Positions 1 through 64,000 of a stretch of DNA of 64,000 nt are shown here, in pieces. The translations under genes and the position numbers were made by a program. The stretch's first letter is position 1. Each line of letters starts with the position of its first letter. This DNA is from a virus: the IMG/VR virus record IMGVR_UViG_3300031963_008876, positions 1 through 64,000 of that record; one strand, 5' to 3'. The notes under the pieces are model-generated. The model was not told the DNA's origin and searched no databases. It saw only the letters and a program-made list of their open reading frames with translations.

Positions 1-886
1 GATCAAGGTATTCGGGCTGAAACAAGTTTTGCCACAGCACTGTGGTGCCTGTATCCTCAGCAAACTGTCTTAATTCACAGATGCGAGTGGCATTGTAAAT
101 GTTGTACACCGCATGTATGCCGCCCCACTGACCTTGTGTGGTCATGAGATGTTTGATCTTACTCAAGTTTTCTTTGATCAATGACCATGTAGCACCGTGT
201 CGCACATACTCCACTCGTTCACCGGTGTTGTCAAAACTCATTGACCAGCCAACTCGATTGCGTGTTGACAACTTTTGAAATATCTTGTTTGAATCCAAGT
301 CCACGTTTAGGTTTGTGATCAGTGTGACTATGGCATCCTTGGGTATGACATCTAGCAGTCGATTGTTTTCTGGCAGCAACAAGGGTTCACCACCCACAAG
401 TGCTACTTCGTGTATGTGTTCATAGTGCTGTTCAATAAAGTCGCATACTGAATCATAGTAGGGTCTTGCACCACTCTTAAATGGAATGCCTTTGAGGCTG
501 GCCCATTTTGAACTGCAAGATTCGCCACAGTAGTTGCAACTCAAATTGCAAGTGGTATTCCAGCGCACATCCACAATAACAGGATAGTGATACTGGTCCC
601 CAGCTGTGGCATAGTCAAAGTTGGGATTTACATTGTTGTGCCATTGGCGTTCGGAATCTGCACCAAAACGTTCAGCTCGCACACAGTTAGAACAATACTC
701 ATGCGGCTTGCCTTGTGACAAGCTGGTGCGTATCTCTGTCATGAGATTGGAGTTAAGGATCTGTTCAATTGTTTGGGTATTGAGGTTGCCCAGCATGTTG
801 GGGTTGCCAGCACAACAAGTTTTTACATCGCCTCGGGGATTGATATGTAGACCGCGCCAGGGGGCCGCGCAATAAAATTCTTTCAT
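1..886 (-). CDS. Radical SAM protein with N-terminal twitch-like domain (3' end outside window)
   Basis: The frame opens with ATG at 886 and runs off the left edge with no stop, so about 295 codons are visible. The first 70 residues carry cysteine pairs (CC at 24-25, C65 and C68) around a 'NPRGDVKTCC' stretch typical of SPASM/twitch auxiliary cluster domains. The radical SAM core follows, with C113-x3-C117-x2-C120 (CNLSCNYC) to bind the 4Fe-4S cluster, and later a VGGEPLL motif for SAM binding. Family knowledge says such enzymes cleave SAM to a 5'-deoxyadenosyl radical and often modify peptides. The substrate is unknown. It lies 18 nt downstream of the nuclease gene on the same strand. Confidence 0.85.
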   Translation of the reverse strand, partial: MKEFYCAAPWRGLHINPRGDVKTCCAGNPNMLGNLNTQTIEQILNSNLMTEIRTSLSQGKPHEYCSNCVRAERFGADSERQWHNNVNPNFDYATAGDQYHYPVIVDVRWNTTCNLSCNYCGESCSSKWASLKGIPFKSGARPYYDSVCDFIEQHYEHIHEVALVGGEPLLLPENNRLLDVIPKDAIVTLITNLNVDLDSNKIFQKLSTRNRVGWSMSFDNTGERVEYVRHGATWSLIKENLSKIKHLMTTQGQWGGIHAVYNIYNATRICELRQFAEDTGTTVLWQNLFQPEYLD

Positions 887-900
887 CCCGTATTTACGGG
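887..900. other. Perfect 6-bp palindrome between nuclease and radical SAM genes
   Basis: CCCGTA and TACGGG are separated by two bases and fill the gap between the nuclease stop and the radical SAM start. A two-base loop is too tight for a normal hairpin, so a protein-binding palindrome or a small stem with lost end pairs is possible. No T-run follows on either strand. Its role is unknown. Confidence 0.3.
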
Positions 901-904
901 CGTT

Positions 905-1342
905 TTAGTTGCACCAAGATGTTTTGGCTTCGCCGTAGTATTCACGGGCAAATCCGTTGGAAATGAGCATTTGACGTAGACTTTGCCCGTTTAGCAAAAC
1001 ATCACCTAGCACACGACCGCCATATTTGTCCCAGTCCATGAGTACAATTTGTCGCTTTTGTGAATTGGCAATTGCTTGCTTGGTAAATGCTGTGGCTGCT
1101 TCGCCACGTTGGGCTTCGCTTGGACACTGTGCTCTGTGTCCTTTTTCAGGAGTGTCTACCCCAAACACACGAATGCTGAGTTCTTGTTTGAGTGGTGCTG
1201 GTAGCCATGTGGCTGCAATGCCCACTGTGTCTCCGTCAATCACACGAGTGATCACCGCATCGTAAACAACGCCGGGTTTTTGTTTGGGTTGTGCAAATGC
1301 CAAGCATGGCACAATCAGTAAGAGTGTTAAGAGTTTTTTCAT
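905..1342 (-). CDS. Secreted thermonuclease (SNase-like)
   Basis: This is a staphylococcal-nuclease-family protein of 145 residues. It begins with a signal peptide (MKK, a hydrophobic stretch, then AFA|Q at about residue 17), so it should be exported. The SNase core is clear: VIDGDT at 34-39, R58 and E66 in IRVFGVDTPE, and R110 in DKYGGRVLG match the catalytic Arg/Glu/Arg set, and LISNGFAREYYG lies near the end. The family cleaves DNA and RNA with calcium. The start overlaps nothing and follows the preceding structural gene by one base. An exported nuclease inside a virion-gene block could act in the host periplasm or degrade outside DNA; that is inference. Confidence 0.9.
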   Translation of the reverse strand: MKKLLTLLLIVPCLAFAQPKQKPGVVYDAVITRVIDGDTVGIAATWLPAPLKQELSIRVFGVDTPEKGHRAQCPSEAQRGEAATAFTKQAIANSQKRQIVLMDWDKYGGRVLGDVLLNGQSLRQMLISNGFAREYYGEAKTSWCN

Positions 1343-1343
1343 A

Positions 1344-2930
1344 TTAGGTTATTTCCTGCCATTCTACGCTGGCATATACGTCTTGGTTGGTGCCTGTGGT
1401 AGCCATGGTAATTAGATACTCGTATGGAGTGCCAGTGAATGGTTCGCGTTCCAATTGATATTCAAACGAAAATGGCTCTTGTGTGGGCGCACCAGTGGTT
1501 TGATTGGTTGAGTTAACAAATGATTGCTCAGCAATGTCGCCTGACACCAAGGCCGTGGGCGCAAGATTGTATTGAACTGAACTATCTGCGGCTGAATCTA
1601 CCCAAGTTCCACCTGACGTGATAGCTCTTTTATACACACGGAATGCAAACACACTGGCAGCTATTGGAATTAAACTGTAGTTTATGGGTATGACCACAGC
1701 GTTGAGATTGGTGCTCTTGAGACGGATAGCAATCACAGGTTTAAAACTTTGATCATTAGGCAACCGCACTGGAGTGCCCAATACATGACTAGCTGCACGC
1801 GGATTGCCTGAGCCTGACAGTTGGAAGCCACCTTCTGAAATTACACTGCTACAAATCTGTGTCATCTGACTAACACTGGCCACTGTTGCTGTGTTGGTTA
1901 TTTCATAGCGAATGGGCAAACTGGCTGTGGTCATGTAGACTTTGGTGTTGCCCGGCTGATTGGCGTGATTGAAGGTGTGGCAAATAATGTAAGCACCGTC
2001 AATCACAAAACCCACACGCACTGATCCTACACCCAGCCACTCTACATCAGCATAATAAATTTGTGTACGTTGTGGGTACAATGTGATACCTGATGGGTTT
2101 GTTGCACCACCGACTCCGGTGAGTTGGTCACCGTTCCAGGCATCTTGACGCACACGCTCTTCTACACCGTATGATCCTGAACGGATCACCATGTAGTTGT
2201 ATGTGCCGTCGTTTTCAAAGAACACACCGTCGTTGGCATCAAACAAGCCCACACGCTGGCGTAGATTTGTTTTGGGAGTGTTCATACAGAATGTGTTCAG
2301 TGTGAGTTGACTTTTGCCAGGCTGATAAGGGAATGGTTTCAGTGTTTCTCGCAACACTGAATCGCCCGACGCTGTGCCCACGTTGAGTTGGTACGAACTT
2401 TGATTTTGCACATATACCACGTTGCCTGTGCCTGTGACGTTGCTTGCAAACTGTCCATGATCGTAATAACGTGACTGTGTGTCAAATAGAGTAAAAGGAT
2501 TGCTTACACGCAGTCGTCCAAACGCATCAGATACTGCACCCGAGAATCCTGATATGATCACATTGGCGTCGTTGTTGAGCGTGGCATTGATATTTCCAGA
2601 TACTACCCAAGGGCTGGTGCCTTGTGTGACGTTGACGTTGCCGACAATGCCTACGTTGCCAGTAATGGGGTTGATAGTAACATTGCCAGTGATGCCTGCT
2701 ATGTTGCCAGTGATGCCTGTGATGTTGCCTACCACAGTAACTGGCAGTGTGTTGCCTGTGAGATCAACGTTGCCTAAACTACCAATGGCTACATTGCCTA
2801 CAGATACGTTGCCTATAATAGCAGCATTGGTTCGAATAAAAACATTGCCAGTCGCGTCGTCAAGCTCCAGGGCTTGATTGATATTCCGTAGATACCACGG
2901 TGCTACTTGAGTTGGGTCTGGGATTGCCAT
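1344..2930 (-). CDS. Virion appendage protein with Gly-Asn repeats and a beta-rich C-terminal module
   Basis: This is a 528-residue structural protein. Residues 28-115 are GNV/GNI repeats of the type that form fibre beta-helices. From about residue 135 a globular part begins with SDAFGRLRVSNPFTLFDTQ. The stretch around 'RVGLFDANDGVFFENDG' and on to 'MTTASLPIRYEI' resembles a matching stretch of the 1317-residue protein at 23610-27563, so the two share a module. It was not recognised as a named T4 protein. It is probably a tail-fibre or baseplate-attached receptor protein, by composition and by its neighbours. Confidence 0.7.
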   Translation of the reverse strand: MAIPDPTQVAPWYLRNINQALELDDATGNVFIRTNAAIIGNVSVGNVAIGSLGNVDLTGNTLPVTVVGNITGITGNIAGITGNVTINPITGNVGIVGNVNVTQGTSPWVVSGNINATLNNDANVIISGFSGAVSDAFGRLRVSNPFTLFDTQSRYYDHGQFASNVTGTGNVVYVQNQSSYQLNVGTASGDSVLRETLKPFPYQPGKSQLTLNTFCMNTPKTNLRQRVGLFDANDGVFFENDGTYNYMVIRSGSYGVEERVRQDAWNGDQLTGVGGATNPSGITLYPQRTQIYYADVEWLGVGSVRVGFVIDGAYIICHTFNHANQPGNTKVYMTTASLPIRYEITNTATVASVSQMTQICSSVISEGGFQLSGSGNPRAASHVLGTPVRLPNDQSFKPVIAIRLKSTNLNAVVIPINYSLIPIAASVFAFRVYKRAITSGGTWVDSAADSSVQYNLAPTALVSGDIAEQSFVNSTNQTTGAPTQEPFSFEYQLEREPFTGTPYEYLITMATTGTNQDVYASVEWQEIT

Positions 2931-2972
2931 TAAAATCCTATCAGTGGGTTAAATTGTATCATTGATTATTCT

Positions 2973-3251
2973 TTAAGTGTAATATACAATTTCACCAGTG
3001 GTGGGATTGTAAGCCAATTGAAAAAATCCTGCAGGAAGTCCTGAACTACCGCCGTTACTAATACCGGCAGCAATCTGTGTTAGTGCGCCAGAGCTGTTGC
3101 CAATATACACTTGATCAGTACTTTGATCAACTACCAGTTCACCAGGTCTAGCATTGCCATTGTAATTTGCCAATGTTACTTGTGCGTTGTCTTTCATTAC
3201 AGCACGGCTTATGCCTGTGATGTTGTCGTATGGTGGGGGTGGGTTTGCCAT
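2973..3251 (-). CDS. Small virion/fibre-type protein
   Basis: This 92-residue protein has a central 'ARPGELVVDQSTDQVYIGNSSG' style stretch. Such Gly-Glu-Leu...Val-Tyr-Ile-Gly modules are common in small phage fibre-associated proteins that describe a short beta-hairpin. The N-terminus is proline rich (MANPPPPYDN). No enzyme motif is visible. It lies between fibre-like and head-like small genes in a minus-strand operon. Function is not known. Confidence 0.65.
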   Translation of the reverse strand: MANPPPPYDNITGISRAVMKDNAQVTLANYNGNARPGELVVDQSTDQVYIGNSSGALTQIAAGISNGGSSGLPAGFFQLAYNPTTGEIVYYT

Positions 3252-3288
3252 TATAATTCCAATTTGAATTATTTAGCAAAAAAAAAGT

Positions 3289-3678
3289 TTAGCGAGGGTA
3301 GCCAGCAAATGCCTTTACAGGACTGGTTGTGCTTACAAAGCTGGGTTCTGTGCTGTCAGGTGTTGACACTAGTTTTTTGCCACCAGGTGTGTTGGTCATT
3401 GCCAACGCTTGATCAATAATTTCAGCAACGTTAGGACCCATGCCTTCGACCACACCATGTTCACCAAATGCTGTTTCATCATGCCAATTGGGAATGTGAT
3501 TGGTAATTCCATCTTTGCCAGCATCACTTCTGGCTCGTGCCAATGCCACACCAAATCTATAGTTGCGATAGGGGTCGGCTGCACTCAGTCCTGGAATCAC
3601 ATAAGTGTAACGCATGGGGTCAGATTGCTCTGGTGGCAAAATAGCTGCTTGTTCAGTAATGAATTCTCGTGCTCTCAT
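3289..3678 (-). CDS. Internal-head-like protein with capsid-targeting N-terminus (copy 2)
   Basis: This 129-residue protein begins MRAREFITEQ. T4 internal proteins begin with a short capsid-targeting peptide ending EFIAE that gp21 removes, and this start fits that rule, with cleavage expected after E9. The last residues, SPVKAFAGYPR, nearly match the end of the next gene upstream (SPVKAFQGYPR). The ATG overlaps the upstream stop by four bases (ATGA), so translation is coupled. The middle has no recognised domain. It may be packaged with the DNA inside the head. The N-terminal match is read directly; the packaging role is inference. Confidence 0.65.
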   Translation of the reverse strand: MRAREFITEQAAILPPEQSDPMRYTYVIPGLSAADPYRNYRFGVALARARSDAGKDGITNHIPNWHDETAFGEHGVVEGMGPNVAEIIDQALAMTNTPGGKKLVSTPDSTEPSFVSTTSPVKAFAGYPR

Positions 3679-4046
3679 CTTGGATAGCCCTGGAATGCTT
3701 TGACTGGACTGGTGGCATTCACTGCTGGATGTTCTTGCGAAGCCAAATCGCCATGATTTAGGTCTTGGTGATGACTGCCCACTGCTTGATAGGCCTTTTT
3801 CAACATGGCCTGTTCTTCAGGAGTGTATGGTGCTGCCACATTGTTGCGACCGCTCCATGATTCGCCGTCAAGATCAGGTACAAACGTGCCATCAGTAGAT
3901 GCCACTGCCATCATGATTCTGTTGAGTTCATACACGCGGTCAGCAAACTGCTTGTCTCGAAACTTGTTCAAGCCTACTGTGGCATTTTGATTGCGTTTGC
4001 TAATCGTGCCAACTTTGTCTTCTGCAATGAACTCTTGTGCTCGCAC
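3675..4046 (-). CDS. Internal-head-like protein with capsid-targeting N-terminus (copy 1)
   Basis: This 123-residue protein begins MRAQEFIAED. The EFIAE core is the same as in the T4 internal-protein targeting peptide, and (Ile/Leu)-x-Glu is the T4 prohead protease rule, so cutting after E9 is expected. It shares its start and its SPVKAFxGYPR end with the adjacent 129-residue protein, while the middles differ. That pattern suggests either diverged duplicates or a selected pair of terminal tags. The phage's gp21 is encoded at 47725-48363. No enzymatic motif is visible. Confidence 0.65.
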   Translation of the reverse strand: MRAQEFIAEDKVGTISKRNQNATVGLNKFRDKQFADRVYELNRIMMAVASTDGTFVPDLDGESWSGRNNVAAPYTPEEQAMLKKAYQAVGSHHQDLNHGDLASQEHPAVNATSPVKAFQGYPR

Positions 4047-4048
4047 AA

Positions 4049-4339
4049 TCAGCTGCCTCCGCCAATCACTCCAGATGTGGCTGAACTGGCTGTGCCAAGT
4101 TCTGTTGCGGTAAACGGGGCAGTAGATATCACTGTTACTTTGTTGCCAGCACCAGAATAAGTTTGATACACAGTGTTGGCTGGGATATTAACTGGTACAG
4201 AATACAAATTGCCAACTGCGTTGGCTGTTCCTAACGCAACAGCATACACCTGCAACCAAGCATTGGCTGTACTGGTGCTGATTTCAAGTTTGTCAGTGTA
4301 AACAGTAGTATTGCTTAAGGTAGTATATACATTGGCCAT
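4049..4339 (-). CDS. Small beta-rich virion protein
   Basis: This 96-residue protein has mostly Thr, Val, Ser and Ala in alternating patterns, as in small phage beta-sandwich proteins, and a glycine-rich end (VIGGGS). Its ATG shares a base with the stop codon of the 56-residue gene upstream (TAATG), which indicates coupled translation. No cysteine or catalytic motif is seen. Given its neighbours it is probably a minor virion component, but the exact role is not known. Confidence 0.6.
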   Translation of the reverse strand: MANVYTTLSNTTVYTDKLEISTSTANAWLQVYAVALGTANAVGNLYSVPVNIPANTVYQTYSGAGNKVTVISTAPFTATELGTASSATSGVIGGGS

Positions 4340-4509
4340 TATTTGCTATCCTGATTGGGTTGAATCACCACAGGGCGAAACAACTCACGTGTTTGATGCA
4401 ACACTCCAGGAATTTCTACTGGCTGTTGTCGGTACCCACTGGTAGCAGGACTGTGAGGGTTCTGCTGTGTGGGCGTGTTCAAGTTTTCGTTATAAGGCTT
4501 GTATACCAT
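4339..4509 (-). CDS. 56-residue hypothetical protein
   Basis: ATG at 4509 is preceded by an AGGGG ribosome-binding stretch and runs 56 codons to TAA at 4339-4341, overlapping the next start by one base. The translation starts MVYKPYNENLNTPTQQ and is rich in Pro, Asn and Gln, with a 'PVEIPGVLHQTRELFRPVV' helix-like part. It fills the gap between two structural genes exactly, and its junctions match the coupled style of the operon. Function is not known. Confidence 0.6.
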   Translation of the reverse strand: MVYKPYNENLNTPTQQNPHSPATSGYRQQPVEIPGVLHQTRELFRPVVIQPNQDSK

Positions 4510-4513
4510 GTTA

Positions 4514-6445
4514 TTACCCCTTGTAGGCTTTCCATTGATTGGTCAAATCAAAAATACTTTCTTCAACTTTTTTTTCTTTTTTGTCATCAACGGCTTTCTT
4601 GAAAGGTTCTTTCTTGTCGCCATCTTTGTCAACATCTAAAAAATCAGGTTTCTTGGCTTCCTTAATACCAGCAATGTCACGCATGCGCTGTAACTCTGCT
4701 TCGTAGGTGTGTTGACGATTTTCTTGGCTGGCAATCACAGGCACAGTGGTTTGACCAGTTGACTTGGGACCGTTCAGACCGCCACTGTACATCATGGCAT
4801 CTTCTGTGCCTTCTTCTTCTGTGGGCCAATCAGGAGCATTTTCATCAATAGCCTTTTCAATATCACCGCATCCGCAATCGCCGCTGCCACAAGTTGGACA
4901 AGAAACTTTGCTGCCCATGTAACTGCCTTCATCACCACTGCCACCAAGACCTGCGTTTTTCAACAGCATGCCTAATTTAAGTGCATCTTCGTCAGACGCT
5001 GTAATGGTCAGGCTCTTGCCGCCTTCTGTGGAGTCGCTCATGTTGATGCTCATTGATTCAGCAATCATGGCTTCTAAGTCACGATTCAATGAATCATAGA
5101 TGCCTTTGCCAAACCCAAATCCGCTAGACGCTGTTGGTGTTCCAGTACCGCCTTCTTCTTTGACTTTTTTAGGTTTGTCTTCTGAAGATCCTTTTTCTTT
5201 GGCGGCCTTTTTCATAGGTTCTTTTTTGTCGCCATCGCCATCAACATCGGCAAAATCAGGCTTGCTGCCAGAAGATTTTTTCTTTGGTGCAGAGTCATTA
5301 TTGCTTTCAGGCTTGCTGTCAGACTTGCTAACTTTGTAGCCAGCTTTCTTCAACAATGCCATTGCAGCTTTAAGATCGCCGTGGTCTTCACCAGGATCAA
5401 TGTCGTTTTCTTTGGTCATCAACTTTGAACGACCTGATGGTCCTTTGGCGCCCATTTTGCTACCTGTTCCTGCAGGACGTCCACGGCCGCGCTTGGCTGG
5501 TTGAGCATCAGCAGTGTCATCTGCGCCCACTGAATGACCTTGGTCATCCACTCTACGAGTTACTTTACGGCCAGTGGCAGTGTGTTCAATGTCGTGTTTG
5601 TGACCGCGTTCAACTGATCCAACCTTTGGTCGATCAGCACGTGGCTTTTTCCATGATGTAAACGGATTGTTATCATCGTCTTCGGCAGTTTCTTGTTTGC
5701 CGCCTTTGCGTAACATAGCAAAGTCGTTGGCATCTAGTTTGCCATTTTTGTTCATGTCAATTTTCTTTTGCTTGGGACTAAGTGCAGCCTTCATTGCTTC
5801 AGCAGCTACATCGCCCAAACGCTCGTCAACTTCTTTCTTGGCGCCGGCAATCTTGTCAGCAAAAGTAATTTTGTCTTTAGGTTCAGCAAGTGCAGCAAAG
5901 CTCTTGGCCTTGGCTGGTGACATTTTTTCTTTAACTTGCTTGGGATTGGGTTCTGCGCCTGGCTTCATACCAGTCTGCGGAACACCCATCTTGCGTTGTA
6001 GGTCACGCATCATGTCAGCATCGTCGCCGTGGCCTAGTTTGTTTAACACAGCGCCGCCAACTTTCTTGGCCATACCGCCAACTTTCTTGGCCATGTCGCC
6101 CATGCTTTCTTTGGCAGTTTTTTCAGTGTCCATGCCTTTTTCAGCATAGTGACCAAGAGCAGCTCCAGCAGCGCCACCCAGCGGTCCGGCAGCCAATGCT
6201 CCTAATCCGCCACCAACAGCAGCACCAGTGGCGCCTTCGTCATACTTGTCGTATTTTTTGCGAACAGGATCTAATGCCTTGCCTTCACGTCCAGCTTTGG
6301 CCAATGCTTCCATACCTTGCTTGCCATACTTTTCATAACCCTTGGCTGCACGGCTCATGTCACGTTCGTTAAGTTGACCGTGTGTGGTTTCTGGCTTCTC
6401 ACGAATGGAATCCAGCTTTTTGTTTAAGTCGTAAAAAAATGTCAT
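4514..6445 (-). CDS. Large basic/acidic internal virion protein with EF-hand-like loops, AT-hook and glycine zipper
   Basis: This is a 643-residue low-complexity protein. A glycine zipper lies at about 70-97 (GAAVGGGLGALAAG...). An EF-hand/dockerin-type loop DMNKNGKLDANDF lies near 230, and DVDGDGDKKEP and DVDKDGDKKEP repeats lie near 400 and 610. An AT-hook core (KRGRGRPAG) is near 320, and a cysteine cluster CPTCGSGDCGCGD near 520. Several (Leu/Ile)-x-Glu sites (ALAE, MIAE, GIKE) fit gp21 processing. Related low-complexity proteins occur in T4-like marine phages as virion structural proteins. A DNA-binding, calcium-responsive internal head role is inferred from these motifs and from its neighbours. 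Confidence 0.7.
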   Translation of the reverse strand: MTFFYDLNKKLDSIREKPETTHGQLNERDMSRAAKGYEKYGKQGMEALAKAGREGKALDPVRKKYDKYDEGATGAAVGGGLGALAAGPLGGAAGAALGHYAEKGMDTEKTAKESMGDMAKKVGGMAKKVGGAVLNKLGHGDDADMMRDLQRKMGVPQTGMKPGAEPNPKQVKEKMSPAKAKSFAALAEPKDKITFADKIAGAKKEVDERLGDVAAEAMKAALSPKQKKIDMNKNGKLDANDFAMLRKGGKQETAEDDDNNPFTSWKKPRADRPKVGSVERGHKHDIEHTATGRKVTRRVDDQGHSVGADDTADAQPAKRGRGRPAGTGSKMGAKGPSGRSKLMTKENDIDPGEDHGDLKAAMALLKKAGYKVSKSDSKPESNNDSAPKKKSSGSKPDFADVDGDGDKKEPMKKAAKEKGSSEDKPKKVKEEGGTGTPTASSGFGFGKGIYDSLNRDLEAMIAESMSINMSDSTEGGKSLTITASDEDALKLGMLLKNAGLGGSGDEGSYMGSKVSCPTCGSGDCGCGDIEKAIDENAPDWPTEEEGTEDAMMYSGGLNGPKSTGQTTVPVIASQENRQHTYEAELQRMRDIAGIKEAKKPDFLDVDKDGDKKEPFKKAVDDKKEKKVEESIFDLTNQWKAYKG

Positions 6446-6450
6446 TTTGA

Positions 6451-7059
6451 TTATCCTCTTGGGTTGGCGCCGGTTGCAGGCTTGGGTTGACGTTTGATAT
6501 TGGTCATAGGGCTCTTGTTGCCCTGGGGAAGTTGGTTAGTGGTTTTAGCAGGTGGAGTCTTTTCTCCAGCAATAGTAAAATCACTGCGGTAAGCATTTTT
6601 CAACACAGCATGATCGTATGGACCAGTTGAGTAGTCTTTGCTAAGTGCTCGCTGAGCAGCATCAGGTGTTGGATAGTCTGTGTCAGCCAACAAGTTTTTG
6701 TTTTCAGCTTCAATCTTGTCTGCTTCATCAACCAGGCCATCAACGTGAGCTTGAGTCTGCATCACAATAAGATTGGGATTGCCACCGAGCATTTGAAACA
6801 GTTGTTTGATCTGCGGCTCAATAGCAGGATACTTGAAACTCACATCAAACATTGTCACAGCATCATTCTGATTGTTTGGAAAGTCTGTGAGGATCTTTTG
6901 AATAGGAGTGGTCTTGGCATCGCCCAACTTAGTTGGATCAAATTGATCCAGCTTGGTTTTGAGTTGACGCACAAGATCGTCTGGAATGCGGCCGCACATT
7001 TTGATACGATAGTCGTATGTGCGTTCGCTTTCTGCTAGATATTTGGCAAATGGTTTCAT
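6451..7059 (-). CDS. Conserved T4-like phage head-associated protein
   Basis: This 202-residue protein begins MKPFAKYLAESE, again a lysine-aromatic start ending in Leu-x-Glu like a capsid-targeting peptide. The body contains 'YDYRIKMCGRIPDD' and a 'MFDVSFKYPAIEPQIKQLFQ' segment with ferredoxin-like alternation of strands and helices. The tail after residue 150 is disordered and Pro/Lys rich. An AATAAATA late-promoter-like box sits 17 nt upstream with a CAGGA ribosome site between. It follows gp16 directly. A role inside or on the head is inferred. Confidence 0.6.
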   Translation of the reverse strand: MKPFAKYLAESERTYDYRIKMCGRIPDDLVRQLKTKLDQFDPTKLGDAKTTPIQKILTDFPNNQNDAVTMFDVSFKYPAIEPQIKQLFQMLGGNPNLIVMQTQAHVDGLVDEADKIEAENKNLLADTDYPTPDAAQRALSKDYSTGPYDHAVLKNAYRSDFTIAGEKTPPAKTTNQLPQGNKSPMTNIKRQPKPATGANPRG

Positions 7060-7076
7060 GTCAGGTTCCTGTGATA

Positions 7077-7084
7077 TATTTATT
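7077..7084 (-). promoter_or_regulatory. Late-promoter-like box AATAAATA
   Basis: This eight-base box on the minus strand fits the NATAAATA late-promoter pattern of T4-like phages. It overlaps the end of the gp16 gene and lies 17 nt before the ATG at 7059, leaving room for a ribosome-binding site. Confidence 0.45.
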
Positions 7085-7565
7085 CATTTTGTGCTTTTTG
7101 GTTCTTGGCACCAATAATTCTGTCCAACAACTCATTGCGACTGAGCACATGGCCTTGGCCTTGCTGTGGCTGTTTTTCTTCAGGTTGTTGCTGATCTAAT
7201 CGTGCTTTTTTCATTTGCAAATCGATCATCTTGAGTTTTTTGTCCAGCTTGGCAGTTTTGGCTGTGATTGCATGTCCCAGCATGTTTGATGCTACTGAAA
7301 ATATTTCGCTGGCAAATCGACTGTCTACCTGCATGCCAAGATCCATTAGGTCTCGGTAACTGGAAGTGGCGAGGTCACTAAGCTCGTCCATTTCTTTATC
7401 AGTAGATTCCAAGCCTCGCACAGCCGGCAAGGCCGCATCTATTTTGTCAATGGCTTGATCTAATGCAACGATGGTGTTGCGATTTTCCTCTAAGGCAGGA
7501 ACAGCCAAGTCTATTTCTTTGTCAGAAGGGGGTAAATCGAAGAGTTCTTCTAGTTTTCGTGTCAT
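7080..7565 (-). CDS. 16: Terminase small subunit gp16
   Basis: This 161-residue protein matches the length (about 164) and pattern of T4 gp16. It is acidic at the N-terminus (LEELFDLPPSDKEID), then has paired helices with 'DKIDAALPAVRGLESTDKEMDEL' and the conserved 'SNMLGHAITAKTAKLDKKLKMIDLQMKKARLDQQ' region, then a variable Gln-rich stretch and a C-terminal 'LSRNELLDRIIG' helix. gp16 forms rings that recognise DNA and stimulate the gp17 motor. The large subunit gp17 is not in this window. A CATAAATA box lies four bases before its ATG. Confidence 0.88.
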   Translation of the reverse strand: MTRKLEELFDLPPSDKEIDLAVPALEENRNTIVALDQAIDKIDAALPAVRGLESTDKEMDELSDLATSSYRDLMDLGMQVDSRFASEIFSVASNMLGHAITAKTAKLDKKLKMIDLQMKKARLDQQQPEEKQPQQGQGHVLSRNELLDRIIGAKNQKAQNE

Positions 7566-7569
7566 GCCA

Positions 7570-7577
7570 TATTTATG
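7570..7577 (-). promoter_or_regulatory. Late promoter CATAAATA for gp16
   Basis: On the minus strand CATAAATA is followed by TGGC and then the gp16 ATG. With T4 late geometry the transcript would start at or next to the start codon, so any transcript from here would lack a ribosome-binding site. Confidence 0.55.
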
Positions 7578-7580
7578 GAC

Positions 7581-8012
7581 TTACGGACGACCGTTATGAA
7601 ACATGTCATTTTCGGTGATGACTCGAAACGTCATACCATTGCGTCTAGCCCATTTGGTTGCAGCGTCCCATTTGGCATAGTTGATTGCTACCACTGCTCG
7701 GTCTCTACTGCTCATTTTTGATTCCACTACACTTTGCTTTTTGGGCTTGATTTCAATCAACTCTGCTCGCACAGTGTTGTCTCTATTGCGATAGGTAATC
7801 AGAAAATCAGGTATGTATTGGGTCATTTTACCTGTGAGCGGATGGCGGTATGGTATGGCTATGCTTTCACTGGCCCATTGCAGTATGTGATCGTTGCTGT
7901 CACAAAATCTCATAAAGCTGTGTTCCCACCCAGAACGAAATCTAGGTGTGCCCTTGCCCACGTATTTGGCAGGGTTTTGAACTACGTATTGACCTTGGGC
8001 CCAGCGACTCAT
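7581..8012 (-). CDS. 4: Head completion protein gp4 (nuclease-fold)
   Basis: This 143-residue protein is close to the length of T4 gp4. The order of motifs fits a PD-(D/E)xK-type fold: 'FRSGWEHSFMRFCDSND', 'QWASESIAIPYRHPLTGK', 'YIPDFLITY' (Asp) and 'ELIEIKPKKQ' (Glu-x-Lys). In T4 the protein is needed late in head completion before tail joining. The ATG overlaps the stop of the upstream gene by four bases. The assignment is from motif order and context; the nuclease activity is not proven by sequence. Confidence 0.8.
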   Translation of the reverse strand: MSRWAQGQYVVQNPAKYVGKGTPRFRSGWEHSFMRFCDSNDHILQWASESIAIPYRHPLTGKMTQYIPDFLITYRNRDNTVRAELIEIKPKKQSVVESKMSSRDRAVVAINYAKWDAATKWARRNGMTFRVITENDMFHNGRP

Positions 8013-8368
8013 TGCAATACGTTTCTAGCCACGTATGCGTTTGGTACCACTGCCACACCCACACCCAGCAGTGTGGCACGGCTGCGTATTTGATTGAGGT
8101 AGTAGGCCAAGCTGGCATTTAGATTTACTCCATTGGTGCCCTGAAATTCTTTGAGCAATGTCAAGGCTGGAATGTTAGTACTTGAAGCAACTTGAAACAA
8201 ACTTGATGTAAAGTTTCCAGCTGAATTTTTGTTGCCCATTTCTTTTAAGAAATAGCTGTAGACCACATCATATTCAGCAGCCGGCACGTTGACTTCAAAT
8301 TTGTAAAAGTTATCAAAAACTCTTACAGTTGCATCAATGTTAGGGTTAACGGCGTTTACAGTGCTCAT
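8009..8368 (-). CDS. Conserved T4-like structural protein, function unknown
   Basis: This 119-residue protein has the pattern 'VRVFDNFYKFEVNVPAAEYDVVYSYF' followed by a helical part 'NIPALTLLKEFQ' and an end 'VVPNAYVARNVLQ'. Similar short proteins recur beside tail-tube and baseplate genes in T4-like phages. No enzyme motif is visible. It is encoded between the tube-cap protein and gp4 with overlaps of a few bases. It is probably a tail or baseplate component. Confidence 0.6.
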   Translation of the reverse strand: MSTVNAVNPNIDATVRVFDNFYKFEVNVPAAEYDVVYSYFLKEMGNKNSAGNFTSSLFQVASSTNIPALTLLKEFQGTNGVNLNASLAYYLNQIRSRATLLGVGVAVVPNAYVARNVLQ

Positions 8369-8371
8369 GTG

Positions 8372-9556
8372 TTATGTTCCATTAGGAGTTGATGGTGATG
8401 TCTTTGGAGTTGGAATAAACACACCAGTAGGACGGTTCATCACTGATCGTGTGGCAGATGCTACTCCGCCCAACAACACTTGAGTTCCAAGTGCAGTGGC
8501 TTCGCTTTTTACCACTGCTGCCAGGCCTGGGCCCTTGTTGCCGCCAAAAGTTTGATATGTGCGCATGGCTTTTTGTGCTGCTCCAATTAGTCCACCCACT
8601 GTGCCGCTTTGCAAATCACCAATGATGCCTGCACCTGCATCTAGCAAGCCGCCTTGACCAAAAATTGTACGATTGCCACCCGGACGAGCAATTGGACTGA
8701 CTGTGGTGTCATAGTGACTGCGATCAGCAAATCCTTGCACGTTAACATCAGGTCTACTGCTGCCAACTGCGCCATCATAGTATTTTACAGTTTCATAATC
8801 TATAGTCATGGTATTTTCCATGATGCCACCACCTTCAGTGTAGTTATAGGTATCGTGGTTCCAGTTTGATATTACAGGATTGATTAGCACATACTCAGCA
8901 AACTTGCGCTGATCCAGGCCGTAGATTCGGATGTCTCTAAAGAAAGGAGGCTTGCCACCGCCGGTGCCTGAACCAGTGCCATCCAGCCAGCTTTCACCTG
9001 AATATCCCCAGCCGTTGCGATTTTGAATGGTATCAGAATAGATGTCTCTGGTGTTGAGACTCGATCCAGTGGTTTGATTGTTTACTGTACCATTAGTGCC
9101 GTTGGTAGCAGATGCTGCCAAATACTGTTGGGTCGGATCTTTGTAGTAGTAGGAATAGTAATAGTACCACAACTTGCGAGCATTGTCTCCACCATCGTCA
9201 TGAAAGGTGAGAGTCACTGGCTGGTAATCAATTTTGGTTTGAATTATTCTTTTGCGATTGTATTGATTCAGCGTCTCAGTGGCCATTTTGTATTTTGGCA
9301 GTTCAGCTGTTTTGACCAAGAGACTGAGGTCATTGCGTTCTTGATTTCCAAATACGCCTGCTGATCTCAAATAAGGAATGGCATCTGTGTTTATGGTAAA
9401 ACTAACGTGGAACAAGAACTTAAACCGAGGTTTAAGTTCGTAACTGTTCGTGGTGAAAGTTTTACTTGCGTGAGTGTAGTCACGCAAGGTATTGTTGCCA
9501 ATGAATCCCTGAAGGATTTCATTACCAATGCCAAAAGGGCCGCCACCGTTGGCCAT
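8372..9556 (-). CDS. Baseplate tail-tube cap/initiator (gp48/gp54 type)
   Basis: The 394 residues begin with glycine-rich sequence and then 'DYTHASKTFTTNSYELKPRFKFLFHVSF', a pattern shared with T4-type tube-like baseplate proteins. The segment 'LVKTAELPKYKMATETLNQYNRKRI' followed by 'VTLTFHDDGGDNARKLWYYYYSYYYKD' is the tube-fold core also found in gp19. The C-terminal 130 residues are Gly/Ala rich and may reach into the tube. In T4, gp48 and gp54 start tube growth on the baseplate. Which of the two this represents cannot be decided by eye. Confidence 0.78.
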   Translation of the reverse strand: MANGGGPFGIGNEILQGFIGNNTLRDYTHASKTFTTNSYELKPRFKFLFHVSFTINTDAIPYLRSAGVFGNQERNDLSLLVKTAELPKYKMATETLNQYNRKRIIQTKIDYQPVTLTFHDDGGDNARKLWYYYYSYYYKDPTQQYLAASATNGTNGTVNNQTTGSSLNTRDIYSDTIQNRNGWGYSGESWLDGTGSGTGGGKPPFFRDIRIYGLDQRKFAEYVLINPVISNWNHDTYNYTEGGGIMENTMTIDYETVKYYDGAVGSSRPDVNVQGFADRSHYDTTVSPIARPGGNRTIFGQGGLLDAGAGIIGDLQSGTVGGLIGAAQKAMRTYQTFGGNKGPGLAAVVKSEATALGTQVLLGGVASATRSVMNRPTGVFIPTPKTSPSTPNGT

Positions 9557-9565
9557 AAGTTATCC

Positions 9566-10198
9566 TTATGCGCCTTGACCAGCGCCTGTTACAACATCGT
9601 TAATTGTGCGGCCAATTGCACTGCCAACTCCTGAGCCTTCAGGTGTCTGGTTGGCGTTATCGTAAGCAATGCTCATTTCAATTGTGGCTGCTTCGTTGGT
9701 ACCATAGTTCAAGTCACCATAGTTGGCACCTTTGAGGTAGCAACCATACAACTCCCAAGTTTCAAGAACGTTGATTTCTGTTGCGCCATTGCCGCCGTCA
9801 AGCACTTGAATCTTGGTCAAGAACTTGTAGTCGATACCAGATGCAGCAGAAGCCATTTCCAAAAAGTCCATTTGCTTTTGAAGTTGCTCGCCAATCAAGC
9901 GTGAAATTTGTCCTGATGCATCATCACGCAGCGACACTGTGATGTCGGCCCAGGTGTGCTTGCCGGCCAATTTCAATGTTGAATTATAAATTGGAATTGT
10001 AATTTCTTCAAAAGTCAAATTTGGGCGTGTGGCGCTGACAACTTGCTTTGTAAGTTCTGTAGTTGGTTTTGAAACACCAAAGTTCTCAAAAAACACTCGA
10101 AAGCGATATTTGAGTTTGGGCATCAACAGACCCTGAGCATTCGAGCTTTGGTCGCTTGCCAGTGGTACTGTCATTCTCTGTAGTGATGAAACTGCCAT
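9566..10198 (-). CDS. 19: Tail tube protein gp19
   Basis: This 210-residue protein has the tube-protein pattern: 'PKLKYRFRVFFENFG', 'LTKQVVSATRPNLTFEEITIPIYNSTLKLAGKHTWADITVSLRDD' and 'VLETWELYGCYLKGANYGDLNYGTNEAATIEMSIAYDNA'. It is a little longer than T4 gp19 (about 163), with an added Gly-rich tail. It forms the inner tube through which DNA passes. It lies directly after the sheath gene, as in T4. A GGAG ribosome site precedes the ATG. Confidence 0.92.
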   Translation of the reverse strand: MAVSSLQRMTVPLASDQSSNAQGLLMPKLKYRFRVFFENFGVSKPTTELTKQVVSATRPNLTFEEITIPIYNSTLKLAGKHTWADITVSLRDDASGQISRLIGEQLQKQMDFLEMASAASGIDYKFLTKIQVLDGGNGATEINVLETWELYGCYLKGANYGDLNYGTNEAATIEMSIAYDNANQTPEGSGVGSAIGRTINDVVTGAGQGA

Positions 10199-10234
10199 TT
10201 GTAGTAATCTCCTATATTGTTATTTACCTGGAAT

Positions 10235-10257
10235 GGAGGCGGATTAAAACCGCCCCC
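10235..10257 (-). terminator. GC-rich hairpin between sheath and tube genes
   Basis: GGGGGCGG and CCGCCTCC on the minus strand form an 8-bp stem with one G-U pair and a 7-base loop. It starts nine bases after the gp18 stop. No T-run follows, so it may protect or process the mRNA rather than stop transcription. Confidence 0.45.
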
Positions 10258-10265
10258 AATTTGGT

Positions 10266-13200
10266 TTAGCCTCCAGCAGCGATTTCACCAGTGTTCTTGA
10301 TACGCAATGGAATATAGATAAACTCCACTGCCTTCACTGGTTCTATGGCAATATCAACCCACAACTCATTACGGTCAATACGAGCTGGAGTGTTGTTACT
10401 CAAGTCGCACACTACCAAGTAGTCATAGATTGCACGTTTAGCAATCAAGTCAATCATCAAACTGTTGCAAGTGTTGGTGATCTCATTGCGTGTGATTTCG
10501 TCATTGGGCTCAAACAAATACAGTTTACCAATTTCTTCAAGACGTCCACGCAAGAATGCAACCAGTCGTGCAACGTTGATACGATCCAATGCTGTGGTAA
10601 CAGTGGTCGATGTCTTGTTACCAAAGTTGGTAATACCCACACCTGGAATAAAGGTGATTGGGTTGATGTTACGCTCATACAGGATGTCACGTACAGCTTG
10701 TCCAACGCTGAGTTGTTCAAATTCGCCAGTTGCGGCATTGATGTAGCCGATGGCCACAGCATTGTCAACAACACCACGACGTGTGCCTGCTGGTGCCAAC
10801 CATGGATAGCTCACAGCGTCTGATCGTAGAATTGTACGCATCATCATGTGACTTGGCGCACTAACCACAGTGTTTCCGCTGAGATCGCTTGTTTGGCAAC
10901 TTGGGTAGAAGTTGGCGGCGTAGTTGCTGGTTGATGTCAATCCATCTTCAGTATCTAAACCAAGTCCAAGGTTGTTGGTAGCCCAGCTAACCAAGCTGTT
11001 GCCATCTGGTCCAAGACGCATTGGTGTATCACCAACCACAAACAATGTGTTGTTGCGCTCGTTGCTGAGTGCAATCATGTTTGGTGTCAACTCAGGATAT
11101 GCTGTGGCAGAAATCAAGTTGAATCCATTCTGCTCTTCTCTTGCAGCAGCACTGGTATCAATACCTGACTTCATTGCTGCCACAACCATCTTGCGTTGTG
11201 CTTGACGTCCAGCAAACATTGCACCAGTATCTTTGTTGCCGCTAGCTGTCAACCAGGTATTCTTCACAGCTGGCAATGTATCATCTGGGAAGTCTGTGGC
11301 ATTAAAGTAGTCGCTTTGATAGCTCTTGACATTGTATCCTGATCGACGAGTGTTCCATAACAACATGCCTTGTGGATACAGGGCAGGATCTGGAGCATCC
11401 AAGTCTAAATAGTTAGAACTTGCCAATGCTTCAATGGTTGGGAATGGATCACTGATCGGATCTGTGGTACCATTTGTGGCCCAACGAGCGTCGGCAAATA
11501 GTATACCATTTTCTGTAACTTGATCAGTGGTATTGATTGCTACCCACTGATCAACGTTGTTTACTGATTCCCAACGATAAATCAATGGATAGTTTTCAAG
11601 ATCACTTGAATCAATCCACAAATCACCGTACTCCAAAGGAGATTCAGCAGCATTATTTTGTGTTGTTGGTGCAGTCGCAGCCACAATAGGTCCACTTGCA
11701 TTGGTAATTGTCAAATCGTAACCACGAACATCATTAGTTACGTTTTGATATCCAATCCAGCTGCCGTTGTTTTGAATCATGATATCAACTTGACTTGGAG
11801 TGCTGTAATACCACAAACGTCCGTCATCTGGATCAACGTCAGGTGCAGTGTCGCTGGCTGTGTAAGTGAACAAGTCAGCTGTGACCCAGTTGCTCAAATC
11901 TAAAAACGTGTCATCAGTTTTATTAAGGCGGCATTTGGGTGTTGCGTCTGTAAATCCAGCTTCAAGAATTGGTGTCCCTGAAACTTCTTGCAATGCAATA
12001 GATCCGCCTTGACTGTGTGAAAACACAATGTTACCAGCTGAGTTCACACTGGCTGATACATAAGGCACATTGGCAGCACTTATTGCTGCAATAAAATCAG
12101 CCACTGTTCCAGTACCACCAACAGTTGCAGTGCCTTGGTTAACTGTAGTTGCTGATCCAGCAACAGACGCTCTTATAAGAAGCGAATCACCAACAGTAAA
12201 CGATGGAGGCACAGTAGTACCAGTAACTACAGTAGCACCAAGTGCAATTCTTTCAAGGATTTCAAAATTAAATTGTGGGAATCCAGAAGCAGATTCTACA
12301 GCTTGTGTTAGCACATAGGTCGTTCCTACTGGAATATTTTTACCACCACCAGATGGATCTAGATCATAATTGGCAGCACGGTCTGAAGTATAAACGCCAC
12401 TAACTTGACTTACCCAAGCACCCAAGGTGGTGCTGTATTTTTGCACTTTCAAACTCATGCCATTGTTGGCAGAGCTGATGTTGTTCCATATAGATCCAGT
12501 TGGACGAGGACTTGTATCAGTGGTTCTCCAGCGTGGAGCTTGATAACTGTACCCCACAAAGTATGTGGGTGCAAGATAATCTTTAGCTTCAATGCCTAAT
12601 GCTGTCAGTAATGCTGCACCGCTGGTTGGTCCAGCTTCAATTGACACAATGCCACCTGAGCCAGTAGATCCGTCATTGGTAGCGTCGCTGGTGGCAAAAA
12701 TTTGTAACTTACCACTTACTGCGGCGGCTGTTACACCAGTTATAGAAGCAGCAGTAATAACTGCCGCTAGTCCAGCAACAGTATTGGTAGCACCCACTGT
12801 GATCAACGTATCGTTGATAAACATGCTTGCACCAACAGTCAATGTGGCAGGACTTGCTGTGCCTGCCACTGTGGCCCACGATGTTTTCCACTCATCAGTA
12901 CCAATTTGCACCCAAAGATTGCTAGAATTTTTGTAGTAGCCTGGTATAAACTGCGCAAATGCAATTACAGCATAGTCACCAACACTGCCAATTGATGGCA
13001 ATGGCTCATAGTCTCCGCCTGCGGCATCAACAACATCATCTTCGCTAATGATTTGAATTGGTGTTTTGACAGTGAAAACATTGGTAGTTTCATTCCACTC
13101 TTGGATGCCCCAAACTGATGTTGAAGTATCTAACCAATAGGTACCGTCAGCTGGCTCACCTACCGGACGAGTCAAACTAGCAGTAAGCTCTGTGAGATCA

Positions 13201-13541
13201 ATATCACAACGTTGGATATAGGCACGATTTGTAACGCCTAGTGCCGAATAAGCAGCCAGTAGACCATATTCGTTGAGTTCGTAACCGTTGATTGGAGTGC
13301 CAGTTGTGGTAGAATAAAAGAATGGCACACCAAATGTGGCCACCAAATCTCGTTGACTGGTGATTAAATAGGTTTTGTTGGCGTTGGCAGCAGTTGTGCC
13401 AGCAGCAACAGTTACTCCATCGCCTGACACTTTGTTTTGTGCAGTGGCAATGAGGAAATACGGTACGGTGTTAACGGCTGAAGGGATATATTGACTTTCG
13501 TCAATTACTGTTACTTCTACGCCTGGGGATACTAGAGCCAT
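10266..13541 (-). CDS. 18: Tail sheath protein gp18 with large inserted region
   Basis: The N-terminus (MALVSPGVEVTVIDES) and the C-terminal core ('ALDRINVARLVAFLRGRLEEIG', 'NEITNTCNSLMIDLIAKRAIYDYLV', 'IEPVKAVEFIYIPLRI') are typical of contractile tail sheaths. At 1091 residues it is over 400 longer than T4 gp18 (659). The extra length is an insertion from roughly residue 130 to 690 with several copies of a Gly-x-x-Trp ... Trp module (for example GTYWLDTSTSVW, GRLWYYSTPSQ, GDLWIDSSDLE). These should sit on the outside of the tail. A CATAAATA box and an AAGGAA ribosome site precede the ATG. Confidence 0.9.
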   Translation of the reverse strand: MALVSPGVEVTVIDESQYIPSAVNTVPYFLIATAQNKVSGDGVTVAAGTTAANANKTYLITSQRDLVATFGVPFFYSTTTGTPINGYELNEYGLLAAYSALGVTNRAYIQRCDIDLTELTASLTRPVGEPADGTYWLDTSTSVWGIQEWNETTNVFTVKTPIQIISEDDVVDAAGGDYEPLPSIGSVGDYAVIAFAQFIPGYYKNSSNLWVQIGTDEWKTSWATVAGTASPATLTVGASMFINDTLITVGATNTVAGLAAVITAASITGVTAAAVSGKLQIFATSDATNDGSTGSGGIVSIEAGPTSGAALLTALGIEAKDYLAPTYFVGYSYQAPRWRTTDTSPRPTGSIWNNISSANNGMSLKVQKYSTTLGAWVSQVSGVYTSDRAANYDLDPSGGGKNIPVGTTYVLTQAVESASGFPQFNFEILERIALGATVVTGTTVPPSFTVGDSLLIRASVAGSATTVNQGTATVGGTGTVADFIAAISAANVPYVSASVNSAGNIVFSHSQGGSIALQEVSGTPILEAGFTDATPKCRLNKTDDTFLDLSNWVTADLFTYTASDTAPDVDPDDGRLWYYSTPSQVDIMIQNNGSWIGYQNVTNDVRGYDLTITNASGPIVAATAPTTQNNAAESPLEYGDLWIDSSDLENYPLIYRWESVNNVDQWVAINTTDQVTENGILFADARWATNGTTDPISDPFPTIEALASSNYLDLDAPDPALYPQGMLLWNTRRSGYNVKSYQSDYFNATDFPDDTLPAVKNTWLTASGNKDTGAMFAGRQAQRKMVVAAMKSGIDTSAAAREEQNGFNLISATAYPELTPNMIALSNERNNTLFVVGDTPMRLGPDGNSLVSWATNNLGLGLDTEDGLTSTSNYAANFYPSCQTSDLSGNTVVSAPSHMMMRTILRSDAVSYPWLAPAGTRRGVVDNAVAIGYINAATGEFEQLSVGQAVRDILYERNINPITFIPGVGITNFGNKTSTTVTTALDRINVARLVAFLRGRLEEIGKLYLFEPNDEITRNEITNTCNSLMIDLIAKRAIYDYLVVCDLSNNTPARIDRNELWVDIAIEPVKAVEFIYIPLRIKNTGEIAAGG

Positions 13542-13566
13542 GGTGGGTTCCTTTTCAAGTTGTAGA

Positions 13567-13574
13567 TATTTATG
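13567..13574 (-). promoter_or_regulatory. Late promoter CATAAATA for gp18
   Basis: CATAAATA on the minus strand lies 25 nt upstream of the gp18 ATG, with AAGGAA between. This is the usual T4 late-promoter arrangement, with the first T of TATAAATA replaced by C. Confidence 0.6.
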
Positions 13575-13624
13575 GGTAGATTCAAAAAACGGTGTCGTAG
13601 ACTGCCCTTACCGTAAGGTTTGAG

Positions 13625-13632
13625 CATAAATA
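13625..13632 (+). promoter_or_regulatory. Late-promoter-like CATAAATA before the HNH gene
   Basis: CATAAATA on the plus strand is followed by CACC and then the ATG at 13637. Four bases separate box and start codon, the same as for gp16. Confidence 0.5.
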
Positions 13633-13636
13633 CACC

Positions 13637-13981
13637 ATGAGACCCATGTGCCCGGCCTGCAATCAACGACCTCGAGCTGTAAACTGCCATAGAGATGGCA
13701 AGATATACTATCGCAGTCGTTGCGAAACTTGCACGAAGAAAAATCGCAAAATCAAAGCACCGGTGCCGCGCTGGCAGTCAAGCGGATATAAGAAAAAACC
13801 CACATGTGATCGATGTGGGTTTAAGGCCAGACATCACAGTCAGTTGCTGGTATACCATGTGGATGGCAACCTCAATAACTGTGAGCTTCGTAATTTAAAG
13901 ACTGTGTGTATGAACTGTGTGGCGGATTTAAAACGCACAGATTCTACGTGGAAGCCCGGGGATCTTGAACCAGACTCTTGA
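13637..13981 (+). CDS. HNH-type zinc-finger nuclease-like protein
   Basis: This 114-residue basic protein has CxxC pairs (CPAC near residue 5, CETC near 29, CDRC near 57, CMNC near 96) that would hold zinc. The segment 'VYHVDGNLNNCELRNLKTVC' fits an HNH beta-beta-alpha metal core with the usual His and Asn positions. Similar small proteins occur next to structural genes in many marine T4-like phages. It is the only plus-strand gene in the first 20 kb, and its end overlaps the convergent gp1 gene by 38 bases. Homing or packaging-related nicking are both possible. Confidence 0.75.
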   Translation: MRPMCPACNQRPRAVNCHRDGKIYYRSRCETCTKKNRKIKAPVPRWQSSGYKKKPTCDRCGFKARHHSQLLVYHVDGNLNNCELRNLKTVCMNCVADLKRTDSTWKPGDLEPDS

Positions 13982-14594
13982 CCTGTTGATACAAGTCGTC
14001 TAGTGTGCCGTTGTTGTCTAGCACAGCATCAAATTCAGTTCCCACCCAGGCAGTTTCTGACGCATGAATTGCTAGTTTTTCCAGTTTGCGTTGACTCAGC
14101 GCCCAGGTTGAATTGCCATTGGCACCACGATTGACACTTACGGCTGCATTATACCAAGCAGGTTCAGGACCACGCACCACACGCACCACACGTCCGCCTG
14201 CGTTCTTAATGGCTAAAATTTCATTGGGGAAACGGCAGTCTGAGATCACAACATCATCCTGGCTGTGGCGCAGTTTGTTTTCCAAGCTGGCAATCCAAAT
14301 ATCATCATGAAACCCGGCTCTGCACACTTCTGTGCCCCAGTATTGTAGTATCCAACGAGGCGTTAGAGTGGGCATGTGCAAGCGTTCTGCCCACCACGGA
14401 TCCACTTGTTCTCGCCATTCACGGGCCATTTTTGTGCGGCCTTCCAGCATGGTTCTGTCCCACCCAAACACTTGTGCCACAGCATCTTTTAATGTGCTCG
14501 CAAAACTTTCTCTACGAAAGTGGTGCAAGTTTACAAGATAATCAGCTATGGTGTCTTTGCCAGACCCAATGAATCCACATATACCAATGATCAT
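13944..14594 (-). CDS. 1: Deoxynucleoside monophosphate kinase (gp1-like)
   Basis: This 216-residue protein starts with the P-loop GFIGSGKDT (residues 7-15). 'FASTLKDAVAQVFGWDRTMLEG' and 'WGTEVCRAGFHDDIWIASL' match the dNMP-binding part of T4 gp1, and 'VVISDCRFPNE' carries the Walker-B-like Asp. The enzyme phosphorylates dGMP, dTMP and hydroxymethyl-dCMP in T4; here it should supply dNDPs for phage DNA synthesis. The start overlaps the upstream stop by four bases. The HNH gene overlaps its 3' end on the other strand. Confidence 0.88.
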   Translation of the reverse strand: MIIGICGFIGSGKDTIADYLVNLHHFRRESFASTLKDAVAQVFGWDRTMLEGRTKMAREWREQVDPWWAERLHMPTLTPRWILQYWGTEVCRAGFHDDIWIASLENKLRHSQDDVVISDCRFPNEILAIKNAGGRVVRVVRGPEPAWYNAAVSVNRGANGNSTWALSQRKLEKLAIHASETAWVGTEFDAVLDNNGTLDDLYQQVKSLVQDPRAST

Positions 14595-15664
14595 ACAAGT
14601 TCCATAAATTTTTCTGTCAGTGTGTTTGGGGCCACTTGGTCATGCAGCATGAGAACGTCAATTGCTGATCCGTTGTAACCGTATTTTGCTAACATGGCAG
14701 CGGCACGATCAAGTTGTTGTTGATATCGTTGCTTGTTGACAGTATAGTTATGTTCTATATCATTTGCAAGAGATTCTGGATGCTCTGTGGCCAACTTATG
14801 CAACGCCAAAATGTTTTCATAAATTAGTTCCAAACGGATGTCATTGTTAACTTCCTGATCATACCCTGGATTGGGTAGGTGTTTTTCAAACGTTTTGTAG
14901 CCTAGCGACTGCAATCGTTCCAAGGTTCCTGCTGGGCCGGCAATCACAAAAGGATGGCGATTGTTGATTGCTTTGTAAGTTTTTTCTGTGGCCCGAGCAG
15001 TCAACGCATTGGATTGTTCAAACATGCTTTCACTGACCAAACTCACGCTGGTATCAGCAAATATTTTTGCATCATAATCACAATAATTACAAACGTGAAT
15101 GCTGGACCCACTCACTATTGGTGTCACCCCATCAGGACTGCCTTGCAGTTGCATAAACTCTTGCCATTGCTGATCAGCTGCATGAGGAATCAACTTGCGT
15201 ACTTGATTTTCAATTTGAACAGGTATAAACAACGACCAGCTCAGTTTATCCAGTTGCTCACGCTCATAAAACTTGTATAACAGTGGTGCTCGATGTGGTC
15301 TATCAGGTTTGCCAATTAAAAATAAAATGCGACTGCCTTGCTTTGCAACAGGCGCAGGAGCATTGTGGATTGTTTTTAACAACATGAAGTCAATATAATC
15401 AACATCTATTCCTGGCAAATGTTCTTGAGTGTATTGAGTGTAAAAATTAAAAAACACACAAAATTTCATGCCTAGATTGTGTATGTGTTCTTGCAGTGCA
15501 AGAGTTTGAGCATAGTGCTCTAATGGATTGCAATCTTCTTCCCGACAACCTAATACCAAAACATCTTTGCTTTTTTTAGCAAGAACAGCAATGCTGGTCA
15601 ACAAGTTTTCATAGGATACCGGGCTAAATTTTCCGCCAAAATCAAACGTAACCACCTGAGTCAT
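14591..15664 (-). CDS. Putative glycosyltransferase-like protein
   Basis: This 357-residue protein has an N-terminal alpha/beta half ('MTQVVTFDFGGKFSPVSYENLL') and a C-terminal half with 'VSLVSESMF', 'ALTARATEKTYKAINNRHPFVIAGPAGTLERLQSLGYKTF' and 'NPGYDQ'. The 'TEKTYKAI...HPFVIAG' pattern resembles the donor-binding part of GT-B enzymes such as fucosyltransferases. The acceptor is not evident. It sits in an overlapping set with gp1, the exonuclease and the SGNH/radical SAM pair. Function is tentative. Confidence 0.5.
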   Translation of the reverse strand: MTQVVTFDFGGKFSPVSYENLLTSIAVLAKKSKDVLVLGCREEDCNPLEHYAQTLALQEHIHNLGMKFCVFFNFYTQYTQEHLPGIDVDYIDFMLLKTIHNAPAPVAKQGSRILFLIGKPDRPHRAPLLYKFYEREQLDKLSWSLFIPVQIENQVRKLIPHAADQQWQEFMQLQGSPDGVTPIVSGSSIHVCNYCDYDAKIFADTSVSLVSESMFEQSNALTARATEKTYKAINNRHPFVIAGPAGTLERLQSLGYKTFEKHLPNPGYDQEVNNDIRLELIYENILALHKLATEHPESLANDIEHNYTVNKQRYQQQLDRAAAMLAKYGYNGSAIDVLMLHDQVAPNTLTEKFMELV

Positions 15665-15670
15665 AGCAAC

Positions 15671-16192
15671 TTATTTCAACTCCCGAACATTGAGATATTT
15701 AAGTGTATTTTGTAACATGCCTATTTGTCTGCGGCAGTCTTCTAGTGCATGGTGAGTGGTGGGAGGCATGGGTTGGCCGGGCCATAAACTGAACACTGTG
15801 CGGCTGTCTCGTACCATGTAGTACTGCCAGGGTAAGGGTTTGTTGTAGCTCTTGTAGGCATGCTCCAGGATGTTCATGTCGTATGTCGGTCCTTGCGCCC
15901 ACACACGCTTGGCATGCCAAATTAATCGGCCTAGTCCATCCAGTGCTTGGTCTAATGGTATGCGATCTTCATCAGCAAAGGCTTCGTCACGCACCACAGC
16001 AGGTTGTGTGGCCCACCATTCTATGGTGCCTTGCTGTATGCTACGAGTTTCTTGACTTTCCAGTGTGACTCTAGCATAAAATGATTGTTCGTAACAGCCA
16101 GAGCCAAACGGATCAAACGCCTGAGCAGCAATGGTAAGAATAGTAGTGTCGGGGCCTGTTCCCAAGCCCTCAAGATCAATCATCAGGTCCAT
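15671..16192 (-). CDS. dexA: DEDDh 3'-5' exonuclease, DexA-like
   Basis: This 173-residue protein has the exonuclease motifs in order: 'MIDLEGLG' (Asp and Glu), 'WAQGPTYDMNILEHAY' (Asp in motif II) and 'HHALEDCRRQ' (His and Asp in motif III). The domain is close to T4 exonuclease A and RNase T-type enzymes, which remove nucleotides from 3' ends. It is shorter than T4 DexA (227). In T4 the enzyme takes part in DNA turnover. Its neighbours gp1 and gp13 overlap or lie close. Confidence 0.78.
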   Translation of the reverse strand: MDLMIDLEGLGTGPDTTILTIAAQAFDPFGSGCYEQSFYARVTLESQETRSIQQGTIEWWATQPAVVRDEAFADEDRIPLDQALDGLGRLIWHAKRVWAQGPTYDMNILEHAYKSYNKPLPWQYYMVRDSRTVFSLWPGQPMPPTTHHALEDCRRQIGMLQNTLKYLNVRELK

Positions 16193-16234
16193 TTGATGAT
16201 TATAACAGATTTATGACTATGTGTCTACTGTGTG

Positions 16235-17005
16235 TTAACCAATTACCCAAGTCAACGGTTGTGAGCCGTCTACATACATTTTGAGTTGTTCAAGAAGAGC
16301 ATCCATTTGAGTTTGCGCTTCGACTTTCATGGCAGTGCCATTTAGAGTGCCGCCGCCTTGTGGGCCTGCAATTTGACCAAACTTCTCACGGGCTTCACCA
16401 ATGATCATTTTGCAGTTGGCAACCATGTAGTCTTTGATCCATTGTTGGATTTGGAAATCACTCAACAAGTTGATTTCAGGTTTTAGATTGTAAGTCCACA
16501 ACAACACAGCTTCGCCGGTGCCTTTGGGATCACGAATCAATTGCAGTTTTTTGGTTACAGGATTGTATGTGTAGTTCATGTAGCCACCAAACATTCTGGC
16601 AGCCAGTTCCACATACTGTGAGTAAAAGTCGTATGTGGCCAAGCCGCCTGCCACGTTGAAGTTCATCAGATACACATTCAAGCTGGCCTGACTAAACGGA
16701 TCAAAGTTTGATGCAAAGGGTCCAGTTGAGTCACCAAATGTTCTGCGAAATATCTGACGCACACTTATGACTTCTTGCGGCAGCTGGTAGATGTTTTCGT
16801 CCTTGACCAGGTACATGAAGCTGTAGCTTTCTTCATAGGCATTGTTGGCACGTTGACGATAGGTGCCAATGGTCTTTTGATATGCTGCTTCGTAATGTTC
16901 GGGATCTAGTTCAAGATCGATAATTTGACTGCCCAGCTGAAGCTGTGCATAATCTATGAGATTTTGCTTGAGCGTGGAAAGTGTATCTTGTTGCTGTTCA
17001 GCCAT
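16235..17005 (-). CDS. 13: Neck protein, gp13-like
   Basis: This 256-residue protein has 'LELDPEHYEAAYQKTIGTYRQRANNAYEESYSFMYL', 'YQLPQEVISVRQIFRRTFG', 'VLLWTYNLKPEINLLSDFQIQQWIKDYM' and 'MIIGEAREKFGQIAGPQGGGTLNG', the signature of the T4-like gp13 neck family. gp13 and gp14 close the head after packaging and form the tail attachment site. gp14 and gp15 lie on the opposite strand 3-6 kb away, so the neck genes are split here. Confidence 0.78.
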   Translation of the reverse strand: MAEQQQDTLSTLKQNLIDYAQLQLGSQIIDLELDPEHYEAAYQKTIGTYRQRANNAYEESYSFMYLVKDENIYQLPQEVISVRQIFRRTFGDSTGPFASNFDPFSQASLNVYLMNFNVAGGLATYDFYSQYVELAARMFGGYMNYTYNPVTKKLQLIRDPKGTGEAVLLWTYNLKPEINLLSDFQIQQWIKDYMVANCKMIIGEAREKFGQIAGPQGGGTLNGTAMKVEAQTQMDALLEQLKMYVDGSQPLTWVIG

Positions 17006-17022
17006 TGTGGACTCCGATAATG

Positions 17023-17697
17023 TTATTTACCAGGGGTTATCCATTTTTCTAGCTTGGATGCAATCAGTTCATGCCCAAGTTGATTGGGGTGTGCAAAATT
17101 AGGTCTAATAAATTCATTGTCTGCAACATTTAGTAGGTGTTCTCCGTGGTAGTCTGTTGCACCAAACCAGTCTGCGGCTGTTTCTGTTCCTTGTTTCCAA
17201 ATTTTACTTGTGTCAACTCCAGGCAGCCATTCAGGATATCGCACCCATCCAGCAAAGTAAAAGTCATTGATTTTGTAATGCTTGGACCAAGATTGCAAGG
17301 CTGTTATTGTGGCCGAAGAACGCATGACTTCGTGTCCTTTGCGATGAAAGTGCATGAACACCTCACGTGCCCATTCTTTGGCGTCTGTAGGCCAGTGTTT
17401 CCACTCACGATCTTGTTCGTTCCATGTTCCAAATCTAGGCCAGTGTGTAGACCTACCTGGATTTGTTAAAAAAAACACAGCAGTGATTTCGTCATCAGTG
17501 TTGTGATGATCAGCAATGTATTCTTGAAACTGATACAACATGTCCTCATTACTGGCTCCAGCAGATCCGTAGTTGAAAAATTTATCAAAACCCATTTGAC
17601 GTTGCAGTAGGTCGCCGTATGGTACCTCATGGGGTGGGGTTAGCTCTCCGCCTTGTGGCCAGCTGTCGCCAAATGTTAATAACGTTTTATGTGTCAT
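17023..17697 (-). CDS. SGNH/GDSL-type hydrolase
   Basis: This 224-residue protein has block I 'LLTFGDSWPQG' with the nucleophile Ser, block II-like 'NYGSAGASNED' (Gly), and a late 'AHPNQLGHELIA' with the His of the catalytic dyad. Such enzymes remove acyl groups from sugars or lipids. No signal peptide is present, so it should act in the cytoplasm or on the virion. The ATG overlaps the upstream radical SAM gene by 11 bases, so the two are co-expressed. Sugar or glycan tailoring is inferred. Confidence 0.78.
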   Translation of the reverse strand: MTHKTLLTFGDSWPQGGELTPPHEVPYGDLLQRQMGFDKFFNYGSAGASNEDMLYQFQEYIADHHNTDDEITAVFFLTNPGRSTHWPRFGTWNEQDREWKHWPTDAKEWAREVFMHFHRKGHEVMRSSATITALQSWSKHYKINDFYFAGWVRYPEWLPGVDTSKIWKQGTETAADWFGATDYHGEHLLNVADNEFIRPNFAHPNQLGHELIASKLEKWITPGK

Positions 17698-18604
17698 TGG
17701 ATGCAGTGCCTTTGACTGTGGGGGTAATAATTCTATTGATTCCTTTGTCTGGACAAAATTTACATTGTGGAATTGGGTGCTTTAAACTTTCCACCCAATC
17801 ATCTTTGTAGAGTTCAAAGTTGTCCAAGGTCAGTGGTCGGTAGCTGTTCATGATCTGGCGATCTGATTCAGAAATGTCAAATTGATTTTGTTCATCAAAT
17901 TCTGGAAACAGCGCCGCGGGGCCGCATTTGTATATTTTTCCGCGAACAAAGTGATAGCATTTAAATTTAACAAATCCGCACTGTTGATGACTGCGTATAG
18001 GGTCGCTGTCATGAACAATAAATCGGCCAGTGTTGTTTAACTGCACAGCGGATGTTTGGAAATTGTTGGCTAGGTGCATGCAAACAATCACACCATTTTT
18101 ATCAACCACAGTCCAGTATGAATCCCATCCTTGCCAATTTGGTGGTGGGGGGAGGTCTAATTTAAAACCAAATTCTACTACAACGGTATCAAGAAAATCC
18201 AATATGTTTTGACGCAACATTTCAAAGTCTGCTATGTTGTGCAGACTCACTCCAATGTGATTCACTGGCCTTTCTGGCGGTCGGGGTCTGGTCATTGCCT
18301 CATACAGTCCTGGGACATGATTCAGTCGAGTGCCATTGGTCAGTATTTCTACATCGCAATTGAATATTTCATTCAAGCCCACTACCCATTCTGACAGTGT
18401 GGGATTTAGTGTGGGCTCGCCACCTAAGATAGTTATGGCACGTAGTTCAATTTGTTTTGCCCACTGTTGATAGATGCCTTCGTAATCGCTCCAGCGTTGC
18501 CATCCTGAAAATTTATGATTGTTAAAACGGTTGCAATTATCGCAGGTGTAGTTGCAGACATTGGTAATGTAAAATTCTACTTTTTCATCAAATTTCAATT
18601 TCAT
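17687..18604 (-). CDS. Radical SAM protein
   Basis: This 305-residue protein carries the CX3CX2C cluster motif 'CNYTCDNC' near residue 17 and the SAM-binding 'ILGGEPTLNP' near residue 80. C-terminal cysteines ('QQCGFVKFKCYHF', 'YKCGPAALF', 'PQCKFCPDKG') suggest an additional iron-sulfur cluster as in SPASM/twitch proteins. Substrate unknown. It is coupled to the SGNH hydrolase, so both may work on one product. Confidence 0.85.
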   Translation of the reverse strand: MKLKFDEKVEFYITNVCNYTCDNCNRFNNHKFSGWQRWSDYEGIYQQWAKQIELRAITILGGEPTLNPTLSEWVVGLNEIFNCDVEILTNGTRLNHVPGLYEAMTRPRPPERPVNHIGVSLHNIADFEMLRQNILDFLDTVVVEFGFKLDLPPPPNWQGWDSYWTVVDKNGVIVCMHLANNFQTSAVQLNNTGRFIVHDSDPIRSHQQCGFVKFKCYHFVRGKIYKCGPAALFPEFDEQNQFDISESDRQIMNSYRPLTLDNFELYKDDWVESLKHPIPQCKFCPDKGINRIITPTVKGTASNDT

Positions 18605-18614
18605 ATAGCCATAT

Positions 18615-19751
18615 TTACCAGCTCTTGAGTATGATCAAGTTCTCTGTGCCACGGGCATTCCATGCAGTTTCTGTGGCTTTGATATCCTTGAATGCTTTGC
18701 GGGCGGCTGGCTTGCCAGCACCTGTAATACCTTTCAGTTGTTCTGCTGGTTTCCGCAGAGTTTTTTGCATGGTTTCCACAGTTGAGAACCCAATGATTGA
18801 GTTGTTCTTCACAGTGAATGCCTGTGTGTGGCTGTCTGCCACAAGGTGGATGAGCTTGCGTTTTTTGCTGTCATACAACCAGGCTTCTGTTTTGTCCACA
18901 AGGCTTGCGGCGGGCAAACTCTTGAGTTTGAGCTCTGCAAATTCTGCCAAAATCTTGAACTTGGCCGCACGTTTTTCAGGTGGCACTGCCTTGACCTTGC
19001 GTGGCTTGCGTTCCACTTTCTTGATCTGCACATAAGCACCACAGTCGTTGACCACAGCTTCGCAAAACTTGATCACATTGCGCAGTTGTATTTTAGAAAG
19101 GTAACTGTAGCCTTCAACCAATTGAGGGTCTTTGCCTTCTGCCACACGCTCAAACTCTGCGAGCTTGCGTTTCCAGTTGTCAGAAATTTGACTGATCAGT
19201 TGTGGTGCTATGTTCAATCCACGCATGATTACCACAGGCTTGAAGTCAGCAGTCATCTTAGCGCCACTCAACATAAATTCATCAAATAAGCCTTCCAATT
19301 CACCGTTACACTCTGCTGCCTTTTCGCGCAGTCGGTCTTGGATGGTAATTCTTGGTGTAGCGTCTTCCACTACTGCTTCGGACGCAACTTCATTCTGCTT
19401 GCTGTCCAGGATTTCTCGCAGTTGGTTTTCCAGCTTGAGCTGTTCCTCGCCATGCAGTTCCAAGCCCACCATACTCATGCGACACAGCCAACCTGTGGTC
19501 AGTCGAATTGCTGAGTCTGGAATGCCTTTGAGTAACCGCACATCGGCTTTGCGGTCATGTGCTTCGAGATAGTTTACAATCATGTCCCGGGCATCTTTTT
19601 TGCCGTAGAAATAGTTGTACCAAGAGAACGCTTTGCTCAGTCGACTGGTGCGATACTCTGTGGGCTGGATTTGCCAAGTAGGCTCCATACCTAGGATGTT
19701 AGTGTCAGAACTGCGAGGGTTTAGCAGTTTAATTTTGAATGTGGTGCTCAT
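18615..19751 (-). CDS. Conserved phage protein of unknown function
   Basis: This is a 378-residue mixed, lysine-rich protein. Readable parts include 'PTWQIQPTEYRTSRLSKAFSWYNYFYGKKDARDMIVNYL' near residue 25 and 'VERKPRKVKAVPPEKRAAKFKILAEF' near residue 240. It looks like a protein shared by T4-like marine phages, but no domain is recognised. No membrane segment, signal or catalytic motif is visible. It follows the promoter-driven small genes and precedes the radical SAM gene by ten bases. DNA or RNA binding is possible from the basic segment, but that is a guess. Confidence 0.65.
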   Translation of the reverse strand: MSTTFKIKLLNPRSSDTNILGMEPTWQIQPTEYRTSRLSKAFSWYNYFYGKKDARDMIVNYLEAHDRKADVRLLKGIPDSAIRLTTGWLCRMSMVGLELHGEEQLKLENQLREILDSKQNEVASEAVVEDATPRITIQDRLREKAAECNGELEGLFDEFMLSGAKMTADFKPVVIMRGLNIAPQLISQISDNWKRKLAEFERVAEGKDPQLVEGYSYLSKIQLRNVIKFCEAVVNDCGAYVQIKKVERKPRKVKAVPPEKRAAKFKILAEFAELKLKSLPAASLVDKTEAWLYDSKKRKLIHLVADSHTQAFTVKNNSIIGFSTVETMQKTLRKPAEQLKGITGAGKPAARKAFKDIKATETAWNARGTENLIILKSW

Positions 19752-19763
19752 GTGTGTCCTTAC

Positions 19764-20051
19764 TTATTTTACAGGTAAATCTCGGCAGAGTTCAAACAAT
19801 TCCGTAGCACGTTTGAGTTTAAAGTTTTTGTGGTTGTACATGTACTTTCTCTTGCGCTCTGCAATGTCCAAAGCCTCCATTAGACGCCATTTGGTGTCAA
19901 AGTCTGACTGCATCAAAATACGATTCATATCCACAATGTCCAGGCTGTATTCCACCCATTTTTCTGTGGCTTGTATACGATCATAAGGAACCACTGCTTT
20001 GGACTTGTTGGCAGTAGAGTACTTTGCAACAAATTTTGCTGCCTTTTGCAT
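19764..20051 (-). CDS. Small helical hypothetical protein
   Basis: This 95-residue protein is read from ATG at 20051 (MQKAAKFVAKY). This start is chosen over one seven codons upstream because AGGAG sits five bases before it and because the predicted transcription start lies at about 20072. The sequence is Lys/Arg rich and largely helical ('NRILMQSDFDTKWRLMEALDIAERKRKYMYNHKNF'). It has a strong sigma70-type promoter. Function unknown. Confidence 0.65.
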   Translation of the reverse strand: MQKAAKFVAKYSTANKSKAVVPYDRIQATEKWVEYSLDIVDMNRILMQSDFDTKWRLMEALDIAERKRKYMYNHKNFKLKRATELFELCRDLPVK

Positions 20052-20078
20052 ACAGACTCCTGTAGTGAACAAGTGTGT

Positions 20079-20107
20079 ATTATAGCAGATTTTGATTATT
20101 TGGTCAA
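20079..20107 (-). promoter_or_regulatory. Sigma70-type promoter with extended -10
   Basis: On the minus strand TTGACC, a 17-nt spacer and TATAAT are read, with TGC just before the -10 (extended -10). It lies inside the 3' end of the 89-residue gene and should start transcription near 20072, 21 nt before the ATG at 20051. It can be read by unmodified host RNA polymerase and so looks like an early promoter. Confidence 0.75.
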
Positions 20108-20365
20108 GCAGGCAGAAAGTAGTACTAAAGTAAGATCTGATTCCCTGCGGAAGGAAATCCAGAATGGACGATTGGCGCGGCCGTTGTTTTTACCAAAGTA
20201 AGCATGCCAGTCGTTGGTGGGCATGTAACCTTGGCCTCCCAGTTTGGCTTTGCATACTTGTTCAAAAGATGTGCCTTCTCCCAGCCAACTATCACATCGC
20301 ACAGCAATCACATGCCCATGCTGTTTGAATTGGCGGAATCGGTTGTTCAGTTTAACTACTTTCAT
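20096..20365 (-). CDS. Small conserved T4-like phage protein
   Basis: This 89-residue protein is read from ATG at 20365 (MKVVKLNNRFRQFKQ). Motifs are 'GHVIAVRCDSWLGEGTSFEQVCKAKLG', 'MPTNDWHAYFGK' and 'FWISFRRESDLTLVLL'. It resembles a short uncharacterised protein common in T4-like marine phages. The upstream -10 box places the transcript start on the A of this ATG, so the mRNA appears leaderless. A TTG two codons earlier would lie before the transcript start and is rejected. Confidence 0.65.
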   Translation of the reverse strand: MKVVKLNNRFRQFKQHGHVIAVRCDSWLGEGTSFEQVCKAKLGGQGYMPTNDWHAYFGKNNGRANRPFWISFRRESDLTLVLLSACLTK

Positions 20366-20371
20366 GCCCAA

Positions 20372-20400
20372 AGTATAGCAGGTTTGGAATTATTGGTCAA
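20372..20400 (-). promoter_or_regulatory. Sigma70-type promoter giving a leaderless mRNA
   Basis: On the minus strand TTGACC, a 17-nt spacer ending in TGC, and TATACT are read. Six bases separate the -10 from the ATG at 20365, so +1 coincides with the start codon. The -35 and the following AATAAT-like bases nearly repeat those of the promoter at 20079-20107. Confidence 0.7.
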
Positions 20401-20406
20401 CCTGCC

Positions 20407-20414
20407 CATAAATA
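20407..20414 (+). promoter_or_regulatory. Late promoter CATAAATA for gp14
   Basis: CATAAATA on the plus strand is followed by six bases and the gp14 ATG at 20421. No ribosome-binding site fits in the gap, so a leaderless late transcript is likely if this box is used. Confidence 0.55.
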
Positions 20415-20420
20415 TATGTT

Positions 20421-21791
20421 ATGCCACGCCTAAGTTTATACCGCCCAAATCGCACAAGAGACTACCAATTTTTTGACCGTACTATCAGTGAAATGTACAC
20501 TGTGGGCGGCTTGGATATCCTTGTTCACAAGTATCTAGGGCCAGAAACTGGCGGCCAAGATTCTGCATTCAGCGGCAATGCTGATGCTACACAACCTGTT
20601 TATGAAACGCAAAGTGTACTGAACATTCAAGACTTGCTGTTGCTGGAAAACAGAGATAGAGTGTATGACACAGATGTTTATGTCATGCGTGGTGTGTACA
20701 ACACACAAGATATTGACTTTGATCTCACACAATTTGGTTTGTTTTTGAACAACGACACGCTGTTTATCACGTTCCACTACAACGACATGATTGACACATT
20801 TGGTCGTAAACTCATGAACGGCGATGTGCTTGAGATTCCAAATTTAAAAGATTACAATCCACTGAATCCTGCTATCCCAAAAGCATTTCCAAAATACTAC
20901 GTGATACAAGATGCGTCGTTTGCTTCTGAAGGATTTAGCCAAACTTGGTTGCCACACTTGTGGCGTGTGAAAGCCACGCCACTGAACGATCAACAAGAAT
21001 ACAAATCAATCACTGATAAACCTTTTGTGGCTGAGTACATTTGGGATCCGGGCGATTTTTACCCCATGGGTTCTATTGTGAACTATGGAGATGTGTATTA
21101 TCAAGCTCAGAAAAATACGCCAGCAGGCACAGAAATAACCAACACTGAATTTTGGGTGCCCTATACTCCTGCCACCATTAGTGATGTTCAAGGAACTCGT
21201 GCCAAAGACACTCAGATCAATGACGCCATACTCACACAGGCCGACGCAGAAGTTCCATTGAGTGGCTATGACGTAACTAAATTTTACATTGAGCCCACAC
21301 AAGATGGTCAACCTGCCAATCCAGTAGGCCTTGGGTCAGAAAGCACTGTCACAGTAGATGGCACACAAGGTGGCATGAATGTCACACCAAAGTCATTTGG
21401 TTATACCATGGGTTACCTCACTGGCGACGATATGGCACCAAATGGCCTGCCTGTTACACCTGGCGTGAGTTTCCCAACCAATCCTGTAAGTGGAGATTAT
21501 GCCTTGCGACTAGATTATCAACCAAATCGACTGTTCCGCTATGATGGCCGACGCTGGGTCAAAATTGAAAGCAATGTGCGTACAAATCTTAACAATGGTC
21601 CTACCAATGATACTTTGCGCTCGACCTTTGTGAACAATACATACACTGTGAATACTACAGACCTGGGTAACATACCAAGTAGACAGAGTCTCAGCGAGAT
21701 ATTGAAACCCCGTGCTGACAACGGTGATCAAGGTGGGGACAAACCTGCTAACCCTAGACCTGGCACACAACCTGGACAAAAGTCAAGTTAA
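20421..21791 (+). CDS. 14: Neck protein gp14
   Basis: This 456-residue protein follows the gp14 layout: an N-terminal 'MYTVGGLDILVHKYLGPE' segment, then 'RGVYNTQDIDFDLTQFGLFLNNDTLFITFHYNDM', 'LMNGDVLEIPNLKDYNP' and 'KYYVIQDASFASEGFSQTWLPHLWRVKATPL'. T4 gp14 has 256 residues, so about 200 are added. These include a 'GDYALRLDYQPNRLFRYDGRRWVK' module and a disordered Pro/Gly tail. gp14 joins gp13 in the neck. gp15 follows two bases later on the same strand. Confidence 0.78.
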   Translation: MPRLSLYRPNRTRDYQFFDRTISEMYTVGGLDILVHKYLGPETGGQDSAFSGNADATQPVYETQSVLNIQDLLLLENRDRVYDTDVYVMRGVYNTQDIDFDLTQFGLFLNNDTLFITFHYNDMIDTFGRKLMNGDVLEIPNLKDYNPLNPAIPKAFPKYYVIQDASFASEGFSQTWLPHLWRVKATPLNDQQEYKSITDKPFVAEYIWDPGDFYPMGSIVNYGDVYYQAQKNTPAGTEITNTEFWVPYTPATISDVQGTRAKDTQINDAILTQADAEVPLSGYDVTKFYIEPTQDGQPANPVGLGSESTVTVDGTQGGMNVTPKSFGYTMGYLTGDDMAPNGLPVTPGVSFPTNPVSGDYALRLDYQPNRLFRYDGRRWVKIESNVRTNLNNGPTNDTLRSTFVNNTYTVNTTDLGNIPSRQSLSEILKPRADNGDQGGDKPANPRPGTQPGQKSS

Positions 21792-21793
21792 CA

Positions 21794-23191
21794 ATGCAAC
21801 AATTTTTTTACGACGAACAGATACGCAGATTCTTACTGCAATTCACTAGAATCTTTTCGGGGTTCCAAATTGAGTATGGCAGAGAAGAAGGCAGCGAGAA
21901 TGCGGCCTTGCTTAGAGTTCCAATCAGATATGGTGATTCAAGTAGAAACGCACAAACCATATTGCAGGACAACTCACGCAACAGCTTGCCGTCAACTCCG
22001 TTGATGACATTTTACATCACTGCACTAGATTATGATAGACCCAGAATCCAAGAGCCTTACCATGTGAGTAAGGTTTCTGTACGTCAACGCACCTACGATA
22101 CCAGCACTGAAACTTACGAAACCACTCAAGGCAATGCATTTACCATTGAACGCCTGATGCCTGTTCCGTACAAGCTGACTTTGAATTTAGATTTGTGGAC
22201 TTCAAATACCAATCAAAAATTGCAATTGCTTGAGCAAATTCTAACGCTGTTCAACCCCAGTTTGGAAATTCAAAGCACAGACAATTACATTGACTGGACT
22301 TCATTGAGTGTGGTAGAACTAGATGGCACCACTTGGACGTCTAGAACTATCCCCATGGGTGCAGAAAATCCCATAGATATATGCACACTGAGATTCACAT
22401 TGCCAATCTGGATCAGTTCACCTGCCAAAGTTAAAAAATTGGGTGTGGTGGAAAGAGTTATTGCCAGTGTGTTTGATGCACAAGGCGATGCTGTTGATGC
22501 TATCACAAACAATGATTTGTTGTTGGGTACTAGACAAGTGATCACACCCTACAACTATGCCACAGTGTTGATTGGCAACAAAATACAAATTTTGCGACCT
22601 CCAAGTTCTGTAGAAGAACCCAGCAACAGCAGTCTTACTCCAACTAACATTGTAGGCAACAGCAACTTGTTGTGGCCAGCAGTTATTGATGCATACGGTG
22701 TTCTGCGGCCCGGAATAAGTCAAATTTATTTAGAACAACCAGATGGGTCTGAGGTTGTTGGTACCATTGCCCTTGACCCAAATGATGATCGATTTGTGTT
22801 GTATGATATAGACATTGACACTGCGCCACAAAACACACTGGATGCAATTGACGCTGTGATTAACCCACAAGCAAGTGGCCCGTTAAACGGATTAGACAGT
22901 GCGCTAGAAGGGCAAAGATATTTGCTTACCGAAAGCACAGGATCTGCTGGCAATTCAGGACCTGCTGAGGCCTGGATAGGAGCCAATGGCAGGCCACTTG
23001 TTGCCGAAGCCAATGATGTAATTGAGTACTCAAACAACTACTGGCGTGTGGTTTTTAGAGCCAATGGACAACCTGCTGGCCAGTATGTGACCAACATAAC
23101 CACCAGTCAACAGTATATGTGGACTGGTGACGCATGGATGAAAAGTTATCAAGGATACTACCCGGGAGGCCAATGGAGACTGGTGCTGTAA
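21794..23191 (+). CDS. 15: Tail sheath stabiliser/completion protein gp15 with C-terminal extension
   Basis: Residues 1-220 match gp15: 'FFYDEQIRRFLLQFTRIFSGFQIEYG', 'ALLRVPIRYGD', 'PVPYKLTLNLDLWTSNTNQKLQLLEQILTLFNPSLEIQ' and 'PIDICTLRFTLPIWIS'. gp15 forms the hexamer at the head-proximal end of the tail. T4 gp15 has 272 residues; this one has 465. The added part ends in Trp-rich modules ('NNYWRVVFRANGQPAG', 'YMWTGDAWMKSYQ', 'GGQWRLVL') like those in gp14 and gp18. The Nudix gene starts inside its end. Confidence 0.8.
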   Translation: MQQFFYDEQIRRFLLQFTRIFSGFQIEYGREEGSENAALLRVPIRYGDSSRNAQTILQDNSRNSLPSTPLMTFYITALDYDRPRIQEPYHVSKVSVRQRTYDTSTETYETTQGNAFTIERLMPVPYKLTLNLDLWTSNTNQKLQLLEQILTLFNPSLEIQSTDNYIDWTSLSVVELDGTTWTSRTIPMGAENPIDICTLRFTLPIWISSPAKVKKLGVVERVIASVFDAQGDAVDAITNNDLLLGTRQVITPYNYATVLIGNKIQILRPPSSVEEPSNSSLTPTNIVGNSNLLWPAVIDAYGVLRPGISQIYLEQPDGSEVVGTIALDPNDDRFVLYDIDIDTAPQNTLDAIDAVINPQASGPLNGLDSALEGQRYLLTESTGSAGNSGPAEAWIGANGRPLVAEANDVIEYSNNYWRVVFRANGQPAGQYVTNITTSQQYMWTGDAWMKSYQGYYPGGQWRLVL

Positions 23192-23613
23192 AAGCTGTGG
23201 GTGTTTGGTTTAGAGCCAGCAACACTGGCCGTTATCTTTATTTGTTGCGCAACGATTCAAAACATCCAGGTGCATGGGGATTGCCGGGGGGCAAAGTGGA
23301 AACTGGCGAAACTCTACTGGGTGGTATGGAACGCGAATGCATTGAAGAACTGGGAAGTTTTCCTGTTTACCAACGCCTGGTTCCTTTGGAAAAATTCACA
23401 TCAGCAGATTTAAACTTTGAATATCACACCTGGGTATGTGTGGTTGCTGAAGAATTTCAACCCACACTAAATCACGAACACTTAGGATATGCATGGATAG
23501 ACAAAGGCACCTGGCCCAAGCCCATGCATCCAGGCTTGTGGTCAACTGTGAATATTGTAGCAATTCAGGACAAGATAGACATTGTTGAACGCTATCTTGC
23601 CACTGAACATTAA
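23173..23613 (+). CDS. Nudix hydrolase
   Basis: This 146-residue protein is read from ATG at 23173 (METGAVKAVGVWF), which overlaps gp15 by 19 bases. An ATG 13 codons earlier is in frame but adds residues that lie before the usual domain start. The Nudix box GGKVETGETLLGG then MERECIEELG fits Gx5Ex7REUxEExG. The family hydrolyses nucleoside diphosphates linked to other groups, such as ADP-ribose, capped RNA ends or oxidised dNTPs. T4 also has a Nudix enzyme. The substrate cannot be read from sequence. The stop meets the convergent structural gene. Confidence 0.88.
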   Translation: METGAVKAVGVWFRASNTGRYLYLLRNDSKHPGAWGLPGGKVETGETLLGGMERECIEELGSFPVYQRLVPLEKFTSADLNFEYHTWVCVVAEEFQPTLNHEHLGYAWIDKGTWPKPMHPGLWSTVNIVAIQDKIDIVERYLATEH

Positions 23614-26600
23614 GCCTGACTTTCTTGGAAGCTCAGTTGAATTTCACCCACTGGAGTTGACTGAGTTGACAGTGCAGTAATTTGTACAGCCAACACTTCT
23701 GGTCCATTTGGGAAAGTTCCTGTGCCAGGCACTGCACTGGTACCAATTTGTTTGACTGAGCTTAGGTTCAACACTCCTTGGTTTGTAGAACTGACTGGAA
23801 TAGCAAACAGTCGCTCGCCACCATTAATGTCAGCAGTGATAGCTTGAATTGTCAGCGTTAAATCATTAGCAGTGGTTGATCCACCTAGCGCATTACCAAG
23901 AATTTTAATAGTATCTCCCACAGCATATCCAGTACCAGCTACTTGAACTGAAATTTGAGTGGTTGTGGTATTATATGCGGTGCCAGCAGCAGTCAGTGTC
24001 ACTGTTAAATTTGCACCTGTTCCAGAACTTGATATGTTGGTTGGAGCAAGGTTAGCATACACTCTTTGGCCACTGGTGGTTACTTTTACGCCCGAGCGAC
24101 TCATACCACCAGTGGTATTAAAAGGAGCACCAGTCAAACCACCAGTTGATTCTGAAGTGAAACGAGGCGCCACTGAGAATTGACTAAAGCTAGGCTGGAA
24201 GCCACCGCCCGAATTGTTCAGCCCCTGCCAAGAAGTGTTGGCAGAATCTATATTGTTGGGATTCAAAATACCTTCAATTAGATATCTACCAGCTCCCACT
24301 TGCACGTTTAGATCGATCAGTGTCAACTGCGCACGATTGATCAAATCTCTTACTCCCAAGTCACCAATGATACCATTGCTAACGCTAGGAGCCAATCGCA
24401 TGGCAAATGCCACTTGCTTTGCACCAATTGTGGCTGGCAAGCCGTAGTTTGATCTATTGTAGGTAAATTGATAGCCTTCGTCACCATCAAAATTACCGTC
24501 CATGATCACTGAACTACCCCAGTGATTAACCAGCGGAGTACAAGTATTGCTGATCAATATCACACCAGTGTTGTCAGTATGCGAAGCAGCTGGACCTCCT
24601 GTGAAGCTGCGACTTGCACCTTCAACCCATTGTGTAAACGTTGCATTTCGTGTGCAACCAGTTAGGTCATTGCCACTCTTACCTGAATACTTAATAATCT
24701 CACTGTCAATCATCACATACACTGGATATGTTACGCTGGCCGCAGGATAGTCTGTTGCGTCACGTAAACTAATTGTGGTGTCTGCATCTGTAATGCCGCC
24801 ATCAAGACTGCTGGTAGCAGTTTCGTTAATGGCTTCGTATCTTGCTGGCAAGTTACCTGAACGCATGTAAGCTTCGTTGTTCAAGTTGTTGTTAGGACGA
24901 CGATGTGCATGAATAAATCTGCCATCTTGTCCACGCACCATCCAAGTCACGTAGCCAGCACCGTACCATGAATACTCAATTGCCAACATCTGCATTTTGT
25001 TGGTATCAATAGTATACCCGCTTGCGCCTGTGCCATCAATTGGATCAATGTTATAGTCACTTTGACGAACTCTAATTTCATTACGCAAAGTCATTTTTAC
25101 ACGAGTCTGATTGCTCACTCCGCGGAAAGTGGGCACAATGGTCATGGCATTGTTGTCAATCACACTGGTCACTGTGTGAGTCATGCCCTTGATTACCACT
25201 ACGTCACCGTTGTTGAGTTGATCTTGGAATCTACAGTTTCCATCACCTGTAACAAGGTTGGATCCCACTCCAACTGACACAAGGCCAGCTGTTTGGAACG
25301 TGCTGGTGCGTTGAACTGCATTCAATGATATGCCATCAGATTCCCAAAATAGTCCGTTTTGATCATCAAAAATTCCAGCACGGATGCTTGAACCGTGCCA
25401 GGCTGTGATAAACAATCTTGGTTGTTGCCCTAACTCTGGTGCAACACTTCCTAGCGAGCCTTGCGCCTGTACAACAAAACTGACATCTGATGTGATACTG
25501 GTCACAATATACCCTGAAGCATCGTAACCACTAGTAGTAATACCACTGATGGTTACTGTTGCGCCAGCATTGAGACCGTGTTCAACATCTGTGGTAACTG
25601 TGATATTGCTGTTGACTGTTGTTCCGTCAGCACTCAGAGCAGAAATGTCAAATGTTGGCTTGAGCATGGTACCAGATGAAAACAGGATACCTTTACCAGA
25701 TTGATAACGGAAATATTTTTTGGTCTGTCTAGTAGCGGAAGCACCACGTGTGGGAGTGCCTGGGCCTAATATAACGCCGCCGTCAAATGGTCTTGGTAAA
25801 AACACTGCGTTACTTCGCACATTAATTGTACCAGCCAAACTACCGCTTACTGCGGCTCCAGTTTTGGCAGTGTATGTAAATGTAGTTGTGCTGGGCACAG
25901 AAATTATAAAAAACGATCCTTCAGCATAAGCTTCGTTAGTACCTGAGCTCAGACTGACCAAGATTGGAGTGCCAGGTACCATGCCATGTGCATAGGTTGT
26001 GGTCACTGTGATTGTGCTAGGATTGCCGCCATCACTCACAATAGACACAACGTCCAAATCTGCACCAGTATACGGGAATGCCTGTCTGATTGTGGAATCA
26101 AATTGATTGATTGGATAACCAGGTGCTAGATTCAAACTTCTACGTGGATAGTAAAAGAAATTGTTGGTGTTTGCAGAATATACCAAACCAATACCTTCAG
26201 CATTAGAACTGGCTGAATTTTGATTGCTTACATACTCGTTCACATCAATTGGAGTGTCACTTTGATTAACGCCAACTTGAGGAAGATTGTTAGATCCTGT
26301 GGCATAAAATATTCCAGTCAATCTCACCATTGGTGATCCTGCGCCGGCTGCTGTCAATGCTGTGGTATTATTGATGCCTCTAGAAATTGTTTGAGTTCCG
26401 TTTACAGCAGTGCTGATCACAGTATGTTGCACAATTTCTACGTTACTGCTGAGTTTTTGCATGACTGTGCCTGTAGCAAAAGCATTAGCAGCAGTGGTAT
26501 TGTACCAACCTCTGTTCAAGTTAATAGCTGTGCCGTTGCCCACACTCTGCACTTGCGCAATTTCTAAAGTACTTACAGGATAGATGTTTGCGCCAATGAT

Positions 26601-27563
26601 GATGTTTGCGCCAGCACCGTTAGTGTTGTTGGTCTGTCGAGTAACTGTTAAAGCATTAGCAGCTACGTTAGTCACTGCCATGACTTCATACACGTTGCCA
26701 GTGATTGTTTCAGCAATAACATAAGAACCATCCACAATACCTGACGCATTGGCCACGTTAACTGTGGTTGTTGCAGTGCTGGTAATATTGGCTACTGCAA
26801 TTGTGGTACCACCAGAAGTGGGTCTGCCAATCAATATCACGTTATCCAATGCAGTGAACCCAGTGGTACTGGCCAAAGTAAATGTTCTTTCTGCTGAACT
26901 GTTGACTGCGGTTGTGAGATAGTTGCTAGTAAATGGTGTGACATTACCTTGTGTTTGACTGATGATCAACGCATAGTCATTGGCTACCCATTGGGCAGTG
27001 CCAGGATTTTGCAATTTGAGACTGGTATCAACGTTGGATGTAATAACATCATCGCCGGCTATCAAACTAATATAACCATTGGTATTGATTGTTAAATCAC
27101 CTCCAATGTCTTCAAAAAACCCAGGAATGTTGTTGTTGGTTGAAACGTTTTGCCACTTGGTGTTTTGCAAACCATATTCAAAGTCAGCGTCAATCAAGGC
27201 TTCTGGATTTGAAATACGATTACGTCCAATTGCGTCTTCGCCAAACGCCCAAGGTTCAACTACTAAACTACGTTCTTCAACATAAACTGCTAATTTATCA
27301 GTGTTAACGTATGCACTGGTATCTAAATCCAAAGTGATAGTTGTTACACCAGCATAGGCTGTGGGGAATGTTGCAGTTGGGCCCGCTGCCCATGACACTG
27401 TACCACCCATGGTAGGATCGGCAAAGTTGTAGATAGCAACATTGTATGTTGTATCATAGATAGCCAGAATGTCAGCCAGGTTGTATCTGTCTGGCACCTT
27501 CACTGTGCCTAAACCAGCAGTTCCTGGGGTAAACGAATACTCGTATAATCTTTTTCTTGCCAT
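23610..27563 (-). CDS. Large virion structural protein (fibre/appendage)
   Basis: This 1317-residue protein begins MARKRLYEYSFTPGTAGLG. The segment 'RNRISNPEALIDADFEYGLQNTKWQN' near residue 115 is characteristic of large structural proteins in T4-like marine phages. The middle is Thr/Val/Gly rich with beta-repeat domains. Around residues 720-920 'RAGIFDDQNGLFWESDG', 'YGAGYVTWMVRGQDGRFIHAHRRPNNN' and 'MRSGNLPARYE' resemble the C-terminal module of the 528-residue protein at 1344-2930. The C-terminal end is a small beta domain. It is probably part of the tail fibre or baseplate; the exact place is unknown. Confidence 0.75.
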   Translation of the reverse strand: MARKRLYEYSFTPGTAGLGTVKVPDRYNLADILAIYDTTYNVAIYNFADPTMGGTVSWAAGPTATFPTAYAGVTTITLDLDTSAYVNTDKLAVYVEERSLVVEPWAFGEDAIGRNRISNPEALIDADFEYGLQNTKWQNVSTNNNIPGFFEDIGGDLTINTNGYISLIAGDDVITSNVDTSLKLQNPGTAQWVANDYALIISQTQGNVTPFTSNYLTTAVNSSAERTFTLASTTGFTALDNVILIGRPTSGGTTIAVANITSTATTTVNVANASGIVDGSYVIAETITGNVYEVMAVTNVAANALTVTRQTNNTNGAGANIIIGANIYPVSTLEIAQVQSVGNGTAINLNRGWYNTTAANAFATGTVMQKLSSNVEIVQHTVISTAVNGTQTISRGINNTTALTAAGAGSPMVRLTGIFYATGSNNLPQVGVNQSDTPIDVNEYVSNQNSASSNAEGIGLVYSANTNNFFYYPRRSLNLAPGYPINQFDSTIRQAFPYTGADLDVVSIVSDGGNPSTITVTTTYAHGMVPGTPILVSLSSGTNEAYAEGSFFIISVPSTTTFTYTAKTGAAVSGSLAGTINVRSNAVFLPRPFDGGVILGPGTPTRGASATRQTKKYFRYQSGKGILFSSGTMLKPTFDISALSADGTTVNSNITVTTDVEHGLNAGATVTISGITTSGYDASGYIVTSITSDVSFVVQAQGSLGSVAPELGQQPRLFITAWHGSSIRAGIFDDQNGLFWESDGISLNAVQRTSTFQTAGLVSVGVGSNLVTGDGNCRFQDQLNNGDVVVIKGMTHTVTSVIDNNAMTIVPTFRGVSNQTRVKMTLRNEIRVRQSDYNIDPIDGTGASGYTIDTNKMQMLAIEYSWYGAGYVTWMVRGQDGRFIHAHRRPNNNLNNEAYMRSGNLPARYEAINETATSSLDGGITDADTTISLRDATDYPAASVTYPVYVMIDSEIIKYSGKSGNDLTGCTRNATFTQWVEGASRSFTGGPAASHTDNTGVILISNTCTPLVNHWGSSVIMDGNFDGDEGYQFTYNRSNYGLPATIGAKQVAFAMRLAPSVSNGIIGDLGVRDLINRAQLTLIDLNVQVGAGRYLIEGILNPNNIDSANTSWQGLNNSGGGFQPSFSQFSVAPRFTSESTGGLTGAPFNTTGGMSRSGVKVTTSGQRVYANLAPTNISSSGTGANLTVTLTAAGTAYNTTTTQISVQVAGTGYAVGDTIKILGNALGGSTTANDLTLTIQAITADINGGERLFAIPVSSTNQGVLNLSSVKQIGTSAVPGTGTFPNGPEVLAVQITALSTQSTPVGEIQLSFQESQA

Positions 27564-27566
27564 CTT

Positions 27567-27959
27567 TTAAACTCCAAATATAATTTGTCCGGCAGTTAGT
27601 CTAGCTTGTGTACTAGCACTGAACTTGTCATAACTCACAGCACCTGTGGCTATTTTACTGTTGATAACAGTGGCATCGCTGGGTGTGCCTGTATATAGTG
27701 TGTCGCCAAACAACAACGCAAAGAACGGTGTGTTGTTTACAGGTGCTACAGAAAAACTTATGGTAGAAGCTGTTACGCTGAAATCTACACCAGGATTTAA
27801 TGGAATGTTGTTTAGCACTACCAACATTGCATACGCAGTTGGTGGTGTAAAACTCACACCACCCACAGTGATGTTGAATGTCTGCGTGGATCCATTAAAA
27901 GTCAACGCATCCATTTTACGGTATTGTCCCAATACAGGTGAATAACCTACATAAGCCAT
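27567..27959 (-). CDS. Short fibre-associated protein
   Basis: This 130-residue protein starts MAYVGYSPVLGQYRKMDAL, followed by 'GSTQTFNITVGG' and 'AYAMLVVLNNIPLNPGVDFSVTASTISFSVAPV', a small beta domain found as a stand-alone protein or N-terminal part in phage fibres. The end 'ATGAVSYDKFSASTQARLTAG' is a helical linker. Its start shares one base with the stop of the upstream 1138-residue fibre, so they are made together. A connector or chaperone-like fibre subunit is likely. Confidence 0.65.
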   Translation of the reverse strand: MAYVGYSPVLGQYRKMDALTFNGSTQTFNITVGGVSFTPPTAYAMLVVLNNIPLNPGVDFSVTASTISFSVAPVNNTPFFALLFGDTLYTGTPSDATVINSKIATGAVSYDKFSASTQARLTAGQIIFGV

Positions 27960-30900
27960 TATAATCTTCCTACAACAATTTCAATCGTACCTTGATCGCC
28001 ATCAAAGTCTTGCAATGCTTTGCCTATCACTGTGCCCATTGCAGGAGTAGCACAGGCCTGCGCACGACCGTTGATTGCTGACACCATCATGTCGCCTTTC
28101 TTCACAGGTCCAATCACTTGCGCTGGAACTCGTCCAGTTAGTGCCACTGCCACAATGTGTTCAGCTTCCATCACACTGTTCATCAAGTGTGCAGGATTGG
28201 TAGAAACCACACCAGCCACTTTGGGGTCACTGACCTTGTTTGCCATTGTGACTTCGTTGTCACCGCCAAACACCAACACAGTGCCTGGTGCATACACGGC
28301 ATCGGCAGAATAATTTTCTGCCAAGTCAGCGTATTGTGCTGTGGTTGCTTTCAAGAAACCAGTGTTGAAATACACTGTTGAACTACCAATGTTACCAACG
28401 CCGTTGCCGTTGCCATTGATAATGTTGCCGCCAGTAATTGATCCTGTGCCAACTGTTAATCCAGCAAATGTTGGAGTTGCACCTGTTGCTACTGACTGTC
28501 CAATACTAATTGTAACAGCACCTGTTGCTCCACTTACGCCAACACCTGTGCCAGCCACAGCTGATGTAACACCAGTGTTGGTAATTGAAACTGCACCAGT
28601 AGCATTGGTATTGGTGCTTAATCCACTGCTGGTGGTGATGTTTGTAACACCTGAGTGAGTGTGGTCTGCTCGGGCAAAAGTTGTACCTGTTCCAACTGCG
28701 GCTGACCCAACTGCACCTGGTGAAGTTGAGCTGGCTTGACCAATAACAAATGCAGTAGTTGCCACTTGTGTAGTATTGGTATTTTGAGCTGCGGTTGGTG
28801 CTGCCAAGTTACCAGCAGTTGAAATATTGCCGCCTGTGATGTTGCCAACTGCACTCAATGCAAGCGTGGCATTGACGTTAGCGCCTGTGATATTGCCTGT
28901 GGTTGCTACAGCACTGATAATGTTACCGCTCAAACTCAACTGAGCTGCCAACACAGTGCCAGCTGCTGAAATGTTAGCTGCTGCCAACACGTTGGCTGTG
29001 GCACTAACAATTGATCCTTGCACTAGTGTGGTGCCTAAAATATTACCGCCAGCAATGTTGCCAGCTGATGTTATGTTACCAGTTGATGTAATAATTCCAG
29101 CAGTAACTAAATTACCGCCTGTGACGTTGCCTGTTGCACTCACACCACCTGAACCTGCTGTGACTGCTGTGGTTGCAGTGACATTGCCACCAACCACGTT
29201 GCCTGTGGCACTAACAGCACCACCTGCAGATATAGCACCACCTGTGATAATGTTGCCGCCTGTGATATTACCTGTGGCACTGGCAATTCCACCAGTAAGT
29301 ACGTTTCCACCTGTGATGTTACCAGTGGCACTGACTGAAGTACTTTGAACCAATGTGGTTGCAATTACGTTTCCGCCAACCACATTACCTGTAGATGAAA
29401 CTATTCCACCAGTATTGATGTTACCACCAATCACATTACCCACAATTGACAATATACCTGTGCTACTTAAACTTCCAACCAGTGTTGTGCCGCCGTACCA
29501 TTTGAAAAATTGCGAACCGTCATTGCCTGGCACGCTGTTCCATAGCGTACTGATGTCAATACCAATGGCATAATCTGCATTGGTTGCACCCACCGAAGGG
29601 AATAATGTAATTTTAGTACCAGCACTTCTTGTGGTATATGCCGGAGCATCGGTACCGTTTGTGTTGAAATCAATTCGATTGTTACCAGCACCATTCAAGA
29701 AAATTTGGCCTGCATTAGCCGCTGAGCTGCCAAGTTTAGATGATATTATCTGACCAGCTGTGGTTATGTTACCACCAATTACGTTAGCAGTGGCGCTAAC
29801 TACACCACCAGTTGTGATGTTGCCGCCTGCTATGTTTGCAGAAGATGTTACGCCACCGTCACCAGTGATTGTTCCCACCGCTGATATTGTGCCACCAGCA
29901 GTGATATCTGTAGTTGCCGCAACTGTTGTGCCAGCACTAACACCATTTGCTGCACTAAAACTGTCTCCGTATACAACACCAGCTGCCGAAACTGATCCAG
30001 CTGTGGTTACGTTACCACCAATGACGTTACCACCAGCGCTGGCTTGACCAGCTGTGCGCAAGTTACCACCTGTGACATTGCCAGTGGCCAATACCAAACC
30101 GCCAGTGTTGACGTTTGCACCAGTAATGTTACCTGCGGCGCTGAACATGCCGCCTGTTAAAATGTTACCAGCAGATATGTTAGCTGCTGAAGTTATGTTG
30201 CCTGTGCCAGTTACTTCGCCAGCTGTGGTTATGTTACCACCTGTGACGTTGCCAGTTACCAAAAGTGTAGTTGATCCACTTATGGCACCAGTTACAACAA
30301 GGCCGCCTGACCAAACTGTGGCAATTGTTACTCCATTAACGTTGTTAACAATATTACCAGCTGCTGATGGAATAATAACTCGACTGGTACCATTGAAAAT
30401 TTGACTGGTCTCAGTTGTAATACCACTCAGCAATGCACCGTTGCCCAAAATATATGTTCCACTAACGTTGCCTGTAGCACTCAAATTGGCCAGAATCAAA
30501 TCATTGTATGTGAAACTGGCATTGGCTGTGTCAACAACTGTGGTTGGTTTGACGATTAGATTACCAAAGAGTTTGTATTTGGCATCTGTGATGTCACGGA
30601 AATATCCAGAATAACGTGTGTTGACGCCATCAAAGTATTCAGTGATCACACCAGAATCGAATGTGTCACCCGGATTGGCATTGGCCAAGAAGATAAACGG
30701 ATCGTTTACCTCTAAACTGTCTGTGCCTGTTGTGGTAAATGTTCCATTAACTGTAAAATCGCCCACACAGGTAATGTCGCCGCCAATATTTAAGTTACCA
30801 ACAATGCCTGCACCACCTGCCACAGTTAATGCGCCAGTGGTTACATTGCCACTGTTAGTAGCATTGGTAATGGTCACTGCTCCGCTGGTGTTGATATTAC

Positions 30901-31375
30901 CAGTAACGCCAACTCCACCTGTTACTGTCAACGCACCTGTTACATTGCTGGTTGATTCAACATTACTACTGAAAGTGGCACGATTGCCACCTGCCACAGT
31001 CATGACCATTGTGGTAGCATTTGGCCAATATATACCAGTGTTGTTGGCTGCTACTGAGTACACACTAGGTGCGCCAACTGTGCCAGCGCCAAATGCGTTG
31101 GCTGTGAGATTTAAAGAGTTAAGTGCGCCTGCACGATAGGTAACCGTGATGTTGTTGGTACCACTAGGAGGTGGTGTTTGAAACAACAAACTTACATTTT
31201 CGGCTTCGTAGTCAGTGAATGGACGTTGTAGAGTTTGGTCAATCATCACGTCCAAGTCAGACGCTGATGCAACGGCTCGACCCAAAGTGAACTGATATGC
31301 TACCGCATTGCCACTAAAGGTCTGTGTGCTGGTGTTCAGCAGTTGTTGTTGCGGATTTAGGCCAACGTAACTCAT
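27959..31375 (-). CDS. Tail fibre with Gly-Asn repeats and C-terminal trimer-like domain
   Basis: This 1138-residue fibre begins MSYVGLNPQQQLLNTSTQTFSG, an attachment-type domain. Residues about 130-200 and 330-900 are repeats of the 'SATGNITGGN' kind. A globular insert near 230-290 ('DPFIFLANANPGDTFDSGVITEYFDG', 'RYSGYFRD') breaks the repeat. The last 120 residues ('YADLAENYSADAVYAPGTVLVFGG', 'VAGVVSTNPAHLMN', 'VALTGRVPAQVIGPVKKGD') are a fibre-tip domain seen in many phages. It likely binds the host surface. Coupled at both ends to neighbours by one-base overlaps. Confidence 0.8.
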   Translation of the reverse strand: MSYVGLNPQQQLLNTSTQTFSGNAVAYQFTLGRAVASASDLDVMIDQTLQRPFTDYEAENVSLLFQTPPPSGTNNITVTYRAGALNSLNLTANAFGAGTVGAPSVYSVAANNTGIYWPNATTMVMTVAGGNRATFSSNVESTSNVTGALTVTGGVGVTGNINTSGAVTITNATNSGNVTTGALTVAGGAGIVGNLNIGGDITCVGDFTVNGTFTTTGTDSLEVNDPFIFLANANPGDTFDSGVITEYFDGVNTRYSGYFRDITDAKYKLFGNLIVKPTTVVDTANASFTYNDLILANLSATGNVSGTYILGNGALLSGITTETSQIFNGTSRVIIPSAAGNIVNNVNGVTIATVWSGGLVVTGAISGSTTLLVTGNVTGGNITTAGEVTGTGNITSAANISAGNILTGGMFSAAGNITGANVNTGGLVLATGNVTGGNLRTAGQASAGGNVIGGNVTTAGSVSAAGVVYGDSFSAANGVSAGTTVAATTDITAGGTISAVGTITGDGGVTSSANIAGGNITTGGVVSATANVIGGNITTAGQIISSKLGSSAANAGQIFLNGAGNNRIDFNTNGTDAPAYTTRSAGTKITLFPSVGATNADYAIGIDISTLWNSVPGNDGSQFFKWYGGTTLVGSLSSTGILSIVGNVIGGNINTGGIVSSTGNVVGGNVIATTLVQSTSVSATGNITGGNVLTGGIASATGNITGGNIITGGAISAGGAVSATGNVVGGNVTATTAVTAGSGGVSATGNVTGGNLVTAGIITSTGNITSAGNIAGGNILGTTLVQGSIVSATANVLAAANISAAGTVLAAQLSLSGNIISAVATTGNITGANVNATLALSAVGNITGGNISTAGNLAAPTAAQNTNTTQVATTAFVIGQASSTSPGAVGSAAVGTGTTFARADHTHSGVTNITTSSGLSTNTNATGAVSITNTGVTSAVAGTGVGVSGATGAVTISIGQSVATGATPTFAGLTVGTGSITGGNIINGNGNGVGNIGSSTVYFNTGFLKATTAQYADLAENYSADAVYAPGTVLVFGGDNEVTMANKVSDPKVAGVVSTNPAHLMNSVMEAEHIVAVALTGRVPAQVIGPVKKGDMMVSAINGRAQACATPAMGTVIGKALQDFDGDQGTIEIVVGRL

Positions 31376-31710
31376 TATGTGATTTCCATTATGCTCATTA
31401 CTGCATCAATACTGGTAGCTGCGCTACTTTGAACTTGCAATTGATCTCCTGTGACCAACACAATCTTTTGATCGCCGCCTCCTACAACCAAACTTGACCC
31501 TGCTGAAATAGGTGCATTTACTGCCAATCGAGTGGTTTGCGCTGCGTTATCTAAAATAATCACGTTGGCTGCAATTGCACTTGATGTGACATTGGTCAAA
31601 GAAAGTCCAACCACAACTGCGGTTGTATTTGCCGCAACTGTGTACGCACCAACTGAGGTAGCTGTGGTTCCAACAAGTCTGCTGAGTTTTCGTGTAAAAG
31701 TGTTTGCCAT
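31375..31710 (-). CDS. Small beta-rich fibre-associated protein
   Basis: This 111-residue protein has the alternating pattern 'VGAYTVAANTTAVVVGLSLTNVTSSAIAANVIIL' and 'ISAGSSLVVGGGDQKIVLVTGDQLQVQS', ending 'SIMEIT'. Small proteins of this type are common next to fibre genes and are thought to be tail accessory proteins. It lies between the two longest fibres, overlapping the lower one by one base. No enzyme motif. Confidence 0.65.
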   Translation of the reverse strand: MANTFTRKLSRLVGTTATSVGAYTVAANTTAVVVGLSLTNVTSSAIAANVIILDNAAQTTRLAVNAPISAGSSLVVGGGDQKIVLVTGDQLQVQSSAATSIDAVMSIMEIT

Positions 31711-31713
31711 TTT

Positions 31714-34700
31714 TTATCCTAATGCTATTGCCAATGCTGTTGCGTCTGCTATGGTTGCCGCCAACTGTCCAGCAATATTTATGTTACCTGTAGCTGAGAT
31801 ATTTCCACCTGAAATATTGCCTGTAGTGGTGATATTTGCAGTCATTGTGATTGCAGAAACCACGTTGCCACTCAAGCTCAATCCTGTGGCGTTGACATTG
31901 CCACCAGTTATATTGCCTGTTGCAGTTATTAATCCACCTGTGGTCAAGTTGCCACCAATCACGTTGCCAGTGATACTGACTGTGGTTCCTGTGTGATTTG
32001 TAGCTGCTATGTTTCCACTGGTTATGTTACCAGTTACTGTGGCTGTTCCTGCAGTGATAATATTGCCGCCTGTGATATTGCCAGTTACGGTAGCATATCC
32101 AGATGCTACTACGTTGGCACCAGTAGCAAGATTGCCAGTTGCTGACACTAAACCTGCTGTGGTTACATTGCCACCAATCACGTTACCAGTTGCGCTGACC
32201 GTTGCACCTTGTACCAATGCTACACTGATAACATTGCCGCCATTTACGTTGGCAGTTGCACTCAATGTGGTAGCCGAGATTACATTGGCACCAGTGATGT
32301 TACCACTTGCGCCTGCGGTAATAATGTTACCGCCAGTGATGTTACCTGTTGCACTTACTTGACCACCTGTGGTGATGTTTCCGCCCACAACGTTGGCAGC
32401 AGAAGTGATTGTACCTGTTGCAGTTATCAATCCACCTGTGACAATGTTACCGCCTGTGACGTTACCAATACCGCTAATTTGAGCACCACTCAAAACGTTG
32501 CCGCCACTGATGTTGCCAGTACCAGTCAAAATGTTACCAGCTACTGAAATTCTGCCGCCAACGTTGATGTCTGCTGCCACACCGTTTGTGGCAAATGTGC
32601 CAGTGATGCTGAGTGCATTGGTAGTTTTGTCAAACACCATGCCAGCAGTACCACCAACAATGCCGCCGTCATTAAACAACACTTGAGTATTACTGCCTGC
32701 TAGGGAGATATTACCTTGCAAGTTACCAATAAATGTGGTTGCTATGACATTTGCACCAGTGATGTTACCTGTTGCTGAAAGTTGACCAACTGTTCTGATG
32801 TTGCCGCCGTCAATATTGCCTGTAACACTGAGTGTGGTACCTGTATAATTTGTACCAGAAATATTTGCGCCTGTAATGGCACCAGTAGCACTAACTTGTC
32901 CGCCAGTATTGATATTGCCACCAATCACATTGCCCACTGCACTGAGAGTGGTACTTGATAATATGCTGCCACCTGCAATTGCATTGCCTGTTGAAATATT
33001 GCCGCCAGCAATGTTAGCTATAGCTGTGATGTTACCTGTTGCTACAATCAACCCAGCAGTTGAAATATTGCCACCAGCAATGTTGGCTGCGGCTGTGATA
33101 TTACCAGCTGCGCTAACAGCACCACCAGTTGTTAAGTTTCCACCTGCTACGTTAGCAGCAGAAGTGATAGTACCAGTAGCAGTGATCAATCCACCAGTAA
33201 CAATATTACCGCCAGTTACATTACCTTGCGCACTTACTGTGCCGCCTGCTGTGACATTGGTTGTTGCACTAACAATACTGCCGTTGACATTGCCACCAGT
33301 TACATTACCTGTTGCACTTACTTCACCAGCTGTTGTGATATTGCCGCCAGTGACATTACCAGTTGCTGTTACCAAACCAACTGTGCGTAAATTGCCACCA
33401 GTTACGTTGCCAGTGATTGCAGCCAAACCACCAGTGACCAAATTGCCACCTGACACATTGGCTGTGGCTGTTACTCCACCGCTAACTGTTAAGTTGCCGC
33501 CATCAATGTTGCCTGTAGCACTAAGTCCAGCACCTTGTACCAAAGTGGTAGCAACCACATTACCACCTGCAACGTTGGCAGTAGAAACAATGTTGCCTGT
33601 GGCTGTGATCAATCCACCTGTGACAATGTTGCCACCAATCACGTTGCCAGTAGCTGATATTGCTGTTGTGGCAGAAATCAATGCACCTTGCAGATTACCA
33701 CCAAAAATGTTGCCTGTGGCTGTGATTGTGCCACCTGTCAGCAAGTTGCCACCGTCAATGTTGCCTGTGGCTGAAACTAACCCTGCTGTGCGTAGATTTC
33801 CACTATCAACGTTACCAGTTACACTCAAGCTAGGTAAAGTACCAATTGCAGTGGCAACCACGCCAGTTAACAAACTACCATTACCAGCATAGTAGCCGGC
33901 ACTGATGTTGCCTGTGGTTGTGACGTTAGAAGTAGAGTTCAATGCACTCTGAACATTACCACTCAAACTCAATCCTGCGGCATTCAAATTACCGCCTGTG
34001 ATGTTGCCAGTTGCCAGGATCAAACCTGCAGTTGATACATTTCCACCAACTACGTTGCCTGTGGCTGACAAAATACCACCAGTGATGTTGCCACCAGTGA
34101 TGTTGCCAGTTGCACTTACTATGCCCGCTGTGGTTAAATTTCCAGTGGCTGTGTTAGCAGTTACATTCAGTCCAGATGCACTGATTGTTCCTGTGGTGTC
34201 AATATTTCCGCCGGTGATATTGCCAGTTGCTACAATCAAACCAGTTGCACTAATTGCTCCGCCAGTAAGAATATTACCACCAGTGATATTGGCTGTTGCG
34301 CTAACTGTGGTTGCTGTTAAGATACCAGTACCAACATTGCCACCAGTGATGTTGCCTGTGGCACTAACTTGTCCAACAGTTCTAACATTACCACCTGTGA
34401 CATTGCCTGCGGCACTGATCAATCCTGCTGTGGTCACGTTGCCGGCTGCTATGGTAGCAGTAGAAGTTACAGATGCTGCTGCCAATGCACCAACCACAAA
34501 TGTACCGTAGCTGTTGACTGTGACAATTTCGTTAGCAATGCTTACGTTGCTGGCTGCAATCAAATTGCCTGTGGAGTTTTGATAACCAATAAACGCTGAA
34601 TTCTCAGCAGTGGTATAATACCACATTTGTTCGCCACGATCTTTGTTATCGTTGACTGTAAGAGGTGTGTTGTTGGCACCACGGCCTAATCCAATAATTG

Positions 34701-37700
34701 GATCTTGAACATTTAAGTCTGTGATGTTAATGTAGATAACATTGCCATCAACAGTCAAGTCACCACCCACAACTGCATTACCAGTGATGTTAAGTGTGGC
34801 GCCGTTGACTGTTCCAACTGTGATTAAATTACCGCCAATGACGTTGGCTGCGGCACTGATCAATCCACCTGTGACCAAATTGCCACCAGTTACATTGCCT
34901 GTAGCAGTTACTATACCACCTGTGAGCAAATTGCCACCTGTGATATTGGCCAGTGCACTGATGTTACCACCGGTGATGCCTGGTCCAACTATGATATTTT
35001 CAGCAATAACAGTGTTTGTGCTAGTGATATTTCCAGCTGTTCCAATATTGCCGCCAGTGATATTACCAGTTGCTGAAACTGTATTAGTAGACAACAACAC
35101 ACCCGAAACTGCAATATTGCCGCCGGTGATGTTACCAGTGCCTGTTACTATACCAGTGCCAAAATATACATTACCATTGAACGCCGCGCCATTAACATTG
35201 CCGCCTGTGCTGATTTGAGTACCAACTCCGCCGCCCAATATGTTACCGCCGGTGATGTTGCCAGTTGCAGAAATCAATCCAGCAGTGGTAATATTGCCGC
35301 CAGTGACATTGGCAGTTGCAATGATATTACTACCGCTTAATATATTACCTGTGGCACTTATGATGCTACCAGCAACAATGTTGCCAGTACCTGGGCCATT
35401 AGTAACTGTTAAATTACCAACTTGTGCATCACCATTACCAAGTAATTTGAATGTGCCAAACAAAATGTTGCCACCGGTGATGTTGCCCACGGCACTAACT
35501 TGTTCCAATGCATTCAAGTTGCCAGTTACAGTATTGCCAGTTACACTCACACTTGGCAGTGTACCAATGCTGGTGGCCACAACGCCAGTTAACAGAGCAC
35601 CATTGCCTAACACGTATCCACCGCTGATGTTGGCAGTGGTTGTGATATTTGCCGCGCTGGTCAATGCACTTACAACATTGCCACTTAGACTCAAGCCGGT
35701 AGCATTCAAATTGCCGCCAGTGATGTTGCCAGTTGCAGAAATCAATCCAGCAGTTAATAAATTACCACCAGTTACGTTACCTGTAATATTGGCTGTAGTA
35801 GAAACTACCAATGCAGCTATGTTACCAGTTCCAATAGTTACCAAATTGCCACCGGTTACATTACCAGTAGCACTGATCAGTCCAGTTACAAACGCACCAG
35901 TATTGGCAAACACTGCCACATTGGCAATACCACCAACAGAAATGTTGGCGTTACCACCAGTGACACCAATATTGGCTTCTGTAGTACCGTTAGCAATCTT
36001 TGTAGGAGTACCGGCTGCAATGCCTGACAGCAATGCACCGTTACCCAAAATGTAATTACCAGCTACGTTACCTGATGCGCTGACATTGCCAACTGTGGTC
36101 AAATTGCCACCGCTGACATTGCCTGTTGCAACAACAACACCAGTTGCACTCAATGTTGTTGCTGTGATAACGTTGGCACCAGTAATGTTGCCGCCAGCGC
36201 CTGTGGTAACAATGTTGCCACCTGTGACGTTACCAGTTGCAGAAACTACGCCAGCAGTCAACAAATTGCCACCAGTTACGTTACCAGTTACAATTGCAGT
36301 GCCGCTTGTGACTATGCTTGCTACGTTGGCCGTACCAGCTGTTACCAAATTACCACCAGTTACGTTGGCAGTTACTGATACTGTGGTACCTGTGTGAGTG
36401 GTTGCGTTGACATTGGCGCCACCTAAGATATTGCCACCAGTGATGTTGCCAGTTACCGAGACTGTAGTACCTGTGTGAGTGGTTGCATTAACGTTAGCAC
36501 CACCTAAGATATTGCCACCAGTGATGTTGCCAGTAGCACTTACTTGTCCTGCTGTGGTTAGATTGCCACCAGTCACGTTGGCAGTTACTGATACTGTAGT
36601 ACCTGTGTGGGTAGTTGCGTTGACATTAGCACCACCTAAAATATTACCACCAGTGATGTTGCCAACAGCACTAAATGCGCCAGACGCTGTGACTATACCT
36701 GTACCATTTGGTGCCAACGCAATGTTGCCGTTGCTACCTGTAATAATTGTTAAAGCACCAGTGTCTACAATATTGCCAGCAATATTCAAGTTACCACCAG
36801 TAATGTTACCAGTAGCACTTATTTGACCTGCTGTAGTTAGATTGCCACCTGACACGTTGGCAGTTACACTGACTGTGGTACCTGTGTGAGTTGTGGCGTT
36901 AACGTTAGCGCCACCCATGATGTTGCCACCAGTTACATTGCCTGTAGCACTTACTTCGCCAGCTGTGGTCAAATTACCACCTGACACGTTGGCTGTAGCA
37001 ACAACTTGTCCTGCTGTGGTCAAATTACCACCTGACACATTGCCTGTAGCACTGATCAAGCCAGTAACATATTCGCCAGTTGCAGCATATACCGCCACAT
37101 TGGCAGTTCCGCCAACCCCAACTGCTACGTTGCCACCTGAGCTTACAATAGAAACATTTGATGTTCCGCTGACAATTTGTGTGGGTGTACCTGTTGCAAC
37201 GCCTGTCAACAATGCACCATTACCAACAAAGTAATTGCCAGTCACGTTGCCTGTGGCACTGACTTGACCAACTGTGGTCACGTTGCCAGCTATCACATTT
37301 CCTTGTGCAGATACAACTCCCAACACAGTCATTGTGTTGGAGTCTGTGTTATATGTAAATCCTGCTACTGCGCCAGCATTGCCATTGGCGTTGTAAAGCA
37401 CTTGTGTGTTTGAACCAGGAACAGTTAAGTTACCAGTAATGTTGCCGGCAAAGTTACCCACAAAGTAACCTGTAGTGATAATATTACCTGCGGCACTTAC
37501 TGTACCTTGAGTGCGTATGTTTGCGCCGTCAATGTTGCCTGTAGCAGTGATCAATCCTGCTGTGGTCAAGTTTCCACCAGTTACGTTGGCAGTTACTGAT
37601 ACTGTAGTACCTGTGTGAGTGGTTGCATTAACATTAGCACCACCTAAGATATTACCACCGGTGATGTTACCAGTTGCACTAATCAGACCACCTGTGGTCA

Positions 37701-40062
37701 AGTTTCCACCTGACACATTGGCTGCTGAAGTAATATTGCCTGTTGCGCTTACTTGTCCTGCTGTGGTTAAATTGCCACCTGACACATTAGCAGTAGCAAC
37801 CACTTGGCCGCCTGTGTTTACATTCCCACCTGTGATGTTGCCCGAAGCACTGATTACTGTGCCAGTTACGCTTTGAGTTGTATTAATGTTGTTAGCAATA
37901 ACGTTGCCAGCAACGCTGACCAAACCAGTTGAAACTAAATTTCCGCCACTGACATTGGCAGTTGTGATAATATTAGCAGTTTCAGTACCACTGGCCAAGT
38001 ATGTTGAAACATCTGAGTTGGCATATCCTGCTGGCAAGCCAGTCAACGCACTGCCATTACCTAAAATGTATCCGCCACTGATGTTGGCTGTGGTTGTTAT
38101 ATTTGCCGCAGACACTAATGCACTGACAACGTTGCCACTTAGGCTCAAGCCTGTGGCATTCAAGTTACCACCAGTGACGTTACCAGTAGCTGTAACCTGC
38201 CCTGCTGTGCGTAGATTACCGCCATCTATGTTGCCAGTGACTGAAACATTGCCCACGGTCAATAGGTTATCATCAGTCCGGTAGGTGAGATCCACATCCG
38301 CCCGTGCTATCTGAGCTGTGGTGCGATTCTCTACAAACGTAGGGTAGTAAATGGTTGTTAGGCCGTTTGTGTCTGTTACATCAACAGTTACGGAATTGAC
38401 CCCTGTGAGTTGTGAGCCATTACCTAAAATGTAGTTGCCTGAAATGTTAGCAGTAGTTGTAATATTGGCTGCTGAAACTAACGCACTAACAACGTTACCA
38501 CTCAAGCTCAATCCTGTGGCATTTAAATTACCACCTGACACATTGCCAGTTGCTGATATCAGTCCAACAGTGCGTAAGTTGCCACCATCAATATTGGCAG
38601 TTACACTCAATGATCCGAGTGTACCAACACTTGTGATATTAGGTTGTGCGGCTGTGCTCAATGTACCGGCAACATTGCCGCCACTGATGTTGGCAGTGGT
38701 TGTTATGTTGCCTGTTCCGCTAATAACATTTGACCCTAACGCGGCCAATAATGTTGTAACATTTGAATCTGCATAGCTGGCAGGTAAACCGGTCAGTTGA
38801 CTACCATTACCAATAAAGTAGTTTGCTGTTACGTTACCAGCAACACTCATTCCTGTTGAGGCAAAAGTATAAACGTTGGTCACGCCACCAATGTTACCAA
38901 CCACGTTGCCGTTGGCCACAGGAATATTAAATTCTGTTGTGCCGTTTGAAAGTTTGCTTGCTGATCCAACATTTGAGCTGGCAGTAACGCCAGTAAGTCC
39001 AGCACCGTTACCAATGAAAATACCGTTGACAACTTGTATGTTGCCGTTGGCAAGTAGTGCGCCAATGTTGCCCGAGTAGGTTGGCAAATATGCCTGAACA
39101 TTAGCGTTTGAATATGTTGCTGGCAAGCCAGTCAGTTGACTACCATTACCTAATATATAACTGCCGGTGATGTTGCCTGAAGTACTAACTGTGGCAGCAG
39201 TTACTGCTCCACTCACTCCAACGTTGCCGCCACCTAGGTTACCAGTGTAGGTTGGCAGGTATGCAGCAACGTTTGAATTGCCGTATGTTGCAGGCAAGCC
39301 AGTCAGTTGGCTACCATTACCAAACACATATCCAGCAGTGATGTTACCAGTAGTTGATATTGGGTTGGTGCCTAGTGCAGCCAAATTAGCCACAACATTG
39401 GCATTGCCGTATGTTGCAGGCAAGCCAGTCAGTTGTGAACCATTACCTAAAACATAAGTGCCCTGAACATTGCCAGTAGTGATAATGTTGCTAGTGTCTG
39501 CGCCACTGGCAAGATAAGATGCCACATTGGCATTGCCATAACTTGTGAGCGTACCGCCACCGCTGATTACAGTTTGTTGACCACTTTCGTTGGTCATTAT
39601 AACAGCAGTTGAGTTGGCACTGATTGTGGCATTGCCTAGGAAAATAGTGCTGTTGGAAAGATAAAGATCGTTGAACTGTGCTGTTGGGCTGCCAAGGCTG
39701 TAGGTTAGATTGGCAGCAGGAAGAATATTGGCTTTGACTGTGACTGTGTTGGTTCCAACCACAACCACATTACCGGTGCCAGCAATACCAACAGTGACAT
39801 TGCCGCCTGAACTTACAACAGCAACGTTAGATGTTCCACTTTCAATAGCAGTTGAATTGCCGGTGGCAAGCCCAGTTAACTGTGAACCGTTACCAATAAA
39901 ATACGTACCGTAAACATTGCCACTAGCAACAATGTTATTGGCAGCAGTGATACTGCCTACACCCAAAATATCATTGTTGGTCAACAGCAAATTATCGCCA
40001 CTGGCCAGCTCTTGAATCTGTGCGCTACCTGTGTTTACTACTAACGGAATCTTGTTTGCCAT
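31714..40062 (-). CDS. Giant tail fibre of Gly-Asn repeats
   Basis: This 2782-residue protein is almost entirely short repeats of about 16-18 residues around 'SATGN(I/V)xGGN(I/L)xTxG', as expected for a long beta-helix fibre. The N-terminus, MANKIPLVVNTGSAQIQEL, also begins the 88-residue protein at 45058-45324 and is probably an attachment domain. An early region repeats 'GNGSQLTGLPATY'. A non-repeat globular segment near residue 1780 ('VYINITDLNVQDPIIGLGRGANN', 'RGEQMWYYTTAENSAF') interrupts it. The C-terminal end is short and repeat-like, with no clear tip domain. The frame is open throughout. Confidence 0.85.
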   Translation of the reverse strand: MANKIPLVVNTGSAQIQELASGDNLLLTNNDILGVGSITAANNIVASGNVYGTYFIGNGSQLTGLATGNSTAIESGTSNVAVVSSGGNVTVGIAGTGNVVVVGTNTVTVKANILPAANLTYSLGSPTAQFNDLYLSNSTIFLGNATISANSTAVIMTNESGQQTVISGGGTLTSYGNANVASYLASGADTSNIITTGNVQGTYVLGNGSQLTGLPATYGNANVVANLAALGTNPISTTGNITAGYVFGNGSQLTGLPATYGNSNVAAYLPTYTGNLGGGNVGVSGAVTAATVSTSGNITGSYILGNGSQLTGLPATYSNANVQAYLPTYSGNIGALLANGNIQVVNGIFIGNGAGLTGVTASSNVGSASKLSNGTTEFNIPVANGNVVGNIGGVTNVYTFASTGMSVAGNVTANYFIGNGSQLTGLPASYADSNVTTLLAALGSNVISGTGNITTTANISGGNVAGTLSTAAQPNITSVGTLGSLSVTANIDGGNLRTVGLISATGNVSGGNLNATGLSLSGNVVSALVSAANITTTANISGNYILGNGSQLTGVNSVTVDVTDTNGLTTIYYPTFVENRTTAQIARADVDLTYRTDDNLLTVGNVSVTGNIDGGNLRTAGQVTATGNVTGGNLNATGLSLSGNVVSALVSAANITTTANISGGYILGNGSALTGLPAGYANSDVSTYLASGTETANIITTANVSGGNLVSTGLVSVAGNVIANNINTTQSVTGTVISASGNITGGNVNTGGQVVATANVSGGNLTTAGQVSATGNITSAANVSGGNLTTGGLISATGNITGGNILGGANVNATTHTGTTVSVTANVTGGNLTTAGLITATGNIDGANIRTQGTVSAAGNIITTGYFVGNFAGNITGNLTVPGSNTQVLYNANGNAGAVAGFTYNTDSNTMTVLGVVSAQGNVIAGNVTTVGQVSATGNVTGNYFVGNGALLTGVATGTPTQIVSGTSNVSIVSSGGNVAVGVGGTANVAVYAATGEYVTGLISATGNVSGGNLTTAGQVVATANVSGGNLTTAGEVSATGNVTGGNIMGGANVNATTHTGTTVSVTANVSGGNLTTAGQISATGNITGGNLNIAGNIVDTGALTIITGSNGNIALAPNGTGIVTASGAFSAVGNITGGNILGGANVNATTHTGTTVSVTANVTGGNLTTAGQVSATGNITGGNILGGANVNATTHTGTTVSVTGNITGGNILGGANVNATTHTGTTVSVTANVTGGNLVTAGTANVASIVTSGTAIVTGNVTGGNLLTAGVVSATGNVTGGNIVTTGAGGNITGANVITATTLSATGVVVATGNVSGGNLTTVGNVSASGNVAGNYILGNGALLSGIAAGTPTKIANGTTEANIGVTGGNANISVGGIANVAVFANTGAFVTGLISATGNVTGGNLVTIGTGNIAALVVSTTANITGNVTGGNLLTAGLISATGNITGGNLNATGLSLSGNVVSALTSAANITTTANISGGYVLGNGALLTGVVATSIGTLPSVSVTGNTVTGNLNALEQVSAVGNITGGNILFGTFKLLGNGDAQVGNLTVTNGPGTGNIVAGSIISATGNILSGSNIIATANVTGGNITTAGLISATGNITGGNILGGGVGTQISTGGNVNGAAFNGNVYFGTGIVTGTGNITGGNIAVSGVLLSTNTVSATGNITGGNIGTAGNITSTNTVIAENIIVGPGITGGNISALANITGGNLLTGGIVTATGNVTGGNLVTGGLISAAANVIGGNLITVGTVNGATLNITGNAVVGGDLTVDGNVIYINITDLNVQDPIIGLGRGANNTPLTVNDNKDRGEQMWYYTTAENSAFIGYQNSTGNLIAASNVSIANEIVTVNSYGTFVVGALAAASVTSTATIAAGNVTTAGLISAAGNVTGGNVRTVGQVSATGNITGGNVGTGILTATTVSATANITGGNILTGGAISATGLIVATGNITGGNIDTTGTISASGLNVTANTATGNLTTAGIVSATGNITGGNITGGILSATGNVVGGNVSTAGLILATGNITGGNLNAAGLSLSGNVQSALNSTSNVTTTGNISAGYYAGNGSLLTGVVATAIGTLPSLSVTGNVDSGNLRTAGLVSATGNIDGGNLLTGGTITATGNIFGGNLQGALISATTAISATGNVIGGNIVTGGLITATGNIVSTANVAGGNVVATTLVQGAGLSATGNIDGGNLTVSGGVTATANVSGGNLVTGGLAAITGNVTGGNLRTVGLVTATGNVTGGNITTAGEVSATGNVTGGNVNGSIVSATTNVTAGGTVSAQGNVTGGNIVTGGLITATGTITSAANVAGGNLTTGGAVSAAGNITAAANIAGGNISTAGLIVATGNITAIANIAGGNISTGNAIAGGSILSSTTLSAVGNVIGGNINTGGQVSATGAITGANISGTNYTGTTLSVTGNIDGGNIRTVGQLSATGNITGANVIATTFIGNLQGNISLAGSNTQVLFNDGGIVGGTAGMVFDKTTNALSITGTFATNGVAADINVGGRISVAGNILTGTGNISGGNVLSGAQISGIGNVTGGNIVTGGLITATGTITSAANVVGGNITTGGQVSATGNITGGNIITAGASGNITGANVISATTLSATANVNGGNVISVALVQGATVSATGNVIGGNVTTAGLVSATGNLATGANVVASGYATVTGNITGGNIITAGTATVTGNITSGNIAATNHTGTTVSITGNVIGGNLTTGGLITATGNITGGNVNATGLSLSGNVVSAITMTANITTTGNISGGNISATGNINIAGQLAATIADATALAIALG
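36366..37665. repeat. Near-identical repeats inside the giant fibre gene
   Basis: A block encoding GGANVNATTHTGTTVSVT recurs with few base changes near 36370-36440, 36450-36520, 36590-36660, 36870-36930 and 37590-37660. The plus-strand text repeatedly reads GTACCTGTGTGAGT and then GCACCACCTAA. They lie inside a longer field of degenerate repeats (27.9-42.3 kb). Such copies favour recombination that changes fibre length. Confidence 0.7.
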
Positions 40063-40084
40063 TATCTTAATCCAATTTTATCAT

Positions 40085-40786
40085 TTATGTGGTATACACA
40101 ACCACGTTGCCGGTGCGAGTCAAAACATTAAAACTGTTGTTACTGGACAATGGTACGGATACCGGAGTGGTTCTAGTGCCCACAGTTAGTGTTCTAGTAA
40201 AAACAGTGTTACCAATGTAAATATTGCCAGTGGCATTGATATTGCCGCCAGTAACGTTGCCCGAAGCACTGACCAAGCCAGTGCTGAAAATATTTGCAGC
40301 TTGTAGGTTGCCGCTGAGAGTGAGGCCGTTGTTGTAAAACACAGCCACATTGCCAGTTCCGCCAATGCCAATTGTGACATTACCACCTGAACTGCGAACA
40401 GCTACATTTGATGTGCCGTTAGCAATGGCTGTGCCGTTGCCAGATCCACCAGCAATACCTGTAAGCAGGCTGCCGTTGCCCACAAAATACGAAGCATAAA
40501 CTGTGTCAATTCGTTTGGTTGGCGATCCTATGTCATACACAGCATCAATTGAAGGCATGATGGAACTATTGGCCTGAATGTTTCCAATACCATTGGCAGC
40601 CAGCACCAAATTGGAATTAAGACCGTTGACAGAAATTACATTGTTGGCAATAACAACATTGCTGCCAACAGGACCTGCGGCATAAATTTCTGTAAAATTG
40701 TCATTTACAGCATCGAATGCATCACGCAACGGCTCGCCCGTGCCATCATTGGCCGCGGCGCCGGTGTCAATTATTTGTTGTGCCAT
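40085..40786 (-). CDS. Tail fibre N-terminal-type protein
   Basis: This 233-residue protein starts 'AQQIIDTGAAANDGTGEPLRDAFDAVNDNFTEIY', a domain widely used as the particle-attached start of T4-like marine phage fibres. It continues with 'SPTKRIDTVYASYFVGNGSLLTGIAGG' and a few Gly-Asn repeats, then ends in a short beta tail. It lies directly upstream of the giant fibre on the same strand. It may be a proximal fibre segment or a connector. Confidence 0.7.
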   Translation of the reverse strand: MAQQIIDTGAAANDGTGEPLRDAFDAVNDNFTEIYAAGPVGSNVVIANNVISVNGLNSNLVLAANGIGNIQANSSIMPSIDAVYDIGSPTKRIDTVYASYFVGNGSLLTGIAGGSGNGTAIANGTSNVAVRSSGGNVTIGIGGTGNVAVFYNNGLTLSGNLQAANIFSTGLVSASGNVTGGNINATGNIYIGNTVFTRTLTVGTRTTPVSVPLSSNNSFNVLTRTGNVVVYTT

Positions 40787-40836
40787 AGGTTTACAGGATC
40801 CTCTGGTGTATTTACCATAAGACCCAGTTTACCGTT

Positions 40837-42351
40837 TTAGGCAACTTTGGTGAAAGTAAGGTAAGAACCTGTTTTAGCGGTTATTATACCGGTGGAATTT
40901 TGCAATCTCAAGGTCACTGCGGTATCTACTGTGTTGAAGAAAGTACCCGAAATTCTCAGTGTTCTAGCAACGGTGCCGGTGCTGGCATAAGTGGTTGCCA
41001 CGTCATCACTTGTGGTTTTTGTAGCTGTGGCAAATGCAGACGTACCAGTGGTTTGAGTTTCTGTAGTGAAGTTACAGGTGCCTGATGAAAAATTAACGCT
41101 TGGAGAAATGGTCATTGATCCGTCTGGGACCAGTGTAACATAACTCACAAAAGAATATCGATTGTTAGCAGCGGCTGTAAATGTCAATGTTCCAATGTTG
41201 GCCGGGGTAGCTGAAGAAATTGGAGCATCGCTAGATTGCACAACAAAATTTGGTACTCCAATACCGTTACCAGTCAGCAGGGTTCCAATACTGACGTTGG
41301 CGCCAGAAACATTTGATGTGATAACTGCGTTTCCAGCATTGACATTGGCTGTCAAGCTGGCTGTGGTACCAATAAACACGTTGCCGCTGGTAATGTTACC
41401 AGTTGATGTGATAACACCTTGGCTGACCAAATTACCACCTGTAACGTTGCCAGTTGTGCTGATGCCGCCGGCTCCTGCGCCAATTGCACCAACACTGATC
41501 AAATTGCCGCCGGTGATGTTACCTGTAGCTGTTATCAATCCAGCTGTGGCCACATTACCACCAGTTACATTGCCCGTGGCTGTTACCAACCCGGCTGTGC
41601 TTAGATTGCCGCCATCTATGTTGCCAACTATGGTCAATGTGCTGGATCCGTACATGGTGCCACTAACTGCAAATGTGTGCAATGGTGCAGTGTTGGCAAT
41701 ACCAACGTTGCCAGATGCTCCAATGATAGCAATACGAGTGGCTGCTGTGGTGTTGGCTGTTTGAATTAAAATATTGGCATTGCCAAGAGAGTCGGAGTAC
41801 ACAGCTCTGATGGCAGCGGTAACTCTAGATCCTGGTGCTGCATCAGATGTAAACCATTCAATTGCTCCAATGTTGGCACCAACTGTGGTAATAGCAGTAT
41901 TTGCATCAGAAAAACGCAGAATTCTGTCTGTAGTTGCACCTGAAGTATAACTTAAAATAATATTGCTTGATGCAACAATATTTCCACCACTGACATTGCC
42001 TGTTGCTGAAATCAATCCAGCAGTTAATACGTTACCGCCTGTGACATTGCCAGTCACAGATTCTGTTCCTGTGATAACCACACCAGTGGTTGACCAAACT
42101 GCCACATTGGACACACCACCTACTGAAATTACTGCATTGCCACTGGCAGTGGGAATAGCAATACTGGTGGTTCCGTTAAAGATATTATCGCCAGAAATAT
42201 TACCTGTGAGTGCGGCATTGCCAGTCACTGAAAGGTTACCGTTGATCACAACCGTGGCTGCATTGGCTGTCAAGCCTTCAAAAGTTACTGTGTCGGTATT
42301 TCCTACGGATTGGAATACCAAATTGCCTGCGACACGATTGTAGGTAGTCAT
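40837..42351 (-). CDS. Tail fibre with Gly-Asn repeats
   Basis: The 504 residues start MTTYNRVAGNLVFQSVGNTDTVTFEGL. Repeats of 'SATGNVTGGN' kind lie at about 100-115 and 240-330. A globular part near 130-230 ('ILRFSDANTAITTVGANIGAIEWFTSDAAPG') resembles carbohydrate-binding or chaperone-type fibre inserts. The C-terminal 130 residues ('IGTLTFTAAANNRYSFVSYVTLVPDGSMTISPSVNFSSG') form a predicted beta-sandwich. A CATAAATA box and an AAGGATC site lie 18 nt upstream. It is probably a receptor-binding or accessory fibre. Confidence 0.75.
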   Translation of the reverse strand: MTTYNRVAGNLVFQSVGNTDTVTFEGLTANAATVVINGNLSVTGNAALTGNISGDNIFNGTTSIAIPTASGNAVISVGGVSNVAVWSTTGVVITGTESVTGNVTGGNVLTAGLISATGNVSGGNIVASSNIILSYTSGATTDRILRFSDANTAITTVGANIGAIEWFTSDAAPGSRVTAAIRAVYSDSLGNANILIQTANTTAATRIAIIGASGNVGIANTAPLHTFAVSGTMYGSSTLTIVGNIDGGNLSTAGLVTATGNVTGGNVATAGLITATGNITGGNLISVGAIGAGAGGISTTGNVTGGNLVSQGVITSTGNITSGNVFIGTTASLTANVNAGNAVITSNVSGANVSIGTLLTGNGIGVPNFVVQSSDAPISSATPANIGTLTFTAAANNRYSFVSYVTLVPDGSMTISPSVNFSSGTCNFTTETQTTGTSAFATATKTTSDDVATTYASTGTVARTLRISGTFFNTVDTAVTLRLQNSTGIITAKTGSYLTFTKVA

Positions 42352-42939
42352 TTAAAGATCCTTTGTGTTATTTATGCGGTTTTGAAAGTCTTCCATTTGC
42401 ATGGCAGCTAGATTTTTAATGCCCCGTAACTCAGCAATTGCCGCTGTGGTTTTGCCCATTACCCGGAAAAATCCAACGTCTGGAAAGTCCTTGCACACTC
42501 TTTGCAGTTGTTTGACCCAATTTCCTGTGTAAGTTGGGCGGGCAGAGCTTTTTTTATAGAACTCAGTGTCTGCGTACACATTGTTAAATCGGTCCCCGGC
42601 TGTGGGACCCATATCAAATCCAATGAGATACACTGCACGATTTTGATCTATAGCCGCAAGAGCCACTGCAATGGGTCCTGAACTGAATCCAAAATAATCA
42701 TCCGGGACTCTATGTGCTCCTAGTCCCGGTATGGGTTTTCGAGTGTACATCCTGTGTTCACTGGCATATCCACTGTGTTGAATGGATTCGCTAATGGGCT
42801 TGTCTGTGCTGACCAAAACCGTGGGTGCAAATTCTCGATACAATGCATTACATCCATAGATTGGACCAAGCTCTTTGAGAGTTTGCAAATTCAATTCTAA
42901 CCGACTGACACCATTGCCTAATACAAAACCAAAACTCAT
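42352..42939 (-). CDS. Putative glycosyltransferase (DUF115/GT42-like fold)
   Basis: This 195-residue protein starts 'FGFVLGNGVSRLELNLQTLKELGPIYGCNALYREF'. The GNGxSR start, the YGCNALY segment and a later 'FSSGPIAVALAAIDQNRAVYLIGFDMG' follow the order seen in DUF115/MptE-like and GT42 sialyltransferase-like enzymes (GNGPS ... CN ... SG...A...YL.G.D). Proteins of this pattern are found in other T4-like phages. Its ribosome site AGGAGG lies inside a terminator stem. It sits between a fibre and a virion protein, so a virion substrate is possible. Confidence 0.55.
   Translation of the reverse strand: MSFGFVLGNGVSRLELNLQTLKELGPIYGCNALYREFAPTVLVSTDKPISESIQHSGYASEHRMYTRKPIPGLGAHRVPDDYFGFSSGPIAVALAAIDQNRAVYLIGFDMGPTAGDRFNNVYADTEFYKKSSARPTYTGNWVKQLQRVCKDFPDVGFFRVMGKTTAAIAELRGIKNLAAMQMEDFQNRINNTKDL
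42369..42376 (-). promoter_or_regulatory. Late promoter CATAAATA for the 504-residue fibre
   Basis: CATAAATA on the minus strand lies 18 nt before the ATG at 42351, inside the end of the glycosyltransferase-like gene. An AAGGATC ribosome site lies between. Confidence 0.5.
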
Positions 42940-42971
42940 AAAAAATCCTCCTAGTAGTTATCTAGGAGGAT
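42940..42971 (-). terminator. Intrinsic terminator whose stem contains the next gene's ribosome site
   Basis: On the minus strand ATCCTCCTAG, a 7-base loop and CTAGGAGGAT form a perfect 10-bp stem followed by five T, and ATG at 42939 comes straight after. The 3' arm holds AGGAGG, seven bases from the ATG. It would end transcripts of the upstream virion gene and also hide the ribosome site in read-through RNA. Confidence 0.85.
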
Positions 42972-42987
42972 CCAGGGGTTAAATCAA

Positions 42988-43773
42988 TTAAGAAGTAACG
43001 TTGTCAACAATGGCCAAGTCAAGCAGATTTTGTTGTCCGCTTTGTACTGTGCCTGAGTTTGCTGCACCAGTGGTACCTGATTTGATAACTGTACCTTCGT
43101 CTGTAAAGAAGTTGGTTGCATAACGCTTGTCAGCCACAACGCTGGCAGGGTCATAGTTTGCGCCGCCAGTCCAATCCAACAAGAACTTGTTGGTCAATTT
43201 GGAGATAGTAGTAGCAGTAGAATCAGTAACTGTAAATGTGATAGCCATCAATCCAGCTGCTGGAGTAGTGTCATCGGCCAGTACACAAACACCCACTGAG
43301 AATGCTGCGCCGTTGCCAGATCCACCAACAGAAGTTGCTGTGAAAATTGTGCCTAATCCAAAGTTACTAGGAGCACCGGCTGCGGTCCAGTTAGTTGTTG
43401 TTCCAACAACACTAATTTGATATGCTTGCCCAACTACAAAACTGCCGTCGTTAACGCCATTGGCATCACCAACTAGGTATTTGTGTGAACCTTTTTGACG
43501 GATAATATATCCATTAGCAACGCCAATACCGCTGCCGTCAGGGGCTGCAATGTTCACAATTACGTCAATTCTAGGATTGGTTGCCGAAGGCGTATCAGTG
43601 GGGGCTGCACCACCCACCACGCCAAGATATTCAGTAGCACTGAGTGTGTCGCCTGTGTTGGTCACAGGGGCAGTTAATGATCCAAAATTTGGAAAGCCAA
43701 TGTCAACGCTAACGGCTGCGCCGCCGTTGCCTGAACCAGTGCTTGTTTTTTGTATTTTAAGAGGACGTCCCAT
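42988..43773 (-). CDS. Virion structural protein, possibly abundant
   Basis: This 261-residue protein starts MGRPLKIQKTSTGSGNG, then 'VDIGFPNFGSLTAPVTNTGDTLSATEYLGVVGG', beta-rich and Gly/Thr rich, ending 'VKSGTTGAANSGTVQSGQQNLLDLAIVDN'. Proteins with this start occur in T4-like marine phages as virion proteins. It has its own late promoter, a long leader (about 90 nt), an AAGGAG ribosome site and its own strong terminator, which suggests high, independent expression such as for a decoration protein. The exact role is not known. Confidence 0.65.
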   Translation of the reverse strand: MGRPLKIQKTSTGSGNGGAAVSVDIGFPNFGSLTAPVTNTGDTLSATEYLGVVGGAAPTDTPSATNPRIDVIVNIAAPDGSGIGVANGYIIRQKGSHKYLVGDANGVNDGSFVVGQAYQISVVGTTTNWTAAGAPSNFGLGTIFTATSVGGSGNGAAFSVGVCVLADDTTPAAGLMAITFTVTDSTATTISKLTNKFLLDWTGGANYDPASVVADKRYATNFFTDEGTVIKSGTTGAANSGTVQSGQQNLLDLAIVDNVTS

Positions 43774-43853
43774 TTTTGTTTCTCCTTACAGAAGTCCGAT
43801 GCGAGTTCTAGTCGCTACGCGGCGGGTTAAACCGCATAAAACACCGTATTGTG

Positions 43854-43882
43854 TTGACAAGTATTTATGGAAATGTTAGAAT
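43854..43882 (+). promoter_or_regulatory. Sigma70 promoter for the TPR glycosyltransferase gene
   Basis: TTGACA, a 17-nt spacer and TAGAAT are read on the plus strand, about 28 nt before the ATG at 43910. The minus-strand CATAAATA box at 43862-43869 lies inside its spacer, so early and late divergent transcription share this DNA. Confidence 0.75.
43862..43869 (-). promoter_or_regulatory. Late promoter CATAAATA for the 261-residue virion protein
   Basis: CATAAATA on the minus strand lies 88 nt upstream of the ATG at 43773. The leader carries a GC-rich hairpin (GCGGTTTAACCCGC) and an AAGGAG site. Confidence 0.5.
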
Positions 43883-43909
43883 GTAGTCATATAGCCATTA
43901 AATAGTACC

Positions 43910-45061
43910 ATGGAAACTGATTTTTTAATTTCACAAGGCAACCAACATCGAGCTGACCGACAATACGGTGAAGCCCTGCAATGTTATGCATTGGCATTTG
44001 CCAAAGACATGGATTCAGCAGCGGCATTCAACAACTACGGCAATGTCATGCGAGAAATTGGACATCCTCAACGAGCCATACCGTTCTTGCAACATGCTGT
44101 TCTCTTGGATCCAAATAACGTAACTGCTAGATTCAATTTGGCAGTGGCACTGTTGTTGATGGGCGACTACACCAATGGATGGCCAGCTTATGAAGCCAGA
44201 TGGCAATACGAACATCTTGCTGGCACTGAACCCAAACACCAACAGCCTCGCTGGCGTGGCGAAGATCTCAAAGACAAAACTATTCTTGTGGTAGGCGAAC
44301 AAGGCCACGGAGACAACATTCAGTTTTGCAGATTCTTGTACAACTTGCATGTGGCTGGAGCAAAAATCAAGCTTCAGGTTACCGACGGATTGATTCCTTT
44401 GTTGCAATCTAGCGACGTCATTCAGCAGTTGGGAACATACACTGACGACATGGGTGAGTTTGATTATTGGATTCCTATCATGAGCATCCCTGGCATACTT
44501 GGAGTAACGTTGGAAAATTTGCCCAGGCCAGTGAACTATCTCAACGTAGATCAAGGCCGTCAGCAAGAGTGGTTGCAGATACTGGGTCCTAAAACCCGCA
44601 TGCGTGTGGGTTTTTGTTGGAGTGGGCGCAGAGATTCTTGGCTTAATCAACACAAGAGTGTGCCGTTCCCTGTAATGCTGGACATGATCAAATCTAATCC
44701 TCAATACGAATGGATCAATTTGCAAGTTGACGCCGATCCTGAAGAAGAAGAAGCAGCCTTGCTTGAAGCAGGAGTGCAGGCCTATCCTGGCAGCGTTAAA
44801 AGTTTTGTAGACACTGCGGCATTAATTATGGCCATGGACGTTGTTATTGGCGTAGACACTGCTGTGTCACACTTGAGTGGCGCATTAGGTCGGCCCACAT
44901 GGATAATGCTACAAAAATTCAGCACAGACTGGCGTTGGTTGTTGAATCAAGATTCTAGTCCTTGGTATTCAACTGCTAGACTTTTTAGACAAGAAAACTT
45001 TGATGACTGGACAGCAGTTACCAAAAAAGTCAGCCAATATCTAGGGTGGATGAAAGTTTAA
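43910..45061 (+). CDS. TPR protein with GT9/GT41-like glycosyltransferase domain
   Basis: The 383 residues begin with two or three TPR repeats (about 1-95; 'AAAFNNYGNVMREIGHPQRAIPFLQHAVLLDPNN' and 'ARFNLAVALLLMGDYTNGWPAYEARW'). The catalytic part starts with 'ILVVGEQGHGDNIQFCRFL', has 'RVGFCWSGR' near 230 and 'VVIGVDTAVSHLSGALGRPTWIML' near 310, as in heptosyltransferases and TPR-linked O-GlcNAc-transferase-like bacterial proteins. It would add sugar to a protein or glycan. It is read from its own sigma70 promoter, opposite to the virion genes beside it. Confidence 0.75.
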   Translation: METDFLISQGNQHRADRQYGEALQCYALAFAKDMDSAAAFNNYGNVMREIGHPQRAIPFLQHAVLLDPNNVTARFNLAVALLLMGDYTNGWPAYEARWQYEHLAGTEPKHQQPRWRGEDLKDKTILVVGEQGHGDNIQFCRFLYNLHVAGAKIKLQVTDGLIPLLQSSDVIQQLGTYTDDMGEFDYWIPIMSIPGILGVTLENLPRPVNYLNVDQGRQQEWLQILGPKTRMRVGFCWSGRRDSWLNQHKSVPFPVMLDMIKSNPQYEWINLQVDADPEEEEAALLEAGVQAYPGSVKSFVDTAALIMAMDVVIGVDTAVSHLSGALGRPTWIMLQKFSTDWRWLLNQDSSPWYSTARLFRQENFDDWTAVTKKVSQYLGWMKV

Positions 45062-45324
45062 TTTAGATCTTGCCAGGCGCCAACTACGCCATTATATCCA
45101 CGAAATTTACCTGTGTTAATGTTGTAGTAAATCAAGCCTGCTACACCTGCAGGATCAGCTACCAATCCTAATAACTGCATAGTACTGGAAGTAGTTTTGC
45201 CAACCGCACTGACATTGCCTACATTTATAATGTCGTTATTACTTAAATTAAGATTGTCACCAACTGCTATTTCTTCAATTTGACTGCTCGCTGAGTTGAC
45301 AACCAGCGGAATTCGATTAGCCAT
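45058..45324 (-). CDS. Mini fibre protein sharing the giant fibre's N-terminus
   Basis: This 88-residue protein starts MANRIPLVVNSASSQIEEIAVGDNLNLSNNDIINVGNVSA, nearly matching the first 40 residues of the 2782-residue fibre. It continues with a small 'GLIYYNINTGKFRGYNGVVGAWQDLN' beta module. It lies 3' to the capsid gene terminator and far from the fibre cluster. It might compete for or cap the same attachment site. Confidence 0.7.
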   Translation of the reverse strand: MANRIPLVVNSASSQIEEIAVGDNLNLSNNDIINVGNVSAVGKTTSSTMQLLGLVADPAGVAGLIYYNINTGKFRGYNGVVGAWQDLN

Positions 45325-45328
45325 GAAT

Positions 45329-45336
45329 TATTTATC
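45329..45336 (-). promoter_or_regulatory. Late-promoter-like GATAAATA before the mini fibre
   Basis: GATAAATA on the minus strand is followed by ATTC and the ATG at 45324, the same four-base spacing seen for gp16 and the HNH gene. Confidence 0.45.
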
Positions 45337-45343
45337 AGAGGAC

Positions 45344-45369
45344 AAAAAAGCACCCCTCGGGTGCTTTTT
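45344..45369. terminator. Bidirectional intrinsic terminator after gp23
   Basis: GCACCC, a three-base loop and GGGTGC form a stem flanked by A and T runs, so it can work on both strands. It lies 33 nt past the gp23 stop and ends capsid gene transcripts. Confidence 0.9.
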
Positions 45370-45401
45370 CGTTCCTTCCCATCCCTGGGTTGGTTCTCTG
45401 A

Positions 45402-46598
45402 TTAGGAGAATGACAAGTTAGATACTGCGATCTCACCCACATAGTCACCGGCGTTACCGAATGACGATGCAGTGTTGGTCAACTCAATGTAACCATAACG
45501 TGTCATGAATGACACCACTGGTTCAAAGGTTGATGGATCCAACACAACACCACTGCTCATCAACGGAATGTATGGGCAGTAGAATGCAGGAGCGTCAGCT
45601 TCTGAAGAGCCTTTGTAGCCAACCAGAACTGGAGTTGTATCGCTGGCATAGCTGTCAACGAACACACGCATAGCGCCGTTTAATGTGCCAACAAACTTGG
45701 TGTTTGTAGGTGCTTCGAAGGTGCCTTCTGTGGTACGAGCAAAAGCTGAAGTTGTTGCTGATTGCAACACTGTCAGAGCAGCTGAACTCACAACAGCGTA
45801 GTTACCAGCGCCACGACGAGTACGTTGGGCGATCAAGTTAGCAACACGGTTGATCAAAACTGCCAATGCGGCATGTTCGTCACCAACGAATGTAGCTGTA
45901 CCTGAAACGGTAGCTTGGTTGTATGTGAACTCAGTGGATGCCAATGAGCGCAAGCTCAAAAGAATCTCTTGGTCGATTTCAGCGGTAATCTCTTGAGCCA
46001 GAGCAGCCATGATTTCTGCTTCAACGTCAATACCATGCATGGCTTGTGCGTCTTGTGCAGATTCAAAAGTCCAGCGAGCTTGCAGCTTGCGGGTCTTGGC
46101 TTCAACAGCTTGTTTCAAGATTTGAACGCTGATTTGCTTACCGCCGGTACCTTCCATGCTGGCTGTTGAGCCGCCGGTGTAGGTAGTAGCTGTAGCTGTG
46201 CCTGCTGGCACAGTAGAGTAAGCAGTTGCAATTGTGAATGGGCTCAATGCTTCTTGACCAGCTGTAACGCTTGTAGCGGCAGCTGAGTTGTCAGTCAAGC
46301 TGTTGGCGTAACGCACACGCAAGGTGTGAATTTGGCCAACTGGGCCTGTCATGGGCTGAACGCCAACCAACTCGTTAGCAATAACGGTAGGCATAACACG
46401 ACGAATCACTGGCAGAATCACACGGTTAAGTGTGGCGATGTTGCCAGAAACAGTACTTCCAGAAGAAGCATTCTCTTTCAAATAGCGACGAGTATTCTCA
46501 AGAATAACTTTCATGCTATTGCGTTTGGTGCCTTGGAGGCCTTCTAACAGGGCCTCTTTGGTCTCATCCCAACGACTTTCTAATAGATCTTGTGACAT
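45402..46598 (-). CDS. 23: Major capsid protein gp23 (short form)
   Basis: This 398-residue protein has the T4 gp23 landmarks 'SGNIATLNRVILPVIRRVMPTVIANELVGVQPMTGPVGQIHTLRVRYA', a 'QALHGIDVEAEI'-like helix ('QAMHGIDVEAEIMAALAQEI'), 'DVY'-type strand near the centre and 'PYIPLMSSGVVLDPSTFEPVVSFMTRYGYIEL' late in the sequence. T4 gp23 is 521 residues, so this is a compact version. A prohead protease site LKE|N lies at residues 40-43, giving a short 42-residue propeptide. It builds the head shell. It is coupled to gp22 and followed by a strong terminator. Confidence 0.95.
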   Translation of the reverse strand: MSQDLLESRWDETKEALLEGLQGTKRNSMKVILENTRRYLKENASSGSTVSGNIATLNRVILPVIRRVMPTVIANELVGVQPMTGPVGQIHTLRVRYANSLTDNSAAATSVTAGQEALSPFTIATAYSTVPAGTATATTYTGGSTASMEGTGGKQISVQILKQAVEAKTRKLQARWTFESAQDAQAMHGIDVEAEIMAALAQEITAEIDQEILLSLRSLASTEFTYNQATVSGTATFVGDEHAALAVLINRVANLIAQRTRRGAGNYAVVSSAALTVLQSATTSAFARTTEGTFEAPTNTKFVGTLNGAMRVFVDSYASDTTPVLVGYKGSSEADAPAFYCPYIPLMSSGVVLDPSTFEPVVSFMTRYGYIELTNTASSFGNAGDYVGEIAVSNLSFS

Positions 46599-46617
46599 TT
46601 AAGTCTCCTAAAAAATT

Positions 46618-47712
46618 TTAAAGCCCTGCCAGGCGCTTCAAGTCAATCACATTGCTGCGATCTTCCTGGGCGGTCTGCTGGTTCGAAACATTTTTATCAC
46701 CAGTAACTGCGGTGACGTTTTCTGTGATCACTTTATGGGCTTTCACGGAACGGTCTTCCAACACTGCTGGTAGATACTTTTCAAAAGCGTTTTTCAAACG
46801 GTTAGTTTGGACGCTTTCGAGCAAATTACGCATGACTTCTTGCTTTTCCTTGTTCAAGGGACGTAGCAATTCATCCAATGAGCTGTCACGCTCATTAGAT
46901 TCTTTAATCATACGCAGTTCGCGCTCTTTATTCTCAACCAGGACTTTTGCTTTCATGGTGAGTTTAATTGCCTCAGACAATTTCTTGTCCTTGTGCGCAA
47001 TTGTGTTATGCAACTTACGAACTTCGGCTTTCTCATTCAAGTGAGTAGCACCAAATTCGGTAGCATATGCTTCAAAGATACGACGACCAAAATTGTTCTC
47101 GCGAGCAACTTTGATGTCTTCTTGCAACTGGTTTAATTCAGCCTTAAGATGTTTGCTAACAGCCTGGCTCATTTTGTTGGCACTTTCTTTAACAAATCGT
47201 GCTTTCAAAGTTTCAAGTTTGTTACGTGCTTCACTAACTAAACGCACTTTGGTTTCCACCAAGTCACGTTTGTCAGCAGCAAATTCTTGAATTTCTTTTG
47301 CCAATGCATGCACCACGAAGTTCTCAAGTTTTGCAACTCCTTCTGTGTGCATCTTACGGTCTTTGCGCAGTTCAGAAATTTCTTCAGCAAGTTTAGTAAC
47401 CAAGAAGCTGTTAAACTTAGTGGCTGACTCTTTCATCTTGTGTTGAAACTTCACACGGTCTTCAGCCAATGCTTGCTTTTCAGTAGCAATGCTGGCTAAT
47501 TCTCCTGCGAGACCTTCTGTTACCATCTTATCTAGGGCTTCTACCATCACTGTTTTGTCATGCTCATAGCGTTGTGCAAACTCCTCGCGAAGTTCTGCAC
47601 GCACAATCTCACGAGCTTCTGTCAGTTTAGATTCCCAAGCTTCGTTGAGTTCTTTACTAACATCTTCGTTGATTAATCCGCTGTCAAGCAATGGTTTAAT
47701 AGCATCAAACAT
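46618..47712 (-). CDS. 22: Prohead scaffold core protein gp22
   Basis: This 364-residue protein is almost all charged helix and predicted coiled coil ('LTEAREIVRAELREEFAQRYEHDKTVMVEALDKM', 'NNFGRRIFEAYATEFGATHLNEKAEVRKLHN', 'LLRPLNKEKQEVMRNLLESVQTNRLKNAFEKYLPAVL'). This matches T4 gp22, the main scaffold that gp21 digests. The position between gp21 and gp23 agrees. Many (Leu/Ile)-x-Glu sites are present. AAGGAG precedes the ATG. Confidence 0.92.
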   Translation of the reverse strand: MFDAIKPLLDSGLINEDVSKELNEAWESKLTEAREIVRAELREEFAQRYEHDKTVMVEALDKMVTEGLAGELASIATEKQALAEDRVKFQHKMKESATKFNSFLVTKLAEEISELRKDRKMHTEGVAKLENFVVHALAKEIQEFAADKRDLVETKVRLVSEARNKLETLKARFVKESANKMSQAVSKHLKAELNQLQEDIKVARENNFGRRIFEAYATEFGATHLNEKAEVRKLHNTIAHKDKKLSEAIKLTMKAKVLVENKERELRMIKESNERDSSLDELLRPLNKEKQEVMRNLLESVQTNRLKNAFEKYLPAVLEDRSVKAHKVITENVTAVTGDKNVSNQQTAQEDRSNVIDLKRLAGL

Positions 47713-47724
47713 GCCTGGTTCTCC

Positions 47725-48363
47725 TTAGATTTTGAGTTCTCGGATAAGGCGTTTAACCTCACCTGCGAGATACTTCTTCACTTTGTCGTCCTGACCAGAC
47801 TCTCTAGCCATCTCTAAGATCTTATGACCGTTTCTCATATTCATGAGACCTTCATAGATTGCTGTAGGATACGCATTAGGAGCACTGGGTTGGGCAACCA
47901 CATCTATAGTGACTATTTCAAAGTCACTTACATGTCCGGTTCTGTCATCGACATTACCTGATCCACGACTGCTAACACCCAGCTTCACGCCTGATGTCAA
48001 CAGAGTCTTTATCAATTCACCCATTGGGGTTGGCAGAATTTTCAACTTGCCGCAACCGGCATGTCCGTCCATCCACATGCCTTCAACTGTGTGACACACA
48101 CGATCTAAATTGATTTTTAAATCATCTGGATGGTCCACTTCACCTAAAACGGAGTTACCGTCACGGATCTGCTCGTTGATAGTTTCTACTGCTTTGATAA
48201 TTTCGTGTCGGGGGTAGATACGCTCATTTGCATTGCGCTTGTCGCCTTCAATGCAGATGCCTTTGAGATAGAGATGCTTTTTGCCGCCAACATCAGCTTC
48301 TTCCAAAACTTGGATGTTGGCCTGGCTAAAAGTAAGATCTTCTCTTAGGTACTTAGATGACAT
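47725..48363 (-). CDS. 21: Prohead core scaffold protein and protease gp21
   Basis: This 212-residue protein has 'YLKGICIEGDKRNANERIYPRHEI', 'LGEVDHPDDLKINLDRVCHTVEGMW' (His) and 'VKLGVSSRGSGNVDD' (Ser), the conserved blocks of the T4 prohead protease. It cleaves the scaffold, gp23 and internal proteins after (Leu/Ile)-x-Glu. Length agrees with T4 gp21 (212). It should process the targeting peptides at 3289-4046 and 6451-7059. Confidence 0.95.
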   Translation of the reverse strand: MSSKYLREDLTFSQANIQVLEEADVGGKKHLYLKGICIEGDKRNANERIYPRHEIIKAVETINEQIRDGNSVLGEVDHPDDLKINLDRVCHTVEGMWMDGHAGCGKLKILPTPMGELIKTLLTSGVKLGVSSRGSGNVDDRTGHVSDFEIVTIDVVAQPSAPNAYPTAIYEGLMNMRNGHKILEMARESGQDDKVKKYLAGEVKRLIRELKI

Positions 48364-48367
48364 CTAA

Positions 48368-49249
48368 TTAACCCTTACGACCGCTTGGTAGTGGGCTTTT
48401 GGTGTTTACACCACTGGCTTGACTCTTTACAGGCGCAGGAGCAGCAGATTTAAATGCTTTCTTTCCAGCGTCTTGAGTGGGAGTTACGCCAAGTTCTTTT
48501 ACTGTATTACGATATGCGGCACTGTCATGCACGCCGCCCATGCTGGTGCCAGTGTGTACTGGCTTGCTGGCCATACCAGCTGCACCTGAGTTAAATGCTA
48601 CAGGACCTGCTTTGCCGTTGCCTTGTTCAGCGGTAACTGGCTTTGGGGCTGCTTTCATGCTGATGGCTTCCATCATGCCTGGTTCCATTTCGCCTGTGTC
48701 GTCCATTTCAATGGCATCGCCACCTTCTTCGGGACCAAACCCGTCGCCGTCGCCCATGTCACCCATGTCGTCGCCGCCCATCAAGCCTTCAAACTCGGCC
48801 ATCAACTCATCTAGTTTGTCTTCTAGATTCATAACGTCATCTTTGGTTGCTGGCTCATCGCTGCCGCCCATGTCGTCACCGCCCATGTCGTCACCGCCCA
48901 TGTCGTCGCCGCCAAAATCTCCGCCTTCGTCATCATCGCCCATGTCATCATCGCCTTCGGCTTCCATGCTCATGTCTTGTTCTTCGTCAGCTTCAATTTC
49001 GTCAATTAAATCATCGCTAGCATCGCCGCCCATTGCACCTTCGTCGAGTTCTTCGTCGTCAGTTTCTTCGTCGTCGGAATCGTCAGCTTCGTTTACTTCT
49101 GCTTCGTCAAGGTCTTCATCAGCCTCTTCTTGCATTAGATTTTCGTAGATTTCACGGCTTTTGGCCACCACGATGTCATGGAAAAGCTCGCGAGCTTTTT
49201 GGTCTTCGTCGTTGATCACGTATTCAATCAACTGTTCAAATTTGTTCAT
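48368..49249 (-). CDS. 67: Prohead core protein gp67-like with acidic repeats and long C-terminal tail
   Basis: The first 45 residues (MNKFEQLIEYVINDEDQKARELFHDIVVAK...) follow the pattern of the T4 gp67 N-terminus, which then becomes extremely acidic. Here the acidic part (about 42-200) includes GGDDMGG repeats. A further 90 residues are Ala/Gly/Lys rich with possible cut sites. At 293 residues it is over three times the length of T4 gp67 (80). gp67 is a minor scaffold core component, processed by gp21. The gene order 20, small ORF, 67, 21, 22, 23 supports the assignment. Confidence 0.75.
   Translation of the reverse strand: MNKFEQLIEYVINDEDQKARELFHDIVVAKSREIYENLMQEEADEDLDEAEVNEADDSDDEETDDEELDEGAMGGDASDDLIDEIEADEEQDMSMEAEGDDDMGDDDEGGDFGGDDMGGDDMGGDDMGGSDEPATKDDVMNLEDKLDELMAEFEGLMGGDDMGDMGDGDGFGPEEGGDAIEMDDTGEMEPGMMEAISMKAAPKPVTAEQGNGKAGPVAFNSGAAGMASKPVHTGTSMGGVHDSAAYRNTVKELGVTPTQDAGKKAFKSAAPAPVKSQASGVNTKSPLPSGRKG
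48868..48912. repeat. Tandem 15-nt repeats in the gp67-like gene
   Basis: Three near-identical 15-nt units (CCCATGTCGTCACCG and close variants) encode the GGDDM repeats. Copies differ by one base at most, so slippage could alter the number of repeats. Confidence 0.7.
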
Positions 49250-49341
49250 AAGGGAAAACTCCTATAGGTAAAGTGTGCTGTTATTTACATAACAACCAAA
49301 AACTCTGCTGTTTAAGGAGTCAAAATGGCGATAAATGCCAA

Positions 49342-49560
49342 TTAAGCCATTGGGGCTGGGGGAGGTGAGTATTGTTGGCGCACTAGTTTGAGTTTTTCTT
49401 TGTACTCAAATGCACGGACGTCATTCATTTTTCTCAACTTGTTTAGTTGTCTCAAAGTCAAACGAGTTTTGCGCAGATCACCCAGTTGCGGTTGACTGTT
49501 GTCTTGCGATAGATCTTGATAGGCCTCAGGATCTTTTTTGAAAAATTCTTGTAGCAGCAT
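49342..49560 (-). CDS. Small conserved protein between gp20 and gp67
   Basis: This 72-residue protein starts MLLQEFFKKDPEAYQD and continues 'RKTRLTLRQLNKLRKMNDVRAFEYKEKLKLVRQQY', a basic helical segment seen in small proteins at the same locus of T4-like marine phages. The end is PPPAPMA. A perfect TATAAATA late-promoter box lies five bases before the ATG. Probably a head core or assembly factor, but unproven. Confidence 0.65.
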   Translation of the reverse strand: MLLQEFFKKDPEAYQDLSQDNSQPQLGDLRKTRLTLRQLNKLRKMNDVRAFEYKEKLKLVRQQYSPPPAPMA

Positions 49561-49565
49561 GATTA

Positions 49566-49573
49566 TATTTATA
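49566..49573 (-). promoter_or_regulatory. Exact T4 late promoter TATAAATA
   Basis: TATAAATA on the minus strand spans the gp20 stop region and is followed by TAATC and the ATG at 49560. It should start the core/capsid transcript (72-aa gene, 67, 21, 22, 23). Confidence 0.65.
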
Positions 49574-51329
49574 CTCCGCCAGGTGCAGCCCCAGGTGCAG
49601 CCGCGCCAGGGCCAACCATTTCGCCTGCGCCAGGCTGTTGCATTTGCCCAATTTCTTCGCCAGTGGTAATATCAGTTTCCATGCCGCCAGGCGTGATACC
49701 CACAGAACGTAAGTCAGCACCGCCTGAATTTTGCATTTCAGGGCTATCACGTTCTTCTCGCCAGAGTTCTTCGTTTTCTTTGATTTCGTCTTCACTCAAT
49801 CCCAAGAAACGCTGTAGCATAAAACGTTTTGACATGTAAGGCAGTTGCTCCATGGCTGTGAATGCTTGAATTCTTGTGTTGTCTAGTTCGCTTTGACGAT
49901 AACTTGCAAAGTTTTGAGGCGGTGAAAACTTCAAATTAAACAGGCTAGAGTCTATGTTAAACCCACGCCATTTCAAAAACATCTTGAATTCGTCGTCTAA
50001 TTTTTGTGAAATATGCCCTTGCAAACGCTCACAATACTGGTTGAATCTGTACTCTTGTATAAGAGCTGTGCCTACTTTTCCGTCTGAAAAAGCACGGTCT
50101 GAATCGTCAGGACCAGTGGGCAAATAGCTCGATGGCACACGCAGACCACGGGCCATTTTGTTGTTAAAGTACTTTAAGTCGTCAATTTCGCCTAGGTTTT
50201 GACCGCCTGGCAATGTCTCAACTGAGCTTCCGCGGCCGTCTTGTCCTTGTGGGAAAAAGTAGTCTTCGTTGATTGACAGTGGATTGTAACTGCTATCCAT
50301 CATGTTGGCTCCGCCACCTGATACCGTGGGGATTCTACGTTGATGCATTTCGTTTTTAACACGTTCCACAAACGCCATGGCCAAGTGTGATGGCATGTTG
50401 CCTACGTCAATTTTAAAGATTCGTCGTTCAGGAGCACGGCTCACACGATAAATCAAGATTGCATCTTCCAGCAGTTCTTTTTGCTTGAATACTTTGTAAA
50501 TCTGTTCTAGTACACTGCGTCCAAACGGCCAAAATACGTCTAGGCCTTCGTTCAAGCTCATGTGTATCACATGCTTGGCATCTAAACAAGTTTCGTTCAT
50601 GGCAGTCATAAAGCGACTGTTGCCCACGCCGCCACCTGACCCACCATTGGGCATGGTGTAGTTGGCAGCGCCAGATACACTGCCTGTCACAGGATTGGTC
50701 ATGTAGTCTGTGGTGGTCTTTGCTGCCACAGTCATGTTTTGGAAGTTGGGGTTGATGTCACGGATCACATATTGTTCAGGACGTTTGCCTTCAGATTCGT
50801 TCACAATAACTCTAGCAACTTTGGTCATGTCAACCCAGTACATTTCAAATGTTTCTGGATCACGCACAAACACCTGATCACCATACTTGATGGTGTTACG
50901 GAACAGTTTAAATATGCGCTGATCTAGTTTGTTCAGCTTGACCCACTGTTGCAGTTGTTTTTTAATGATGTCAACTTCGTGGTCTGTGGGTGTTTCGTTG
51001 TATTGAATGTCAAACGGGGTGGCGTTTGACTCGTTGATCTGTGTGGAAAACTCAGCAATAATATCCAAGCAGGCATTGATCTCTGAGTCCATGTCCATGT
51101 TCTCATACTGATTGTAACGCTCTACTCTGTTGGGATGGCCTGAATAAACTTCGGGCAATCTGCTGGCATAGTTTCGAAAAGTAAAATCATTTATCATCGA
51201 ATCAGAGCCGTCGTTTTTGCCGTAGTTGGACAATCCAAATTGATTTTGTCCAGAAATTGGACTCATCACTCCGGATGTGTCTGCAACTTTGAAATATTTG
51301 CGCCAGCCTTGTTGTTTGGGTTCTGCCAT
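49569..51329 (-). CDS. 20: Portal protein gp20
   Basis: This 586-residue protein has 'DSMINDFTFRNYASRLPEVYSGHPNRVERYNQYENMDMDSEINACLDIIAEFSTQ', 'LFRNTIKYGDQVFVRDPETFEMYWVDM', 'HMSLNEGLDVFWPFGRSVLEQIYKVFKQKELLEDAILIYRVSRAPERRIFKIDVGNMP' and 'DLKYFNNKMARGLRVPSSYLPTGPDDSDR', the blocks used as the g20 marker of T4-like phages. It forms the 12-fold portal. The C-terminal 50 residues are Gly/Ala/Pro rich. Confidence 0.95.
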   Translation of the reverse strand: MAEPKQQGWRKYFKVADTSGVMSPISGQNQFGLSNYGKNDGSDSMINDFTFRNYASRLPEVYSGHPNRVERYNQYENMDMDSEINACLDIIAEFSTQINESNATPFDIQYNETPTDHEVDIIKKQLQQWVKLNKLDQRIFKLFRNTIKYGDQVFVRDPETFEMYWVDMTKVARVIVNESEGKRPEQYVIRDINPNFQNMTVAAKTTTDYMTNPVTGSVSGAANYTMPNGGSGGGVGNSRFMTAMNETCLDAKHVIHMSLNEGLDVFWPFGRSVLEQIYKVFKQKELLEDAILIYRVSRAPERRIFKIDVGNMPSHLAMAFVERVKNEMHQRRIPTVSGGGANMMDSSYNPLSINEDYFFPQGQDGRGSSVETLPGGQNLGEIDDLKYFNNKMARGLRVPSSYLPTGPDDSDRAFSDGKVGTALIQEYRFNQYCERLQGHISQKLDDEFKMFLKWRGFNIDSSLFNLKFSPPQNFASYRQSELDNTRIQAFTAMEQLPYMSKRFMLQRFLGLSEDEIKENEELWREERDSPEMQNSGGADLRSVGITPGGMETDITTGEEIGQMQQPGAGEMVGPGAAAPGAAPGGV

Positions 51330-51345
51330 GGTTGTTTATTTACCG

Positions 51346-54300
51346 TTAGTTTGCACTCACCTGGAGTATCTTCTTGCTGATGTCGTTGGCTTCACTCTGC
51401 TTGGCAATTAGTGCATCAATGCCGGCAATCAGCGCATCTGTTTCTGGGGAAGCGTTTTCTTTGGCTATTTTATTTGCCATTTCTGTTCCCAATACTGTCA
51501 TAGCTTCTTTGAACTCTGCAAACATTAAATCAAATGCTTCTTTCTGATTCACACCGTTTTCGGCCACAATATCATTCAATCGTTGACCTAATAGGGGGCC
51601 TGCGCCGTCAAACATTTGAGTGCCTATTTTCATAATATTAGTATCAAAATTTGTTGCAATGCCTGAATTTATAATTTCTTTCCAGGTTGCTGGATCAGTG
51701 ATGGTTTGTGATGCTTTATCAAAAGCCCCCATGGCTGTTGCAATTTCTTTAACTGCGGCAAGATCAGTACTTACTGCTCCTGTATTGTAACCCGTATATT
51801 GATTGTAGCCCATGACTGATGGGCCAATGCCGCCTTCGGCCATTACATCTTTGAAATCCAGCTTGATCGGAATTGGCTTGGATATATTCAGTGGAATTTC
51901 TTTGCCATCCATGGGAATCACAGCTTCTGGACCTTTTTCACCAATCAACGCCAGTGTGGCTTTGTCCACCATGCCGCCATCACCAAATGCCGGGATCTGT
52001 GCATGGAAGTGGCCACCTGTGGCATTTTTAGTGGCGTTGTGGTACTCATCTATAGCAAGACTGGCTCCTGACTGTTTGAGCCAACTAACAATGCTTGCAC
52101 CTTCTTCTCGTGTGGGCTTTTTGTTCAGCACAAAGTCCATGGCCTGGCCTTTGGTATGCAAGCTATTTGGACTTTTTTCATTGTGGAATTGATCGTTAAA
52201 TCCTGTAAATGCTGAAAATCCAGGCACTAGACTTTGAACATTTTTAGCCAGCTCAATCAGCTTAGGGCTGATTGCCGCGCCTTCAGCTTGTACATCACGA
52301 TTGGGATCAAATTTGAGGCCCATGGACAACAAATTGTTTTCATTGGCAGTTTTCATGCCTTGGCCGCCACCTGGGCTAACACCGCTACCTCCGCCCATGC
52401 CCCCAGCTGGTGGTGCTGCTGGAATTTTTAGGCCAGTGCCTCCACCCATGCCTGGCGCACCGCCTGAACCCGCAGAACCACTTTGTTCAGATTGTTCTTG
52501 CAGTAGCTCTAAGTTTTCACCCAATATCTGGGTGACACTGTCAAGATATTTTTTGTGAAAATCCACAAACTCTTTTGTGCGTTTGGTGTCTTGATCAGTG
52601 TAACGTTCAATGCGTTGTATGTCTGTCAAAGTATCACGTTGAGCTACAATTACTGATTCTGTTGTTTTTTTGTTTTTATCGTTTAGCTCGTCAACAGATC
52701 TCAGTATTGCTTGATATGTGCTACCAACGTTTTGTGTGGTTCTCAAATTGTTAGTCAGTTCGTCATTGGTGTTAGTAACCACAGTTACAGAACTGCCCAT
52801 CACTTGAGATATCATATCAACACTGACTTGTCCTGAAGATACAGAAGAAGCCATTGACTCAAACATCTTGCTTAGTTTGTCATTGTTTATAATTTTTCCT
52901 GATTGCTCAGGCACCATGAGCTCTGGACCACGTTCGCCCACAATGTAGGGATTTCGTCTGCTGACAGGTCCGCCAGCGGCACGCCCAGGAGGAGTTAATG
53001 CGGTACCTAATGCATCAGCGCCCATGCCTAAATATTTGCCAAGAACACTACCAAGGGCAGTGGCAATATATGGGCCAATCTTTCCACCTATAGCGGCTCC
53101 AGCCACAGTGCCCGCAGGTCCAAAAAGAGAGCCAACTATTCCACCTGCATAAGTACCAGCTATTTTACCACCCGCCGCACCAGCTAATGCACCAACACCA
53201 GTTCCAACCATTTCACTGCCGCCAGATCTGTAAAATCCGCCCATGCCGTCTTTTTGTGTGGCTTCTACCACATCAACAGTTTTACCAACAATGAATCCTA
53301 GTTTTTCGGCAATCCAGTCTGTGAGTTTGACCATTTGTTTCATAAACTTGTCCATCACTGGTTGCAGTTCTTTAAATGCAGTGGCAATAGGTTCAGTAAC
53401 TCCGACCAAAGATTTGCTCATGGCAATGGCAGTGCTGATTGATTGCGACACTGTGGTCTCAAATTTTTCATTGGCATTGCGCTGCATTTCACGCAGTTCA
53501 GCCATGGCCCGAGTGTTGGCATCACCCAGGCCACTCATCTGTTTGTTTTGTTCAACGACAATTTCAGCAGCTATCTTACTGATGTCTTGCTGGGCAAAAA
53601 TAGCCAGTTTTTGTCCCTGTGCATAATCAATTGCAAAATCATTCAACAGGCCCAGCTGAGCCGTAAAGTTCAAGTCCTTATTGAATTGGCCAATTGAGGT
53701 ACCAATTTGTTTGACAGCTTGATTGGCATCAATTTGACCTGACTGCAATGCTTCACTTGATTGCATCAACTGACCTTGAGTGCTGATCACGCCCTTGACA
53801 GCAGCATCGCTGGTAAGAGCTCCAGATTGAATGTCTCTAAATGCTTGTCCTAACTCTGGAGCCTGCTTGCTCAACATAAGATTAGCTCTCATCAGTTGAT
53901 CAGCAGCAGCCATTTGTTGAGGATCCTTGGTCGCTCGCATGGCATCCAGCTTGGCACGGAATCTCTGTTCGCTGAGAGCAGATTCCATTTGCTTTTCAAT
54001 TTCTTGACGTTGCATGCCTGTGAGCTTGCTGAGGCCGTCCATTTCAACAAGATATTTTCTAGCACCAGTAGCCAGTTCTTGGTTGGTTTTGTTTTGACTC
54101 TGACCAATCAAAGTTTGCAGTCTCAAATAGCCAGCTGTTCCTTCAATCTGATCTTCCAGACTGATACCAGCTGCCTCTAAGCTGACCCGGAAAGGCTTCA
54201 TGGCCGCACCAATGTTGGCAAATGCCTGACGTCCTTCAAATGCTGTGCCTTTGAACAAGGCCAATTCTGCGCTGTTGGCTGCTACTGCATTGGTGTATAC

Positions 54301-54822
54301 ACCCAGCTCTTTCATGCTCAAGCCAAGCTTCTTGGCGTCGCGGAAGATGCCCATCATGCCATCTGAACCAGCCAGGCCAGCTTTGGCCATTTTGGTATTG
54401 GCAGCAAACAAGTTGTCGGCCATGTCGTTGGCCGCCTGAGTCATCTTAATACTAGCGCCAACTGCGGCTGTGCCCAGACCAATTAGAGCTTTGATCAAGA
54501 ACCCGCCAGGCACCAAGAAAGTCAACGCAGCACCGGCTGCGGTAACTGCTTTGCTCATGCTGTCAAGTGAACTGTTAAATGCTGCGGCGCCTTTTTGGCC
54601 ATCGTACATGGCTTTGCCGGCTGCAAGACCTGCACCTGCTAGGTTTCCCAGCGCACCTGCTGTTAACGCACTGGCCTTGTCAAGTTCTTTTGCTCGACGG
54701 AAACTTCCTGCTGCCAGTGCTGCCTGGGTATCTTCAGTAACTCGCCCAAAATTTCTAAGGTCGTCAGAAACTCGTGCTATGACTTCAGCCATTTCTTGTG
54801 ATGCTTGATTTACGTCCGCCAT
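51346..54822 (-). CDS. Tail tape-measure protein with embedded M15-type peptidase motif
   Basis: This 1158-residue protein has helical repeats, an N-terminal hydrophobic part near 95-125, and a Gly/Ala-rich membrane-like region near 535-610. 'VGERGPELMVPEQSGKIINN' near 630 and 'IGEKGPEAVIPMDGKE' near 965 are tape-measure hallmarks. Between them lies a D-Ala-D-Ala carboxypeptidase-like (M15) zinc site: 'SLHTKGQAMDF' near 885 (HxxGxAxD) and 'GHFHAQ' near 936 (HxH). It sets tail length and could open the cell wall. T4 gp29 has 590 residues and lacks this domain. It is divergent from gp26/gp51. Confidence 0.88.
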   Translation of the reverse strand: MADVNQASQEMAEVIARVSDDLRNFGRVTEDTQAALAAGSFRRAKELDKASALTAGALGNLAGAGLAAGKAMYDGQKGAAAFNSSLDSMSKAVTAAGAALTFLVPGGFLIKALIGLGTAAVGASIKMTQAANDMADNLFAANTKMAKAGLAGSDGMMGIFRDAKKLGLSMKELGVYTNAVAANSAELALFKGTAFEGRQAFANIGAAMKPFRVSLEAAGISLEDQIEGTAGYLRLQTLIGQSQNKTNQELATGARKYLVEMDGLSKLTGMQRQEIEKQMESALSEQRFRAKLDAMRATKDPQQMAAADQLMRANLMLSKQAPELGQAFRDIQSGALTSDAAVKGVISTQGQLMQSSEALQSGQIDANQAVKQIGTSIGQFNKDLNFTAQLGLLNDFAIDYAQGQKLAIFAQQDISKIAAEIVVEQNKQMSGLGDANTRAMAELREMQRNANEKFETTVSQSISTAIAMSKSLVGVTEPIATAFKELQPVMDKFMKQMVKLTDWIAEKLGFIVGKTVDVVEATQKDGMGGFYRSGGSEMVGTGVGALAGAAGGKIAGTYAGGIVGSLFGPAGTVAGAAIGGKIGPYIATALGSVLGKYLGMGADALGTALTPPGRAAGGPVSRRNPYIVGERGPELMVPEQSGKIINNDKLSKMFESMASSVSSGQVSVDMISQVMGSSVTVVTNTNDELTNNLRTTQNVGSTYQAILRSVDELNDKNKKTTESVIVAQRDTLTDIQRIERYTDQDTKRTKEFVDFHKKYLDSVTQILGENLELLQEQSEQSGSAGSGGAPGMGGGTGLKIPAAPPAGGMGGGSGVSPGGGQGMKTANENNLLSMGLKFDPNRDVQAEGAAISPKLIELAKNVQSLVPGFSAFTGFNDQFHNEKSPNSLHTKGQAMDFVLNKKPTREEGASIVSWLKQSGASLAIDEYHNATKNATGGHFHAQIPAFGDGGMVDKATLALIGEKGPEAVIPMDGKEIPLNISKPIPIKLDFKDVMAEGGIGPSVMGYNQYTGYNTGAVSTDLAAVKEIATAMGAFDKASQTITDPATWKEIINSGIATNFDTNIMKIGTQMFDGAGPLLGQRLNDIVAENGVNQKEAFDLMFAEFKEAMTVLGTEMANKIAKENASPETDALIAGIDALIAKQSEANDISKKILQVSAN

Positions 54823-54847
54823 TGAAAAACACCTATAAGTAGAAGTA

Positions 54848-54855
54848 TATTTATG
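54848..54855 (-). promoter_or_regulatory. Late promoter CATAAATA for the tape-measure gene
   Basis: CATAAATA on the minus strand lies 25 nt before the ATG at 54822 in the short divergent region shared with gp26. An ATAGGTG ribosome-type site lies between. Confidence 0.55.
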
Positions 54856-54863
54856 GGTACACT

Positions 54864-55709
54864 ATGAACCAAAATCACAATCCACTTAGACAATTTTTTA
54901 GACAACCAGCAATTTACTTGCGGTTGCCCAGCCAGGGCAAATACTGGCCCGAAGGCAGCTTAGACGTGCCTCAAAACGGTGAGCTGCCTGTTTATCCCAT
55001 GACAGCCATTGACGAAATCACCTATCGCACGCCAGATGCGCTGTTTAGCGGGCAAGCTGTGGTCAATGTAATACACAGTTGTGTGCCGTCAATTAAGAAT
55101 GCCTGGCATGCTCCTGTGGCAGATTTGAATTCTATCCTAGTTGCTATTCGTATTGCCAGCTACGGGCATGAGCTTGAAATTGAAACTACATGTCCTGCTT
55201 GCAAACACATTGAGAGTTTTGCGTTAGACTTGCGCAATGCACTGGATCAGTTGACCATGCCGGACTTTTCTGCCACAGTAACTTATGGTGATTTGGAAAT
55301 TTATTTTCATCCCATGAGTTACGAAAAGCAAAATGAAATCAATCTTGAGCAGTTTGAAAATCAACGCATGATGCGCAACATCAGCATGGATACTGAGCTC
55401 ACCGAAGACGAAAAGTTACAAAAACTAGCAGAAGTGATGAAAATACTAACTCAGCTGACCATGCGAGCTCTCAAGTACTCAATTTCAGCAATTCGTACAC
55501 CAAATGCTGTTGTGTCAGAGACTGAGCACATTGATGAATTTTTGCAAAACTGCGATCGTCAAATTTTTGTTGCTGTTAGAGATCACGCAGTTGACTTGCG
55601 CAATCGTACAGAACTGAAACCTGTGCATCTCACTTGCAGTGAATGCAATCACGAACATGATCAAGCACTAAATCTGGATCTTACAAATTTTTTCGAAGCC
55701 GCCTCCTGA
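54864..55709 (+). CDS. 26: gp26-like baseplate hub/tail assembly protein
   Basis: This 281-residue protein contains the T4_baseplate (gp26) pattern: 'IYLRLPSQGKYWPEGSLDVPQNGELPVYPMTAIDEITYRTPDALFSGQAVVNVIHSCVPSIKNAW'. Cysteine pairs C110/C113 and C258/C261 could form a zinc site. T4 gp26 has 208 residues. The stop TGA at 55707-55709 lies inside a stem that follows a T TTT TTC slippery site at codons 276-277. The divergent neighbour is the tape-measure protein, whose assembly needs chaperones. In T4, genes 26 and 51 are also adjacent. Confidence 0.85.
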   Translation: MNQNHNPLRQFFRQPAIYLRLPSQGKYWPEGSLDVPQNGELPVYPMTAIDEITYRTPDALFSGQAVVNVIHSCVPSIKNAWHAPVADLNSILVAIRIASYGHELEIETTCPACKHIESFALDLRNALDQLTMPDFSATVTYGDLEIYFHPMSYEKQNEINLEQFENQRMMRNISMDTELTEDEKLQKLAEVMKILTQLTMRALKYSISAIRTPNAVVSETEHIDEFLQNCDRQIFVAVRDHAVDLRNRTELKPVHLTCSECNHEHDQALNLDLTNFFEAAS

Positions 55710-55761
55710 TCCTCCCAGTAGAGGAAATTGGCGAGTACATTGACAGCCTTGATCAGGAGGC
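55688..55761 (+). promoter_or_regulatory. Programmed -1 frameshift signal (slippery site plus stem)
   Basis: The heptamer T TTT TTC at 55688-55694 is in the correct phase (XXXYYYZ with X=T, Y=T, Z=C). Six bases later the 11-base GCCTCCTGATC (55701-55711) pairs perfectly with GATCAGGAGGC (55751-55761). The gp26 stop codon lies in the stem. This matches the standard signal for -1 frameshifting in tail genes. No frameshift efficiency can be judged from sequence. Confidence 0.8.
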
Positions 55762-55924
55762 CAACGCAATTAGATCAAACAGTTTAAGATTGGCTTGGTT
55801 AATGCGCGGCGGACTCACCTACGATCAGGTGTTGGCACTAAGTTTCACTGAAAGAAAAATGATCAGCAAGATAGCCGAAGAAAACATGGAAACCACCAAC
55901 AAAACTAAACTGCCGTATTTCTAA
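55688..55924 (+). CDS. 51: gp51-like baseplate hub assembly protein, made as a -1 frameshift extension of gp26
   Basis: In the -1 frame relative to gp26, residues 'LLILPVEEIGEYIDSLDQEA', 'AWLMRGGLTYDQVLALS' and 'MISKIAEENMETTNKTKLPYF' follow the gp51 pattern of T4-like marine phages. The frame is open from 55661 to the TAA at 55922-55924. It has no ATG or GTG until an internal ATG that would lose the conserved N-terminal half; a TTG lies four codons before that ATG. A frameshift at 55688-55694 gives a 353-residue gp26-gp51 product. The stop overlaps the next ATG (TAATG). Independent initiation at a weak codon is the alternative. Confidence 0.75.
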   Translation, partial: FFRSRLLILPVEEIGEYIDSLDQEANAIRSNSLRLAWLMRGGLTYDQVLALSFTERKMISKIAEENMETTNKTKLPYF

Positions 55925-56424
55925 TGGACTTAGATACAGTTAAACAAGATATTGAAAACTGGATTGTGAACTTTGTAGAAGTTCCACATCCTGCTCTTGG
56001 AGGCTGGGCTCCTTGTCCATACGCACGCTCAGCACGCATGAAAAAAAGCTACGATGTACATGTTGGCGTAGATCCTTACTTTGATCTTAAAAATCGAGCA
56101 CGATGGGGCATGGGCGATAAGGAAGTTATTATCTATGCTTACGATCCTGTGGAATGGCCATATGAATTGTTCAGTGACAGTTTGAAAAATGCCAACAAGG
56201 AACATTTGTTACGCAACGATCTACTTGCACTAGAGGATCATCCCGCAGACGTTGAGATGGTGAACGGTGTGTGTATGAATCAAGGCAAGTATGCTCTAGC
56301 TCTAGTGCAAAGTCTCAGCGACTTAAACAACAAAGCCAAACTTATGGCTGAGAAGGGATTCTATCACAACTGGCCAGAAGAGTATCTTGCGGGACTGTTT
56401 GAACATCGTAAGGATCCAAGATGA
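55924..56424 (+). CDS. Conserved phage protein with CPYA motif
   Basis: This 166-residue protein starts 'MDLDTVKQDIENWIVNFVEVPHPALGGWAPCPYARSARMKKSYDV'. The Pro-Cys-Pro-Tyr-Ala motif near residue 31 and 'KEVIIYAYDPVEWP' near 65 recur in phage proteins encoded next to gp51. A second cysteine near residue 117 could partner with the first. No known catalytic domain is recognised. It overlaps the gp51 stop by one base and the next gene by four bases. Confidence 0.65.
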   Translation: MDLDTVKQDIENWIVNFVEVPHPALGGWAPCPYARSARMKKSYDVHVGVDPYFDLKNRARWGMGDKEVIIYAYDPVEWPYELFSDSLKNANKEHLLRNDLLALEDHPADVEMVNGVCMNQGKYALALVQSLSDLNNKAKLMAEKGFYHNWPEEYLAGLFEHRKDPR

Positions 56425-56855
56425 GCTATCAGTTTGCCAGAATCGATCTCAGCCAGACCAACTACACACCAAATGTAAAGTGGGAGTATTTGCGTGAGCC
56501 CAACATCAAACAGCTAAACTCTATCTACAGAGACTATTGCAAATACAAACATTTTGCAAGTGTGATGCCTATATTTGACTGTCGTTACACAGACCCAATG
56601 ACAGATGTAATAGGATATTACGATCAAAATCGATTGGTTGCATTCAGTTTGATCCGACGCTATGATGATCATAACGCACTGTGCGATCAATTTGCATGGA
56701 ACTACAACAATCCTAAACTACGGTTGGGAATTGAAACAATGAAAACAGAGTGTGCTATCTACAAGGAACGAGGATTCCAATACTTGTATCTTGAGCAAGC
56801 ACACCTATACAAATCCAACATGGACGGATTTGAAATACTAGGACCACTGGAGTAA
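56421..56855 (+). CDS. GNAT-fold-like protein, possibly ATE-type transferase
   Basis: This 144-residue protein has 'VIGYYDQNRLVAFSLIRRYDD' (strands 3-4 of a GNAT fold), then 'PKLRLGIETMKTECAIYKERGFQYLYLEQAHLY', a helix and strand order that resembles arginyl-tRNA-protein transferase and other GNAT C-terminal halves. The acetyl-CoA loop is not clear. It might transfer an acyl or aminoacyl group to a protein end. Similar genes occur beside gp51 in marine T4-like phages. Function tentative. Confidence 0.5.
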   Translation: MSYQFARIDLSQTNYTPNVKWEYLREPNIKQLNSIYRDYCKYKHFASVMPIFDCRYTDPMTDVIGYYDQNRLVAFSLIRRYDDHNALCDQFAWNYNNPKLRLGIETMKTECAIYKERGFQYLYLEQAHLYKSNMDGFEILGPLE

Positions 56856-56857
56856 CT

Positions 56858-57193
56858 ATGGATTTATATACAATTTGGGCAGACAAAGAAGGCGACATCT
56901 CAGACTTAGACTGGGTCAACGGAATGAAAAGTTTCTTTGATCATTTGATATCAGAAGACAAGATGGTAGACTATCGTATCACAAGATGCAAGATGGGATT
57001 CCGTTCAATTGCGGACATGCCTGAATGGATGATTATCATGGAGTTCCGAGACATGGGTCAAATGGACTCGGCTTTCAAACGAGTAGCACCGCTTGAGGGT
57101 GAACTTGAAGTCAAACACAAGTCATTCAATCAATTTGTGTCAGGCAATATTCAACATGCTTTATTTAGAGACTGGCCAGACACATTTGTATGA
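56858..57193 (+). CDS. DUF6614-like small protein
   Basis: This 111-residue protein starts 'MDLYTIWADKEGDISDLDWVNGMKSFFDHLISEDKMVDYRITRCKMGF', followed by 'EWMIIMEFRDMGQMDSAFKRVAPLEGELEVKH' and 'NIQHALFRDWPD'. The pattern fits a ferredoxin-like fold family of unknown function (DUF6614) seen in bacteria and phages. It overlaps apt by four bases. No catalytic residue set is obvious. Confidence 0.65.
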   Translation: MDLYTIWADKEGDISDLDWVNGMKSFFDHLISEDKMVDYRITRCKMGFRSIADMPEWMIIMEFRDMGQMDSAFKRVAPLEGELEVKHKSFNQFVSGNIQHALFRDWPDTFV

Positions 57194-57714
57194 ACATCCT
57201 CGATCATGTACCTGTAGTACCTGATTGGCCCAAACCAGGTATTAACTTTTTTGACGTAACTGGCATTCTTGCCAATCCAGAAGCATTTGATTACTGCTGT
57301 GGATGGTTAAAGCATCAAGCACATTGGTATAATGCTTCCAGTCTTGTGGCTGTGGAAAGCCGTGGCTTTGTGTTTGCGGCACCTGTAGCAAGACAATTAG
57401 GACTTCCACTAATCCTAGTACGTAAACGTGGCAAATTGCCCGGCCCCACAATACAACACAGCTATCAAACTGAATACAGCACTGATACCATTGAAATGCA
57501 CCCACACGCTCCAGTAGGCGCACATCCATTGATTGTGGATGACTTGCTAGCCACTGGAGGCACTATAATGGCCACAGCAAATCTAATTCGCAGTCATTGG
57601 ATTGACACTAAAATTTCTGCTGCTGTGATTATAAACTTGCAGAACTTGCCTGGAGGGACAGCATTGACTCGGCACAATATTATGTGGGAAGGAATGGTCA
57701 ATGTTGATGAATGA
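57190..57714 (+). CDS. apt: Adenine phosphoribosyltransferase
   Basis: This 174-residue protein has the APT start 'VPDWPKPGINFFDVTGILANPEAF', 'LVAVESRGFVFAAPVARQLGLPLILVRKRGKLPG' and the PRPP-binding loop 'PLIVDDLLATGGT' (residues near 116-128). Length agrees with bacterial APT (about 180). It makes AMP from adenine and PRPP. Its stop overlaps the start of the nucleosidase gene, whose expected product is adenine, so the two form a salvage pair. Confidence 0.9.
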   Translation: MNILDHVPVVPDWPKPGINFFDVTGILANPEAFDYCCGWLKHQAHWYNASSLVAVESRGFVFAAPVARQLGLPLILVRKRGKLPGPTIQHSYQTEYSTDTIEMHPHAPVGAHPLIVDDLLATGGTIMATANLIRSHWIDTKISAAVIINLQNLPGGTALTRHNIMWEGMVNVDE

Positions 57715-58243
57715 TATTATTTTAATAGCTATTCGAGCAGAAGCACCAGATCTCAGCCACATGATGAACTTGTTTTACACTGGTGTGGGCAAGGTTAACG
57801 CTGCCATCACTGCCAGTGAAGTTATCACAAAGTATCGTCCCCGGCGTATCATTAACTTTGGCACAGCTGGTGGTATAACAGTCGCACCAGGATTCTATCA
57901 ATGCACTCAGTTTGTGCAAAGAGACATGACTTGTGAAGCATTAGGGTGTACCCCAGGACAAACACCTTTTGAAACTAGCACACACATTGGCAACTCTACT
58001 GGCTTAACTTGCAGTACTGGTGACAACTTTGTGATGAATCCCATACTACAAATACCAGCAGATGTTGTAGACATGGAAGCCTATGCCATTGCCAAAGCAT
58101 GCGAGAAATATGGAGTTGAGTTTGTGTGTTGGAAATACATCAGCGATCAAGCCAACCAACACGCACACAATGATTGGCAACAACAAGTTGCTCAAGGACA
58201 ATCACATTATGTCAACAAACTCAAAGAGTTAAACTTATTATAA
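57701..58243 (+). CDS. MTA/SAH-type nucleosidase (PNP/UDP family)
   Basis: This 180-residue protein has 'FYTGVGKVNAAITASEVI', 'INFGTAGGI', 'CSTGDNFV' and 'VVDMEAYAIAKACEKYGVEFVCWKYISDQAN', the order of motifs in 5'-methylthioadenosine/S-adenosylhomocysteine nucleosidase (Glu in DMEA, Asp in ISDQA). It is shorter than E. coli MTAN (about 232). Known enzymes also cleave 5'-deoxyadenosine. The product adenine is the substrate of the upstream apt gene. ATG at 57701 overlaps apt by 14 bases; an ATG two codons later is also possible. Confidence 0.78.
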   Translation: MLMNDIILIAIRAEAPDLSHMMNLFYTGVGKVNAAITASEVITKYRPRRIINFGTAGGITVAPGFYQCTQFVQRDMTCEALGCTPGQTPFETSTHIGNSTGLTCSTGDNFVMNPILQIPADVVDMEAYAIAKACEKYGVEFVCWKYISDQANQHAHNDWQQQVAQGQSHYVNKLKELNLL

Positions 58244-58261
58244 GACTTGCTACGCAAGTCT
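58243..58261 (+). terminator. Hairpin at the end of the plus-strand operon
   Basis: AGACTTGC, loop TAC and GCAAGTCT form a perfect 8-bp stem that starts on the last base of the nucleosidase stop. A second pair, ATTAAC and GTTAAT, follows, then TGATTGATTTT. It is terminator-like, but its T-run is weak. Confidence 0.55.
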
Positions 58262-58342
58262 ATTAACTTCGCTTGCGCTCGTTAATTGATTGATTTTCAA
58301 GAGCGAAGCGATTAAGTATTCATGTAGATAGATCTAGTCAGA

Positions 58343-58669
58343 CGGAACCGTTTTGCGCGGTTCCGCTGTTGTCTTCATGTGAGTATCACTAGCCAAGACA
58401 TTGGAAGTAGGTAATTTATTATACACCGTATGCTAAAGGACTCTGTGCTTTTCCTTCCTACCACGATACACATATTTCTACGTGCTCTAAACCTCGTTCC
58501 TAGTGTTTAGATTTTTATAGCCGGTGTTCTCGTATGCTAACATTCATACTATATCAATGCGTCGGCCCTATTGTTCTAGCCTCAGACTCACTTCCAATTT
58601 TTCAGGATAGTCAGATTTACTGACGGGAGTGCCTCAATATGTCACGTGTCCGGTTATTCCCCGGTTTTT
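58343..58669 (+). ncRNA. Candidate structured noncoding RNA
   Basis: No gene is readable between 58244 and 58701. Local hairpin: CGGAACCG (58343-58350) pairs with CGGTTCCG (58358-58365). Three nested long-range pairs follow: ATTGGAAGT (58400-58408) with ACTTCCAAT (58590-58598), ACACCG (58423-58428) with CGGTGT (58522-58527), and CTAAAC (58487-58492) with GTTTAG (58505-58510). CGTATGCTAA is present twice (58427-58436 and 58531-58540). GTCAG/CTGAC (58610-58624) and a terminator end the region. No tRNA arm motifs were found. The class is unknown; the strand is inferred from the terminator. Confidence 0.5.
58650..58669 (+). terminator. Short stem with T-run ending the noncoding region
   Basis: CCGG, a 7-base loop, CCGG and TTTTT are read on the plus strand. 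The stem is short (4 GC pairs), so it is a modest terminator. It faces the end of the convergent 88-residue gene at 58702. Confidence 0.5.
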
Positions 58670-58701
58670 CCACAGCGGTATTACAAACTGGCCCGCCAAC
58701 C

Positions 58702-58968
58702 TTAAGTGTTAGGTAAAATATAACCTTTTGGAATCCAATTAACAAATTTTCCACCGCAAGTGTTGCAAACTATTTTGCCTGCATGCGGTCCGGTAGGTTT
58801 GTTGACTATTTCCCATTCATGATTTTCGTGTATGCCTAATTGTTGCCTGAGTTTTTTTCGTTGTTCGTGCCATGCTTTATCAAATCCTGTCTTTGGATTA
58901 GTCCAATACGGATCATTCAAAAAGCCAGTGTCGCTTTTGTTAGTTTTACTGTAGTCAAGTTTAGTCAT
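58702..58968 (-). CDS. Small zinc-ribbon-like protein next to the nuclease
   Basis: This 88-residue protein starts 'MTKLDYSKTNKSDTGFLNDPYW' and ends with 'GPHAGKIVCNTCGGKFVNWIPKGYI'. The CxxC pair and 'WIPK' pattern recur in small phage proteins linked to endonucleases, and the end looks like half a zinc ribbon that may bind DNA. It overlaps the GIY-YIG gene by four bases, so they are co-translated. A role as nuclease partner is inferred. Confidence 0.6.
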   Translation of the reverse strand: MTKLDYSKTNKSDTGFLNDPYWTNPKTGFDKAWHEQRKKLRQQLGIHENHEWEIVNKPTGPHAGKIVCNTCGGKFVNWIPKGYILPNT

Positions 58969-59393
58969 AATTTTCCTACGATGTGTGAGCCATGCACACG
59001 AACTTGAATATGGCCGTTATAATAATCTGTTGATTCCAATACTTTTCTTGTGAACTGTTCTCTTGCTTCAATGTACGAACATTCTGATTTTGATTTACAA
59101 TAGTAAAGTATTTCTCTGGTAAAGTTTTCGGTGCCTAAAGTGATTACGTCTGCGGTTAATTCTGGGCTTGACCCGTAGTACTCTCTCCAATCTGAATCAA
59201 TCTTTGATCGTATCTTCTTCCGCTTCTTTGTGCCGTTCTTTTGTTTGACTATTTTGTATGTTGTTTTGCTAAATTTTGCTAATTTTTTGCCTATGTACTT
59301 GCGTCCAGATAGATTATTTGTGATTAGATAAACAAAACCTACACATTCTTCGGGCAGAGTCTCAACTGGGGTGTCTTGATGTAGCCATGTCAT
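58965..59393 (-). CDS. GIY-YIG-type endonuclease
   Basis: This 142-residue protein contains 'GFVYLITNNLSGRKYIGKK' (GIY-YIG motif as VYL...KYIG, residues 19-38), 'KIDSDWREYYGSSPELTADV' and 'NFTREILYYCKSKSECSYIEAREQFTRKVL' with the catalytic-type Arg and Glu. Proteins of this kind are common in T4-like marine phages and resemble Seg nucleases. It may be a free-standing homing nuclease or degrade host DNA. No intron structure was found next to it. Confidence 0.85.
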   Translation of the reverse strand: MTWLHQDTPVETLPEECVGFVYLITNNLSGRKYIGKKLAKFSKTTYKIVKQKNGTKKRKKIRSKIDSDWREYYGSSPELTADVITLGTENFTREILYYCKSKSECSYIEAREQFTRKVLESTDYYNGHIQVRVHGSHIVGKL

Positions 59394-59426
59394 GTGCGTT
59401 TAGTGGGTTTGCCTTTCGTGTTATAG

Positions 59427-60017
59427 TTATGATTTATGATCAAAGTTTACGTAAAAAGTTGCCTCTTCTATCACTGTGTTTGGACCAACAGAGATAGCGT
59501 ATGTTATAAAATTGCTAATATCTTTTAAATTAATGCCGTTTCCTGTCCAGGTGGGCCGTCCACGACTTAGTTCTGTGTCCAAGCGATCAGGTGTGATTAG
59601 CGTGGTTCTGAACTGCACCAGATTTTGTTTGAATGACTGGGTGCCCTGCCTGCTGGCATGTGCCAGTGCCGCCTTGGCCACGCGGTACGTTTCAAATCTA
59701 GGCTCAGCAGCAACAATATGATGCTCGCCCACTGATCCAATATTAAAGATGTGCCCACTTTTGCCAGCGTTTTTCCACTTGTCGTATACTGCCATGTACA
59801 AGTTTGTTTGTGCAAAGTTGGCCCAGGCTTCTTGTGGTGGCCCATCAAATGCATTGTTTACAAACACATCATAATTCAAACTTTGTTGAGCAATCAATTT
59901 GACTGCTTGGTCATCAGTGATATCCAAGTTTGTGGATCTGCTGACACTGTCAGCACCAAACACATCCACTAGGTGTTGCCCCAGTCCTCGGTTACCGCCT
60001 GTAACTAACATTTTCAT
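59427..60017 (-). CDS. Short-chain dehydrogenase/reductase
   Basis: This 196-residue protein is read from ATG at 60017, which has GGAGGA eight bases upstream and overlaps the radical SAM stop by four bases; a start eight codons earlier is less likely. It has the SDR nucleotide motif 'TGGNRGLG' (residues 6-13), 'NNAFDGP', 'IGSVGE' and the active-site 'YRVAK'. It is shorter than most SDRs (about 250). It lies in an operon with two radical SAM enzymes, so a redox step in the same pathway is likely. Confidence 0.82.
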   Translation of the reverse strand: MKMLVTGGNRGLGQHLVDVFGADSVSRSTNLDITDDQAVKLIAQQSLNYDVFVNNAFDGPPQEAWANFAQTNLYMAVYDKWKNAGKSGHIFNIGSVGEHHIVAAEPRFETYRVAKAALAHASRQGTQSFKQNLVQFRTTLITPDRLDTELSRGRPTWTGNGINLKDISNFITYAISVGPNTVIEEATFYVNFDHKS

Positions 60018-61102
60018 CTTTTGCTTCCTCCTTGATCCCAAACTTTTGTAAATTTTTCACCGCATGTCATAGCACATTCAAACAATCGATCACGAGTAAA
60101 CGATTCAACTAAATCACTCCACATGGGATTTTCAAAAACACCTTCGAGGCTATTGTTATGAATGTTGAGATTATCTAATCCGTAACACAACAAAAAGTCT
60201 CGTACTTGATTGCGACCACCGGGCTGACTTAATGCATTTGCTCCTGGCATTGATCCATCATAAAATCTTGCATCATACAAATTGTGATTGAAAAAGTTGC
60301 ATGGTAATACAACACCTTCGGCGTTGATAGCTACTTTGCGTCCTTGCAAGGCATCACATTTGATAGTAGTAGTAGCAAAGTAGTTCTGTTGCTTTTTTAA
60401 CTCAGGTAAAAATGTCATACTGCGATTCTTGTACTGTGCATCACTAGGTGGTTCAAGTACATAGTCACTTTTGGCCACTGGCCACACAGGCATCTCTTCC
60501 AGGGTGGTGTGATTCAAAAATCTACCAGTGTTTCGAATTAGTATGTTAAAAAATTTCATACTGCTGGCCAGTTGTTTGGCCTGCTCAACTTGGTGCTCGT
60601 TGTGTTTGAATACAATATAGTTCCATTGTGCTCGTCCTCCAGCATTTATAAACGCAGCGGCGTTTTCAATAACTTTGTTGTATTTTACATTTTTTCTATA
60701 CAAATGTAAAGTATCTTCTAGTCCGTCAATACCAAAGTCAATTTGTCCGTAGCCGTTCATGATACTAGAAACTTCTGCCCAGTAATCAGGATCGTGTACT
60801 CCGCCATTGGTATGGAAGTATAACCAAAGTGTAGGAGCTTTCTTTCTAAAGTCACGTAGTATGTCTAAAAAGTCTGGATGCATGATGGGATCGCCATAAC
60901 TGCCGCAAAAGAATACTTGACGTAATCTACTGCACAATTCTTCAGAGAATGCACGGTCAATTACTTCACGTGATAAGTGTGTTAACGGCATGTAAGGATT
61001 GATACCATGTCCGTTGAGGTTGCGAGGACACTGGGGACAGGCAGCATTACAATAGCTGGTGATCTCTATCTGATACTCGTCAATAGTTTTATAATCAAAC
61101 AT
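60014..61102 (-). CDS. Radical SAM/SPASM-like enzyme
   Basis: This 362-residue protein has 'ITSYCNAACPQCPRNLNGHG' (CX3CX2C at about 18-25), 'FFCGSYGDPIMHPDF' (SAM-binding GDP/GEP variant), and a C-terminal cysteine set ('CDALQGRKVAINAEGVVLPCNFFN', 'CYGLDN', 'FECAMTCG') fitting a SPASM/twitch cluster. Such enzymes modify peptides or small molecules. It is coupled upstream to a 164-residue protein and downstream to the SDR. Confidence 0.85.
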   Translation of the reverse strand: MFDYKTIDEYQIEITSYCNAACPQCPRNLNGHGINPYMPLTHLSREVIDRAFSEELCSRLRQVFFCGSYGDPIMHPDFLDILRDFRKKAPTLWLYFHTNGGVHDPDYWAEVSSIMNGYGQIDFGIDGLEDTLHLYRKNVKYNKVIENAAAFINAGGRAQWNYIVFKHNEHQVEQAKQLASSMKFFNILIRNTGRFLNHTTLEEMPVWPVAKSDYVLEPPSDAQYKNRSMTFLPELKKQQNYFATTTIKCDALQGRKVAINAEGVVLPCNFFNHNLYDARFYDGSMPGANALSQPGGRNQVRDFLLCYGLDNLNIHNNSLEGVFENPMWSDLVESFTRDRLFECAMTCGEKFTKVWDQGGSKR

Positions 61103-61589
61103 TTATTTTAAAAAAGTCCAAAGTGTCTTTGAGTATGTCATTGCCACTGCGATCCAGTGTTTGTTCTGGACTCACGCCTGCAGGATTGATTGTTTTAATA
61201 ATCCAATTCAATACTGGCGCATCAAAATTCAAAATCCATGTACCGTTGTTGCCCAACCAATGACATGGCGTAATGCACTCCAAACTGTAATCTGGGTACC
61301 AACGTCCTTGATGCGTTAGCATGCAATGTTCATGATGATCTAAATCTACTCCGTCGACCACAATAGATTTTAATTCAATATGACGATCATGTTCGGCATT
61401 CTGATGTTTCCAGGCATGCTTACCAAAGTGTTCTATAGTCAATGTGTGAGTACCTGGCACTAACTCTGTGTTCACAACAATTTGTTTTTTCACTGTGTCT
61501 TGATACAAGCATTGTTGATCAATAAAAATTTTGACTGTAGGGATACCAAAATAATCATCGTAATCAAACTCAAACAAAAATTCAGACAT
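61095..61589 (-). CDS. Unknown beta-rich protein in the radical SAM operon
   Basis: This 164-residue protein starts 'MSEFLFEFDYDDYFGIPTVKIFIDQQCLYQDTV' and continues 'VPGTHTLTIEHFGKHAWKHQNAEHDRHIELKSIVVDGVDLDHHEH'. Alternating hydrophobic residues suggest a beta-sandwich of carbohydrate-binding type; His residues are frequent. It overlaps both radical SAM genes by eight bases. It may be a binding partner or the substrate carrier. No homologue was recognised with certainty. Confidence 0.55.
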   Translation of the reverse strand: MSEFLFEFDYDDYFGIPTVKIFIDQQCLYQDTVKKQIVVNTELVPGTHTLTIEHFGKHAWKHQNAEHDRHIELKSIVVDGVDLDHHEHCMLTHQGRWYPDYSLECITPCHWLGNNGTWILNFDAPVLNWIIKTINPAGVSPEQTLDRSGNDILKDTLDFFKINV

Positions 61590-63063
61590 TGGCCAACTCC
61601 GTAAGATATCGATCTTTGATAATACTCAAGTGATCATCACCTTTCCAGATAGTATATCCCAGATCTTCGGCCAACTTGTGCAGTTCAATGCGTCGACGCA
61701 CACGTTCTGCATAGTCAAGTTCAGGTGTTGTGGTACAAATCCAATTGATGCCTTTGGCGGTGTCGCCCTTGATTGGAACAATGTTAAATTTTGCAGGATT
61801 ATCAAACATAGGTGTTCCTTGTTCTACTGTCAATCCTGTGCCTAAGTTGCATCCAATAATAGTTCCTAGTGCAACATATTTCTGCCAGCGTCGTAGCAAG
61901 TTCTTGGTCTCTTCAAAGTCGGTTTGTGTTTCATTTGGAAACCCTACCAGCAACAACAAGAAGAATTTCATTTTGTACTTGCTGAACTGCTGTATGTTAA
62001 ACTCAAGATCTGCGTTTGAAAATCCCTTGTTCATGATGTTTCGCAAACGTTCGCTACCAGTCTCAACTCCAGTTTCAAACATTTCTCCTCCGGCACGACT
62101 TAGCAGTTCAAAATTGTGCTCTTTGAATTGAGTTTCACTTCGCACAATCCAATAACCACTGAATGTAAAGAATCTGTCAGGTAAATTGTTTTGTTGATAA
62201 AACTCAATGATGCAGTTCAAAAATAGTTTAAAATCTTTGACGCTGCCGTTCATCAACGCATCGTTAAAATAAAAGTTACGCACACCATACTGTTGGTAAT
62301 AGCCAATCATTTCATTAGCTAGTACCTTTCCGTTTTTGTATCTATATCCTCCAGCATGTGTGGGGATGTCACAAAACGCACAGCTTCTAACACATCCACG
62401 ACTGCTTTCAATTGGCAATACCCCGCCGGGGTAGGCAGTTACATATTGTTCTATTGCAAAGTCACTATAATCTGCGATGTTGTTAGTATCAAGATCAACA
62501 TCATTGACCAACACATCACTGTCTAATCCAGGTACATTGCTACCAGTTAAAAAATTGTAAAAACTGTTTTCAGCTTCTCCAGCAATCCAATGATCAATTA
62601 GTCCTTGATTTTTTAACTTGTGTGCAAAATGCATCTTGGTACTAAAGCTACCGTTTTGTTCATTGATAAGACCTTGTCCGCCTACAATGATTGTGCCTGT
62701 AAAATTTTTACGCAACAATGGAAAAAAGTCAAGACAAAATCGTTGACTTTCCCAACTGAATACACTTACTGCAATGATCTTGCAATCAAAAGCCATTAAT
62801 TTTTCAACCCATGCTTGCAACCAACTAGAGTAAGTTGTTTTCTCCTCAGGCAACAGATTTTTGTTCCATTGTATCCAATATTGATCAATGGCATTGGCAG
62901 TTGACGGATTAGAAGATTTAAAATTTTGATAAAAGTCCAAATTAATATCAAAAACTTTTGAAGTAACGCCCGCACGATTGCAAATTGATTTGAGTATGCC
63001 ACAGGCACTTTGAGGCCGAGTGGCACTCAAACGTGGTATACTTAAAATCAAAACATCAGTCAT
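61582..63063 (-). CDS. Radical SAM enzyme with B12-binding-like N-terminal domain
   Basis: This 493-residue protein has a Rossmann-type N-terminal part (about 1-165) typical of cobalamin-binding radical SAM proteins, although the usual DxHxxG motif is not seen. The core motif 'ESSRGCVRSCAFCDIP' (CX3CX2C) lies near residue 225, with 'GGEMFETGVETGSERLRNIMNKGF' after it. These enzymes often methylate or rearrange carbon centres. The start overlaps the gp46 stop by four bases. Confidence 0.85.
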   Translation of the reverse strand: MTDVLILSIPRLSATRPQSACGILKSICNRAGVTSKVFDINLDFYQNFKSSNPSTANAIDQYWIQWNKNLLPEEKTTYSSWLQAWVEKLMAFDCKIIAVSVFSWESQRFCLDFFPLLRKNFTGTIIVGGQGLINEQNGSFSTKMHFAHKLKNQGLIDHWIAGEAENSFYNFLTGSNVPGLDSDVLVNDVDLDTNNIADYSDFAIEQYVTAYPGGVLPIESSRGCVRSCAFCDIPTHAGGYRYKNGKVLANEMIGYYQQYGVRNFYFNDALMNGSVKDFKLFLNCIIEFYQQNNLPDRFFTFSGYWIVRSETQFKEHNFELLSRAGGEMFETGVETGSERLRNIMNKGFSNADLEFNIQQFSKYKMKFFLLLLVGFPNETQTDFEETKNLLRRWQKYVALGTIIGCNLGTGLTVEQGTPMFDNPAKFNIVPIKGDTAKGINWICTTTPELDYAERVRRRIELHKLAEDLGYTIWKGDDHLSIIKDRYLTELANV

Positions 63064-64000
63064 GCCACTTCTATATCTGTGTTGTAGCTGGTAAAGCCAT
63101 TCTCTTTGATCACTTTGAGAATGTTTTCAACTCTGCTAGTAAGTTCATCTCTATGACTAACCAGCCAGATTGACTTGTGGCGTTCGCGACTCATCTTCTT
63201 CAACAGGCCTAGTGCATTTTCCACACCTTGTGTGTCCAACCCGTTGTCAATCATCTCGTCAATAAACAACAAGTTGATGGGCGAGTACAAACTTTCCCAA
63301 ACATCACGGAATGCCCAGCTCATGCTTAAGATCAATCGATTGCGTTCGCCACGACTCAAGTTGTCAAAATCCAGTTCACGACCCAGTTCTTCAATGCTCA
63401 CTGTCAAGTCGTTCATGAACTTCACTGTGTGTGGTAAGCCAATTCTATCCAAGTAGTGTGTGAGACGTTGATTCAAATAGCTCAAGTTCTGTTCAATAAT
63501 CTTCTTACGCACAAACGAGTCTTTTGAGGTCAAAAGTTTGAGCAAGAAGTCCTGATGGTCTTGCACTCTAGTAAGTTCGTTTAAGTGATCGTAACTCACA
63601 ACCTGTAGGGCCTGTTGTTGCATTTCGGTAATTTGTTCTGTATACGGATCGGTCTCTAGTGCTTTGCCATTGATCTGTGTCAGCAGGGTGTTCATGCGAC
63701 TGCGATGATCGATTGCCTGTGTTTCGGTATCATAATGTGTGACAGGTTGTGTGCCAACTTCTACAGGTGTGTGTTCTGCTAACTGTTCAGCATAGGGATC
63801 TGTTTCTGCACGTTTGGCATCAATCTTGTGTTGAATGTTTTCCAACTCACTAGAATGTCGAATAGCTTCTGTTTCTGTTTGGTAGTGTGTTGTGGGTTTG
63901 GCACCCAACTCGCCCAATGCGGTTAACGCATCTGTATTTTCCATCCACTGAGTATTGATAGACAATGCTTGTAGTGCTGCCTCTTGCAAGGCCTTTTCTT
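63060..64000 (-). CDS. 46: Recombination endonuclease subunit gp46 (C-terminal part, 5' end outside window)
   Basis: The frame is open to the right edge, so the true start lies beyond 64000. Visible are coiled-coil parts, the ABC signature 'LSRGERNRLILSMSWAFRDV', Walker B 'INLLFIDEMIDNGLD' and the H-loop 'WLVSHRDEL', as in SbcC/Rad50-like gp46. gp46 with gp47 resects DNA ends for recombination and host DNA breakdown. The zinc hook and Walker A are not in the window. Confidence 0.9.
   Translation of the reverse strand, partial: EKALQEAALQALSINTQWMENTDALTALGELGAKPTTHYQTETEAIRHSSELENIQHKIDAKRAETDPYAEQLAEHTPVEVGTQPVTHYDTETQAIDHRSRMNTLLTQINGKALETDPYTEQITEMQQQALQVVSYDHLNELTRVQDHQDFLLKLLTSKDSFVRKKIIEQNLSYLNQRLTHYLDRIGLPHTVKFMNDLTVSIEELGRELDFDNLSRGERNRLILSMSWAFRDVWESLYSPINLLFIDEMIDNGLDTQGVENALGLLKKMSRERHKSIWLVSHRDELTSRVENILKVIKENGFTSYNTDIEVA

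Follow-up and report, generated by a model that had tools for sequence, protein, structure and literature searches.

The question raised by this locus is whether every ribosome translating the gp26-like gene terminates at its TGA codon, or whether some of them shift into the -1 frame just before it and make a longer protein. The window, meaning the whole stretch of 64,000 nucleotides that was analysed, covers positions 1 to 64,000 of IMG/VR record IMGVR_UViG_3300031963_008876. In the initial annotation a programmed -1 frameshift was proposed to fuse gp26 to gp51 and to give a pair of tail chaperones. Our analysis indicates that -1 ribosomal frameshifting very probably yields tail-assembly chaperones of 281 aa and 353 aa beside a divergent tape-measure gene; both the slippage and the chaperone role we infer from sequence comparison. 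The relevant features are as follows.

49569-51329, minus strand: portal protein gp20 (PF07230, E 8.8e-105), the next gene past the tape measure
51346-54822, minus strand: divergent neighbour, probable tape-measure protein of 1158 aa (PHROG tape-measure matches)
54864-55709, plus strand: gp26-like gene, putative short tail-assembly chaperone of 281 aa (PF12322, E 9.6e-15; phrog_150 'baseplate hub', E 8.8e-18)
55685-55691, plus strand: second in-phase heptamer, A AAT TTT, overlapping T TTT TTC
55688-55694, plus strand: slippery heptamer T TTT TTC, in phase, four codons ahead of the TGA stop
55694-55924, plus strand: -1 frame extension after the slip, an open frame of 76 codons (55694-55921) plus TAA (55922-55924)
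55695-55700, plus strand: spacer of 6 nt between heptamer and stem
55701-55711, plus strand: 5' arm of the stem, containing the stop codon and pairing perfectly over 11 bp with 55751-55761
55751-55761, plus strand: 3' arm of the stem (11 bp, loop of 39 nt)
55924-56424: next ORF, matching phrog_28122 (function unknown)

The slip site in the window

The gp26-like ORF, which ends with TGA at 55707-55709, scored 55.3 bits against PF12322 (T4_baseplate; cut-off 24.5) and gave the only match to this family in the whole 149,596-base record. When the site (55661-55924) was rechecked, every coordinate in the initial annotation was correct, and the heptamer, the 6-nt spacer, the 11-bp stem and the gp26 stop that it describes are all present. 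An in-phase T TTT TTC occurred once in the 19,412 codons of the 49 window ORFs chosen as likely genes. The RNA from 55688 to 55775 folded at -26.2 kcal/mol (z -3.0 vs dinucleotide shuffles, with 1 of 200 shuffles equally stable). The slip-site arrangement in the window is well above chance. The overlapping A AAT TTT is not conserved among relatives, in which the residue preceding the two phenylalanines was asparagine in just 32 of 85. By arithmetic, the product of a -1 slip at T TTT TTC would have 353 aa (277 + 76). The -1 frame stop overlaps the ATG of the next ORF as TAATG (55922-55926), which suggests translational coupling with that ORF.

Conservation of the slip site among relatives

Relatives of gp26 were gathered by protein similarity, blind to the heptamer; one relative set consisted of the best 80 of 124 loci, and 17 of 63 matched phage records were examined. 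The junction was readable in 165 loci, which gave 112 distinct junctions. Left out of these counts were 8 loci together with L013, L017 and L020, where the sequence stops short of the junction. The heptamer expected at related junctions was found: T TTT TTC was present in 108 of the 112 distinct junctions, and the -1 frame was open in all 108. By source, it was found in all 90 IMG/VR junctions and in 18 of the 22 junctions from phage records, the latter comprising 15 of 17 jumbo-phage records and 3 of 5 more distant ones (cyanophage Sf-FS3, Rhizobium phage IC12 and Aeromonas phage phiAS5). The heptamer was this widely kept although gp26 identity to that of the window fell as low as 25%. The sets of 85, 67, 90 and 18 junctions used below contain T TTT TTC junctions only (L031, L037, L042 and L043 excluded).

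The two phenylalanines encoded by the heptamer were invariant in gp26 alignments of 21 and of 65 members. Near the gp26 end they were found in 109 distinct junctions, 108 of which carried T TTT TTC and one TTTTTTT, and they were absent in 3 further distinct junctions. From the codon usage of gp26 in the 85 relatives, the expected probability of NNT TTT TTC given any residue followed by FF was 0.064. The residue before FF was of nine kinds over the 85 heptamer junctions.

Of the variant junctions, that of Xanthomonas phage XacN1 (L031) read TTTTTTT and that of Rhizobium phage RL38J1 (L043) TTTTTTG. The heptamer was absent at the junction in 2 of 112, namely uncultured LR756508 (L037) and Pseudomonas phage Cygsa01 (L042). 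In LR756508 a stretch reminiscent of the extension, YSNGGYSW, sits in the +1 frame (L037:3260), hinting that a +1 shift may operate there. In Cygsa01 the junction reads TAATG (L042:3307), the gp26 stop running into a possible start codon, so the extension there may be a separate coupled gene. Sequencing error as the source of the arrangement was ruled out, since the arrangement recurs in 108 distinct junctions.

A co-evolving stem downstream of the heptamer

Downstream of the heptamer, the best helix of the 90 IMG/VR junctions averaged 10.9 bp, compared with 6.7 in synonymous-codon shuffles, and in 74 of them at most 1 of 40 shuffles reached the junction's own best helix. The minimum free energy, calculated over a 70-nt stretch that cuts off some stems, had a mean z of -2.15 and was below -1.5 in 61 of 90. 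In a non-redundant set of 67 loci (80% identity of the extension), arms from the same locus scored 25.5, and exchanging the 3' arms between loci abolished the pairing (permuted mean 16.8, sd 0.55, maximum 18.9 of 5000). These figures overstate independence because the loci are related by descent, although lineages differ in register and in arm sequence. The spacer was 6 nt long in 31 of these loci and 3-6 nt in 62. The stem co-evolves in the window's clade.

The register, defined as the sum-of-position of the paired arms, was 79 in 36 of the 67 loci, 72 (that of the window) in 10, 59 in 9, 93 in 3, 60 in 2 and another value in 7. All 8 of 8 pairs formed in register 59, 60, 72, 79 or 93 in 54 of the 67. 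When registers were shifted as a control, shifts of 2-6 gave 0-2 loci and +1 gave 3; the 7 loci at -1 stem from register 60, which that shift turns into register 59, and without it the number was 0. Co-variation was followed further in alignment A7 (26 chosen of 43 register-79 loci) and alignment A6 (11 loci chosen near the window, 10 of register 72 and one of register 80). Since both consist of chosen loci, their percentages paired are selected; the arm-swap and register counts use all 67 loci. In A7, 27 cells were changed on both sides vs 10.6 in shuffles, with 0 of 500 shuffles reaching 27, and RNAalifold recovered the register-79 stem unprompted. The A6 helix was mostly invariant (96.6% paired), with two both-side cells and no more pair types than in shuffles; sliding it by +1 gave a covariation of 0.145 vs 0.127 in register, yet only 62.5% was paired. 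The co-variation is therefore carried by the whole clade and not by the nearest kin of the window. The loop tended to hold further structure (mean z -1.1, 63 loci).

That every phage with a T TTT TTC frameshift would have such a stem was rejected, since shuffles were beaten in only 5 of 18 named phages that carry the heptamer; the sequences of Phosso and Atu_ph07 do fold into a stem. The stem noted in the initial annotation thus holds up as a co-varying element of the window's clade and does not extend to named phages in general. An Rfam scan around the site gave one match (E 0.41), below the gathering score.

The 3' partner was found at places in the extension that give loops of about 28, 45, 48 and 68 nt. 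With the 5' arm fixed and the 3' partner moved, the helix would have persisted through changes of partner within a coding region. On balance we favour a history in which, across a broad clade of uncultured T4-like phages, the frameshift is driven by a stem with its 5' arm fixed 3-6 nt after T TTT TTC and its 3' partner shifted among four or more sites, and in which the frameshift is ancestral and was replaced by duplication in the T4 lineage. The direction of change between frameshift and duplication is inferred.

The extension and its relation to gp51

In alignment A5 of the extension (65 members of the window's clade), F1, F2, R3, W37 and R40 were invariant. Both A4 and A5 combine the window with 64 loci from the non-redundant set of 67, omitting L002, L068 and L162. 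The AlphaFold2 model of the extension was an all-helical domain with a pLDDT of 90.4. Pfam and PHROG scans with the window's extension alone gave nothing useful. Among relatives, phrog_18291 (59 aa, function unknown) matched the extensions of the jumbo phages L021, L027, L029, L033 and L034 from residue 15/16, and it appears to be the C-terminal domain of the extension cut by gene callers at a false internal start. Another family, phrog_634 'baseplate hub assembly catalyst', matched the extensions of the cyanophage, phiAS5 and IC12.

Kinship to gp51 was evaluated with profiles. The profile of the window-clade extension matched that of nine named RaK2-like jumbo phages, Xanthomonas and Vibrio ones included, at 97.5% (E 5.6e-12), and the cyanophage-type extensions (from the cyanophage, phiAS5 and two Rhizobium phages) matched the last 62 residues of gp51 in a set of six T4-type sequences at 97.5% (E 7.1e-12). 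Direct matching of the window-clade extension to the T4-type gp51 C-terminus was weak (44%, E 2.3e-4). The RaK2-like extension had no profile match there (0.9%), the RaK2-like and cyanophage-type extensions matched weakly (22%, E 9.6e-4), and the window clade hardly matched the cyanophage-type set at all (1.1%). With no single strong alignment, the term 'gp51-like' is justified by where the extension stands, behind a shared core, and by an incomplete chain of profile matches. The -1 frame sequence, called gp51-like in the initial annotation, accordingly fits the extension of T4 gp51 and that part only, the match from the window's clade being weak.

T4 gp26 is a bare PF12322 core and T4 gp51 is a gp26-type core followed by an extension, so the two are paralogues. 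It follows that the long frameshift product would itself be the counterpart of gp51, and the description of it as gp26 fused to gp51 has to be given up, since gp51 already contains the gp26-type core.

Gene number was determined by scanning 28 phage records for PF12322. Two genes were found in six T4-type records (T4, RB43, Aeromonas phage 31, Proteus phiP4-3, Acinetobacter 3014 and Krischvirus LF73P4), a count that is partly by choice because five of the six were picked from gp51 matches. Among the other 22 records, 21 had one PF12322 gene over the cut-off and Salicola phage SCTP-2 had none detectable; for the 18 named records with the heptamer the numbers were 17 with one gene and one with none detectable. 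RL38J1 had an extra PF12322 fragment of 20 positions, below the cut-off. Aeromonas phage phiAS5 is classed in Straboviridae, yet it has a single PF12322 gene and the heptamer. A second PF12322 paralogue as in T4 was not found in the record of the window (149,596 bases), though that record may be incomplete. Two contigs, L006 (364,404 bases) and L007 (286,229 bases), carry a gp26 that matches the window's at 100%, so the record is probably a fragment of a jumbo phage.

Neighbouring genes

The divergent gene at 51346-54822 matched three PHROG families named 'tail length tape measure protein', phrog_5062 (E 2.4e-8), phrog_10574 (E 1.6e-5) and phrog_1538 (E 1.2e-4), and its best match was phrog_30701, a family of unknown function (E 1.6e-10). 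The divergent neighbour thus looks like a tape-measure gene, as had been proposed. Residues 880-930 of its product gave a weak endolysin-type match (phrog_894, E 0.013), so the tape-measure-like protein may carry a peptidase domain.

Upstream sequence was sufficient in 85 loci, and in 77 of them (64 of 65 from IMG/VR and 13 of 20 from phage records) a divergent ORF no shorter than 300 aa was found beside gp26. It was not found in 7 of the 20 phage records, namely Atu_ph07, Vibrio phage 2.275.O, Sf-FS3, IC12, phiAS5, XacN1 and LR756508. By BLAST, 58 of 81 upstream proteins were similar to that of the window, only one of them from a phage record.

Proposed mechanism and alternative explanations

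In the proposed mechanism, ribosomes on the gp26-like gene would reach T TTT TTC, where a fraction would slip one base back, held during the slip by the stem 6 nt downstream. Ribosomes that do not slip would end at the TGA at 55707 and release the short protein of 281 aa. Those that slip would melt the stem and continue in the -1 frame to give the protein of 353 aa, which would have its first 277 residues in common with the short form and then a helical domain of 76 residues. By analogy with lambda gpG/gpGT, both forms may form a coat on the tape-measure protein, and the C-terminal domain present in the long form alone may bring in tail-tube subunits. Scans against Pfam tail-chaperone families gave no credible match, PF23746 (Gp41_Mu) appearing in 2 of 65 with a best E of 0.058. 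The gp26 fold had no match to solved structures at E 0.001, and the matches listed were generic helical ones with no tail chaperone among them, a listing that rules nothing out. The extension gave a weak structural match to the 'Tape measure chaperone' of Moogle (E 0.5, TM 0.59).

No slip would be needed if the extension were a small gene of its own, which ribosomes enter by reinitiating or at an internal start codon, with the heptamer a coincidence. Several public records do annotate it as its own gene, and the Cygsa01 junction, with TAATG and no heptamer, would suit this explanation. The initial annotation had the -1 frame lacking a usable start in its conserved first half. Over the 85 junctions, ATG occurred inside the first ten -1 codons in 13 and ATG, GTG or TTG inside the first 20 in 65, which also suits a separate gene. 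Against it, no early start is conserved, and a Shine-Dalgarno-like motif 5-16 nt ahead never accompanied a start codon lying before index 16; only 18 start codons with such a motif were found across all 85 loci, at indices 16-36 and 38. No early position of the first ATG is shared; it was commonest at indices 20 (25 of 85) and 38 (22 of 85), both within the conserved extension. The window itself offers no ATG, GTG or TTG ahead of the TTG at 55790, which is codon 35 of 78 when counting begins at the heptamer; an ATG first appears at 55802. Moreover, the conserved extension begins at the heptamer, upstream of any start, with FFR invariant in 65 of 65, and the phrog_18291 matches begin at residue 15/16, as would be expected of calls cut internally. 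A separate gene is therefore very unlikely.

Transcriptional slippage on the run of T, by which RNA polymerase and not the ribosome would join the frames, would give an identical product, and the run of six T is conserved. Six bases are short for RNA polymerase slippage, however, and the base after them was C in 108 of 112 junctions, G in one and T in one. A co-evolving stem, which starts 3-6 nt after the heptamer in 62 of 67 loci, is what an element that stalls ribosomes would look like, and we give transcriptional slippage the smallest chance of the explanations considered. A further possibility accepts the frameshift and takes gp26 and its extension for structural parts of the baseplate hub rather than assembly chaperones. 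The family is annotated as baseplate hub, and genetic studies cited in the relevant passages of a T4 review put gp26 in the hub (PMC3004832). The same passages list gp26 and gp51 as hub assembly chaperones, and state that gp51 is absent from the final particle (PMC3004832). As weak evidence in the same direction, no solved chain matched T4 gp51 at E 1, and T4 gp26 obtained only 13-residue zinc-finger matches among solved chains. The divergent neighbour in the window is, moreover, a tape-measure-like gene. A structural role in the hub is unlikely, and the reading of the two forms as assembly chaperones made by ribosomal frameshifting is preferred.

Comparison with known systems

In lambda the tape-measure gene adjoins the gpG/gpGT genes and lies downstream of them, whereas in the window it is divergent. 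Compared with lambda, which is known here by description, the window has a PF12322 core of 281 aa, the heptamer T TTT TTC and a co-evolving stem with a long loop. The likeness lies in one gene with a -1 slip near its 3' end, predicted in the case of the window, that gives a short and a long product, which in lambda both bind the tape measure, according to the passages on gpG/gpGT in a review (PMC5009743). Frameshifted tail chaperones are a classic case, and the same passages still call T4 an exception (PMC5009743).

More recent papers, in the passages relevant here, report that some T4-like phages have one short copy and one longer fused copy (PMC10274946, citing Vladimirov et al. 2022) and that T-rich slip sites occur in T4-like tail-chaperone genes (PMC12846349, citing Vladimirov et al. 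2022). The two T4 genes of Vladimirov, Gautam and Davidson 2022 are presumably 26 and 51. To recast gp26 and gp51 as a chaperone pair, as the initial annotation did, is therefore not new, being contained in substance in such passages of the papers citing Vladimirov et al. 2022. Corresponding passages of PMC12671138, PMC13222765, PMC9603447 and PMC12859696 hold no detail on T4-like slip sites, and no paper on a RaK2-like frameshift or its stem was found among the listings of open-licence PMC texts. Within these sources, the idea of short and long chaperones in T4-like phages is already in print, and the new detail is the co-varying, partner-switching stem and the mis-split annotations. In several public annotations the second half of the long product is missing or listed as a gene apart. 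The comparisons point to a large group of T4-like jumbo phages, with cultured as well as uncultured members, that would make two chaperone forms from one gene, and the co-evolving stem is a ready natural series for studying RNA structure in bacterial -1 slippage.

Another close parallel is found in the Vandenendeviridae and Andersonviridae, where the frameshift section on phage Adele describes a family-conserved -1 open frame, a T-rich slippery site and a downstream ORF annotated as a separate gene (PMC12846349). The motif invariant there is GTTTTT, as opposed to TTTTTTC in the window, and that section describes no stem (PMC12846349). T4 itself has the PF12322 core in common with the window, and the C-terminal extension of its gp51 stands at the same place. 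The difference is that T4 has two divergent PF12322 genes for the two forms whereas the window's record has one gene and a frameshift site. T4 thus seems to use two genes where the phage of the window would use one, and the simplest reading is that frameshifting and duplication are two ways to make the same pair of short and long proteins.
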